From the NCBI GenBank assembly GCA_036559195.1, contig DATBTN010000026.1:1-45556 (forward strand): a stretch of DNA of 45,556 nt. The letters are read 5' to 3'. Below the pieces are notes generated by a model. It worked only from the letters and a program-made list of their open reading frames with translations. It was not told where the DNA came from and did no database searches. Every line of letters starts with the position of its first letter. The first letter of the stretch is position 1. This document shows positions 1 to 45,556 of the stretch, one piece after another. Both the position numbers and the translations under genes were made by a program. The DNA comes from Candidatus Baltobacteraceae bacterium (GTDB lineage Bacteria; Vulcanimicrobiota; Vulcanimicrobiia; Vulcanimicrobiales; Vulcanimicrobiaceae).

Positions 1-657
1 GATCGGCATCAAGAAGGGCTTGTCGGTCTGACGAACCGGATCCGGGATGTACTCGTCGACGGTATCCATCAACTTGAAGATCGGATCGGTGGCCGGATTG
101 CCGCGCTTGCCGTCGGACTGGAGCGCCTTGAGCGCCGAGCCGCGAACGATCGGCGTGTCGTCGCCCGGGAAATCCTGTTTGGTCAGGAGTTCGCGGACTT
201 CCATTTCGACGAGCTCGAGGAGCTCCTCGTCGTCGACCATGTCGCACTTATTCAAGAAGACGACGATCTTCGGAACGCCGACCTGTTTCATAAGCAGAAT
301 GTGTTCGCGGGTTTGCGGCATCGGGCCGTCCGTCGCCGAAACGACGAGGATCGCGCCGTCCATCTGCGCCGCGCCGGTGATCATGTTCTTGATGTAGTCG
401 GCATGACCGGGGCAGTCGACGTGTGCGTAATGGCGCTTCTTGGTCTCGTACTCTTGGTGCGAGATCGCGATCGTAATGCCGCGCTCTTTTTCCTCAGGAG
501 CGTTGTCGATCTCGTCGACGCCGCGCGCCGTCGCGAGGCCTTCCGTTGAGAGGCAATGCGTGATCGCGGCCGTGAGCGTCGTCTTGCCGTGATCGACGTG
601 CCCCGTCGTGCCGATGTTAACGTGCGGTTTCGTGCGCTCGAATTTAGCCTTCGCCAT
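1..657 (-). CDS. tuf: Elongation factor Tu, C-terminally cut by window edge
   Basis: EF-Tu is the GTPase that carries aminoacyl-tRNA to the ribosomal A site. The 219 visible codons start [20 protein letters not shown] and contain the GTPase signatures GHVDHGKTT (G1), DCPGHADY (G3), NKCD (G4) and GSALKAL (G5). This covers the G domain; domains II and III lie beyond position 1. The ATG at 655-657 has an upstream GAGGA Shine-Dalgarno (SD) sequence. It is the last visible gene of the str operon, 32 nt after fusA, so it is probably co-transcribed from the promoter at 3826-3854. No frameshift or missing catalytic residue is seen in the visible part. Confidence 0.98.
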
Positions 658-689
658 TATTTCCTCGTTTGGTTCCTTATTTTAGGGTT

Positions 690-2783
690 TTAAGCTGCTG
701 AGGTTTTCTTGCCGGCAGCCTTTGCGACAATCTCTTCTTCAACCGACTTCGGAGCCTTCTCGTAATGCGAAAACTCCATGGTGTACGTCGCGCGGCCCTG
801 CGTCGCAGAACGCATATCGGTCGCGTATCCGAACATCTCCGAGAGCGGAACGTTGGCAAGAATTACTTGCGCGCCGCCCGCAGCCTCTTCCGTCGATTGA
901 ATCATGCCGCGCCGGCGATTGAGATCACCGTTGATCGCGCCAAGGTATTCCTTGGGCGTGGTGACTTCAACTTTCATGATGGGCTCGAGCAAAATCGGCC
1001 CGGCCGCGCGATTGGCTTCTTTCCAGCCCATCGATGCGGCGATCTTAAACGCCATCTCCGAGGAGTCGACGTCGTGGTAGCTGCCGTCGAACGCCGTGAC
1101 CTTGAAGTCGAGCACGGGGTAGCCCGCCAGCACGCCGTTTTGCGACGACTCTTCGATGCCGGACTGCACGGCCTTGGAGTATTCCTTGGGAACCGCGCCG
1201 CCGACGATCTTCCACTCGAAGACGAAGCCGGTGCCCGGTGCCTGTGGCTCCACGCGCAGCCAGACGTCGCCGAACTGGCCTTTGCCGCCCGACTGGCGGA
1301 TGAACTTGCCCTGTTTTTCGACGGTCTTGGTGATCGCTTCTTTATAGGCAACCTGCGGCTTGCCGACGTTGGCTTCCACTTTGAATTCGCGACGGAGACG
1401 ATCGACGATGATCTCGAGATGCAGTTCGCCCATACCGCCGATGATCGTCTGCTGCGTCTCCTCGTCGGTACGCATGCGGAACGTCGGATCTTCCTGTGCC
1501 AAGCGCGTGAGCGCGATGCCCAGCTTGTCCTGATCGCCCTTGGTCTTCGGCTCGATCGCCTGGAAGATGACCGGCTCGGGGAACACGATGTTCTCGAGAA
1601 TGATGACGTTCTTTTCGTCGCAGAGCGTGTCGCCCGTGCGCGTATCGCCCAGGCCGACCGCCGCCGCGATGTCGCCCGCGCCGATCGAGTCGATATCTTC
1701 GCGATGGTTCGCGTGCATGCGCAGGATGCGCCCGATGCGCTCTTTTTTGCCGGAGCGCGCGTTGTACACGTACGAGCCCTTGTTGAGCACGCCCGAGTAG
1801 ACGCGGAAATACGTCAAGTTGCCGTACGGATCGGTCGCGATCTTAAACGCTAGTGCCGCGAACGGCTCGGCATCGTCGGCCCGGCGCGAAAGCTCCGCGC
1901 CCGTATCGGCATCGACGCCGGTGATCTTCTTGGCTTGCAGCGGCGACGGAAGAAACTCGACGATCGCGTCGAGCAGCGGCTGAATGCCTTTATTCTTAAA
2001 CGCCGAGCCGCAGAGCATCGGAAGCACCGTACCGGCGATCGTCGCCTTGCGCAGCGCTTCCTTCATGCGGTCGATCGGCAGTTCTTTGCCGTCGAAGAAC
2101 ATCTCCAGCAATTCGTCGTCTTGCTCGGCGATATTTTCGATGAGCTCCTGACGCCACGTCATCGCGAGTTCGCGCAGCTCGCCTTCGACTTCTTGTTCGT
2201 CCATCGTGGAGCCGGCATCGTCGGTATAGACGATCTTCTTCATGGTGAAGAGATCGACGACGCCTTCGAAGTTCTCTTCCGCCCCGATCGGTACTTGAAT
2301 CGGGCAGGCGTTGGCGCCCAGCCGCTCGCGGATCTTGTCGACCGCGTTGAAGAAGTCCGCACCCATGCGGTCCATTTTATTGACGAAGATGATGCGCGGA
2401 ACTTTGTACTTGTTGGCCTGGCGCCACACGGTCTCGGACTGCGGCTGCACGGCGGCAACCGAGTCGAAGAGCGCGACGAGGCCGTCGAGCACGCGCAGCG
2501 AGCGCTCGACTTCGACGGTGAAGTCCACGTGCCCAGGCGTATCAATAATATTGATCCGCGTGTCGCGCCAGGTACAGGCAGTCGCGGCGGACGTGATCGT
2601 GATGCCGCGCTCTTGCTCCTGGACCATCCAGTCCATGGTGGCGGCGCCGTCGTGCACTTCGCCGATCTTGTGCGTGCGGCCGGTGTAGAACAGAATGCGT
2701 TCCGTACACGTGGTCTTGCCGGCATCGATGTGCGCGGCGATACCGATGTTCCGGGTGCGTTCGAGTGGGTATTCTCTTGCCAT
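690..2783 (-). CDS. fusA: Elongation factor G
   Basis: EF-G is the ribosomal translocase GTPase, also used in ribosome recycling. It is 697 residues, the normal family length. It shows AHIDAGKTT (G1, about residues 17-25), a switch I region ending [13 protein letters not shown] (G3), NKMDRMG (G4) and GSAFKNKG (G5), followed by intact domains II-V ending in a short lysine-rich tail. The ATG start gives the family N-terminus [20 protein letters not shown]; the SD sequence is weak (AAGAA). It lies 17 nt downstream of rpsG and 32 nt upstream of tuf in the conserved order rpsL-rpsG-fusA-tuf. Long open frames on the opposite strand are GC-rich shadows. Confidence 0.98.
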
Positions 2784-2800
2784 GATTCTTGCTTAAACGA

Positions 2801-3271
2801 TTACCAGCGGTAGTGAGCGAAGGCTTTGTTCGCTTCGGCCATCTTGTGCGTGTCTTCGCGTTTTTTGATGGACTGGCCCATATTGTTGGCCGCGTCCATC
2901 AACTCGCCCGCCAGCTTCTCTTCCATCGAGCGGCCGGCGCGAGCGCGCGCATAATTGATCAGCCAGCGCATCGCCATCGCCTGACGGCGGTCCGGGCGGA
3001 CCTCCATCGGCACTTGGTAGGTCGCGCCGCCGACGCGGCGTGGACGCACTTCGACCAGCGGCATCGCGTTGGAGAGCGCCTGCGAGAAAACATCCATCGC
3101 GTCGCGGCCGGTCTTTTCGGTCACTACTTCGAGCGCGCCATAGGTGATGCGTTCCGCCAGCGACTTCTTGCCCTGCAGCATCACTTTATTGATGAAACGC
3201 GCGAGCACTTTGCTGTTGAATTTCGGATCGGGCAGAATCTGCCGCTTCGGAGCCGGACCTTTACGAGGCAT
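2801..3271 (-). CDS. rpsG: 30S ribosomal protein S7
   Basis: S7 is a primary 16S rRNA-binding protein that nucleates assembly of the 30S head. It is 156 residues, the standard length. Recognisable S7 segments are the N-terminal [53 protein letters not shown] and the C-terminal [15 protein letters not shown]. The ATG start is preceded by AAAGGA with a good spacer. It is second in the str operon. In E. coli S7 represses its own operon translationally; whether that holds here cannot be read from the sequence. The short gap to rpsL carries a fragment of a dispersed palindromic repeat (3286-3307). Confidence 0.98.
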
Positions 3272-3285
3272 TTTTTTCCTTTGTT

Positions 3286-3307
3286 GTCATCCTGAGCATG
3301 TCGAGGA
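3286..3307. repeat. Fragment of dispersed palindromic repeat in the str operon
   Basis: The 22 bases between rpsL and rpsG begin GTCATCCTGAGC and end TGTCGAGGA. They match the repeat unit at 11544-11567 read on the opposite strand, except for one substitution and a one-base deletion. It lies entirely in the non-coding gap of the operon. Confidence 0.65.
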
Positions 3308-3308
3308 G

Positions 3309-3749
3309 TTATTTCTTCACGGAACGCTTGGCGCCGTACTTGGAGCGGCCTTGCTTGCGATTGGCGGTACCCGATGTGTCGAGCGTTCCGCGGATGATGT
3401 GGTAGCGCACGCCCGGAAGATCCTTGACGCGTCCGCCGCGCACGAGCACCACGGAGTGCTCCTGCAAATTGTGTCCGATGCCGGGGATGTATGCCGTCAC
3501 TTCTTCGCCGTTGGTCAAGCGGACGCGGGCGACCTTACGAAGTGCCGAGTTCGGCTTCTTCGGGGTCACGGTCTTCACTTGCGTGCAGACGCCGCGGCGC
3601 TGCGGGTTACCCGCAACTTCGAACGTGCGTAAAGGCAGGTCAGGATGGCCCGGCTTGGGTCCGGTCTGAATGACGCGGAACGCCGGGGTTTTGACCTTTT
3701 TCTCGGCCTTCTGGCGGCCCTTGCGAACCAACTGACTAATAGTGGGCAC
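3309..3749 (-). CDS. rpsL: 30S ribosomal protein S12 with internal insertion
   Basis: S12 lies at the decoding centre and interface of the 30S subunit. The 146-residue product starts at GTG 3747-3749 ([13 protein letters not shown]), which has an AGGAG five bases upstream; a longer reading to 3785 would run through that SD sequence and is unlikely. The family core is intact: [19 protein letters not shown] (K64 equals E. coli K43, the streptomycin site), [22 protein letters not shown] and RSKYGAKR. Compared with E. coli S12 there are about 21 extra residues between A23 and P49, in the segment before NPQRRGVC. It is the first gene of the str operon, behind a strong promoter. Confidence 0.97.
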
Positions 3750-3754
3750 TAATA

Positions 3755-3759
3755 CTCCT
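3755..3759 (-). promoter_or_regulatory. Shine-Dalgarno site deciding the rpsL start
   Basis: On the minus strand AGGAG lies five bases before a GTG that opens directly into [10 protein letters not shown], the conserved S12 N-terminus. This fixes the start at 3749, a GTG, rather than a further upstream codon. Confidence 0.8.
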
Positions 3760-3825
3760 AGAGGATTCAAAAAAACTCGGGACACAGAAATCGGGCCACA
3801 CCCGGGGGTGGGCCTGAACTACGGC

Positions 3826-3854
3826 AGTATAGCAGGGACTTTCCGCCTCGTCAA
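3826..3854 (-). promoter_or_regulatory. Sigma70-type promoter of the str operon
   Basis: On the minus strand TTGACG (3849-3854) is followed after exactly 17 bases by TATACT (3826-3831). Each hexamer differs from the sigma70 consensus by one base. A start site near 3819 gives a leader of about 70 nt to the rpsL GTG, without an obvious terminator or attenuator. This is the strongest promoter-like sequence I found in the window, as expected for ribosomal protein genes. Confidence 0.85.
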
Positions 3855-3881
3855 ACCCCAATGCCGCAGCATACCGCACCG

Positions 3882-4550
3882 TCAGCGGGTCTTGCCGGCG
3901 TCGCGAACGAGCACGATTCCGGTGCCGATCGTCCAGATTCCGTACAGGACCAATCCGAGGATCAGCGTGAGCGCTCCGTTGGGCGCGAGCACGCCTCCTT
4001 TAAAGAAGATCGAGAGCGTTGAGATGCCCGCTCCCAGCGCCGAGACGAAGCCGAGCGCCGTGAGCAGCGGCGGAAAGCTGTGGTGACGGCGCGAGCTGAG
4101 GCTCGCGGCCAAAACGTAGATCGCGAGCGGTATGTAGAGCAGAATTCCCGATATGGCAAAGGCATCGTAGAGAACGCGCAGGGCGACGGCCCCGAGGTCG
4201 CCCGCGTGATAGCCGAGCACCGCCTGGAAGACGGCCGACACGAGCGCCACGACGGCCGTGAGCAGGCCGGCCGCCAGCAGGTAGTCGCCCAAGCCTTCGT
4301 CCTGGCCGGGCGCCTGGCGCAGATAGGCGCGCAATCCAACGACGTACCATAGAAAGAACGCGATCCCCGGAAAGGCCAGCCACGACGCGAGCAGCAGCAT
4401 GGATTGATGCGCGGTCACGTAGCTCGCGATCTCGGCCGCCGAGGCGTTCAGCGGCGGCGGCGTTCCCGGGATCAACCCGGCTACGAGCAGCACGATAACG
4501 TAGGCGACCGCCGAATAGCCGGCCGATCGCTCGGCATGAATGTTGTACAT
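3882..4550 (-). CDS. Polytopic membrane protein of unknown function
   Basis: The 222-residue product starts at ATG 4550 (MYNIHAERSAGYSAVAYVIV). It has about six hydrophobic segments: near residues 12-28, 47-68, 85-110, 125-155, 165-185 and 195-215. The first loop carries a PPPLNASAAEIASYVTAHQS stretch. Topology and spacing resemble small DUF4386-like membrane proteins, but I do not recognise the family with confidence and propose no function. A longer reading to 4670 would add an arginine-rich stretch that looks non-coding. It lies upstream of, and divergent from, the acyltransferase gene; the leader of each overlaps the other. Confidence 0.75.
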   Translation of the reverse strand: MYNIHAERSAGYSAVAYVIVLLVAGLIPGTPPPLNASAAEIASYVTAHQSMLLLASWLAFPGIAFFLWYVVGLRAYLRQAPGQDEGLGDYLLAAGLLTAVVALVSAVFQAVLGYHAGDLGAVALRVLYDAFAISGILLYIPLAIYVLAASLSSRRHHSFPPLLTALGFVSALGAGISTLSIFFKGGVLAPNGALTLILGLVLYGIWTIGTGIVLVRDAGKTR

Positions 4551-4626
4551 CGGTCTTACCTTTGCGGCACGCCGGCCTTGCCCCTCGAAGCAGCGGCGCA
4601 CCGGGAGGTCGTCGAATCGGCGGCGA

Positions 4627-5793
4627 GTGAGGCAGAACCGGCTGGGGGTGCTCGATGGGTTGCGCGGCATCGCCGTGCTGCTCGTGCTCTGGTATCACGT
4701 TTGGGAGATTTCGTGGCTCCCGGCCCCGCTGCCGGCGTGGCAGTTTATTCCCGAGACCGGTTTTGTCGGCGTCCACTTGTTCTTCTTCATCAGCGGATTC
4801 GTCATCGTCTATCCGTTTCTGCGCGAGCGCTTCGATGGCGTCCCGGCGCCGACGTGGAAGCACTTCTACTACCGGCGTTTCGTGAAGATCGTACCGTCCT
4901 ACGTCCTCTCGATTGCCGTCGTCGTAGCGATCGGCTACGCCCATTTCGATACGGCCGCGCAGGCCGCGCGCGATATCGTCACCCATCTGCTCTTCATCCA
5001 CACGTGGTGGGGCCAAACGTACGGATCGATCAACGGCGTGCTCTGGACGCTCGCGGTCGAAGTGCAATTCTACGCGCTCTTTCCGCTGATCTGGTGGTGC
5101 TTCAAACGCGCTCCGTGGATCACGGCCGCAACGATGACGGCGCTCGCTTTGATCTACCGCCTAGAAGCCCAGGCTTGCTGCCTGCCGACCCACGCGCTGC
5201 AGATGATCGAGAACTTGCCGGGATATCTCGACATCTTCGCCGCCGGAATGATCGCGGCATATCTCTATCTGCAGTGGCGCGACCGCGCGCTGGAGCGGCC
5301 GGCGCTGCGTTTGGGAGCGACGCTCGCAGCGATCGCCGGATTCGCGTTCTCGATCGCGCTGCTCGAAAACCTCTGGGCCTTTCGCTTCACGGATCAATGG
5401 TCGACGGTGTGGCAGATCGTCAATCGCACGTGGATCGGCGTCGCGTTCGCGCTCGTCGCGCTCGGATCGCTGCTCGCGACGGCGGCGTGGAAACGTACCC
5501 TCGCAAACCCCGTACTGCTCTTCTTCGCAACCATTTCGTACAATCTGTATCTCTATCATCAGCCGCTGGCGCGCGAATTGCTCGCGCACGGCGTTCCGCC
5601 GTATCTGACGAGCGATCCGCATCACGATCCGCACTGGCAGGTGCTCTACACGTGGATCGCGTTCGGCACGACGATCGCGCAAGCCGCACTCGTTACCTAC
5701 TTCTTCGAGCGACCGCTCTTGCGCGTACCCGCGCGGCGCGCCATCGCATTTCTGTCGCGATTGCGCGAAAGCCGGGCACTCACCGATTCGTGA
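4627..5793 (+). CDS. Acyltransferase 3 family membrane protein (OafA/YrhL-like)
   Basis: Integral-membrane O-acyltransferases of this family move acyl groups, often acetyl, from the cytoplasm to extracellular glycans or lipids. The family signature is at the N-terminus: LGVLDGLRGIAVLLVLWYHV, including the conserved R and the catalytic H. FVGVHLFFFISGFVI and about ten membrane segments follow, ending LVTYFFERPLLRVPARR. The start is uncertain. I chose GTG 4627, close before the signature; ATG 4540 would overlap the divergent gene by 11 nt, and GTG 4648 is also possible. The stop TGA overlaps the GTG of the next gene (GTGA), so acylation and pilin genes are translationally coupled. The acceptor is unknown. 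Confidence 0.85.
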   Translation: MRQNRLGVLDGLRGIAVLLVLWYHVWEISWLPAPLPAWQFIPETGFVGVHLFFFISGFVIVYPFLRERFDGVPAPTWKHFYYRRFVKIVPSYVLSIAVVVAIGYAHFDTAAQAARDIVTHLLFIHTWWGQTYGSINGVLWTLAVEVQFYALFPLIWWCFKRAPWITAATMTALALIYRLEAQACCLPTHALQMIENLPGYLDIFAAGMIAAYLYLQWRDRALERPALRLGATLAAIAGFAFSIALLENLWAFRFTDQWSTVWQIVNRTWIGVAFALVALGSLLATAAWKRTLANPVLLFFATISYNLYLYHQPLARELLAHGVPPYLTSDPHHDPHWQVLYTWIAFGTTIAQAALVTYFFERPLLRVPARRAIAFLSRLRESRALTDS

Positions 5794-6308
5794 AATCGCA
5801 TCTCCGCAGTCAGCGCGGATTTACGCTCGTCGAAGCCGCCGTATCGGTCGCGCTCGTGGCAATCGCGGCCGGCGGCGCGCTCTGGGCGCTGGCCGCGTTT
5901 GGAAAGTACGGCACGCATCAAGCCGGACCGCATCGTACCGCCGCGCTCGCGTTCGCACGCTCGCTGGTCGGCGTCGCGCAGGACGCGTGGAAGTACGGCC
6001 AGCCTGGGATTTCACCCTCGGGCAGTTGGCAGACGGCGCTGCCGCTGGCCGTTCCCGATGCGCCGCCCACGACGATGCCGGTCGCGATTACGGCCGCATA
6101 CCGCCAACTGCAGACGCCGGATCCTGCGGGGATCGATCCGACGCTTCCCAGCGCCGAGGTGACGATCACGCTAACCTATCCGCCCGATCCCGATCACGCC
6201 GATTCGGGCAGCGTTTCGCAGCGCGCGACCCTTCACGTGCGGGCGCCCGCGCCCGGGACCCGGATCGCTCCCGCGGGTCTCGTGCCCGAACCGGCGGGCG
6301 CTCCGTAG
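5790..6308 (+). CDS. Type IV prepilin-like protein (PilV/GspI type)
   Basis: The 172-residue product starts at GTG 5790, overlapping the preceding stop. It has a classic class III prepilin leader: a basic start, SQRG|FTLVEAAVSVALVAI, cleavage expected after G10, the conserved E at mature position 5 (E15), then a hydrophobic helix to about residue 38. The rest is a soluble domain rich in Ala, Pro and Thr with no cysteines, which I do not recognise. It is probably a minor pilin or pseudopilin inserted in the inner membrane. It lies head to tail with the next gene (stop TAG, then ATG). No pilus-assembly ATPase or PilD is in the window. Confidence 0.8.
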   Translation: MKSHLRSQRGFTLVEAAVSVALVAIAAGGALWALAAFGKYGTHQAGPHRTAALAFARSLVGVAQDAWKYGQPGISPSGSWQTALPLAVPDAPPTTMPVAITAAYRQLQTPDPAGIDPTLPSAEVTITLTYPPDPDHADSGSVSQRATLHVRAPAPGTRIAPAGLVPEPAGAP

Positions 6309-7046
6309 ATGCTCGCAAACGCGCTCTTTTTTGCAAGCGTCATCGCGCTCGCCGCAACGACGATTCTTTCCGGCGGTCTGGCGATGACGCGCGCGAGCGA
6401 GCATCGCATTGCCGAGCAGTACCTCACCGCCGGCTTCGAGCGGGCGGCTGCGGCCGCCCGCGAAACGATCGCGAGCCGCCTGCGCGACGGTGCCGTGGAC
6501 CCACGGGCGCTCGCGCCCGCTCTCTCGGTCGCTCCGCTTCCGGCGCGGTGCGCCGGTGAGACGGTGCCGTGCAGTTTTTACACCGGCGCGCGCGTTACGT
6601 TCGACAACGTTCAAAACGTACGAGTTTCATCGTCACCGGCGGCGTGCGATGCGGCGACGACCAACTGCGCGGAGAATCTCGAATCCAACGACCGCGTCGA
6701 CGAAGGACGCCTCGCGGCGCGAATCGTCGTCGACGTTTCGGCACCCGACGGCACCGTGCTGGCAACGCGTACCCAAACGCTCACGCTGCGTACGTTCGCC
6801 GCGCCGCCGTACGCAACGATCGCCGGCGTGCGCGACGCGTCGCTTGCCGATACCGTCGCGAGCGAAGGCGACGACGGCGGGCACGCGGTTCCGGCCGGCG
6901 CCGACTGTGGACCCGTGGCCGGCGACGAAACGGTCGTGCGCGTCCAGTACCGCAACGCGGTCAGCGACGCATGCGCGAACGGCAGCCGCTGGCAGCGGCA
7001 AGGCTGGTCCAGCGGCAACGGCAACGCTACGGGCTGGTCGCCGTAG
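6309..7046 (+). CDS. Membrane-anchored pilus-associated protein, PilX-like position
   Basis: The 245-residue product begins one base after the prepilin stop. Residues 4-26 form one hydrophobic helix (LFFASVIALAATTILSGGLA), followed by an amphipathic helical stretch (ASEHRIAEQYLTAGFERAAA) typical of pilin-like or PilX-like proteins, but without a GFTLxE site. The exported part has eight cysteines (for example ARCAGE, VPCSF, AACDAATTNCAEN, ADCGPV, DACANG), which suggests disulfides. The C-terminus is Gly/Asn/Trp-rich. Function is inferred only from the neighbour and the layout; the sequence itself is a hypothetical exported protein. Its stop codon abuts the stop codon of the convergent hydrolase with no gap. 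Confidence 0.7.
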   Translation: MLANALFFASVIALAATTILSGGLAMTRASEHRIAEQYLTAGFERAAAAARETIASRLRDGAVDPRALAPALSVAPLPARCAGETVPCSFYTGARVTFDNVQNVRVSSSPAACDAATTNCAENLESNDRVDEGRLAARIVVDVSAPDGTVLATRTQTLTLRTFAAPPYATIAGVRDASLADTVASEGDDGGHAVPAGADCGPVAGDETVVRVQYRNAVSDACANGSRWQRQGWSSGNGNATGWSP

Positions 7047-7832
7047 CTAGGCGCGAAAGCGTTCGATGATACCGGCCACTTCGTCCGGCGATTCGACGGG
7101 CAGGTTATGACCCGCGTTGCGAAGGGTGAGAAAGAGACAGCCGGCGATCGCTTCCGCCACGTCTTTCTTGACGCGGTTCGGCGGCGCGAGCGGATCCTTC
7201 GCACCGGCCACGGCGATCGTCGGCACGTCGATCAGCGCTAAGCGGTCGAAGAATTCGGCGGTCCGTCCGCGATCGTACCAGCCGAACCAGGCCTCGCGCT
7301 GACCGACGAGCGCGTCGTCAACGATCCGCGCCAGACTCGCCTCCGAAATCGTCCGCGCCATCGCCGCGCGCTGAAACGCCTCGATCTTTTGTCGATTGCC
7401 GAAAGCATCGAGCGAAAGCCGGCGATGCTTTTCGTTGAGTCGAACCGCGTGCGCGGTTCCCGGCGCGAGCAGAATCAGCCGTTCGAGATTCGCGGGCCGT
7501 TGCGTTGCAAGATACTGCGCGATCTTGCCGCCCATCGAATGGCCCACGAGCGTCACCGGCGCATCGACGGCGGCGAGCGCCGCTCGCAGATCTGCGGTAT
7601 AGCCTTCGAGTTCGTGCCCGTCCATCGGGCGATCGGAGAGACCGCAGCCGCGAAAATCGAGCAAGTGCAGCGAGTACGCGCGCGCGTCGAGCCGGTCGGC
7701 GACGTCGTACCACATGCGGCGCGCGCTGATCCAACCGTGCGCGAAGAGGATGTGACGCGGACCATCGCCGCGACGCTCCAGGCAGAGCCGCACGCCGTCG
7801 TGCTCGATAAACCGATGCACCAAATCGTTCAT
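7047..7832 (-). CDS. Alpha/beta-fold hydrolase
   Basis: The 261-residue protein has the alpha/beta hydrolase layout: oxyanion motif LFAHGWIS, nucleophile elbow GHSMGG (Ser), acid loop AGAKDPLAPP (Asp) and AGHNLP (catalytic His). It resembles 3-oxoadipate enol-lactonase, MhpC and other C-C or ester hydrolases, but the substrate cannot be read from sequence. The ATG at 7832 is the chosen start; a TTG three codons upstream is an alternative. It diverges from the EamA transporter gene and lies near the aromatic-acid genes, so a role in aromatic or alicyclic intermediate turnover is possible but is inference only. Confidence 0.85.
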   Translation of the reverse strand: MNDLVHRFIEHDGVRLCLERRGDGPRHILFAHGWISARRMWYDVADRLDARAYSLHLLDFRGCGLSDRPMDGHELEGYTADLRAALAAVDAPVTLVGHSMGGKIAQYLATQRPANLERLILLAPGTAHAVRLNEKHRRLSLDAFGNRQKIEAFQRAAMARTISEASLARIVDDALVGQREAWFGWYDRGRTAEFFDRLALIDVPTIAVAGAKDPLAPPNRVKKDVAEAIAGCLFLTLRNAGHNLPVESPDEVAGIIERFRA

Positions 7833-7897
7833 GCTCGTCAATCATACCCGAGATGTCGGGGCTTTTCGTAGACGCTTGTCGAACGCGAGAGGTCGCC

Positions 7898-8821
7898 GTG
7901 AAGCCCGGACGATTCCTCATCTACCTCGGACTCCTCTACGTCGTCAGCTGCTGGGCGCTCAATTCGGTTATTCTCAAACGCACGCTCGAGGATTTTAGTC
8001 CGCTCGCCTTGACCGGTCTGCGCTTCGTCATCATGACGCCGCTCGCACTCTTGCTCGCCAAACTTCGCGGCGAGCGGATTCACATCGAGCGGCGCGATCT
8101 GCCGATCCTCATCGCCTGCGCCGCCTGCGGATACGGCGTCTATCAGTATCTGTGGATCGTCGGGCTCGCACATACGACCGCGTTCGCGTCGGCACTCTTC
8201 GGCAGCCTGACGCCGATTCTCACGCTCGGCATCGTGGCGGCCACCGGTCACGAGCGCGTTCGCAGCGGACGCTGGTCCGGCGCGATCCTCGCGATCGTGG
8301 GCGTCGCCGTCTTCGAGGGCGCCTTCTCGGGGCGCTTCAGCGTGCGTTTGGGCGATGGTCTGACGCTCGGCGCGGCGCTCGTGTTCGCGCTCTACAACGT
8401 GCTCAGCGCGCGCCTGTTGGGGCGCTATTCGCCGCTCTCGCTGCTGGCGATCACGATGTTCTTCGGCATGCTGATGATTCTGCCCGGAGCCATACCGGCA
8501 TTCGTACATCAGGATTTCACCCGGGTCACGCCGGCGGACTGGGGCGCCTTCGCCTACGCCACGCTTTTTCCGGTTTTATTGACCTATCCGGTCTGGAGCT
8601 ACGGCATCACCCAGCTCGGCGCGGGGCGGACCTCGCTCTTTGCTTATCTGCTGCCGATCCTCGCCGGCGTCTTCAGCGTCCTGATTCTGCATTCGCATAT
8701 CACCGGCTACGAGATCGCCGGGATCGCGATCTGTATTGCGGGGATGGCACTCTCGCAATTGATCGGCGGCGTCTCGCTCACGGCATTGTGGGCCCAGCGG
8801 ACGCTGCCCGTGGAGCGCTGA
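7898..8821 (+). CDS. EamA-family (DMT superfamily) transporter
   Basis: The 307-residue product has ten predicted membrane helices arranged as two EamA repeats of about 140 residues each. The first covers about 5-140 (LGLLYVVSCWALNSVILKRT, FSPLALTGLRFVIMTPLALL) and the second about 150-290 (LGAALVFALYNVLSARLLGR). These proteins export or import metabolites such as amino acids; the substrate is unknown. GTG 7898 is chosen because AGAGG precedes it by five bases; an upstream ATG at 7853 has no SD sequence. It is transcribed in the same direction as the downstream DUF3311/symporter/RidA unit, after a 49-nt gap. Confidence 0.88.
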   Translation: MKPGRFLIYLGLLYVVSCWALNSVILKRTLEDFSPLALTGLRFVIMTPLALLLAKLRGERIHIERRDLPILIACAACGYGVYQYLWIVGLAHTTAFASALFGSLTPILTLGIVAATGHERVRSGRWSGAILAIVGVAVFEGAFSGRFSVRLGDGLTLGAALVFALYNVLSARLLGRYSPLSLLAITMFFGMLMILPGAIPAFVHQDFTRVTPADWGAFAYATLFPVLLTYPVWSYGITQLGAGRTSLFAYLLPILAGVFSVLILHSHITGYEIAGIAICIAGMALSQLIGGVSLTALWAQRTLPVER

Positions 8822-8870
8822 CGCGCGAACCGGCGGGGCTGACAATTCGCGCGCGCGAAAGAGCGCGACT

Positions 8871-9065
8871 ATGAAGAAGCGCTTCTGGTATTGGCTGCTG
8901 CTCGTGCCGTTCGTCGCTACGCTGTGGGTGCCGTTTTACGCCCGCCGCGATCCGGTCGTGTTCGGATTCCCGTTCTTTTATTTCTACCAGTTTCTCTGGA
9001 TCGTGCTGTGCGCGTTGATCGTGTGGATCGTGTACCTCGCCACGCGGGAGCCGGCGGATGGCTAG
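8871..9065 (+). CDS. DUF3311 small membrane protein, symporter partner
   Basis: The 64-residue protein has two hydrophobic helices (about 6-20 and 33-56) and the family pattern WYWLLLVPFVATLWVPFYAR followed by FYFYQFLWIVLCALI. DUF3311 proteins are typically encoded directly upstream of an SSS-family symporter, as in the Rhizobium MctP monocarboxylate system, and are thought to be an accessory subunit. It overlaps the symporter gene by 8 nt, so the two are translationally coupled. A second DUF3311/SSS pair is at 21992-23637. Confidence 0.88.
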   Translation: MKKRFWYWLLLVPFVATLWVPFYARRDPVVFGFPFFYFYQFLWIVLCALIVWIVYLATREPADG

Positions 9066-10563
9066 CGGTACGATCGTTCTTATCGTCCTCGTTTTGGGCG
9101 TCACCGTGCTGGGCTTCCTGGCGGCGCGCTGGGGCGGTGCGAACCTCACGAACCTCGACCAGTGGGCGCTCGGCGGCCGATCCTTCGGCACGATCGTTAC
9201 GTGGTTCTTGCTCGGCGGCGACCTCTACACCGCGTACACGTTTATCGCCGTTCCGGCGCTCGCGTTCGGGGCCGGCGCCATTGCGTTTTTTGCGGTGCCG
9301 TACACGACGATCGCCTATCCTTTCGCGTTTCTCGTCATGGCGCGCTTCTGGACGATTGCTAAGAAGCGCGGCTACGTGACGAGCGCGGATTTCGTCCGGG
9401 ATCGCTTCGGCAGCCGCTGGCTCGAACTCGCGATCGCGATCACGGGCGTACTCGCCACGATGCCGTACATCGCACTGCAGCTCATCGGCATGCAGACCGT
9501 TCTCGAGCGCAGCGGTATCGCCGCGTCGCACGATTCGGCGCTGCTCATGCTGATCGTGGCGTTTGTCTTGCTCGGAGCCTACACGTTCACGAGCGGACTT
9601 CGCGCGCCGGCGATGATCGCGTTCGTTAAAGATACGCTCATCTACGTCACCGTCATCGCCGCGATCGTCATTATTCCGGCGAAGCTCGGCGGCTGGGGTC
9701 ACATTTTCGACGCGGCCGCAACGGCGCTTGCGGCCAAGCCGACCCCGGGTTCGATCGTCATCGGTCCGCACATGTATTTCGCTTATGCCTCGCTCGCGCT
9801 CGGCTCCGCGTTCGCGCTCTTTCTCTACCCGCATTCGATGACGAGCCTGCTCTCGGCCAAAAGCGCCGACGTGATTCGGCGCAACTGCGCGTTGCTGCCG
9901 CTCTATAGCATCATGCTGACCTTCCTAGCGCTTTTGGGGTACTGCGCGCTAGCCGCGGGGATTCACGAAACCAACAACAACTTCGCGGTGCCCGATCTCT
10001 TCAATCGCTTCTTTCCCAACTGGTTTACGGGCGTCGCGTTCGCGGGCATCATCATCGGCGCGCTCGTACCGGCGGCGATCATGGCGATCGGCGCCGCCAA
10101 TCTGTTTGCAAGCAACATCGTCCAATCGTTTAACGGTCGCCAGACGCGAGCCGGCGGCGCGAGCAACCTCGCGCGCTATATCTCGCTCGCTATCTTGCTT
10201 GGCGCGCTCGTTATCGCAACCGGCGTACAGCCGAAGTTCTCGATTAACTTCCAGCTTCTCGGCGGCGCGTGGATGCTGCAGATCTTTCCGGCGGTGGTTC
10301 TCGGGCTCTATACGCGCTGGTTCCATTCCAACGCCCTGCTCGCCGGGTGGTTTGCAGGCATGCTGACGACCGCGATCATGGCCTACGCGACCAACTTCGC
10401 GGCGGTCTTCTCGCTTTCGTTTCTCGGAACGTCGATTCCAGGAGCCATCTTGCTCTACGCTTTTATCGTTAATCTCATCGTCAGCGTCGTCTTCACGTGG
10501 ATCTTCCGCGCGGCCAACGTGCCGGCGGGCGGCGACCTGACCGCTACGGCGGACTACGCATGA
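9058..10563 (+). CDS. Sodium:solute symporter (SSS family), MctP/YhjB-like
   Basis: The 501-residue protein has about 13 membrane helices and SSS-family segments: LDQWALGGRSFGTIVTWFLL, GGDLYTAYTFIAVPALAFGAG, TFTSGLRAPAMIAFVKDTLI and FALFLYPHSMTSLLSAKSAD. It probably couples sodium or proton influx to uptake of a small carboxylate. It overlaps DUF3311 upstream, and its stop TGA overlaps the ATG of the RidA gene (ATGA), so transporter and RidA form one translationally coupled unit. The neighbouring genes suggest an aromatic or other monocarboxylate substrate, but that is inference. It is clearly homologous to the second copy at 22195-23637 but strongly diverged, so this is not a recent duplication. 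Confidence 0.9.
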   Translation: MASGTIVLIVLVLGVTVLGFLAARWGGANLTNLDQWALGGRSFGTIVTWFLLGGDLYTAYTFIAVPALAFGAGAIAFFAVPYTTIAYPFAFLVMARFWTIAKKRGYVTSADFVRDRFGSRWLELAIAITGVLATMPYIALQLIGMQTVLERSGIAASHDSALLMLIVAFVLLGAYTFTSGLRAPAMIAFVKDTLIYVTVIAAIVIIPAKLGGWGHIFDAAATALAAKPTPGSIVIGPHMYFAYASLALGSAFALFLYPHSMTSLLSAKSADVIRRNCALLPLYSIMLTFLALLGYCALAAGIHETNNNFAVPDLFNRFFPNWFTGVAFAGIIIGALVPAAIMAIGAANLFASNIVQSFNGRQTRAGGASNLARYISLAILLGALVIATGVQPKFSINFQLLGGAWMLQIFPAVVLGLYTRWFHSNALLAGWFAGMLTTAIMAYATNFAAVFSLSFLGTSIPGAILLYAFIVNLIVSVVFTWIFRAANVPAGGDLTATADYA

Positions 10564-10949
10564 GCGACGTCGTACGCCCCGACGGGTGGCCGCAACCGCG
10601 CGGCTACAGCGATGGCATCCTCGCCACCGGCCGCCTGCTTTTCGTCGCCGGACAGATCGGATGGAACGAGCGCGGCGAATTCGTCAGCGACGATTTCGGC
10701 GAGCAGACCGCGCAGGCGCTGCGCAACGTCGTCGCGATCGTCGCGGCGGCCGGCGGCCGGCCCGAGCAGATCGTTCGCCTCACGTGGTACGTGACCGATA
10801 AACGCGCGTACCGCAACGCGCTCGCGCAGATCGGCGCCGCGTATCGCACGATTGTCGGTGCGCACTATCCCGCGATGACGCTCGTGCAGGTGGCGGCGCT
10901 GCTCGAAGATCGCGCGCTCGTCGAGATCGAGGCTACCGCGGTTCTCTAG
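10560..10949 (+). CDS. RidA-family (YjgF/UK114) protein lacking the catalytic Arg
   Basis: The 129-residue product starts at ATG 10560, overlapping the symporter stop. It has the Rid fold signatures: LLFVAGQIGWNERGE, a central TAQALRNVVAIVAAAGG, IVRLTWYVTD, and a C-terminal ALVEIEATAVL. True RidA enamine/imine deaminases have an Arg in a PAR-S motif; here the sequence is PAMT (M106), so the key Arg is missing, as in the Rid4-7 type subfamilies. The Azoarcus evansii 2-aminobenzoate cluster also encodes a so-called translation inhibitor (this family), so a role with amino-substituted CoA intermediates is plausible. Its 3' end overlaps the convergent gene by 17 nt. Confidence 0.85.
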   Translation: MSDVVRPDGWPQPRGYSDGILATGRLLFVAGQIGWNERGEFVSDDFGEQTAQALRNVVAIVAAAGGRPEQIVRLTWYVTDKRAYRNALAQIGAAYRTIVGAHYPAMTLVQVAALLEDRALVEIEATAVL

Positions 10950-11424
10950 TCATCGCGTCGAAAGCGATGCACGTCACCCATCCGTAGACGCAGCGCGGAA
11001 CGATATCGGCCGCCCAATCCGACGCCGACCACTCCGAGGGATCGGTCTGGCCAAGAGCGGTCGCGGCTCCCTCGCTCATCGCCATCGTCAGCGCGCCGAG
11101 TCCGATACCGGCGACGAACCACGGCATGCCGCGCATCGCCGGCCGCAGCGCGCCGAAAATCGCTCCGGCTCCAAAACCGTCGACGTAGCCAAGCAGCGCC
11201 CCGAGACCGCTGACGCGATTTTTCGTGGCGTCGCTTTGCTCTTCGGCCGGCTTCGCAAGCTCATCTTCGCCCGCCAGCGCGGCCAATTTGCGCGCCATTT
11301 TTCCGGAAAGCTCGCTCGGGGGACGTCCGCGTACGGCCATATCGAGATAGGTAATGCTGTTGAGCGTGGCGGTTCCCGCCGCACCCGCGAGCGTGCCGAG
11401 AAAGATCTTCGAAACGATGCTCAT
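10933..11424 (-). CDS. Hypothetical membrane protein
   Basis: The 163-residue product, if started at ATG 11424 (MSIVSKIFLGTLAGAAGTAT), has Gly/Ala-rich hydrophobic segments near residues 6-28, 80-95 and 100-125, and a charged loop (SGKMARKLAALAGEDELAKP) between them. I do not recognise the family. No good SD sequence is seen before the chosen ATG; a start further upstream (to 11481) would run into the tandem repeats and is less likely. It converges on the RidA gene with a 17-nt coding overlap. Confidence 0.6.
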   Translation of the reverse strand: MSIVSKIFLGTLAGAAGTATLNSITYLDMAVRGRPPSELSGKMARKLAALAGEDELAKPAEEQSDATKNRVSGLGALLGYVDGFGAGAIFGALRPAMRGMPWFVAGIGLGALTMAMSEGAATALGQTDPSEWSASDWAADIVPRCVYGWVTCIAFDAMTREPR

Positions 11425-11479
11425 GACGAGATATGCCCTGAGCCAGCTCAGCTCAATCAAACGCCCTTCGACGGGCCCC

Positions 11480-11567
11480 ATCCTTCGACAAGCTCATCCT
11501 TCGACAAGCTCATCCTTCGACAAGCTCATCCTTCGACAAGCTCATCCTTCGACAAGCTCAGGATGAC
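11480..11567. repeat. Tandem 16-bp repeat, five units, plus palindromic tail
   Basis: The unit ATCCTTCGACAAGCTC occurs five times without interruption (11480-11495, 11496-11511, 11512-11527, 11528-11543, 11544-11559). AGGATGAC then completes a palindrome in which ATCCT pairs with AGGAT. The copies are identical, which suggests recent slippage amplification of one palindromic unit. The same core is found near-identically at 3286-3307. There are no variable spacers, so it is not a CRISPR. It lies between a minus-strand gene and the 3' end of the CoA ligase gene, whose last codons it slightly overlaps (11558). Confidence 0.9.
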
Positions 11568-13195
11568 AGGGGGTGGGGGTCGGCTGCGGCGCGTTCGCGG
11601 AGGCGGTAGCGTTGGACTTTGCCGGTTTCGGTGCGCGGAAGCTGCGCGACGAATTCGATCTCGCGCGGCGCTTTGAACGCGGCGATTCGATCGCGGACGA
11701 AGCCTTTGAGTTCCTCGCATTTCGCGTCGTCGGGCGCGCAGCCGTCGGTCAGAACGACGTAGGCTTTTACGATGCTGGTCGAATGGACGGGATCGGGTTT
11801 GGCGACCACGGCGCACTCGCGCACGTGATCGTGCGCGAGCAGCGCCTGTTCGACTTCCGGACCAGAGATATTGTAGCCCGCGGAGATGATCATATCGTCG
11901 GTACGTGCGACATACCAGAAATAGCCGTCTTCGTCCATGCGGTAGGCGTCGCCCGGATAGTTCCAGCCGTCGCGCACGTACGTGTGCTGGCGCTCGTCGT
12001 CGAGATAGCGACAGCCCGTCGGACCTTTCACGGCCAAACGGCCGACCGCGTTCGGGGGGAGCGGCTTACCGTCGTCGTCATGAATCTCCGCGATATACCC
12101 GGGCACGGCCTCACCCGTCGCGCCTCCGCGTATGCGGCCTCTCGGAGATCCCACAAAGATATGCAGCATCTCGGTGCTGCCGATTCCGTCGAGAATCTCG
12201 AGCCCGGTCTTCGCGCGCCACGCTTCCCAGATCGGCAGCGGCAGCGTCTCGCCGGCCGAGACGCACGTGCGCAGCGTCGTACTATCGTAGGTTGCGGTGA
12301 GTTCGGCCATCGCGCGGTAAGCGATCGGCGCGGTAAAAACGACGGTAACTCCCCGCTGCTCGATTGCTTGCATGAGGGGTTCGGGACCGGCTTTCTCCAA
12401 CAGCAGCGTTGCCGCGCCGGCATCGAGTGGAAAGAGCAGCAAGCCGCCTAACCCAAAGGTAAACGCGAGCGGCGGGCTTCCACAAAAGAGATCGTCAGGT
12501 TTTGCGCGCAGCACCTTCGAGCCATACGTATCGCAGGTCGCGAGAACGTCGCGATGAAAATGCAGCGCGGCTTTCGGCGTACCGGTCGTACCCGATGTGA
12601 AGCCGATGATTGCGACGTCGTCGACGGCGGTCGCGACGTTTTCAAAATCCCCGGGCTTGGCGGAAATCAGCGACTCGAGTCCGTCGCGAGCGTTCGATTC
12701 AAAATACACCGTCGCAAAGCCGTCGACGCCGGCGGCGGCCGTCTCGAGTTCGTCGCGCAGCCGAAGATCGCAGAGCGCCACGCGGACCCGCGCTTTTTCG
12801 ATCATGTAGCGCAATTCGCTCGCTCGATAGAGCGGCATCGTCGTCACCGCCACCGCGCCGGCCTTCATCACGGCGAGCCACGATGCCGCCATCATCGGCG
12901 TATTCGGCGCGCGCAACAGCACGCGATTGCCCGGAACGATGCCGAGATCCTCGGTCAGCACGCGCGCGATTTGATTAGCCTTGCGCAAGACGTCGTCGTA
13001 GGTCCAGCTCACCGTCGGGGAGACGATGCAGCGGCGCCCGCCGGCGCCGGCTCGCACGTGCCGGTCGATCAGACGCGTCGCACAATTGACGTAGTCGGGA
13101 TAGTGAAGTTCGGGCAGATCGAAGCGAAATTCCGGCCACAACTCTCGGGGCGGCAAGCGATCCCGCGCGAACGTGTCGACGTGAGCGGTCGGCAT
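11558..13195 (-). CDS. Aryl-CoA ligase, probably 2-aminobenzoate-CoA ligase
   Basis: This 545-residue acyl-adenylate enzyme activates an aromatic carboxylate to its CoA thioester. It shows the P-loop FTSGTTGTPKAALHFHRDVL (A3), GSTEMLHIF (A5), YPGDAYRMDEDGYFWYVART (A7/A8), MIISAGYNISGPEVE and the catalytic-lysine motif TETGKVQR (A10). The N-terminal MPTAHVDTFARDRLPPREL matches the 2-aminobenzoate/benzoate-CoA ligase branch as I know it. It lies 6 nt downstream of the acyl-CoA dehydrogenase in a three-gene operon (crotonase, dehydrogenase, ligase). Together with the fused flavoprotein at 18991 this points to anthranilate; salicylate or benzoate are alternatives that sequence alone cannot exclude. 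Confidence 0.87.
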   Translation of the reverse strand: MPTAHVDTFARDRLPPRELWPEFRFDLPELHYPDYVNCATRLIDRHVRAGAGGRRCIVSPTVSWTYDDVLRKANQIARVLTEDLGIVPGNRVLLRAPNTPMMAASWLAVMKAGAVAVTTMPLYRASELRYMIEKARVRVALCDLRLRDELETAAAGVDGFATVYFESNARDGLESLISAKPGDFENVATAVDDVAIIGFTSGTTGTPKAALHFHRDVLATCDTYGSKVLRAKPDDLFCGSPPLAFTFGLGGLLLFPLDAGAATLLLEKAGPEPLMQAIEQRGVTVVFTAPIAYRAMAELTATYDSTTLRTCVSAGETLPLPIWEAWRAKTGLEILDGIGSTEMLHIFVGSPRGRIRGGATGEAVPGYIAEIHDDDGKPLPPNAVGRLAVKGPTGCRYLDDERQHTYVRDGWNYPGDAYRMDEDGYFWYVARTDDMIISAGYNISGPEVEQALLAHDHVRECAVVAKPDPVHSTSIVKAYVVLTDGCAPDDAKCEELKGFVRDRIAAFKAPREIEFVAQLPRTETGKVQRYRLRERAAADPHPLSS

Positions 13196-13201
13196 GACGT
13201 T

Positions 13202-14353
13202 CTACTCCTCCAAGACCGAACGGGCGATGACGATGTGCTGCACTTCGCTCGCGCCCTCGTAAATGCGCAGCGCCCGCACGTCGCGATAGAGCGCTTCGAC
13301 GATCTCGCCGCGCGTCACTCCGCGCCCTCCGAAGAGTTGAACGGCCGCATCGCAGACGCGCCCGGCGGCCTCGGTTGCAAAAAGCTTTGCCATCGCGGCT
13401 TCGCGCGTCACGCGCGCCGCGCCGGTATCTTTGGTCCACGCCGCGCGATAGACGAGCAGCGCGCTCGCGTCGATATCGAGCGCCATCGCCGCGAGTTTTG
13501 CCTGCGTGAGTTGCAGCGCCGCGAGCGGCGCGCCGAACAGGGTGCGGCTCTTGGCATGCGTGCGGCTCTCATCGAATGCGCGTCGAGCGAAGCCGAGGGC
13601 GGCCGCGCCGACCGTCGCGCGAAAGACGTCGAGCGTGGCCATCGCGATTTTGAAGCCCTCACCCTCCGCGCCGATTCGATTGCCCGCGGGGATCCGGCAC
13701 TCGGCGAAGCGGATCGTGCCGAGCGGATGCGGCGCGATCGTATCGATGGTTTCGGTCACCGCGAATCCCGCGGATTCTTTCTCGACGACGAACGCGCTCA
13801 GCCCCTTGGCGCCGGCATCGCCGGTGCGCGCGAACACCACGTAGAAATCGGCTATCCCGGCGTTACTGATCCAGGTCTTTTCGCCGTCAAGAACGTACGA
13901 TTGCCCGTCGCGACGCGCGCGCGTCTGCATGGCGGCAACGTCCGAGCCCGCGTCGCGCTCCGAGATCGCAAACGCCGCGATCGCGCGGCCCGCCCCGACG
14001 GCGGGCAGATAGCGAGCCTGCAACTCCTGCGAACCTGCGAGCTGTATCGCTCCGCTTCCCAGGCCCTGCATCGCAAACGCGAACTCCGCGATGCCGTCGC
14101 GATAGGCCAGCGTTTCGCGCGCGATGCAGATCGAGCGCACGTCGAGCCGGTCGCAAGCTCCCCCGTACGCCGCTGGAACCACCCACCGTAGCCATCCGGC
14201 CGCGCCCAGCGCCCGTACCCAGCCCACGCACTCCGCCGATGGGTCGCGCGTCTGCGGGTAGCTCTGCGCCGCCGCCCACGCTCCGAGATCGCGCGCCAGT
14301 TCGCGGTGCGTTTCGCTAAAGAAGGGCCAATCCAGAAAACTGCGGTCCGGCAT
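13202..14353 (-). CDS. Acyl-CoA dehydrogenase
   Basis: The 383-residue flavoprotein introduces an alpha,beta double bond into an acyl- or alicyclic-CoA. It has the family motifs [16 protein letters not shown] (FAD/substrate loop), [20 protein letters not shown], a central four-helix segment ([20 protein letters not shown]) and the C-terminal [12 protein letters not shown] and [10 protein letters not shown], where the Glu of YEG is the usual catalytic base. The start is ATG 14353, which overlaps the stop of the crotonase gene by one base. It is the middle gene of a three-gene operon with crotonase and CoA ligase. A beta-oxidation step downstream of 2-aminobenzoyl-CoA dearomatisation is the likely role. 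Confidence 0.9.
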
Positions 14354-15141
14354 CAATCGCCCTGAAAGACCGGGCGCTGGCCCGCGATGAAGGCCTCGTA
14401 CGCGCGCCGGAAATCCTTGGTCTCCATACAGATGGCCTGCGCGCGCGCTTCGGCATCGATCGCGGCATCCAGCGGCATATCCCATTCTTCGTGCAGCATC
14501 TTTTTCGTCATCGCGTGCGCGAACGTCGGCCCGTTTGCGAGCGCGTGTGCGAGCGATTTCGCTTCGGCGAGCACGCTCTCAGGTCCGTACACCCCATTGT
14601 AAAATCCCCACGCGAGCGCCTCGCCGCCATCCATGCTGCGGCCCGTGTAGAGCAGTTCGGCCGCCCGGCCGAGCCCAACGATGCGTGGAAGCATGGCGCT
14701 GGCTCCCATGTCGCAGCCCGAGAGGCCGACGCGGGTAAAGAGAAACGCGACCCGGCTCTGCTTGGTGCCGTAACGAATATCCGATGCCATTGCGAGGATC
14801 GCGCCCGCCCCCACGCAGACGCCGTCGATCGCGGCCACGATCGGTTGCGGGCAGCCGCGCATCGCTTTGACCAAATCGCCGGTCATCTGCGTAAACTCGC
14901 GCAGATGTTCCGGAGAACGTTCGGTCAGCGGCCCGATGATCTCGCGGACGTCTCCGCCCGAACAAAAATTACCGCCCGCGCCGCTCAAAACGATCGCTTT
15001 GATCGAAGCGTCCTCTTTGAGCGAGCGGAATCGTTCCAGTAACTCGGCATACGATTCGAAGGTGAGCGGATTCTTGCGCTCCGGGCGGTCGAGCGTGATC
15101 GTGGCCACGCGGCCGTCGACCTCCCACTGAAAGTGTCTCAT
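14353..15141 (-). CDS. Crotonase-superfamily enoyl-CoA hydratase/isomerase
   Basis: The 262-residue protein has the crotonase fold: [20 protein letters not shown], the oxyanion-hole segment [13 protein letters not shown], and [20 protein letters not shown]. The two glutamates used by classic enoyl-CoA hydratases are not present: the equivalent positions read GAGAILA and AFLFTRVGL. An Asp (D144) occurs instead in [18 protein letters not shown], at the place where dienoyl-CoA isomerase has its catalytic Asp. It therefore may act as an isomerase or atypical hydratase on an alicyclic CoA ester. It is the first gene of the crotonase/dehydrogenase/ligase operon and is coupled to the dehydrogenase. 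Confidence 0.88.
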
Positions 15142-15160
15142 CTATCGTTCACCTATCGTT

Positions 15161-15598
15161 TTAGCGAAATCGGAAAGGCAGGTCTTCTTCGACGCTCGCT
15201 CCGGCACTATTGCGCGCGATGATTCGCAGCCGGTACGCGCGGATAAAGATCGGCGGCAGATCGAAGACGTTCACTCGGAAGGCAAACCGGCCGTACGACT
15301 GCCGCGGAACGTCGAGCGAAAAAAGGTTCGAACGAATCTCGACGCTCGCAACATTGGTCGAGGTGACGATCGTTCCCGACCACGTGCGTCCGCGACGAAC
15401 GTCGTTACTCGAAAGCTCGATCGCTTCGATGGCGGCGGGAGCGGCGTTGCCCCGCACCCGCGGTTCCGGCAACGCGCGTGCCGACGCGCCGATTCGCACG
15501 TTGGGGGGCATCGCGAGCGGAATCGGCGCGCAACCGCAGAGCGCGAGCGTCACAAGAGCTGCGATGGCGCCGCGCAGCCGTAGGCGAGCCGAGTTCAT
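15161..15598 (-). CDS. Hypothetical lipoprotein
   Basis: The 145-residue product starting at ATG 15598 (MNSARLRLRG) has a short basic N-terminus, a hydrophobic segment and the lipobox LCGC, so lipid attachment at that Cys is expected. The mature part is mainly predicted beta: VASVEIRSNLFSLDVP, SYGRFAFRVNVFDLP, and it ends ASVEEDLPFRFR. I do not recognise a named family; the pattern could be a small Ig-like beta-sandwich. It is transcribed in the same direction as the crotonase operon, 19 nt upstream of it, so they may share a transcript without a clear functional link. Confidence 0.7.
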   Translation of the reverse strand: MNSARLRLRGAIAALVTLALCGCAPIPLAMPPNVRIGASARALPEPRVRGNAAPAAIEAIELSSNDVRRGRTWSGTIVTSTNVASVEIRSNLFSLDVPRQSYGRFAFRVNVFDLPPIFIRAYRLRIIARNSAGASVEEDLPFRFR

Positions 15599-15687
15599 TA
15601 CCAACTTACTGGTTATTCGAGACCTGAATTCCTGCCGCGTGCCGCCGGCGAAGGGAGCCTCCGGCGCAAACTCGTATCTCGCGTACG

Positions 15688-16728
15688 ATGACGGGTTCGG
15701 TTGCGCGCAGCAAGACGTTCGATATGCTCGTAAGCGTATGCACGCTCTGGATCGCGACCGGATTCTTTCTAGACGCGTGGGCGCACGGTCACGTTCCGGT
15801 CGAATCGTTTTTCACGCCGTATCACGGCGTCTTCTACTCGGGAATGCTCGCGCTCGTTCTTGTCATCGCGATTTTTGCCGCCTCCAACCGCCGGCGCGGC
15901 TATGCGTGGCGCGACGCTCTTCCCGCCGCCTATCGCTGGCCGGTCTTCGGTCTGGTTATCTTCGTCGTCGCCGGATTCGGCGATCTTGCCTGGCACGAAT
16001 TGCTCGGCATCGAGGAAGGCGTGGATGCGCTGCTGAGCCCGACGCATCAGGCGCTCGGTCTCGGCATCTTCTTTCTCGCCGCCGGGCCGATCAATTCGGC
16101 GCTGGCATCCCGCAAGGAATTGCGCACGCTCTCCGATTACGTTCCGCTGATTTTCGCGCTTGCGACGTGGATGGAGCTCGTGCATTTCGGAACGGCGTAC
16201 GCGTTCGACCCGGCAGCCGGCCGTTCGAACGCGCCGCCGTCCGCGGCGTCGTTCTCACCGGGCTATTTGACCGCGATCACGATCGGGTATTATAAAATCG
16301 GCACGGGCGTGCTTGTGGTGCTCTTTCAGAGCATCCTCATCGCCGGTTTCGGCCTCTTCGTTGCCGCGCAGTTTCGCACGCCTCCGGGTACGCTCGCGTT
16401 GACCTACCTGCTCGGAAATAGTGCGGCGGCGGCGGCGTTTACCAACGACACGCCGCTGCTCGTGACGGTGATGCTTATGAGCGTTGCGGCCGGCGCCGTC
16501 GGCGATCTCTTGATCGCGGCGATCCGCCCGTCGCGCGAACGCGTCGTCGCGTATCGCATCTTCGGTATCGCGGTACCCGTCACGTACTTTGCCGTCTACT
16601 TTCTGGCGACGGCCGTCACCGGCGGCGTTTGGTGGGATTGGAACGTGCTGCTGGGCGCGAACATTTGGGCCGGCGTCGTCGGCCTGGGCCTGACGTTTTT
16701 AACGCTGCCGCACGCTCCCGATTCATGA
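15688..16728 (+). CDS. Polytopic membrane protein with conserved-looking His/Asp/Glu pairs
   Basis: The 346-residue protein has about eight to nine membrane helices. Several polar residues lie near helix ends in repeated patterns: DAWAHGH, FFTPYHGVFYSG, GDLAWHELLGIEEGVD, LLSPTHQALG and MELVHFGTAYAFDP. These His/Asp/Glu positions look like possible metal or haem ligands, but this is my inference; I do not recognise a characterised family. The stop TGA overlaps the ATG of the glycosyltransferase gene (ATGA), so the two are coupled and may act together at the membrane. Confidence 0.72.
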   Translation: MTGSVARSKTFDMLVSVCTLWIATGFFLDAWAHGHVPVESFFTPYHGVFYSGMLALVLVIAIFAASNRRRGYAWRDALPAAYRWPVFGLVIFVVAGFGDLAWHELLGIEEGVDALLSPTHQALGLGIFFLAAGPINSALASRKELRTLSDYVPLIFALATWMELVHFGTAYAFDPAAGRSNAPPSAASFSPGYLTAITIGYYKIGTGVLVVLFQSILIAGFGLFVAAQFRTPPGTLALTYLLGNSAAAAAFTNDTPLLVTVMLMSVAAGAVGDLLIAAIRPSRERVVAYRIFGIAVPVTYFAVYFLATAVTGGVWWDWNVLLGANIWAGVVGLGLTFLTLPHAPDS

Positions 16729-18251
16729 TCGGCCGCGCGCTCGGCGCGATCGCGTTCGCCGTCCATATGGCCACCATTTGGCGGTACGGATATTTCCGCG
16801 ACGAGCTCTATTTTATCGCGTGCAGCAAACATCTCGCCTGGAGCTACGTGGATCAGCCGCCGCTCGTTGCCTTCGCGGCGTGGCTCGCGTCGCCGCTCGG
16901 CTACGCGCTGCCCGCGCTGCGCCTACTTCCCGCGGTAGCCGCCGCCCTCACGGTTTGGCTCGCGTGCGCGATGACGCGCGAACTTGGCGGCGGACGATTT
17001 GCGCAATTGCTCGCGGGCATCTCGACGCTATTGCTCCCGGCCTACCTGCTGCTGGGCAACACGCTCACGACCACGTCGTTCGAGGGGTTCGCGTGGACGC
17101 TGCTCGTCTATCTGCTCCTGCGTCTCGCGCGCGGAGCGGACTCGCGACTCTGGCTTGGAGCCGGCGCCGCGGCGGCCTTCGGACTTTACGGCAAGTATTC
17201 GATGGCGTTGCTGCTGGTCGCCCTCGCGATCGGTATCGCGTGCACCCGCGAACGGCGCATCTTCACGACGTGGTGGTTTCCGGCCGGTTTGCTGCTCGGA
17301 GGCATCGCGATCGCACCGAGCGCCGCCTGGCAGTACGCGCACGGCTTTCCGCAGCTCGCCGTTCTGCACGGCGACTATCTCCATCGGCATGCGTTCGCAA
17401 GCGGCATGCAGTTGGAGTCACAGAACGTGGCGAGCAACGCCGTCGCCTTCGCAAGCGAACAGCTCCTCTATACCAATCCCATCGCGGTACCGATCTGGCT
17501 TGCAGGCGTCGCGGGGCTCGCGTTCTGGAAACCTCTGCGTTCGGCTCGATTCGTTGCGATCGCGTATGCGATATTGCTGCTGATCGCCGCGCTCACCGCG
17601 GCGAAAGGCTACTACATCATCGGAATCTACGCGTCGCTGCTCGCGGCCGGCTCGGTGGCCGTGGAACGCGCCGTGGCGGCTCGCCCCGCGCTGCGCGTCG
17701 CAGTCCTCGCCGCATTTGCGATCCTGACGCTGCCCTTCGTGCCGCTCTCGCTGCCCGTGCTTCCCATCGACACGTTCATCGCCTATTCGCGCGTCCTCGG
17801 GCTGACCGGTCGCGACGCCACGCCGCCGCATCTCATTCAACCCGTCTATGCCGAGGAGTTCGGCTGGGAAGAACTCACGAGGCGGGTGGCGGCAGTCTAT
17901 GCCGAGTTGCCGCCGAAGGTTCGCGCGCACACCGGCATCTTCGCAGATACGTATGCCGACGCGAGCGCGCTCAATCTGTACGGCGCGCGCTACGGCCTGC
18001 CGGCGGCGATTAGCGGTCAGAATACGTATTGGCTCTGGGGGACCGGCGGCTACGACGGTTCGTCGATGATCGCGGTCGGCGCGACGCAGCAAGCGCTGCT
18101 GCGCGGCGTGTTCCGTCGCGTCAAGCTCGTCACGACGTACGGCAATCCGTACAAATGGATCGTCGAAGGCCCGGCACCGATCTTTTACTGCAGCGATCCG
18201 ATCGCTCCGCTCGACGCGCTTTGGCCTCGGTTCAAGTGGTACGGGGCGTAG
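16725..18251 (+). CDS. Glycosyltransferase family 39-like membrane protein (ArnT/PMT type)
   Basis: The 508-residue protein is of the lipid-linked-sugar glycosyltransferase (GT-C) type. It has an N-terminal helix, then the first periplasmic loop YFRDELYFIACSKHL with the diagnostic Asp-Glu pair (D26, E27) and YVDQPPLVAFAAW. About ten more helices follow, and a soluble C-terminal domain (about 370-508, with YWLWGTGGYDGSSM and NPYKWIVEGPAPIFYCSD). These enzymes move sugars from polyprenyl phosphate to lipid, protein or glycan acceptors; the acceptor is unknown. It overlaps the upstream membrane protein gene by 4 nt. The downstream SDR gene converges on it. Confidence 0.85.
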   Translation: MIGRALGAIAFAVHMATIWRYGYFRDELYFIACSKHLAWSYVDQPPLVAFAAWLASPLGYALPALRLLPAVAAALTVWLACAMTRELGGGRFAQLLAGISTLLLPAYLLLGNTLTTTSFEGFAWTLLVYLLLRLARGADSRLWLGAGAAAAFGLYGKYSMALLLVALAIGIACTRERRIFTTWWFPAGLLLGGIAIAPSAAWQYAHGFPQLAVLHGDYLHRHAFASGMQLESQNVASNAVAFASEQLLYTNPIAVPIWLAGVAGLAFWKPLRSARFVAIAYAILLLIAALTAAKGYYIIGIYASLLAAGSVAVERAVAARPALRVAVLAAFAILTLPFVPLSLPVLPIDTFIAYSRVLGLTGRDATPPHLIQPVYAEEFGWEELTRRVAAVYAELPPKVRAHTGIFADTYADASALNLYGARYGLPAAISGQNTYWLWGTGGYDGSSMIAVGATQQALLRGVFRRVKLVTTYGNPYKWIVEGPAPIFYCSDPIAPLDALWPRFKWYGA

Positions 18252-18262
18252 CGAGTCGCGTT

Positions 18263-18994
18263 TTAGTCCGGCGCCGGCAGGATCGCCTCGCTGCCGTTGA
18301 CGCTTCCCGCGCAAAGATCGACGACCGCACGAGCGACTTCCTCCGGCGTGACGATGCGCCCGCCGGGATTGCTCGACGCGAGGCGTTCGCGCGCGGCGGC
18401 CGGCGTGCTCCCCGTCTTCGTCACGATCGTCTCGACGGCGCGCTGCATCATCTCGGTTTGGGTGTATCCGGGACAGATCGCGTTGACCGTGATCCCCGTT
18501 CCCGCGAACTCGGCCGCCAGCGCCCGCGTTAGCCCGACGACGCCGTGTTTGCTCGCGCAATACGCGGCGATGTACGGCGCGCCGAACAGACCGGCAATGC
18601 TCGCAACGTTGACGACGCGCCCCCAGTTCGCCGCTTGCATATCGGCGATCGCGGCCTGCGTTGCCAAAAACGTTCCCGTTAGGTTCGTCGCGATCGTGCG
18701 GTCCCAGAGCGAACGGCTGGTGCGTCCGAAGGACGCCGACTCCGCGATGCCGGCGTTATTGACGAGAATCGCGATCGGCCCGTTGACCGCTCGGCACGCC
18801 GCAAACGCTTCTGCAATCTCGGCCTCGACCGTGATATCGGCCCGCGCGCGATAGAACGAATCTTGCAGGCCAAGAACGCTGCGGCCGACGATGCTCACGC
18901 GCGCGCCTTCGGCGGCAAGCGCGTTCGCAACGGCGAGACCGATGCCGCGACCGCCCCCGGTCACGAGCGCGTGTTTACCTTCGATCGCGCTCAT
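18263..18994 (-). CDS. Short-chain dehydrogenase, probable 3-hydroxyacyl-CoA dehydrogenase
   Basis: The 243-residue SDR has the cofactor motif TGGGRGIG (about residues 12-19), NNAG, a catalytic Ser in NVASIAG and YCASK (Tyr and Lys of YxxxK), then [12 protein letters not shown]. Its start ATG overlaps the stop of the fused flavoprotein gene (ATGA), so the two are translationally coupled. In the A. evansii 2-aminobenzoate cluster a dehydrogenase of the beta-oxidation type accompanies the monooxygenase/reductase, and this gene fits that place. Sequence does not fix the substrate. The upstream extension to 19117 is inside the flavoprotein gene and is not used. Confidence 0.9.
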
Positions 18995-21258
18995 ATCGCG
19001 GCGTTGATTTCGGCCGCCCGCGCGAGGTTTCGCTCGAGTTGCGATTTGCCCGGAAGATACTGCACGGGCCAGTCCATCGCGTGATATCCAAGCTGCGCGG
19101 CGGCGTGAAGCGTCCAATAGGGATCGGCAAGATGCGGTCGCCCGAGCGCGCAGAGGTCGGCGCGACCGGCGGCGACGATGCTGTTAACGTGGTCGGGCTC
19201 GTAGATATTGCCGACCGCCATCGTCGCGATGCCGACCTCGTTGCGAATGCGGTCGGCGTACGGCGTCTGCCACATGCGTCCGAAGACCGGTGCCGCATCG
19301 CGCGACGTCTGGCCCGTCGAGACGTCGATCAGATCGGCGCCTTCAGCCTTAAAGGCGCGCGCGATCTCGATCGCATCGTCGGCGTCGATGCCGCCGTCGA
19401 CCCAATCGGTCGCCGAGATCCGCACCGACATCGGCCGCTGCGCCGGCCAAACGGCGCGCATCGCGCGAAAGACTTCGAGCGGATAGCGCAGGCGGTTGGC
19501 GAGCGTTCCGCCATACTCGTCGGTACGGTGATTTTGCAGCGGCGTGATGAAACTCGAAAGCAGATAGCCGTGCGCGCAATGCAGTTCGACCATATCGAAC
19601 CCGGCCTCGATCGCCATGCGCGTCGCGCGTACGAACTGCTCGCGAATCTCGTCCATCTCCGCGCGCTCGAGTTCGCGGGGCGTTTGGTTCGCCGGCCCGT
19701 ACGGCACCGCCGAAGCGCTGACGACCGGCCAATTGCCCTCGGCGAGCGGCTCGTCCTGACCCTCCCACATCAGCTTGGTGGAACCCTTAGCGCCCGAGTG
19801 TCCGAGCTGTAAACAGATCTTCGCCGGCGTCCATTGGTGCACGTACGTCACGATCCGTTTCCAGCCGTCGACGTGCTCCGGAGCGTACATGCCCGTACAG
19901 CCCGGGGTGATCCGCCCCTCGGGTGAAACGCACGTCATCTCGGTATAGACCAGGCCCGCGCCGCCGGTTGCGCGACTACCGAGATGCACGAGGTGGAGGT
20001 CGTTGGGAATACCGTCGACCGCGCTGTACATATCCATGGGCGATACGACAACGCGGTTGCGGACTTCGAGGTCGCGCAAACGGAAGGCCGTAAGCATGGG
20101 CGGGACCGGGTCGGATCCCCGTGCCAGCCAGCGTTCGATCCGTTCGACGTACTCCTTATCGCGCGCGCGAAGGTTTTCGTGACTGATCCGCTGGCTGCGC
20201 GTGAGCAGGCTGTAGGCGAACTGCTCGGGGGGGAGCCCCGCGTACCGCTCCACGTTTTCAAACCACTCGGTCGAGTTACGCGCGGCGTTCTGCAGCCGCA
20301 GGACCTCGATGCGCCGCTCGGCCTCGTAGCGGGCAAGCGCCTCCGGCAGCGTCGGTTCCTCAAGGATGGCCCGCTGCAGCCCGATCGCGTCTTCGAGCGC
20401 GAGCTTGGTCCCCGAACCGACCGAGAAGTGCGCCGTGTGAGCCGCATCGCCGACGAGCACGACGTTTCCATCGACCCACGACTGGTTGCTCACGCGCGTG
20501 AAGTTCACCCAATCGCGGCCCTGCAGATGCGGGCTGTTCGCCATGAGCGCGTGGCCGTGCAGGTACTTCGCGAAGAGACGCTCGCAAAACGCAATCGTTT
20601 CCGCGGTGCCGGCGCGATCTAGACCGTGCGCGAGCCAGGTTTCTTCGCGGCACTCCACGATGAACGTGCACGTCTGCGCGTCGAAACGGTAGGCGTGCAC
20701 GGCGAACCAGCCGTGTTCGGTTCGTTCGAAAATAAACGTGAACGCGTCGAGCGGCAGCGTCGTTCCGAGCCAAACGAAGCGGCACTTGCGCCGATCCAGG
20801 TCGGGCCCGAACGCCCGCGCGCGCTGCGATCGGATTCGACTGTTGATTCCGTCGGAGGCGACGATCACGTCGGCGTCGCCGTACGCGGCCAGATCCTCGA
20901 CGTCGCGCTCGAACTCCAGCTCCACGCCCACCGCTTCGGCGCGCCGCTGAAGGATGTTCAGCAGCCGTTTGCGGGCGATTCCGCTAAAGCCGTGGCCGCC
21001 GGAGCGCATGCGGTTGCCTTTGAAGAATATCTCGATATCGTCCCAATGCGCGAAGCTCGCCACGATCTCGTCGTGCGTGACCCGATCGGCCGCCCGCAGA
21101 TTACCGAGCGTTTGATCCGAAAAGACGACGCCCCAACCAAACGTGTCGTACGGCCGGTTGCGCTCGACGACGCGAATCTGCGTATCGGGGCGCGCGCCTT
21201 TCATTAGCAGCGCGAAGTACAGGCCGGCGGGGCCGCCCCCGATACAAACGATCTTCAC
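18991..21258 (-). CDS. Fused FAD monooxygenase / old yellow enzyme (2-aminobenzoyl-CoA monooxygenase/reductase type)
   Basis: The 755-residue protein joins two flavoproteins. Residues about 1-370 form an FAD aromatic hydroxylase: [15 protein letters not shown] binds FAD, and [20 protein letters not shown] is the second FAD motif. Residues about 385-755 form an old yellow enzyme domain: [47 protein letters not shown]. This architecture is that of A. evansii 2-aminobenzoyl-CoA monooxygenase/reductase, which hydroxylates and then reduces the ring, and of proteins annotated as salicylyl-CoA 5-hydroxylase/oxidoreductase. It lies 10 nt after the O-methyltransferase and is coupled to the SDR. Anthranilate is favoured because CoA ligase, beta-oxidation and RidA genes are nearby. 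Confidence 0.92.
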
Positions 21259-21268
21259 GGTGCGCGGC

Positions 21269-21931
21269 CTAGCGTTTGCGAGCCACGGTCAATCCGTCGC
21301 CGATCGGCAGCATGCTCGCATCGACGCGTTCGTCGCGACCGATCTTCGCGTTGAGCGCCTGGAGCGCGAGCGAATCCGCATCGTCGGGCGACGGATGCGC
21401 GACCTCGCCGCCCCAAAATACGTTATCGATCGCGATGAGACCGTTGGGATGAAGCAGCGCTAGGGCTCGCTCGTAATACGCATCGTAGCCGACCTTGTCC
21501 GCATCGATATAGCAGAAGTGAAAACTCTCGGCGTCGCCGTCGGCGAGCAGACGGTCCAACGTGTGGACGGCCGGAGCCAGACGCAAGTCGATCTTCGCCG
21601 CAACGCCGGCGCGCTCCCAATAGGGTTTGGCAATCGACGTATACTCTTCGCTGACGTCGCAGGCGACCAGATGGCCGTCCTCCGGCAGCGCCAACGCCAT
21701 GCCCAGCGCACTGTAGCCGGTAAAGACGCCGACTTCCAAAACGCGCTTCGCACCGGTGAGGCGGATGAGCATCTGCATGAACTGCACTTGATCGGGGCTG
21801 CTCTGCATGTTCGCGTTCGGCAGCAGCGCGGTCGCGCCGCGCAACTCGCGCTGCACCGGCAGTTCGCGCAGCGAAACGTCGAGTACGTACTGGTAAAACT
21901 CCGGGGGCAACCCAAAGGCCGTCCGACTCAT
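21269..21931 (-). CDS. SAM-dependent O-methyltransferase, caffeoyl-CoA type
   Basis: The 220-residue class I methyltransferase has SAM motif [18 protein letters not shown], an acidic post-I strand (VACDVSEE), and the metal/substrate motif [18 protein letters not shown], followed by [12 protein letters not shown]. These mark the cation-dependent catechol/caffeoyl-CoA O-methyltransferase family. It is the first gene of the transcription unit O-methyltransferase, fused flavoprotein, SDR. A catecholic or hydroxylated aromatic substrate is likely by family, but the true substrate is unknown. The start ATG at 21929-21931 has a GAGGA 9 bases upstream. The 60-nt gap to the divergent DUF3311 gene must hold both promoters. 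Confidence 0.88.
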
Positions 21932-21991
21932 TGCTGTGCATCCTCGAGAAGCGCGTAGGGGTTCATGACCTGCCTATACTAGTTAACGGGG

Positions 21992-22198
21992 ATGATTCCA
22001 TTGCGTCCTTCAGCCAAGGCCGCGCGGATCGCGCTGGCGGTTGTCCCGGCGATCATGCTGACGCTCGCGGTTCCGTTTGCGAACCGCGTGGAACCGCGCA
22101 TCGCGGGCGTCCCGTTCTTGCTTGCCTGGATCACGTTTTGGGTCGCGATCACGCCGCTCTTCCTCTTCACGATCTACCGGCTGGAGGGACGCCGTTGA
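21992..22198 (+). CDS. DUF3311 small membrane protein, second copy
   Basis: The 68-residue protein has two hydrophobic helices (about 12-28 and 40-60): LAVVPAIMLTLAVPFANRVE, then VPFLLAWITFWVAITPLFLF. It is the partner of the downstream symporter: its stop TGA overlaps the TTG start of that gene. It is divergent from the O-methyltransferase/flavoprotein/SDR unit, so the transporter and the aromatic-oxidation genes may share a regulatory gap. Sequence identity with the copy at 8871-9065 is low. Confidence 0.85.
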   Translation: MIPLRPSAKAARIALAVVPAIMLTLAVPFANRVEPRIAGVPFLLAWITFWVAITPLFLFTIYRLEGRR

Positions 22199-23637
22199 GC
22201 CCGCCGGGCCAGGCGCTTACGATCGTCGCCGCGATCGTGCTCGGCACGATCGTTTTCGCACTTTTCAGCGTGCGGCGGATCAAGATGGATCCGCAGCAGT
22301 ATCTGGTCGGCGGCCGCTCCTTCGGATCGCTGTTTTTGTGGATACTGCTCGCCGGCGAAGTCTACACCAGTTTCACGTTCCTCGGCGCGGCCGGCTGGGC
22401 GTACGGCCGGGGCGCCCCAGCGTTTTACATTCTGGCGTACGGCACGATCGGTTACACGATCGGCTACTTCTTTTTGCCGGCGGTTTGGAAGATCGGCAAA
22501 GATCGCGGACTGCTGACCTTCCCCGACTTCTTTCTCGATCGCTACGGCAGTAAGCCGTTAGCCATCGGCATCGCGATCCTGCAATTCTTCCTGGTGGTGC
22601 CGTACGTAACGCTCCAGCTTTCGGGCCTGCAAACGCTGCTCTCGATCGCCGGCTACGGCCGCTACAACGCGACGGTCGCCGTCGGCTGCTCGTTCATCTT
22701 GATCGCGCTCTTCGTCTTTACCGCCGGCCTGCGCGGTACCGCTTGGGCGAGCATCGTGAAAGATGCGTTCGTACTCGGCGCGGTGATCTTCGCCGGTATC
22801 TTCTTACCGATCCACTTTTTCGGCTCGCCGGCAGCGATGTTCGACAAAGTCCTTGCGGCCCAACCGCATTGGTTCACGCTCGCGCCCGGGGCGTCGAATC
22901 AGGGCGTCGTGTGGTACATCTCCACGGTACTGCTCACGAGCATCGGCTTCTACATGGGCCCGCATACGATCAACGCCGTCTTTTCGGCCAAAGACGGCGA
23001 CGCACTGCGGCGCAACGCCATCTTCTTGCCGCTCTATCAACTCGTGCTGCTGCTGGTCTTCTTCGCCGGCTTCTCCGCACTCGTACTCGTACCCGGCCTC
23101 AAGAACGTCGATCAATCGTTCATGATCGTCGTGCAGCGCTACTATCCCGCATGGGTACTCGGCCTCGTCGCGGGAGCCGGCTGTTTAGCGGCGTTATTAC
23201 CCGCGTCGGCGCTCTTACTCGGAGCCGCCGGCGTCTTCGCCAAGAACGTCCTCGGCGACGGATTGAACGTCGCGACGAGCGACGCCGCCCGCACCCTGGC
23301 AACGCGCATCATGGTCATCGTCATCGCCGCCATGTCGCTGATCTTCTGGATCTTCTACAACCAAACGCTCGTGCAGCTTTTGCTCTACTACTACAACGGC
23401 GTAACGCAATTCATGCCCGGGTTCGTCTTCGCCCTTATCTGGCGCCGCGCAAACGCCTGGGCGGTCGGCTCGGGAATCGTCGCGGGCGAAATCGTCGTCG
23501 CCTATCTCGTTGCGAACCCCGCGATTCCGACCTGGGGTATCAACCCGGGCTTCTTCGCCTTGGCGGTAAATGTGGCGGTTTGTGTGGGGGTGGCTCTGCT
23601 GCGGCCTCGGGTTAGGGTCTTGCCAACGCCCGTTTAG
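22195..23637 (+). CDS. Sodium:solute symporter (SSS family), second copy
   Basis: The 480-residue, about 13-helix symporter has family segments MDPQQYLVGGRSFGSLFLWI, GEVYTSFTFLGAAGWAYGRG, TAGLRGTAWASIVKDAFVLG and GPHTINAVFSAKDGDALRR. The start is TTG 22195, chosen because GGAGGG lies six bases upstream and the codon overlaps the stop of DUF3311. A further upstream reading to 21931 would be non-coding. With DUF3311 it forms an MctP-type uptake pair, plausibly for an organic or aromatic acid. Its last codons and the stop TAG lie inside the left arm of the structured repeat at 23628-23776. Confidence 0.9.
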   Translation: MSPPGQALTIVAAIVLGTIVFALFSVRRIKMDPQQYLVGGRSFGSLFLWILLAGEVYTSFTFLGAAGWAYGRGAPAFYILAYGTIGYTIGYFFLPAVWKIGKDRGLLTFPDFFLDRYGSKPLAIGIAILQFFLVVPYVTLQLSGLQTLLSIAGYGRYNATVAVGCSFILIALFVFTAGLRGTAWASIVKDAFVLGAVIFAGIFLPIHFFGSPAAMFDKVLAAQPHWFTLAPGASNQGVVWYISTVLLTSIGFYMGPHTINAVFSAKDGDALRRNAIFLPLYQLVLLLVFFAGFSALVLVPGLKNVDQSFMIVVQRYYPAWVLGLVAGAGCLAALLPASALLLGAAGVFAKNVLGDGLNVATSDAARTLATRIMVIVIAAMSLIFWIFYNQTLVQLLLYYYNGVTQFMPGFVFALIWRRANAWAVGSGIVAGEIVVAYLVANPAIPTWGINPGFFALAVNVAVCVGVALLRPRVRVLPTPV

Positions 23638-23776
23638 CGGTGCGGGGGCGTTGCGGCGGGACGCCCACTTTTTCGCATCCTGCGAAAAAGCTGCTCGCTG
23701 AGTCGTCGCTCCCGCCATCCTGGCTCCGCTCCGACCTCAGACGCCCGCCGCAACACCCCCGCACCGCTAAACGGGC
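23628..23776 (+). repeat. Structured 3' element, copy 1 (large palindrome with 95-nt core)
   Basis: Arms 23628-23660 and 23744-23776 are 33 bases each and complementary with a single mismatch. Inside, the core 23655-23749 contains a perfect 10-bp hairpin, CTTTTTCGCA (23668-23677), loop TCC, TGCGAAAAAG (23681-23690), and a second stem CTGAG (23698-23702) with CTCAG (23736-23740). The core is 95 bases and differs from copy 2 (read on the opposite strand) at only five positions. The left arm includes the stop codon of the symporter gene. There is no T-tract after the structure, so it is not a standard intrinsic terminator. Confidence 0.9.
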
Positions 23777-23789
23777 TCGGTATGAATTG

Positions 23790-23816
23790 AAAATCGGCTC
23801 TTGCGAGAGCGATTTT
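23790..23816. other. Perfect-stem hairpin in the AT-rich spacer
   Basis: AAAATCGGCTCT, loop TGCG, AGAGCGATTTT: an 11-bp stem with a single bulged G. It lies just after copy 1 of the structured repeat, at the border of an AT-rich stretch (about 23781-23880). The role is unknown. The 207 nt between the two repeat copies contain no convincing gene. Confidence 0.65.
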
Positions 23817-23983
23817 GGAATTTGCTATGGTGGGTTTGGGTAATGGGGTTTTTGGCGAATCGCAATTTTATTTTTTTTATGTTGGTTGGCGGGCCGCCGA
23901 TCGTCGTGTGTGCGCGGGGAAAGAGGGACTGATGCGCGTGTTTCATCGCGCGCACGCGACGCGTGCCTTGGCTGGAACTCGCT

Positions 23984-24134
23984 GGCGCGTTTGGTGGCGT
24001 AGCGCTGGTTCGGCGGGCGTCTGAGGTCGGAGCGGAGCCAGGATGGCGAGAGCGACGACTCAGCGAGTAGCTTTTTCGCACGATGCGAAAAAGCGGACGT
24101 CCCGCCAAACCAACGCTACGCCGCCAAACGCGCC
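23984..24134 (-). repeat. Structured 3' element, copy 2 (inverted)
   Basis: This is an inverted copy of the element at 23628-23776. The core 24012-24106 has the same length and 90 of 95 identical bases. Its hairpin is GCTTTTTCGCA (24070-24080), loop CGA, TGCGAAAAAGC (24084-24094). Its arms (23984-24017 and 24101-24134) differ in sequence from those of copy 1, yet are complementary to each other at 31 of 34 positions. The element ends 7 bases from the stop codon of the zinc-ribbon gene (24142, minus strand). So it lies at a gene's 3' end in the same sense orientation as copy 1. Confidence 0.9.
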
Positions 24135-24141
24135 GGCCAGC

Positions 24142-24453
24142 TCACCGCGAACCAGGCCGAGTAGCGAAGCAATCCCGACAATACACCGGCTTATCGCCGC
24201 GGGGTTGGAACGGAACCTCCGCCACGCCCCCGCACTGGCTACACGTCGCCTGGAACATCTCGCGCGTGCGGGCACCGCCGCCGCCCGCTCCTCCGCCGCT
24301 CTGCGAGCGCATCGCTTTGCGCGCTTGGCGGCAGTCGGGACAGCGGTTGGGTTTGTTCGCAAAGCCTTTGGTTGCGTAGAATTCTTGCTCCCCGGCGGTA
24401 AAGGCAAATTCGCGGCCGCAATCCACGCAGTTCAACATTTCATCGACGTACAC
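24142..24453 (-). CDS. Double zinc-ribbon protein
   Basis: The 103-residue protein has four CxxC knuckles: CVDCG and CPDCRQAR forming one ribbon (about residues 9-42), and CSQCGG and CRDCF forming a second (about 71-97). A Gly-rich linker (GGGAGGGGA) joins them. The first ribbon contains EFAFTAGEQEFYATKGF, a pattern common in small bacterial zinc-ribbon proteins of unknown function. The start is GTG 24453, preceded by AAGGAG at a 9-base distance. Nucleic-acid or protein binding is likely by fold; no specific role can be stated. It converges on the symporter gene across the structured-repeat region. Confidence 0.85.
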   Translation of the reverse strand: MYVDEMLNCVDCGREFAFTAGEQEFYATKGFANKPNRCPDCRQARKAMRSQSGGGAGGGGARTREMFQATCSQCGGVAEVPFQPRGDKPVYCRDCFATRPGSR

Positions 24454-24501
24454 TAAACCAGACTCCTTAACATACCAACGGTTGGTGAGATAGCGAGGGT
24501 G

Positions 24502-24942
24502 TTATCGTGCGACCCGTTTACCGCGCAATGCCGCGCCGAACGCTTCTTCAAAGAAAAAGAGCGGGCCGATCAAGAGGTAGGTGAGGTTAGTCAAAAACTT
24601 CGGCTTGTTTCCTTCGAAGCGATGACCGACGAGTTGGAACGCCCATCCGGCGATAAACGCCGTCAGGCAGAGTTCCCATCGCAACGGCAGATAGAGCGCG
24701 ATCGCATAAAGCGCGCCAAAGACCACCGTAGAAATGAGGGCGCCGCGCGCGTCGAGCGCGAGGTAGTAGAGTAAGACTCCGGCCGCGGCGACGATCGCCA
24801 GATCGATGGGGCCGAGCCGCACGAGCGAGAGCAGACCGAGAATTCCCAGGACGATGAGCGGAATTCCGACCGCGTGACACGCTCGATTCCGGCTATCTCG
24901 ATGATAGCCGGCGTACTCTGAAAATAGCGTGGCTTTGGTCAC
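24502..24942 (-). CDS. Mpo1-like (DUF962) membrane protein
   Basis: The 146-residue protein has the family motifs YHRDSRNRACHAVGIP near residues 13-28 and VGHRFEGNKP near the C-terminus, with about four membrane helices between. In yeast the family member Mpo1 is an iron-dependent dioxygenase in phytosphingosine alpha-oxidation, using conserved histidines that are also present here (H14, H23 and the H of GHRFEG). A lipid-oxidation role in this bacterium is inference. The start is GTG 24942 with GGGGAG upstream. It is divergent from the amidohydrolase gene. Confidence 0.85.
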   Translation of the reverse strand: MTKATLFSEYAGYHRDSRNRACHAVGIPLIVLGILGLLSLVRLGPIDLAIVAAAGVLLYYLALDARGALISTVVFGALYAIALYLPLRWELCLTAFIAGWAFQLVGHRFEGNKPKFLTNLTYLLIGPLFFFEEAFGAALRGKRVAR

Positions 24943-25036
24943 TCTGCACTCCCCGGATCGTGCCTGCTATTGCGCCTCATCCGACAAAAGTACCTGCTTC
25001 GGGAGCGCTCGCCGCTCGCGCGTCGAAGGGGCGACT

Positions 25037-26215
25037 ATGACGGCATTGATCGAAGTACCCGAGCGGCTCGTGGCCGAGGTCGTGGCGACCCGGCGAGACT
25101 TGCACCGCCATCCGGAACTCGGTTTTGAAGAGCAGCGGACGGCTGCGATCGTCGCCGACCGGCTACGTGCGCTCGGCTACGAGGTGCATGCGAACATCGC
25201 AACGACCGGTGTGGTCGGCGTGTTGCGCGGCGCGAAAGCGGGGCGCACGATCATGCTGCGCGCCGACATGGACGCGCTGCCGATCCTCGAGGAGAACCGG
25301 CACGCGTATCGTTCGACGATCGACGGCAAAATGCACGCCTGCGGGCACGACGGTCACGTTGCGATTCTGCTCGGCGCCGCCGCGCTGATCGCCGATCGTA
25401 AAGACGAACTCGCGGGGACCGTTTGTCTGGTCTTCCAGCCGGCCGAAGAAGGCCGCGGCGGTGCGAAAGTGATGATCGACGAAGGCGTGATCGAACGTTT
25501 CGGCATCGAGCGCGCGTACGGTTTGCACCTCAGCTCGAAGTACGCGACCGGCACGCTCGGCTTTCGTGAGGGGCCGTTCTATGCATCGAGCGATTCCATC
25601 GAGATCGAGGTCCTCGGGCGCGGCGGCCATGGTTCGGCACCGCACGATGCCATCGATCCGATTTACACGGCCGCGAATTTCATAACGTCGGTGCAGCAAG
25701 TCGTTTCGCGCCAGATCGATCCGCTCGAGCCCGCGGTCGTGACCATCGGTGCGATCCACGGCGGAACGATTCATAACGTCATTCCGCGGACGGTCAAGAT
25801 GCTCGGCACCGTCCGCGCCTTTGACGACGGCGTGCGCTCGGCCATGCCGGAGCGAATCGAGCGCGTGCTGCGATCGTGCTGCGACGGTACGGGAGCATCG
25901 TACGAATTCGAATACCTCTGGCGCTACCCGGTCACCGCAAACGACCCCGCGCAGACGCAGTACGCGCGCGCCCTGGCCGAGAACGCGTTTGGCAGCGAAC
26001 GCGTATTCACGGCGGACAAGCTCATGGGCGCCGAGGACTTCTCGTTCTTTGCCCAGCGCGTGCCGGCATGTTTTTACACCCTCGGCGCGCAGGGCGGACC
26101 CGCGACCGGCGTCGCACACCACTCGAGCACCTTCGACATCGACGAACGCGCGCTGCCGGTCGGCGTCGCGATGATGACCGCACTGGCGTTCGACGCCACC
26201 CGTAACGCGCCGTAG
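25037..26215 (+). CDS. M20-family amidohydrolase (hippurate/IAA-amino-acid hydrolase type)
   Basis: The 392-residue metallopeptidase-like enzyme hydrolyses N-acyl amino acids or related amides. Its metal-binding motifs are RADMDALPI, HACGHDGH (Cys/His ligands) and FQPAEEG (catalytic Glu), followed by the dimerisation lid RGGHGSAPHDAIDP, then GGTIHNVIPRTV and a C-terminal MGAEDFSFF and HHSSTFD. The start ATG 25037 has AAGGGG upstream. The substrate is not determined; an N-acyl or aryl-conjugated amino acid would fit this subfamily and could feed the aromatic genes, but that is speculative. Its stop overlaps the start of the glycosylase gene by one base. Confidence 0.92.
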   Translation: MTALIEVPERLVAEVVATRRDLHRHPELGFEEQRTAAIVADRLRALGYEVHANIATTGVVGVLRGAKAGRTIMLRADMDALPILEENRHAYRSTIDGKMHACGHDGHVAILLGAAALIADRKDELAGTVCLVFQPAEEGRGGAKVMIDEGVIERFGIERAYGLHLSSKYATGTLGFREGPFYASSDSIEIEVLGRGGHGSAPHDAIDPIYTAANFITSVQQVVSRQIDPLEPAVVTIGAIHGGTIHNVIPRTVKMLGTVRAFDDGVRSAMPERIERVLRSCCDGTGASYEFEYLWRYPVTANDPAQTQYARALAENAFGSERVFTADKLMGAEDFSFFAQRVPACFYTLGAQGGPATGVAHHSSTFDIDERALPVGVAMMTALAFDATRNAP

Positions 26216-26739
26216 TGAGCGTGCCGACGATCCCCGAAACCCTCGCACCCGCGCGCCTCGGCGATTATCTCGAAGTGATGACGCGAGCCGTCTTTCAAAC
26301 GGGTCTGAGTTGGCGCGCGATCGCCGCACACTGGGAAGCCTACCAACGGGAGTTTGCCGGATTCGACGTCTCCGCCGTTGCGGCGTTCGGCGAGGACGAC
26401 ATCGAACGGTTGATGCACGCCGACGGCGTCCTCCACAGTTCGCGCAAAATTCGCGCGACGATCGACAACGCGCGGACGATGCTCGAACTCGATCGGCTGC
26501 ACGCGGGTTTTGCGGCCTACCTGCGTTCGCTGCCGAACTACAGTACGGCGGTTGGAGAGATTCGTAAGCGGTTCAAGTTCATGGGGCCCATGAACGTCTG
26601 GTACTTCCTCTTCCGCCTGCGACATGCGGTACCGCGATTCGAGACGTGGGTTCAAACGATTCCCGGCGACCATCCCCGTATGAAAGAGATGGTCGAACTC
26701 GCGCGCGCGAACGGCGTCTCCCCGGAACTCTCACGGTGA
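26215..26739 (+). CDS. DNA-3-methyladenine glycosylase I-like protein
   Basis: The 174-residue protein has the Tag-family core: TGLSWRAIAAHWEAYQREFA, FDVSAVAAFGEDDIERLM, and LHSSRKIRATIDNARTML with the conserved K-I-x-A and N. The usual N-terminal zinc Cys/His residues (RCxW, YHDxEWG) and the C-terminal His/Cys ligands are absent, so it is a short, zinc-less member and its activity on 3-methyladenine is uncertain. It starts at GTG 26215, sharing a base with the M20 stop. Its 3' end overlaps the convergent TonB-receptor gene by 9 nt. Confidence 0.8.
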   Translation: MSVPTIPETLAPARLGDYLEVMTRAVFQTGLSWRAIAAHWEAYQREFAGFDVSAVAAFGEDDIERLMHADGVLHSSRKIRATIDNARTMLELDRLHAGFAAYLRSLPNYSTAVGEIRKRFKFMGPMNVWYFLFRLRHAVPRFETWVQTIPGDHPRMKEMVELARANGVSPELSR

Positions 26740-29700
26740 CGCTGACGGCGATCCCGGTGGGGTACGGCGCTGCGGCGACACGAAATAGAGCCCGAGCGCC
26801 TTGGCATAGTTGAGCGAGGGCGGAGCCGAACCGTCCCAGCCGATCTTCGCAAGGTTCTCTTTGGTGGCGGCGGCAACGCGCGCGCAATTGATGATTCCCG
26901 GAAGCGCGCTTACGTCGGCTGCATCCAACGAATACCACGTTCCCGATGGTGCGGAGTGGGCCGCGATCGTCCAATCGGGCGTTGCGGCGTTCGCGGCGAA
27001 GTGCCGCTGCAGTTCGCCGAGCAAGAGCGCGGAACGCTGCTTCATCGCCGCCGAGCACGTCGTAGCCGTGCGCAGGGCGAACGGCGTCGCCGGCGCGGCG
27101 GTTGGCAGCGCGTAGACGCGATAACTCTCGGCGCCCGCCTGCGGCGCCGCGCGAACGAAATAGAGACCGACCTCCGGCATGAAATTCACGGTTGGAACTG
27201 AGAACGGACCGCCGCCGGTGCTCGGGGTAACGTACAGGCCGCGCTGAGCGGCAACGTCCGCCTGCGCGACGTGAAACTGCGAACAGGCGAAAAGCCCGCG
27301 CAGCGCTCCGCGATCGCGCAGGGCGATTGCGAGTGCATAGGTCGTCTTCATACCGCGATACGTTACGGAGACTCCCGGTATTGCCGGGAGTGCAAACGTG
27401 TCGGGGTACCCGGCCGGCGTTTTGGCCGCTTCGATAGCAGCGACAGAGGCCTTTAACCCGTCGAGAATCGGCGTCGCTTGCGCGCGAGCCTGCGCGCTGC
27501 ATTGAGCTCCCCCGACTGCGAACGGATCGCTCGGCGGTGCGGTGGGAAGCGGTTTTGCGAGGTCGCGGAACCCGCCGCCGCGGCGGCCGCCGCCCGGCCC
27601 GCGATCGCCGACGGCGCTAACCGCCCGTGCGTTCGTTTGCGTGACGCCGCTGCCGAACTTCACGGTGTACGTCACCGCATATTGACGGGGCGCGTTCGGT
27701 CGCGCAACCGTTGGAATCGAGATCCCGTTCGCCGTCGTGTAGGGGACGGCGTCTTTACCGCCGGCGAAGATGCCGCCGTACGCGTTGAAGATATTGCTCG
27801 CCGCGAAGGTGAGCGATCCGTGCGTGAGATTGGCGCTCACGCCCGCATCGACGGTGGTATACGCCGGAAGATTTTGGCCGTTATTGCTGCCCGTATAGTT
27901 CGCGTCGGCCAAATACTCGAGCGCCGAGTGCGGGGCCTTATAGTCGAGCGTGATTCCGGCGCGATGCAGCGGAACGTTCGGCACTTGCGCGCCCGGAATC
28001 GTAATCGCGTACGGATTGGTGAAGCGCGGATCGCTCGAGAGCGCCTTCGCGACCTGAATGTTATAGAACGGTTCGACGACCAGATTTCCGAGCGTAAAGA
28101 AGCCGCTGATCTGCGCGCCCTCGTAGACGCGGCGTACGCCGCCGATAGGCGTCGAAAAATACACGTTTTGAGGTCCGAACGCGCGTTGCGGCGTCGCGCC
28201 GCAGCCTGCAGGCGAATTGAAGATGCCGCCCGCGGCTGCGAAATAGGTGGGCGGAAAAATTCCGTACCCGACGAGCGCGCTCCCATTGACCTCGGTCGGC
28301 AGCACGACGTCGTTTTGAACCTGGCGGTAGAGCGACGTGCTGATCAGGCCGGCGCGAGACTTATGCGAATAGCTCAGGCGCGTAGAGATCGACGAACTCG
28401 CGCCGGGCGGATCGCCGGGGGCGCGACCGTACGCAACGTCGCCGTTGCAATCGAAGGTGAGGCTCTGTGGATCGGTCAGCGCACCTTGCCTTCCCGCGTG
28501 CGCCGCGGTACCCCCGACGTTGTATGAAAGGCTGTAGGTATCGGCGGCGGTCGGCTGCCATTGGGTGCTAATTCCGGCCAGGAGCGAGCCGGCCGCGTTG
28601 CTGGCATGGCTCAGGCCGATCGATTCGTTGAAGCGCAATTTGGTGTTCGAACGAATCGAATCGCTGACGGTGATCGCGCCGTAGCTCGCACGTTGGTCCG
28701 CGCCGAGAAAGGGCCGCGCCTGCGGAACCAGCGGCGTGAAGTGCGTGGTCGTGTTGGTTGAATAGGCGTTGATCGAAATCGTGTGACGGTCCCGAGCCGG
28801 CAACGTTGCGTTCACGGAAAAGCCGCTCGAGCGCCGGTCGCTCGTCGTGCCCGTCGGGGCGGCGACGCCGTCCACAAAGCGGTTGAGCAAATCGTTCGTC
28901 GTCCGCGAAGCCGTACCGAAGAACGCGGCTTGGATCTGCGTCTCGCCCAGCAGCGCGTTATCCGTGAGAGAGTAGAGATCGTAGCGGCTGTCGTGAAAAT
29001 TGTTCGGTCCGCTGCCGCACGGCAGGAGCCCCGTGAACTGCGTGCACACCGACTCCGAGCCGTTACTCGACGAAAGAACCATTCCGGTCAGCGTCTGCGC
29101 GTCGTTGAGCTGGTAGCGCAGTTTGAGCAGGTTGCCGGTCGAATTTTGATCGCCTTGGTGGTCGTATGCGAGACCGCTCGCATCGCGATAGAACATCCCG
29201 TCGAGCAGACTTGGCGTGGCGCGGTAGGTGTGCATGGCGGCAACGCCGAGTTTGCCGAACGATCCGCTCTCGGCGGCGGAGTAGTTGTTTTTGCCGTTGC
29301 TTCCGGCGCTCAAAGTAAACGCGCTCTGCCACGTGATCGTCGGTTCGAGCGTCTGAAAGTTCACCCCGCCGGCCAGCCCGCCGGCTTGCGGTCCAAAGCG
29401 AACCGAGGATCCGCTGAAGAGATCCGAACCGATCGCCTTGAGATCGCCCGCGGTACCCGGCGCGTTGAGTGGGATTCCATCGAGCGATAGCGCCGTTTGG
29501 GTGGGATCTTGACCTTCGAGCGAGATGGTTTGCGTTGCGTCGGAATCGCCGCTCGAAGTGTCGACGGTCACGCCGGAGAGCTTGCCGAGCGCTTGGGCGA
29601 GCGTGTCGGAGAGCTTGCGCTGTGCGCTCGCGGCGTCGATCGTGCTCGTCGAAATCGTCGCACTCGAATGCGCCTCGACCGATCCGATAACCTTGAGCTG

Positions 29701-30039
29701 CGTCGAAAGAGCGAGTGCGACGTCGACGCCCACGACCCGCCCGTCGATCACTTCAAAATTGCTCGAGGTAACGACCTGGTAGCCGCGGGCGGCGACGCGC
29801 GCGCGGTAAATGCCGTTGGGAACGTTGGTGAAGCGTACTTTGCCGTTGTCCCCGGTAAATTCGCTCGCAACCACCGGTCCGTCGAGCAGCACGCGCGCCA
29901 ATACGACCGGCGCCTTGGTCGCGACGTCCGTAACGGCGATATCGATCTCGCCGGTATCCGATTGCGCGAGCGCGCCCAGCGGCGCGACGGCGGCAAAGAT
30001 CGCGGCGGTAAGAATCCCCGCCAGAAAACGTCGCAACAT
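26731..30039 (-). CDS. TonB-dependent outer-membrane receptor with C-terminal extension
   Basis: The 1102-residue protein has a signal peptide (cleavage expected after ALA, residue 25), a CarboxypepD_reg-like domain (about 27-110) and a TonB plug (about 125-240, with ALGKLSGVTVDT and ALSLDGIPLNAPG). A beta-barrel follows to about residue 799 (YAVTYTVKFG). Instead of ending there, it continues for about 300 residues: a Gly/Arg linker (GPGGGRRGGG) and two related halves with Cys pairs, each ending in GLYFV. The start ATG 30039 follows AAGG by five bases. It is the last gene after a two-component system on the same strand. The ligand is unknown; the large receptor suggests a polymer or glycan. 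Confidence 0.88.
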   Translation of the reverse strand: MLRRFLAGILTAAIFAAVAPLGALAQSDTGEIDIAVTDVATKAPVVLARVLLDGPVVASEFTGDNGKVRFTNVPNGIYRARVAARGYQVVTSSNFEVIDGRVVGVDVALALSTQLKVIGSVEAHSSATISTSTIDAASAQRKLSDTLAQALGKLSGVTVDTSSGDSDATQTISLEGQDPTQTALSLDGIPLNAPGTAGDLKAIGSDLFSGSSVRFGPQAGGLAGGVNFQTLEPTITWQSAFTLSAGSNGKNNYSAAESGSFGKLGVAAMHTYRATPSLLDGMFYRDASGLAYDHQGDQNSTGNLLKLRYQLNDAQTLTGMVLSSSNGSESVCTQFTGLLPCGSGPNNFHDSRYDLYSLTDNALLGETQIQAAFFGTASRTTNDLLNRFVDGVAAPTGTTSDRRSSGFSVNATLPARDRHTISINAYSTNTTTHFTPLVPQARPFLGADQRASYGAITVSDSIRSNTKLRFNESIGLSHASNAAGSLLAGISTQWQPTAADTYSLSYNVGGTAAHAGRQGALTDPQSLTFDCNGDVAYGRAPGDPPGASSSISTRLSYSHKSRAGLISTSLYRQVQNDVVLPTEVNGSALVGYGIFPPTYFAAAGGIFNSPAGCGATPQRAFGPQNVYFSTPIGGVRRVYEGAQISGFFTLGNLVVEPFYNIQVAKALSSDPRFTNPYAITIPGAQVPNVPLHRAGITLDYKAPHSALEYLADANYTGSNNGQNLPAYTTVDAGVSANLTHGSLTFAASNIFNAYGGIFAGGKDAVPYTTANGISIPTVARPNAPRQYAVTYTVKFGSGVTQTNARAVSAVGDRGPGGGRRGGGFRDLAKPLPTAPPSDPFAVGGAQCSAQARAQATPILDGLKASVAAIEAAKTPAGYPDTFALPAIPGVSVTYRGMKTTYALAIALRDRGALRGLFACSQFHVAQADVAAQRGLYVTPSTGGGPFSVPTVNFMPEVGLYFVRAAPQAGAESYRVYALPTAAPATPFALRTATTCSAAMKQRSALLLGELQRHFAANAATPDWTIAAHSAPSGTWYSLDAADVSALPGIINCARVAAATKENLAKIGWDGSAPPSLNYAKALGLYFVSPQRRTPPGSPSASP

Positions 30040-30107
30040 GTTGACCTTTTTTAGCACGACCGGGATGAGAACTCGCTGAGATCGCGATTAACGCCCGATT
30101 AGCCGTC

Positions 30108-31631
30108 CTACAAACGGATCGTTACCGTCGTACCCTGCCCCGGAGCGCTCGCTATGCCGATCGTGCCGCCGGCCCGATCGACCGCGCGCTTTGCAATCGC
30201 CAGCCCCAGTCCCGTTCCGGGGATCTCGCCGCGCGCGTCTCCCCGGTAGAAACGCTCGAACGCGTGCGTGCGTTCCGACTCGGTCATTCCGGGGCCCTCG
30301 TCGGAGACGCTCAAGACCGTATTGCCGTTGTCTCGAAACGCCCGTAGATGCACGGGCGCGCCCGGTGCGTATTTGAGCGCGTTCTCGACGAGATTCCAGA
30401 GCGCTTCGCTCATCTCGCTCTTGTCGGCGTAAAGTTGCGAAACGCCGTCGAGCGCGTAGTCGATCGCCCGCCCGTTATCCAATCGTTTGGCGGCGTTGAC
30501 TTGATCCTGCAAGAGTTCGGCCAACGCTAGCGGTTCCTTATTCGGCGGCGTCTCCGCATCGAGTCGGGCGAGACGCATCAGTCGATCGATGAGTCCGCGC
30601 ATGTGTTCTTTTTCGAGCGCCATCGTGCCGAGAATTTGCTTCGCGACCTTCGGCTCTTCGATCGCACCGCGGCGGAGCACGTCGATGTACCCCGCGATCA
30701 CCGTCAACGGCGTACGCAGTTCGTGACCTGCATCGGCAACGAACTGCCGCATTCGATGTTCGGTCTGCGCGCGCTGCCCCATCGCCGCCGCGACGCTCGC
30801 GGCCGCATCGTTATACGCTTCGGTCAAGACGGCGATCTCGTCTCCGCGCGCCGTAACGAAGCGCCGTTGCGTGTAGTCCCCGTCGGCGAGCGCCTGCAGA
30901 GACTGCGTGACTTCGGTGAGCGGCGCGAGCGCGTGACGCGAAAAATATCGTCCGATAAACCACGACAACAGCACGGCAACGATCGCGATCGTCACGATGA
31001 GTCGCCAGTACGGCAAGAGGTTGACGAAGATGAGCCACGTGCTCGGCGAGAAGGCGACGTAGCCGCCGTCTACGGCGGTGATCGAAAAACGTTCGGTTGG
31101 AATCGGGTCGGAACGCGATCGGCCCGCGGATGGAACGACGATGCGTCGCCCGGCAGCGTCGTGATAGATACTGCCGCCGACCGTGGCGGGGCCGTTTGGC
31201 AAGAGCGGGTCCTGGCCGGCTCGATTTTTCAAGACCGGAATGGGCTCGAGAATTTGACCGAGTTTTGAGAAGGCATCGGGCGCCGGCGGTAACTCGATCT
31301 TGTGGGCGATGACCAGGGCCAGCACCTTCGGATGCAGCGTCTTGTCGCCGGCCAGAAACGTGCCGTGCGAATCGTAGACCGCGATCTGCAGTCCGATACC
31401 GCTGAGGTCGTCTACCAGGCGGGGAGCGAGTTGACGAAACGTCAAACCGGCGGCCAGGTATTGCACCGTAAGATTGCGTGCTTCTTCGTGTTTCGAAAAG
31501 ACGATGTCGCGCGTGAAACCGGCCAGTTCGATTACCAGCGCGATGGAGGAGGCAATAATGACCAGCACGACCGTAATGCCGAGCAGCAACGCGTAGAGCG
31601 CTGCCAGTCGCGACGCGAGCGAGTGCCTCAC
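30108..31631 (-). CDS. Sensor histidine kinase
   Basis: The 507-residue kinase has TM1 about 11-38 and a periplasmic sensor about 40-200 that I do not recognise. It continues with TM2 about 205-228, HAMP about 229-282, HisKA with the phospho-acceptor H303 (DAGHELRTPLTVIAG), and HATPase_c with N (ALWNLVENALKYAP), G1 (DEGPGM) and G2 (GTGLGLAI) boxes. The start GTG 31631 overlaps the stop of the response regulator gene (GTGA). It forms a cognate pair with that regulator and precedes the TonB receptor gene by 68 nt, so control of the receptor is plausible though untested. Confidence 0.92.
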   Translation of the reverse strand: MRHSLASRLAALYALLLGITVVLVIIASSIALVIELAGFTRDIVFSKHEEARNLTVQYLAAGLTFRQLAPRLVDDLSGIGLQIAVYDSHGTFLAGDKTLHPKVLALVIAHKIELPPAPDAFSKLGQILEPIPVLKNRAGQDPLLPNGPATVGGSIYHDAAGRRIVVPSAGRSRSDPIPTERFSITAVDGGYVAFSPSTWLIFVNLLPYWRLIVTIAIVAVLLSWFIGRYFSRHALAPLTEVTQSLQALADGDYTQRRFVTARGDEIAVLTEAYNDAAASVAAAMGQRAQTEHRMRQFVADAGHELRTPLTVIAGYIDVLRRGAIEEPKVAKQILGTMALEKEHMRGLIDRLMRLARLDAETPPNKEPLALAELLQDQVNAAKRLDNGRAIDYALDGVSQLYADKSEMSEALWNLVENALKYAPGAPVHLRAFRDNGNTVLSVSDEGPGMTESERTHAFERFYRGDARGEIPGTGLGLAIAKRAVDRAGGTIGIASAPGQGTTVTIRL

Positions 31632-32323
31632 TGCGCTAAGCCGTACCCCACGCCGCGCACGGTTCGCACGAACGACGGCGAGTCCGGCCGATCGATCTTC
31701 GCGCGGAGATATGAGATGTACGTTTCGACGATATTCGGGCCGCCTTCGAAATCGTGGCCCCACACGATTTCGAGCAGGTGATCTTTGCTAAAGACGCGCC
31801 GGGGCTCGCGCATGAAAACCGCAAGCAGATCGAATTCGCGCTGCGTGAGATCCAACGGCGCACGTTCGTGCCACGCTTCACGCGTCTCGGGGTTGATGGA
31901 GACCTCACGCCAGCGCAGCACGTTCTCTTCGATCAGCTGAGGGCGCCGCAGATTCGCCTGCAGCCGCGCGATCAATTCTTCGAATACGAACGGTTTGACC
32001 AAATAGTCGTCGGCACCAGACCCGAGGCTCGAGACCTTATCGGCGGTTTCGCCCTTTGCCGTCAGCATGACGATGGGCGCCTGGGTGATCTCGCGAAGCA
32101 GCGGAAGCAGCGTTATACCGTCGATTTTCGGCATCATAATATCGAGCACGATGATCTCGGGCTCCCACTCCTTGACGAGTACGATCGCTCCCTGACCATC
32201 GGCGGCGGTCTTCACGATAAACCCCTCCCGATTGAGCCCGAGCTCGAGCATCTCTCGGATGAAGCGATCGTCGTCGATTACTGCTACGCGCGCTGGTTGC
32301 ATCTTAAACATTCTACGGTGCAT
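31628..32323 (-). CDS. OmpR-family response regulator
   Basis: The 231-residue protein has a receiver (acid pocket DDD at 17-19, phospho-acceptor D61 in IIVLDIMMPK, T88 in MLTAK, K110 in YLVKPF) and a C-terminal winged helix of the OmpR/PhoB type (LTQREFDLLAVFM, then VETYISYLRAKI and TVRGVGYGL). All phosphorylation residues are present. It partners the kinase whose gene overlaps its stop by 4 nt. The start is uncertain: ATG 32323, 32311 and 32302 are all possible and none has a well-placed SD sequence. Confidence 0.93.
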   Translation of the reverse strand: MHRRMFKMQPARVAVIDDDRFIREMLELGLNREGFIVKTAADGQGAIVLVKEWEPEIIVLDIMMPKIDGITLLPLLREITQAPIVMLTAKGETADKVSSLGSGADDYLVKPFVFEELIARLQANLRRPQLIEENVLRWREVSINPETREAWHERAPLDLTQREFDLLAVFMREPRRVFSKDHLLEIVWGHDFEGGPNIVETYISYLRAKIDRPDSPSFVRTVRGVGYGLAQ

Positions 32324-32378
32324 CCTCGCACGATACCCTTAGCCCCGACTGAATTACGAGTTGAAGATCGAAGCCTCC

Positions 32379-32831
32379 TCACGCGGCACGGGCCGCGCTC
32401 CAGAGAAAATGATGCTGATCGGCAATGAGTGCGGCCCGATCGATCGACTCGAGCGGATTGGCCACGAGTGTGATACCGGCCTCGCTCAGAGCCCCGGCGG
32501 TCGCATCGTCGGGAAGCCAATGGGCAAAGAGATAGACCTCGCGCGATCCGGTCGCGCGAGCGAGCGTCGCGAAGACTTCGGCGAGGCTGCAGGTGCCCAG
32601 CGCCAGCAGATGCGCGGTGATCCCGCTCTGGAACTGCCGAGCGTTCCAGCCTTGCGCAACCAGCAACAGCCGGCGCGGCCCAGCGGAAGCGGTCCCTTCA
32701 AAATCGATCGCCACGGCGCGGGCCGCCGCCGCCAGCGCGGCACCCACCTGGGCATGAAGCGCCGTAGGCGTAATCGTCGCCCCGTCGCCGGTGCTCAACA
32801 TAGCCCCCGACCCGATAATATACTGTTCCAT
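32379..32831 (-). CDS. Hypothetical protein
   Basis: The 150-residue product from ATG 32831 (MEQYIIGSGAMLSTGDGATI) has a central AVAIDFEGTASAGPRRLLLV and a GITAHLLALGTCSLAEVFAT helix; an alternating strand/helix pattern suggests an alpha/beta fold. I do not recognise a family and give no function. The start codon lies within one arm of an inverted repeat (32828-32873), which could fold the start region. It lies between the response regulator and HD-GYP genes, all on the same strand, with the HD-GYP terminator upstream. Confidence 0.6.
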   Translation of the reverse strand: MEQYIIGSGAMLSTGDGATITPTALHAQVGAALAAAARAVAIDFEGTASAGPRRLLLVAQGWNARQFQSGITAHLLALGTCSLAEVFATLARATGSREVYLFAHWLPDDATAGALSEAGITLVANPLESIDRAALIADQHHFLWSAARAA

Positions 32832-32873
32832 GCCACCACTCTGCCTTACTAAAGTGCCAGCTGGGTGGCATGG
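32828..32873 (-). promoter_or_regulatory. Inverted repeat enclosing a start codon
   Basis: CCATGCCACC (32828-32837) and GGTGGCATGG (32864-32873) are perfectly complementary with a 26-base loop. On the minus strand the ATG of the hypothetical gene (32831) falls inside the second arm. A folded mRNA would therefore hide the start. The function is unproven; a protein-binding operator is an equal alternative. Confidence 0.5.
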
Positions 32874-32891
32874 AAAGCAAGCAAATATGTT

Positions 32892-32916
32892 AAAAAGGCG
32901 CGTCTTGCGACGCGCC
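32892..32916 (-). terminator. Rho-independent terminator of the HD-GYP gene
   Basis: Read on the minus strand: GGCGCGTC, loop GCAA, GACGCGCC, then TTTTT. The 8-bp stem is perfect (32897-32904 with 32909-32916) and extends to 10 bp with AA/TT. It lies 40 bases downstream of the stop of the gene at 32957-33955. Confidence 0.88.
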
Positions 32917-32956
32917 TTGCCCACAACCCGAGTATGTGGACTTATCCTACGCGAAT

Positions 32957-33955
32957 TTACGCGGAGGAAACCCGGTCCGCCAAGCGCCGTGGCTTGCGAA
33001 CGGTCGTGAATAAGCCGAGCATCACATCGACGATCTCCGGATCCCATTGTGAGCCCGCTCCGGCCCGTAGCGTCTCGAGCGCCAATCTCGGCGACATTGC
33101 TTTGCGATATGGGCGGTCGCTAATCATCGCATGAAAGGCGTCGGCAACGGCAACGATGCGCGCCTCGAACGGAATCGCCTTGGCCGCGAGGCGGTCTGGA
33201 TATCCGGCGCCGTCCCAGCGCTCGTGATGAGCGCGAACGACCATCGAACATTTGCGCAGCGACGGGATACGGTCGAGCACGCGCTGGCCCGCGGCGGCGT
33301 GCTCGCGCATCACATCCCATTCGGGCTCGCTCAGCGTGGTTCGCTTAAAGAGAATCTCGTCGGGCGTGGAAATCTTGCCGATATCGTGCAACACGCCGCA
33401 GAGCTCGATAAAGGCGGTCGCATCCTCCGGCAACCCCATCGAGGTCGCGAGCCGGCGGGCCCATTCGCCCGTCGCCTTGGAGTGGCAACACGTTGCCGAA
33501 TCGCGTTCGCCGAGAACGGCCAGCAGCGCTTCGGTGCTCTCGGCGTAGGTTTTCGGCGCGACGACCGGTGACCCGTCGAGGGTCGCCAGGGCGTTGTCGA
33601 TCTCCGATTTGAGCACTTCCAGAAAAGCCAGTAGACGGCCGTGATCGATTCGGAAGCCATTGGCACCGTTCGCGATTGCTTGGGCGGCGGCGGAAACGAG
33701 TTCGGTCGTACGGCCCCGGCCGAGCCGCTCTCCCTCGCGCTCGGCCCAGCTCACCAGACCGACGGCCTTCGAAAGCTGAATCGAGAGGCATAGCCGGTCG
33801 AGTAATACCTCGATCGACCCCTCTAAGGCGGTATCACCGACGAGTGAAGGATCGTGGAGATGCTCGACAGCGGCCTTCGTCAAACGCCCCAGATCGGTCG
33901 AAAGGGCGGACGCAGCGCCGGGAAGGGTACGGACGTCCATGTTCCGTTCTTGCAT
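32957..33955 (-). CDS. HD-GYP domain phosphodiesterase-like protein
   Basis: The 332-residue protein has a helical N-terminal region (about 1-130) that I do not recognise, and a C-terminal HD-GYP domain. The domain shows LHDIGKISTPDEIL (HD), MREHAAAGQRVL and HHERWDGAGYPDRL, with the GYP and the two metal-site His pairs intact. Such domains hydrolyse cyclic di-GMP. The sequence gives no receiver or PAS domain, so the N-terminal region is probably the sensing part. The start ATG is not fixed by an SD sequence (33955 or 33940). A terminator follows at 32892-32916. Confidence 0.9.
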   Translation of the reverse strand: MQERNMDVRTLPGAASALSTDLGRLTKAAVEHLHDPSLVGDTALEGSIEVLLDRLCLSIQLSKAVGLVSWAEREGERLGRGRTTELVSAAAQAIANGANGFRIDHGRLLAFLEVLKSEIDNALATLDGSPVVAPKTYAESTEALLAVLGERDSATCCHSKATGEWARRLATSMGLPEDATAFIELCGVLHDIGKISTPDEILFKRTTLSEPEWDVMREHAAAGQRVLDRIPSLRKCSMVVRAHHERWDGAGYPDRLAAKAIPFEARIVAVADAFHAMISDRPYRKAMSPRLALETLRAGAGSQWDPEIVDVMLGLFTTVRKPRRLADRVSSA

Positions 33956-33996
33956 GAGAGGGTTTCTACTGTTGAAGTTTTTGATAGTCGCGGGCG

Positions 33997-34062
33997 CTAG
34001 CCCATGTTTCCGCCGACGGTACCTGCGGCGATGACGATGGCGGCGAGAATCAGGAAAGTCAT
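33997..34062 (-). CDS. Candidate 21-residue hydrophobic small protein
   Basis: ATG 34062 opens a 21-codon frame, MTFLILAAIVIAAGTVGGNM plus one residue, with a Gly/Ala/Ile/Val-rich hydrophobic helix that could span a membrane. GGAG lies seven bases before the ATG, a good distance. The SD sequence itself is part of an inverted repeat (34068-34073 with 34109-34114). It lies in the gap between the LuxR-type ATPase and HD-GYP genes on the same strand. There is no homology evidence, so this could still be chance. Confidence 0.4.
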   Translation of the reverse strand: MTFLILAAIVIAAGTVGGNMG

Positions 34063-34084
34063 ATGTAGGCTCCAGAAAAGCAGC

Positions 34085-34114
34085 GGGTTCTTTTAACCCA
34101 GGTTACTCGGAGCC
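34085..34114 (-). other. Hairpin and SD-pairing stem downstream of the LuxR-type ATPase gene
   Basis: GGGTTCTTTTAACCC (34085-34099) is a 5-bp hairpin. Around it, GGAGCC (34109-34114) and GGCTCC (34068-34073) are complementary, so on the minus strand the upstream hexamer can cover the SD sequence of the small protein. It may alternatively end transcription of the gene that stops at 34170; the T-tract is poor. Confidence 0.4.
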
Positions 34115-34169
34115 GTCCTTGGCGCACATACTGAAAAGTGATTAGGCCGTTTGGCACGGACGCTGGGAC

Positions 34170-36812
34170 CTACTGGACCGGCCCCCCGGCCAAGAGGCCA
34201 TTCTTACGGGCTGCGACGAGGGCCTCGTTGCGACCGCTGCAGCCGAGCTTCGCGATCGCATTCTGGATGTGGGTCTGAATCGTGAAGACGCTGCGATCCG
34301 TCTCGATCGCCAGCTCTTTGGGGCTCTTGCCGTCCGCCAATCCTCGCAGTATCGCCAATTCCGAAGGTGTCAAAATGGCCGGAGCACTCCCGGCCGCTAG
34401 CGGGTTCAATTTCTCGAAAGCAGCCTCCACGATCCGCCCCACGCAGCCGTAACCCAGTGATTGAAGGGTCTCAACGTGGGCGCGCAAGTCCTCGCAGGCC
34501 TCCGGAGCTTTGAGAGCGCGCAGCACGGAGTGCGCGAGTTCGTGGACGCATTGCCCGATTGCGAGATTCGACGCCGCACGCCGGCTGAGGATCTTCGCGG
34601 CGACGGTAGCGCGGCCGGCCAAAGCTTCGGCAACGGCGCACAATGCGCGGCTGATCTCCACAACGAGCAGGGAGGCGCGCGTCGTGCCCCCGTGATCGTC
34701 CAGCAAGGGGACGGTCGCTGCAACGAGGCGCAAGCCTTCCGCGCGCTCGCCCGTGGCGACGGCTGAGAGTGCCGCCAGCGACATATTGAGGAACCTGTCG
34801 CGAGCGAAATGCACGCGGTCGAGCACCGGCAATAGCGCTCGGTACGCCTCATCGAAGCGGCCGTGAGCCGCGCTGTTCATAGCATTCGCCTCGACAAACG
34901 CTGCCGACCGCAGGGCGTCGGTGGTGGTTACTGCCGAGAGTTGCTTGCCGATTGCATCCACACGCTCCCAGTTGGCGCGGCGCGTCTCGAACTCGAGCAT
35001 CTGCAGGAGCGCGACCTGCAGCGTGCTGCGATCGCCGGATTTGGTCGCAAGCGTAACGGTTTGCTGCGCGTACCAGAGTTCGCGCGGTGCGTCGACCTCG
35101 CTCGAAGCCACGTTCATCAGGATGCTGTACGCGCGCCCCGCCAGACTGAAGAGCCCGAGTTCGATCGCCAATTCGGCGGCGCGCTCCTCGCAGCCGCGCG
35201 CGAGATCGAGTTCGCCCATGTACGAGAACGCGAACCCCAACCGCTGGAGGATCTTCGCGCGCACGTCGTCGGCGTCGATCGTCGCTAGTGCCGCCTCTGC
35301 CCGCTTCACGCAGGCGTCAACTTCGCTTTGAGGACCGAGAAATGCGTAGGCGCCTGCCAGGATCGCCGACATCTCACCGACCGTCGACGAATCGAGCGCG
35401 CCGCTTTCCAGAAGGGGCGCGAGCAGCGGCGCCGGATTCTTTCCCTGATTGACCAGCACGAGGGCGTACCGAATCGCCAGTGCCGCAATGCGCGCGGGTT
35501 CGGTGGTCTTGGAGATCGCGCGCTCGAAGAGCGATTCCGCCCGATCGAGCCGCCCGACATCGACCTCGCCGAGCGCGCGCAGCCCGAGAACGATCGAATT
35601 CTTGGCGCGCACGTCTTGCGGCAGTGCTTCGATAGCCGCGACCACGACGTCGCCGTGAGCCTGCTCCATCAAGGCGAACCCGTCGCGCTCCAATATTGGC
35701 AGAGCCTCGGCGCCCGAACGCCCCTTCGCATACAAGCCGAGCGCCGCCGCGAGGCGACCGGTGGCCTCAAGCGCTCGCGCCGCGCGGGCGTTGAGCGCGC
35801 GGACGGCCGCATCGCCTTCGAGTTCGAGCTGATGCTGCAAGAAGTCGCGGAAGAGATCGTGACACCGGTAGACGCCGGGACGGTCCGCGTAAATGAACGA
35901 GACGCGATCGCGCAGCGCCTCGACGAGGGCCTTGCCTTTTTCGTATCCGGCGGCGCGCACTACCTCGAGATCGATCTCGGGCAGGTTTGCGGCGAAGTGC
36001 AGAAACTCGCGTTCTTCCGCAGTCAACGCCTTGTAGACTTGCTCCGCGAGATACCGATAAATCATCTCGCGCGTCGTGGCCGCAATGTTCCGTAGATCGA
36101 CCGAGCGAATCGACGTACGCAGGGCAAAGCCCAAGGCGGTCGGCCAGCCGTCGGTCATCGTGAGAATTTCGCTGAGTTCGTCGTCGCGTACGCCGACGAG
36201 CGACGCGCGCGCGGCGTGACGCGCTTCATCAAACGTAAACTTCAGGTCCTCTTCGTCGATCGTGAGATCCATCTCGCCGTAGGCCAGCCACGATGCGACC
36301 GGGAGGTCGAGCGACGAGCGCGAGGCGATAAGCCAGCGGGCGCGGCCCTTGGTGCGCTCGACGAGCGCCGCGAGGAACTTCGTGACCTCCGGATCGTTTT
36401 CCGTAACGTGGAGATCGTCGATTGCAATGAGACCGCCAAACGTTTTGATGTGCGCGTGCATCCACATCGCGAGATCGGCACCCGGCGTCCGCGACGCCCG
36501 GCTCTTTTCGTAGGCACCCGAAACCGTCTGGCGAACGTCCGGCGCAATCTCGCGCAGGGCGTCGGCGAAACCGCGAACGAAGCCCAGCAGCGACGCGTGC
36601 TCCGCGCCGACGTCGTAGCGCACGAACGTCTCGCCCGACCCCTCGAGATACTGGCGAACGGCGACGGATTTGCCGTATCCCGCCGGGGCGACCAGAAGCA
36701 CGACATGCTGCAAAGCAGCCGCCGCTATCCGATCTACGACTCGCGGACGACGGATCGGGGTGAATGCACCGCCGGCGTCGATCCGTCCGTCGGCCGCTAC
36801 GGGCCGAATCAT
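34170..36812 (-). CDS. MalT-like STAND ATPase with LuxR DNA-binding domain
   Basis: The 880-residue regulator has an N-terminal NTPase (Walker A APAGYGKS at about 42-49, Walker B GLIAIDDLH near 127, sensor IASRSS), a winged-helix-like region, a long helical TPR-like middle and a C-terminal LuxR HTH (LTPSELAILRGLADGKSPKE ... TIQTHIQNAIAKL, about 815-875). Regulators of this MalT type oligomerise on binding an inducer and ATP, and then activate transcription. The target genes are unknown; adjacent candidates are the ABM, sortilin-like and amidase genes. The start ATG 36812 is clear. A second regulator with a similar N-terminal half lies at 40929. Confidence 0.88.
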   Translation of the reverse strand: MIRPVAADGRIDAGGAFTPIRRPRVVDRIAAAALQHVVLLVAPAGYGKSVAVRQYLEGSGETFVRYDVGAEHASLLGFVRGFADALREIAPDVRQTVSGAYEKSRASRTPGADLAMWMHAHIKTFGGLIAIDDLHVTENDPEVTKFLAALVERTKGRARWLIASRSSLDLPVASWLAYGEMDLTIDEEDLKFTFDEARHAARASLVGVRDDELSEILTMTDGWPTALGFALRTSIRSVDLRNIAATTREMIYRYLAEQVYKALTAEEREFLHFAANLPEIDLEVVRAAGYEKGKALVEALRDRVSFIYADRPGVYRCHDLFRDFLQHQLELEGDAAVRALNARAARALEATGRLAAALGLYAKGRSGAEALPILERDGFALMEQAHGDVVVAAIEALPQDVRAKNSIVLGLRALGEVDVGRLDRAESLFERAISKTTEPARIAALAIRYALVLVNQGKNPAPLLAPLLESGALDSSTVGEMSAILAGAYAFLGPQSEVDACVKRAEAALATIDADDVRAKILQRLGFAFSYMGELDLARGCEERAAELAIELGLFSLAGRAYSILMNVASSEVDAPRELWYAQQTVTLATKSGDRSTLQVALLQMLEFETRRANWERVDAIGKQLSAVTTTDALRSAAFVEANAMNSAAHGRFDEAYRALLPVLDRVHFARDRFLNMSLAALSAVATGERAEGLRLVAATVPLLDDHGGTTRASLLVVEISRALCAVAEALAGRATVAAKILSRRAASNLAIGQCVHELAHSVLRALKAPEACEDLRAHVETLQSLGYGCVGRIVEAAFEKLNPLAAGSAPAILTPSELAILRGLADGKSPKELAIETDRSVFTIQTHIQNAIAKLGCSGRNEALVAARKNGLLAGGPVQ

Positions 36813-36869
36813 AGCGAGTGAGGTTCCTCGCCTGACGAGGGTCTACCCGCCCCGGCGGTCCGCGAACGG

Positions 36870-37205
36870 TTAAGCCTTGGTGTTATCGGGCGGCTCCCGG
36901 TACTCGCCGGTTCCTTCGTAAAATCCGAGCAAGTGCTCCTCGATCTTGAGCAGCGCGAGTTGGCGGTCCAGCCGGCCGTAGTCGAGCGTGTGGGCCACGC
37001 GGAAATCGTCGTAACCGGCCCGATCTTCCCAGACGTCCACCGTCACGTAGAGTGAGGGATCGTCCCGATGGCGGAAGAGGCGGGTGCGGCGAAAAGCCGG
37101 GTGCTTCGCGAAGAGGGCCGCCCAGGGACCCGTGCGGCCATAAGCGTGTTCGAAGGCCCGGGCCTGCGCCGGATGAACGCGATATCGATAGAACACTTCC
37201 ACCAT
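36870..37205 (-). CDS. Antibiotic biosynthesis monooxygenase (ABM) family protein
   Basis: The 111-residue protein has the dimeric alpha/beta barrel pattern: MVEVFYRYRVHPAQARAFEH, a conserved W and F in GPWAALFAKHPAF, RRTRLFRHRDDP, and LYVTVDVWEDRAGYDDFRVA. Members oxidise quinones or act as small stress proteins; the substrate cannot be told. It follows the sortilin-like gene by 37 nt on the same strand and precedes the LuxR-type ATPase gene, so it is probably co-transcribed with the former. Confidence 0.82.
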   Translation of the reverse strand: MVEVFYRYRVHPAQARAFEHAYGRTGPWAALFAKHPAFRRTRLFRHRDDPSLYVTVDVWEDRAGYDDFRVAHTLDYGRLDRQLALLKIEEHLLGFYEGTGEYREPPDNTKA

Positions 37206-37242
37206 CCTTGGCCGCCTCGCCTTCCCTTCTTCCTCACTATCT

Positions 37243-40200
37243 CTATCGGCCGTCCGGGGGCAAAACCGGCTTTTGCGTCAGCCGGGTGAGCGGCGGCAGC
37301 TTGGCGGAGTGCAGCAACGCGTCCACCGGCGCAACGCGAGCGCGCTCGAACTGCGCGAAAGCGGCCATCCGATCGCCGGTGAGCGCGTGCAGCGCGCCGG
37401 CTTCGGTGCGCTGAGCTTGGCTCGGGGGCGCATACGACGAACCGAGCGTATCGATCGTCGTTTGCAATCGCTCGCGAAGCAGGTCGGTCAGGAAGTCGTT
37501 GTCCTGATCGTTGATCGGGTTCGAGGTGATCGTCAGCAAGAGGGCCTTCGATGCCGCGCCGAGGGCCGAAACCTGCGCGGCGAGTTGCGCGCTGCCTGAG
37601 GCGCCGAGCGCCTTCGCGCGCAACGGCGCTTCGTCTGAGATCGTGGAGAGCGTGTTGAGCGCGGCGTCGACCCGATCGAAATCGCCGAAGAGTTCGCGCA
37701 GGATCGCGCGGTGCGCGCGCAGTTGCGCGGAACGATACGTCGTGCGCGGATCCTGCGCCACGACGAGCGGCTGCGTGAGCGTTTGTCCGTCGTCTTCGAT
37801 GCGGACGGTGTACGTGCCGGGTAAGACCGGCGCTCCGCTTTCGTAGCCGTCGTTCCAGGGCGATGTAAAGTTCCAATCGACCGGAGCGTCTTCGGCGAGA
37901 TCCCACGTGAAGCGATTGAGTCCGGCGCGGTTGCCGAGCGCTTTTGCACTAAAGTGCCGCACGATTTGCCCGACGGAGTCGACAATCTCCGCACTCGGAC
38001 CGTGGGCGGCCGGCCGGCTTAAATAGAACGTGACGATCGCTCCCGCCGGCGGGTTGGCGCCGTCGGTGTGCGTGCCGAAGTACGTGTGTTCGTTCCATTC
38101 GTACGACGTGCGAATCGGGAAGAGATAACTGCCGGCCGCGCGCGCGCGGTCCAATTGCTGCAGCGGCGTTACGTCGTCGAGAATCCAGGCACCGCGACCG
38201 TGCGTCGCCACGATCAGATCGTTGCGGTCGGGCTGCACCGCGATATCCCGCACCGAAACCGGCGGCAGATTCAGGTTGAGGTCGCGCCAGTGCTCGCCGC
38301 CGTCGAACGACGCCCAGAAGCTATTTTCCAGCCCCGCGTAGACCAGTTTGGGATCGCGCGGATCGACGCGCACGCTGCGCACTTGCTCGCCGCGCGGAAA
38401 GCTGCCGCCCAGGTCGGTCCAGCGCACGCCGTAGTCGTGCGTCACGAACAGATGCGGCGTGCGATCGCCGGTCATGTGCAGGTCGTAGACGGCGTAGGCG
38501 GTGGCCGCATCGTGCCGCGCTGCGGAGATGCTCGCGAAGCGCCCGAACGGCTTAATGCCGCGCGGCGTGACGTTGCGCCAACGCTTGCCGCCGTCGCGCG
38601 TCAACCGCACCAGTCCGTCGTCGGTACCGATCCAGATCTCGCCGCGGGCGGCGCGCGAGGGTTCGATGTAGAGAATCGTCTCGGACGTCTCGGCACCGGT
38701 TCCGTCGAGCGTGATGCCGCCGGTCACGACTTCGTGCGCTTTGTAATCGCGCGTGAGGTCGGGACTGATCGCGCGCCAGCGGTAGCCGCGATCGGTCGAC
38801 GTGAAGAGCACGTTGCCGCCGGCGTATACGCGGTGCGGATCGAACGGATCGAACGCGAACGGCGTCTCCCAATTGAAGCGGTACTTCAAATTCTTTGGAT
38901 CGACGACGTTTTGATCGCGCACGTAGGGCGAGACCGTGCGCGATTCGCCGGTGCGCGTGTCGAGCAGATCCATCTCGCCCGCGAAGTTGCCGCCGCCGCT
39001 CGAACTCCAGATATAGTGCGGATCGGCCGGGTCGGGAATCGCCCACGTTCCGTCGCCGCCGCCCATATCGTGCCACTGACTGGAGCTGATTCCGCGTTCC
39101 GAGAGGCCGTCGCTCGGCGCGCACCAGACGCCGTTATCCTGTAGCGGCGCGCAGATGCGGTATGGGTTGCGACGATCGAATCCAATGTGGTAGAGCTGCG
39201 AGATCGGTATGATGTTGCGCCATTCCCAGGTCGCGCCGTTATCGTGCGAAAACGCCGCCCCGCCGTCGTTTCCTTCGATGATGCGATGCGCGCCCGCAGC
39301 CAGCCACATCGCGTGATGATCGCCGTGGATCCCACGGCCCGTTTCGCGAAAATGTTTGCCGCCGTCGTCGCTCACGGTGAGATGCACCGAGACCGACCAG
39401 AGATGATTCTGATCGCTGGGATCCACGAACACGTGATTGAAGTAGAACGGGCGTTCGTCGATGACGGTGTCGTCGTTGACCATCGTCCAACTCGCGCCTC
39501 CGTCGTCGCTGCGCCAGAGCAGGCCTTGCTTGGATTGAACGAGCGCGTACACACGATCGGGGTTGCTCGGCGCGACGGCGAGACCGACGCGCCCTTCTTC
39601 ATCGGTCGGCAGCCCGTGACCGTTAAGCTGCGTCCACGTCGCGCCGCCGTCGGTCGATTTAAAGAGTCCGTCGCGCGCGCCGCCGCTCTCGAGACTCCAG
39701 CCCGTTCGGCGATACTCCCACATTCCGGCATACACCACGTTCGGCGTCTTCGCAGAACTCGCCAGATCCGACGCGCCGCTTCCGGGACCGAGATAGAGCG
39801 TTTTGCTCCACGTCTTGCCGCCGTCGGTGGTGCGATAGACGCCGCGATCGGCCGAATCGGCGAACGGATCGCCGAGTACGGCGACCAGCACCGTATTGCT
39901 GTTTTGCGGATCGACGATGATCTTCGAAATCAGCGCGTCGTGCAGGGGCAGCACGCGCTGCCAACTCTTCGCTCCGTCGGTCGTTCGGTAGACGCCGTCG
40001 CCTTGGCTAACGTCGTTGCGCGGATTGCCTTCGCCCGTTCCCACCCACACCGTGGCCGCGTCGCGCGGATCGATCGCGATCGCACCGATCGAACTCACGT
40101 CTTGCTTGTCGAAGACCGGCTGCCACGCCTGGCCAGCGTCGGTGCTCTTCCAAACGCCTCCACCCGCCGCGCCGACATAGTAGAGCGCGGGATCCGCGTC

Positions 40201-40335
40201 GGTACCGGCCACGGCGCCGAGTCGGCCTCCCGAAACTGCCGGCCCAACGTTGCGCCACTGCATCTGCGCGAGCGGCTTGGGCGCGGGCGACGGAGCCGGC
40301 GAGGCAATGAGAAGCGCGACGAGCGTGAGAAGCAT
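37243..40335 (-). CDS. Exported sortilin/VPS10-like beta-propeller protein
   Basis: The 1030-residue protein has an N-terminal signal (MLLTLVALLIASPAPSPAPK) and BNR/sortilin repeats: GGGVWKSTDAGQAW, GVYRTTDGAKSW, GVYRTTDGGKTW, GLFKSTDGGATW, LLWRSDDGGASW and VLFTSTDRGYRW. It is annotated in related bacteria as glycosyl hydrolase or VPS10-domain protein, but a hydrolase active site is not demonstrated. The last part (about 760-1030) is a non-propeller region with an Ig-like section. It probably acts outside the inner membrane. It lies in the same-strand block amidase, sortilin-like, ABM. Confidence 0.85.
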   Translation of the reverse strand: MLLTLVALLIASPAPSPAPKPLAQMQWRNVGPAVSGGRLGAVAGTDADPALYYVGAAGGGVWKSTDAGQAWQPVFDKQDVSSIGAIAIDPRDAATVWVGTGEGNPRNDVSQGDGVYRTTDGAKSWQRVLPLHDALISKIIVDPQNSNTVLVAVLGDPFADSADRGVYRTTDGGKTWSKTLYLGPGSGASDLASSAKTPNVVYAGMWEYRRTGWSLESGGARDGLFKSTDGGATWTQLNGHGLPTDEEGRVGLAVAPSNPDRVYALVQSKQGLLWRSDDGGASWTMVNDDTVIDERPFYFNHVFVDPSDQNHLWSVSVHLTVSDDGGKHFRETGRGIHGDHHAMWLAAGAHRIIEGNDGGAAFSHDNGATWEWRNIIPISQLYHIGFDRRNPYRICAPLQDNGVWCAPSDGLSERGISSSQWHDMGGGDGTWAIPDPADPHYIWSSSGGGNFAGEMDLLDTRTGESRTVSPYVRDQNVVDPKNLKYRFNWETPFAFDPFDPHRVYAGGNVLFTSTDRGYRWRAISPDLTRDYKAHEVVTGGITLDGTGAETSETILYIEPSRAARGEIWIGTDDGLVRLTRDGGKRWRNVTPRGIKPFGRFASISAARHDAATAYAVYDLHMTGDRTPHLFVTHDYGVRWTDLGGSFPRGEQVRSVRVDPRDPKLVYAGLENSFWASFDGGEHWRDLNLNLPPVSVRDIAVQPDRNDLIVATHGRGAWILDDVTPLQQLDRARAAGSYLFPIRTSYEWNEHTYFGTHTDGANPPAGAIVTFYLSRPAAHGPSAEIVDSVGQIVRHFSAKALGNRAGLNRFTWDLAEDAPVDWNFTSPWNDGYESGAPVLPGTYTVRIEDDGQTLTQPLVVAQDPRTTYRSAQLRAHRAILRELFGDFDRVDAALNTLSTISDEAPLRAKALGASGSAQLAAQVSALGAASKALLLTITSNPINDQDNDFLTDLLRERLQTTIDTLGSSYAPPSQAQRTEAGALHALTGDRMAAFAQFERARVAPVDALLHSAKLPPLTRLTQKPVLPPDGR

Positions 40336-40370
40336 GCGAGCCCTTTAGCCGTCGAGCCGGTTCACCCATT

Positions 40371-40925
40371 TCATTCGTGCGCGAGCCGCCCCATCAAGAA
40401 TCGCGCCAACAGCGCACCGACGTATTTTAACCGCGGAGCGAGCCAAGCGCGCTGCGCGGGACAGTCGATCTCGCCCAGTTCGAGCACCAGCGCTCCGCGG
40501 CTCGCGTCGACTTGGCGAAAGCCGTAATAGTCGCGCAATCCCACCGTGAAGTTATCGGGCATAAAGCGAAACGGGAAATAGCGCGAATAGTACGCGCGCC
40601 AGGCCGCCGCCGCCGATGCATCGCTGCGATGGTGGTAGCCGATCGACGCGCCGGTCGAGCACGGATGGGCGTTGCCGTCGAAGTGGATGAAGACGGCTTC
40701 CTGCACGTCGTACCGGCCGGCGAAGTCGGCCGGTTTGCGCACTACCGAGACGCCGTGCGCGCGCAGGATGCGCGTCGCTTCATCGGCCACGATCGGCGTC
40801 CACGCTCGCTCGCCGGCGGCGCCTAGGTTGCAGTGATGCGTCGGAAAGCGGGCGCAGTTCTGCGGCCGGCCTTCGTGGCCCGCCGAGACGAGCACGGCCG
40901 CCGCGAGGATCAGATGATGGAGCAC
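40371..40925 (-). CDS. N-acetylmuramoyl-L-alanine amidase-like protein (Amidase_3 fold)
   Basis: The 184-residue protein fits the zinc amidase pattern: SAGHEGRP (H17), a Glu in AAGERAW (E39), IHFDGNAHPCSTGASIGY (H81 as third zinc ligand), and the catalytic Glu in LVLELGEIDC. This fold cleaves the peptide stem from peptidoglycan. The N-terminal LILAAAVLVSAG may act as both signal and first strand; no separate signal peptide is possible because a stop codon lies just upstream. It starts at GTG 40925, 3 nt after the regulator stop, so it is in one transcript with that regulator and probably with the sortilin-like gene. Confidence 0.75.
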   Translation of the reverse strand: MLHHLILAAAVLVSAGHEGRPQNCARFPTHHCNLGAAGERAWTPIVADEATRILRAHGVSVVRKPADFAGRYDVQEAVFIHFDGNAHPCSTGASIGYHHRSDASAAAAWRAYYSRYFPFRFMPDNFTVGLRDYYGFRQVDASRGALVLELGEIDCPAQRAWLAPRLKYVGALLARFLMGRLAHE

Positions 40926-40928
40926 GTC

Positions 40929-43802
40929 TTAGGCTTTCTTGCCGGCTAGTCCGACGAGCGTTTTAATGGCGTCCGACGGTTCGCACTGCAGTTCGGCCAG
41001 CAGCGTTTCACGATACTGCCGGTAGTGCCGCATGGCGGCGGCGCGATCGCCGCTCTGCAGGAGCGCGCTGATCGCGATCTCGCGAGCCGATTCGTCGCAG
41101 GCGTCGTACTCGATCATCTCGAGCGCGAGTTCGAGCGCCTTGCGCAATTCACCGTGGCTGAGCAAATCGCTCGCGAGCCGATGTGCGACCTCGAGCCGCA
41201 ATTCCGCGAGATGACGCTCGGTCGGCTCGAACCACTCCCACGTCTCCATGCGCGAAGGACGCTGCGAGCGCAATTTCGCATGCGTCGCCCAAAGAACGGC
41301 GCGTTCGGCCTCGCCGAGCGCCGGTCGCGAACGAATCGCACTCACGATGCGATCGAACTCCCAGAGATCGACGCGCACGTCGTCGTGCAGTCGATAGCCG
41401 TCGCTCAAGCGCAGGATGGCCTTGTCGTTCCCCAGGTGCGCGCGCAGGCGGTGCAGACAGACGCTTAGCGCGTTGCGCGCCGCGTATTCTTCCAAATCGG
41501 GCCAGAGCAGATCGGCCATGCGCGCGCGCGGCACCGTTTCGCGCCGCAACGCGAGGGCTACGAGCAATGCCGCCTCGCGTTCCGAGAGCGTGACCTCGCG
41601 CCCGAGACTGCGCACCGCGCCGGTTGCGAGTTCGATCTCAAGCATCGGTATACGCTCGACGCGATCGCGCTGAAGTCGCGCGACGAACGCGTCGAGCATG
41701 CCGAATTGCGAGCGGCGTTCGGCAATCGCGCGCACCGCGCTTTGAAGAGGCAGCGAATCGCAGCGCGCCGCGCAGGTGGCGGCGCGACCCATCATCTCGT
41801 CGAAATTCACGTCATCGTAGAGCGCGACGGCCGTCGCCGCGAGAGCCTCCAGAAACGGACTGCGATACTGCTCCGCGGCGGCGAGCGCGGAGTTGGCATG
41901 TTTGATCGCCTGCATCGAATCTTTCGCACTCGCCGCGGCCATCAGCTGACCGCAAAGCACCCAGCGCAACTGGTCGGCGTCCTTCGGTTCGGCCGCGCGG
42001 CCGCGCGCGACGGCGGCGAAATACGCCAAACCCCGCACGCCGTTGGTGGCGACAATCGCATCGAGTTCGGCACCGTGGCGCGTTAGCAGTGCGTCTTCGC
42101 CGGAGAACCACGCGCCGAAGGCGGCCTCGGCCAGTTCGAGCGCGATGTAATTGGGCAGCCCCGAGGAGCGCGCGGTACCGAGTGCGCGCTCGATAAACTG
42201 CCGAGCGACGGGGAATTCGCCGCGCACGCGCGCCACTTCGGCGCCGAGCGCGGAGAGCGTGCGTGAAAGCATAATGTCTTGAACTTGCGCGTACGGTAAG
42301 GCCAGGGTGAGATCGCGCTCGGCCTCGGTCAACCGCCCGCTGCGCGCGCGCAAGACGCCCCGGATCGACGTGACGTAGCCGTGGATGGGCGCTCGCGGCT
42401 CGGCCGGCACGTCGTTTTCGATCGCGAACCGGTCCAAAATCTCTTCGGCATCGTCGAGCAGCCCGATATAACTCATAAAAAGGACGCGAATCGCGATGAT
42501 GTAATAGCGTTCGATCGGCGTCGTTTCGGGCGAGAGCGTACGCCAGAGCGCTTCGGCTTCATCGAAGAGCTCTTCGGTATCGACGCAGAAGACGCGATAC
42601 ATCGCCGTTACGGCCCAGAGGCGCGGATACTGCTGAACGAGCGTGCGATCGAGCGACGAGAGCGCGCGCGCGTATTGCATCGACGGCGTATGATCCGCCA
42701 TCACTTCATGCTGTCCGAGGGCGTTTGCCGCCGCCGAACGATCGCCGCGTGCCAGTTGCAGCTCCGCCGCGCGTTGGAAATCGCCGACGGTGACGTAGGC
42801 ATCGGCGACGCCGGCGAGCAGCTCGACGCGGCGCTCCTCGCGGTGTTCGAGCAAGAGCGAGCTGAGCAGCGGATGGACGGAGTAGACGCCCTCGGGCGAA
42901 CGCTCCAAGAACGGCGACTCTTTGGCAAAATCCACCAGCGCCCGCATCGACTGTTCGCTCGCCAGCACCAGACGCAGATCGCTCGAGGTCGCATTTGGAA
43001 TCGCAGCGCAGGCGAAGAGCGCCTCGATCAGATGTGGATCGAGCGACGTGAGGATCTGATCGGCGAGATAATCGTGCAGTTCTTCAAACGCGATATCGTC
43101 GAGCTTGTCGAGGAGTTTTTCGATGCGGCCTTCGTTCGCGAAGCGCTTTAAGAGAAAGACCGCGATCGGCCAGCCCTTGGAGACTTCGCGAATGCGATCG
43201 ATCGTAATCGGATTGCCGGAGATCTCGTCGAAGATGCGCGACATTTCGTGGTCGTCGAAGGCGAGATCGGCCGCGCGCAGCGTCATGATTTCGTGCGGCG
43301 GCGCGAATCGCGTGAGGTGGACGCGCATCGACTCGCGCGTGCAGAGGACGACGGTTCGCCCGGCGGGTCTGTGACCGAGCAGCCGGGCAAGGAACTCCCG
43401 GGCGCTTGCGTTGTTGGCGATCGCTTCGGCGTTCTCGAACACGAAGGTCGCTTCGCCGGTCGGCAGCTTCCACGCCTCAAGGGCCAGATTAACGCGCTCG
43501 GCGACGCTGGAACCAACGTCGCCGAGCATCAGCTCGCGTTGCGTCAGCGACTGGGTACGTTCGGGATTCTCCAAGGCAAGCGCCGGCAACAGGCGGCGCG
43601 CCAGGTCCAGATCGTCGGTGATGCCGGCGGTATCGCAAACCGCGGACCCTTCGCGCCCCTCGGTTAATTGGCGCGCGAGGGTGGATTTGCCGAACCCGGC
43701 CGGAGCGATGAGCGCAACGATCTTAGGCCGGACTCTATCCAGCCGCTCCAAGAGTGAAGTCCGCCGGATCTCTACGTGACCGGCGCTCGCGGGCTCTTGC
43801 AT
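40929..43802 (-). CDS. STAND ATPase with C-terminal BTAD domain
   Basis: The 957-residue regulator has an N-terminal NTPase (Walker A APAGFGKST at about 33-41, TFVFENAE as weak Walker B, LCTRES as sensor) and a winged-helix region, then helical repeats (about 330-680). The C-terminal end carries a winged helix (LSEREAALLVALALRRE, NALSVCLHRLRAHLG) followed by a BTAD (about 790-957, ERHLAELRLEVAHRLASDLL, RHYRQYRETLLAEL), as in SARP-type activators. It begins at ATG 43802. The amidase gene follows after 3 nt, which supports autoregulation of that transcript. The inducer is unknown. It is clearly a distinct protein from the 34170 regulator despite a shared N-terminal plan. Confidence 0.87.
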   Translation of the reverse strand: MQEPASAGHVEIRRTSLLERLDRVRPKIVALIAPAGFGKSTLARQLTEGREGSAVCDTAGITDDLDLARRLLPALALENPERTQSLTQRELMLGDVGSSVAERVNLALEAWKLPTGEATFVFENAEAIANNASAREFLARLLGHRPAGRTVVLCTRESMRVHLTRFAPPHEIMTLRAADLAFDDHEMSRIFDEISGNPITIDRIREVSKGWPIAVFLLKRFANEGRIEKLLDKLDDIAFEELHDYLADQILTSLDPHLIEALFACAAIPNATSSDLRLVLASEQSMRALVDFAKESPFLERSPEGVYSVHPLLSSLLLEHREERRVELLAGVADAYVTVGDFQRAAELQLARGDRSAAANALGQHEVMADHTPSMQYARALSSLDRTLVQQYPRLWAVTAMYRVFCVDTEELFDEAEALWRTLSPETTPIERYYIIAIRVLFMSYIGLLDDAEEILDRFAIENDVPAEPRAPIHGYVTSIRGVLRARSGRLTEAERDLTLALPYAQVQDIMLSRTLSALGAEVARVRGEFPVARQFIERALGTARSSGLPNYIALELAEAAFGAWFSGEDALLTRHGAELDAIVATNGVRGLAYFAAVARGRAAEPKDADQLRWVLCGQLMAAASAKDSMQAIKHANSALAAAEQYRSPFLEALAATAVALYDDVNFDEMMGRAATCAARCDSLPLQSAVRAIAERRSQFGMLDAFVARLQRDRVERIPMLEIELATGAVRSLGREVTLSEREAALLVALALRRETVPRARMADLLWPDLEEYAARNALSVCLHRLRAHLGNDKAILRLSDGYRLHDDVRVDLWEFDRIVSAIRSRPALGEAERAVLWATHAKLRSQRPSRMETWEWFEPTERHLAELRLEVAHRLASDLLSHGELRKALELALEMIEYDACDESAREIAISALLQSGDRAAAMRHYRQYRETLLAELQCEPSDAIKTLVGLAGKKA

Positions 43803-43905
43803 CTGTAGCCGCTAGTGTAACACGAAGGGTACCGGTAGCTCCTCCCGGCGGTGTAAGCACTTTGTAAGGGATGTCGTCTAGGCCGTAAGACCCATGAAAA
43901 CGAGG

Positions 43906-43957
43906 CCGGGTACAGTCTATTCAGAGACCCGGGGACACGCATCGTTTGTGACCGGGT
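43906..43957 (+). promoter_or_regulatory. Two mutually exclusive hairpins in the LuxR leader
   Basis: CCGGGT (43906-43911) can pair with ACCCGG (43927-43932), or the same ACCCGG can pair with a second CCGGGT (43952-43957), supported by CAC/GTG. The two folds cannot exist together. They lie 50-100 nt upstream of the LuxR gene. A 34-codon open frame (43894-43998) covers the region and ends 3 nt before the gene. Confidence 0.45.
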
Positions 43958-44001
43958 CGAGTTTCTACATCCCAGGTACTAAAGAGTCGGGAGTCTGAAG
44001 T

Positions 44002-44595
44002 ATGACCGTTCTACCGCAAATCTCTAACGGAGCTCGGGTCTTCGTTATTGGCAAAGATCCCCTCGTTTCGCAAGCGCTCTCGAAGCTGCTGGCGCTCGAT
44101 CCCGATCTCAACGTGCTGGGCGAATCGCCGACTATCGGCACTGCCCCAATCGCGCAGCTGCGCCCCGACGTGGTGGTCCTCGATACCGCCGGGCGCCCAT
44201 CGGATGCCGCAGGCACCCGCGCCTTCCTTCAGCGGGTCGCCCCGAACGCGAAGGTCGCCCTGCTCGACGAATTGCGTTCCATGAGCGTGGGCGCGATGCT
44301 CGATACGGTCAAGGGTATGGGTCCGCAAGGCGGCAGCAGCGAGCATCCCCGGCATCTGGCCGCGATCCCGCTGAGCGGACCGCTCTCGGGTAGCCACGAT
44401 ACCTCAACGCTGTCGGATCGCGAACTCGAAGTCGTGCGCTTGGTTGCCGAGGGTCTCTCCAACAAAGAGATCAGCACGCGCCTCTCGCTGAGCGACAAAA
44501 CCGTGAAGAACCACATCTCGCACATCTTGGCGAAGATGAACCTGACCGCACGCACGCAAGTCGCGGTCTACGCGATCCGCGCGGGCCTCGTCTAA
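44002..44595 (+). CDS. LuxR/NarL-type regulator with degenerate receiver
   Basis: The 197-residue protein has an N-terminal receiver-like domain (about 10-105) and a C-terminal HTH (about 136-197, LSDRELEVVRLVAEGLSNKE and LSDKTVKNHISHILAKM). The Asp in VVVLDTAGR (D61) sits where the phospho-acceptor should be, but the acidic pair is reduced to GKD, and the usual Thr/Ser and Lys of the switch region are missing (KVALLDELRSM). It is probably not controlled by ordinary phosphorylation. GGGAG lies upstream of ATG 44002. A strong terminator follows it. No partner kinase is adjacent. Confidence 0.88.
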   Translation: MTVLPQISNGARVFVIGKDPLVSQALSKLLALDPDLNVLGESPTIGTAPIAQLRPDVVVLDTAGRPSDAAGTRAFLQRVAPNAKVALLDELRSMSVGAMLDTVKGMGPQGGSSEHPRHLAAIPLSGPLSGSHDTSTLSDRELEVVRLVAEGLSNKEISTRLSLSDKTVKNHISHILAKMNLTARTQVAVYAIRAGLV

Positions 44596-44624
44596 CGGCA
44601 ATCACTCGTACCTCCTAGTGCAGC

Positions 44625-44664
44625 AACGACAGCGCCCGGATTCAAATCCCGGGCGCTGTTGTTT
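44625..44664 (+). terminator. Rho-independent terminator after the LuxR gene
   Basis: ACAGCGCCCGG (44629-44639) and CCGGGCGCTGT (44649-44659) form a perfect 11-bp stem, extended by AAC/GTT with one mismatch, followed by TGTTTGCTT. It ends the gene that stops at 44595. The loop reads like a tRNA T-loop, but no tRNA surrounds it. Confidence 0.82.
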
Positions 44665-44759
44665 GCTTACCAAGCAATCGGTTGCGCGTAAAAAACGATA
44701 GGCCGATTCTTATCACAGGAAGGAGCGGACTCTCGGAGGCGACCCCGAAGGTCCCGCAC

Positions 44760-45556
<797 letters not shown>

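Follow-up and report, generated by a model that had tools for sequence, protein, structure and literature searches.

Two inverted copies between a symporter and a treble-clef gene belong to a covarying family of folded repeats in Eremiobacterota

Two inverted elements lie between a sodium:solute symporter gene and a convergent treble-clef gene in the window, by which we mean the whole stretch of 45,556 nt from a Candidatus Baltobacteraceae genome that was analysed. They belong to a large, covarying family that, in the genomes searched, is confined to a single class of Eremiobacterota. On balance, our data favour a dispersed, non-coding DNA repeat of the REP/MITE-like kind, in which the selected unit is probably a strand-specific folded structure. 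A literature search returned no paper on repeats of Eremiobacterota, and the repeat family of this uncultured phylum has apparently not been described so far. The whole analysis is computational, and nearly all genomes compared are metagenome-assembled (MAGs).

The two copies occupy positions 23628-23776 on the plus strand and 23985-24133 on the minus strand (Table 1). A repeat finder reported an inverted similarity of 149 nt between them, and their cores differ at five sites, whether counted within the inner 88 positions or within the 83-nt inner core. This confirms the first-pass annotation, which had described two inverted copies with cores of equal length, five differences and the hairpins CTTTTTCGCA/TGCGAAAAAG and CTGAG/CTCAG; both hairpins are present in the cores at the places given there. 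Its proposed length of 95 nt describes a real core, but the element is larger: each core caps a hairpin that is far longer, and the outer arms belong to the element. These arms span 33 bp in copy 1 (97% complementary in the repeat finder) and 33-43 bp in copy 2 (23975-24017/24101-24143; 86% complementary). Across the 28 innermost arm pairs, the two copies are distinguished by eight two-sided and three one-sided changes. Minimum free energies of -103.1 and -100.5 kcal/mol (z about -11; reached by 0 of 200 shuffles) place both folds far beyond chance, and the two copies are the only hairpins with a net arm score of at least 15 in the 45.5-kb window. A U-tract is missing after copy 1 as well as after copy 2, in line with the earlier argument against a standard terminator, and the sole terminator-like match of the region (23646-23666) lies inside the element and within shuffle expectation.

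Table 1. Coordinates of the two copies and the adjoining genes (positions in the window)
Feature	Position	Strand	Remark
Sodium:solute symporter (SSF) gene, upstream of copy 1	21931-23637	+	stop TAG 23635-23637
Copy 1, left outer arm, 33 nt	23628-23660	+	outer end overlaps the symporter's last codons and stop
Copy 1, unpaired junction segment ACGCCC(A)	23661-23667	-	GGGCGT on folding strand; nearly invariant in family
Copy 1, hairpin A, 10 bp, 3-nt loop	23668-23690	-	
Copy 1, hairpin B	23696-23743	-	tip GCCA-TCC-TGGC at 23714-23724
Copy 1, right outer arm, 33 nt	23744-23776	+	one mismatch relative to left arm
Copy 2, right outer arm (copy read on minus strand)	23985-24017	-	pairing traceable out to 23975
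Copy 2, hairpin B	24018-24065	+	
Copy 2, hairpin A	24071-24093	+	
Copy 2, left outer arm	24101-24133	-	pairing traceable to 24143, into treble-clef stop codon
zf_Tbcl treble-clef gene, convergent, adjoins copy 2	24142-24453	-	stop codon 24142-24144

Several relatives carry treble-clef-like sequence almost directly after the symporter stop, and the spacer of ~500 nt that holds both copies therefore looks inserted. The C-terminus of the symporter is too variable among relatives to tell the origin of the arm that overlaps its stop.

A search with copy 1 returned further copies on many contigs of the 2.48-Mb source genome; in every one of these, the long outer arms are complementary to one another and differ in sequence from copy to copy. 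The covariance model found 13 copies in the source genome. Of the 81 genomes searched from the same family, 58 proved to contain the element, as did 77 of the 149 from the phylum, where the listed matches all belong to three families of a single class. Genomes carry few copies, about 22 at most. In an exact-pattern scan of named genomes, all 40 stretches recovered came from MAGs titled Candidatus Eremiobacterota or simply 'bacterium'. The family consensus comprises the outer stem, an unpaired ACGCCC, hairpin A, an unpaired TRCT and hairpin B, the base of which stacks directly on the outer stem. The predicted unit, 110-190 nt long across the family, is a three-way junction of a 25-45-bp outer stem with hairpins A and B. 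A first, sequence-based alignment of 26 sequences showed two-sided changes in 33 of 44 pairs, with 224 double-changed cells against 72 in shuffles, and slid structures gave 13-18 pairs. In the alignment of 91 sequences, the value rose to 40 of 44 pairs (1119 double-changed cells against 373 in shuffles), a figure to be read with caution as this alignment was fitted to the model. Many covarying copies in the source and related genomes are what the first-pass annotation had expected of a structured element, and its failure to assign a named class is matched by Rfam: nothing came near a gathering score, and the weak matches were mostly to generic long-hairpin miRNA models, on both strands. IMG/VR contained no exact match to the element, on which ground viral carriage was rejected.

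Two further repeats came to light in the same genomes. A shorter one (TGTCATCCTGAGCTTGTCGAAGG and its inverse) is scattered near the elements in many of these genomes, where it too forms inverted pairs; examples are L162 4135-4240, L163 6035-6111, L169 136-254 and many flanks. On contig C10 of genome G020 (192265-192476), short repeated matches to the tip region of hairpin B are spaced 43 and 96 nt apart and may perhaps represent a smaller related repeat.

Covariation alone is silent on the functional strand, which is revealed by the bias between G.T and A.C, by loop purines and by tandem-GA replacement. On the strand on which the element had been read in the first-pass annotation, the arms of 73 largely non-redundant copies contain 74 A.C against 22 G.T oppositions. 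The sign is unchanged in copies antisense to their gene (18:1), which led us to reject transcription-coupled mutation as the source of the excess. It recurs in an independent set (32:5), and order-level relatives give 13:7, which is not significant alone. As the model scores G-U as a pair, a search bias would act against the A.C excess. Unpaired columns are 80% pyrimidine on the annotated strand and hence 80% purine on the opposite strand; in copy 1, the internal loop of hairpin B is purine-rich there (GGA/GGGA). At three dinucleotide steps of hairpin B, 258 of 272 cases are either two Watson-Crick pairs (178) or tandem 5'-GA-3'/3'-AG-5' on the opposite strand (80), leaving 14 exceptions. With RNA parameters, the opposite strand gives the more stable fold in 87 of 91 copies (mean difference 9 kcal/mol); with DNA parameters, the two window copies differ between strands by 5 and 0.5 kcal/mol. 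Because of the A.C excess, the purine-rich unpaired sites, the tandem GA and the better folding, we conclude that the constrained fold is the one predicted for the strand opposite to the annotated one, i.e. minus for copy 1 and plus for copy 2. The proposal of a sense-strand RNA at the 3' end of the upstream gene is not supported by these observations.

A functional RNA on the folding strand would leave the same strand signature, which speaks against the DNA-repeat reading. Such a structured non-coding RNA, mostly antisense to the upstream gene, might act in trans or be mobile, its fold combining a three-way junction with tandem sheared G.A pairs. It would fit the purine-rich unpaired sites, the replacement of Watson-Crick steps by tandem GA, the greater tolerance of G.U than of A.C, the stronger RNA fold and the constrained core. 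We nevertheless rate it as rather unlikely, given that, on the folding strand, G.U makes up only some 5% of the pairs in the arms and less than 1% of those in hairpin B, that no promoter-like site was found in the window region near the copies and that no sequence is conserved outside the arms in the copies compared. Moreover, the folding strand is antisense to both neighbours in two thirds of the copies in tandem contexts, and the core inverts in place (see below). Since G.U is rare on the folding strand and a promoter-like site is lacking nearby, we lean towards a folding strand that acts as single-stranded DNA rather than RNA.

The genes beside the other copies in the source genome are ordinary. 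Sorting of non-redundant copies by context yielded 34 tandem sense, 15 tandem antisense, 17 convergent and three divergent copies, based on approximate gene calls from a simple home-made caller that misses small genes such as the treble-clef one. The sense bias in tandem contexts (34:15) has a p of 0.009, a value that is optimistic because copies share ancestry. Divergent spacers account for 29% of the spacer length free of elements, yet copies avoid them. In sense copies, the stem begins nearly at the stop codon; for 59 of 66, the distance from the upstream stop to the outer-stem tip is 20-77 nt. Close pairs follow the '+ then -' order seen in the window. The first-pass expectation that copies would lie mostly just behind stop codons, with sense orientation favoured, is thus borne out. 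In the infB|rbfA spacer, which holds a copy in many genera, orientation is reversed in two of the 14 loci compared, and the core is also found either way round at an orthologous site inside a gene. That gene, of the DNA polymerase III alpha type and called dnaE2-like from the domains of the G033 protein, carries the element in frame in G033, G058 and G050; it is the one intragenic locus among 91 copies. Together with copies inside operons, at infB|rbfA and in the atpG|atpD spacer (genes identified by eye from translated ends), it argues against an obligatory transcription-end structure. In the dnaE2-like gene of G033 (L102 608-4069), a second in-frame stretch, translated as VMLSLSKHP, resembles the shorter scattered repeat TGTCATCCTGAGCTTGTCGAAGG, and this polymerase gene seems to tolerate repeat insertions. 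Downstream of infB in G040 (contig C9), locus L159 has unmatched arms and a right flank that belongs to another copy's locus; the simplest account is a fusion of two copies, by recombination or perhaps as an artefact of assembly.

The position directly behind stop codons, the sense bias, the presence in operons such as infB|rbfA and atpG|atpD and the avoidance of divergent spacers would all suit an element of the sense mRNA, that is a 3'-untranslated or intercistronic stabiliser or processing hairpin, REP-like in effect. This is an unlikely explanation, as G.T is depleted and loops are pyrimidine on the sense strand, about 30% of tandem copies are antisense, orientation varies at the same site, and a mere hairpin effect does not need a conserved core.

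Core and arms evolve differently. Copies L163 and L172 have identical cores (0/83 differences), and 10 of 28 arm pairs are changed, all of them two-sidedly; L135 and L136 differ at 1 of 84 core positions, with eight two-sided and two one-sided changes of arm pairs. These pairs were chosen for similar cores, so that the contrast is no rate estimate, and gene conversion between cores is an alternative account of identical cores with different arms. A fairer measure comes from orthologous copies, in which divergence amounts to 8.9% in the core, 26% in the arms, 36% in the neighbouring spacer and 15% in coding flanks. With 8.9% in the core against 36% in the spacer, the core is therefore constrained or repeatedly converted, and the arms are free in their letters and bound in their pairing. 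At the dnaE2-like site, flanks and arms are collinear, and the core is inverted in G050 relative to G033 and G058. Template switching between inverted repeats inverts spacers (PMC8604942), and copying of one arm onto the other by template switching is a known route to arm homogenisation (PMC8794818). By analogy, the core inversion in G050 would be the spacer inversion expected of such switching, and the arms diverge fast and in concert, as template switching might give.

Gains and losses of whole elements were read from empty sites. At one clean empty site, G055 compared with G020 (L259/L103), the whole hairpin is absent, arms included. Comparison within genera gave three empty sites in all. 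In G040, a stub of the outer arms remains, which marks a loss by deletion, and the G046 site is ambiguous, being readable as gain or as loss. Insertion itself has therefore been seen at best once, at L259/L103. No target-site duplication is clear at this one clean site, the flanks of which are too diverged, and the absence of arm sequence from L259 made us reject the idea that arms are copied from target flanks. A composite transposon, considered for copies spaced ~11-12 kb apart in G119/G019, was rejected as well, as their separate sites are shared with other genomes. Of the 12 element-rich genomes searched for PF01797 (RAYT/Y1 transposase), 11 lack it, the source genome among them, and the positive controls were detected. 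A reverse transcriptase is absent from the source genome; both enzymes were rejected as mobilisers on these grounds. Within the hairpin B tip of L286 (G020, contig C33; orthologous to L131), we observed a MITE-like insert of ~210 bp with the ends GGCTGTCGGAGTT / AACTCCGGCAGCC and an apparent duplication TCCTGG.

Two insertion scenarios can be weighed against these data. The element might itself be a conventional MITE, moved by a DDE or tyrosine transposase and bounded by terminal inverted repeats and a target-site duplication; this would agree with its dispersal, its length of about 150-190 bp, its palindromic ends and the one clean empty site. Such an origin is improbable and largely refuted by ends that are unconserved between copies; nor is there a clear target-site duplication, and Y1 transposase is lacking as described above. 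Alternatively, the core might insert into pre-existing long hairpins, e.g. terminators, that supply the arms. REP dimers within longer palindromes are known (PMC3733652), and one core-less hairpin of 36 bp with the loop 'cgt' exists at L132 (4615-4689; G033, contig C33), where the orthologous G058 site has the full element. The core there is bounded by direct repeats ACGCCC, so that slippage explains L132 as a core deletion. Apart from L132, the core-less hairpins that reach the score threshold in 469 kb are one of 20 bp (L142) and five from another repeat, and neither the L103 site nor infB|rbfA in G050, G052 and G025, which lack the element, has such a hairpin; in G052 and G025 there is no spacer at all between infB and rbfA. 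With empty orthologous sites free of hairpins and core-less hairpins this scarce, core insertion is highly improbable and was rejected.

In placement and strand-specific folding, the element may be likened to small folded repeats of the REP/MITE type. The REP/BIME/REPIN repeats with their GTAG- and CGTC-tagged super-families are short palindromic repeats in spacers, located preferentially downstream of genes, between tandem or convergent genes, with inverted dimers and some intragenic copies; their stems form sub-families with complementary changes, and CGTC REPs lack a dedicated transposase (PMC3733652, PMC3116915). Our element shares the extragenic location downstream of genes and the inverted dimers. 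It differs in being a 110-190-nt three-way junction with two different hairpins and an outer stem of 25-45 bp of free sequence, in its low copy number and in its strand-specific tandem-GA pairs. The REP tag, a terminal GTAG or CGTC left unpaired beside a stem of 5-13 bp, is missing: GYAG- and CGTC-like letters at the folding-strand junctions are internal and partly paired, and CGTC varies. Equally missing, from 11 of 12 genomes searched, is the RAYT/Y1 transposase that marks genomes with REPs of the GTAG type. Rickettsia palindromic elements can sit in frame within protein genes (PMC3733652), to which the copy in the dnaE2-like gene is alike by description; our element is larger in architecture and intragenic at only one locus. 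Like bacterial MITEs (ERIC, NEMIS, RUP), it is non-coding, dispersed, strongly folding and next to genes. MITEs, however, end in conserved terminal inverted repeats, whereas here the ends are the most variable part, only complementarity being kept, and arms are unlike despite near-identical cores. Intrinsic terminators combine a stem with a U-tract at transcription ends, whereas the element has no T-tract and occurs within operons. Integron attC sites, which go with conserved end boxes and an integrase, are recombination sites that lie beside stop codons, fold as single strands and function in a strand-specific way. The element shares folding, position and strand specificity with them, but has no cassette array and is conserved at its tip, not at its ends; conserved letters of the attC end-box type were absent from the outer ends of the copies compared. 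Lacking an unpaired terminal tag, RAYT and conserved termini, the element is best regarded as a new variant of the REP/MITE kind.

In the DNA-repeat reading that we prefer, the folding strand would fold when single-stranded, during replication, repair or mobility, and a protein other than the RAYT/Y1 transposase would recognise the core. New copies would survive mostly between a stop codon and the next gene, and polymerase template switching between the arms would keep the pairing, rewrite the arm letters and flip the core. Any effect on mRNA, such as shielding of a 3' end, would be secondary. Against this reading stands that neither a mobilising enzyme nor an autonomous version was found, and that conservation of the core points to a function or to ongoing gene conversion; a purely selfish repeat would require neither. 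More tentatively, in a possible though less probable account, the family could be a new kind of mobile nucleic acid that is structured and has no protein gene. It would be an RNA or a single-stranded DNA, folded into a three-way junction with modules of tandem sheared G.A; the conserved core would be recognised in trans, and template switching would regenerate the long arms and now and then invert the core.

With this family, a phylum for which most knowledge comes from MAGs gains a clear structured repeat. The two-sided arm changes and the core inversion found among its copies are what template switching predicts, and the family lends itself to the study of two questions: by what means long nucleic-acid stems remain paired as their sequence changes, and how short palindromic repeats without RAYT spread and persist.
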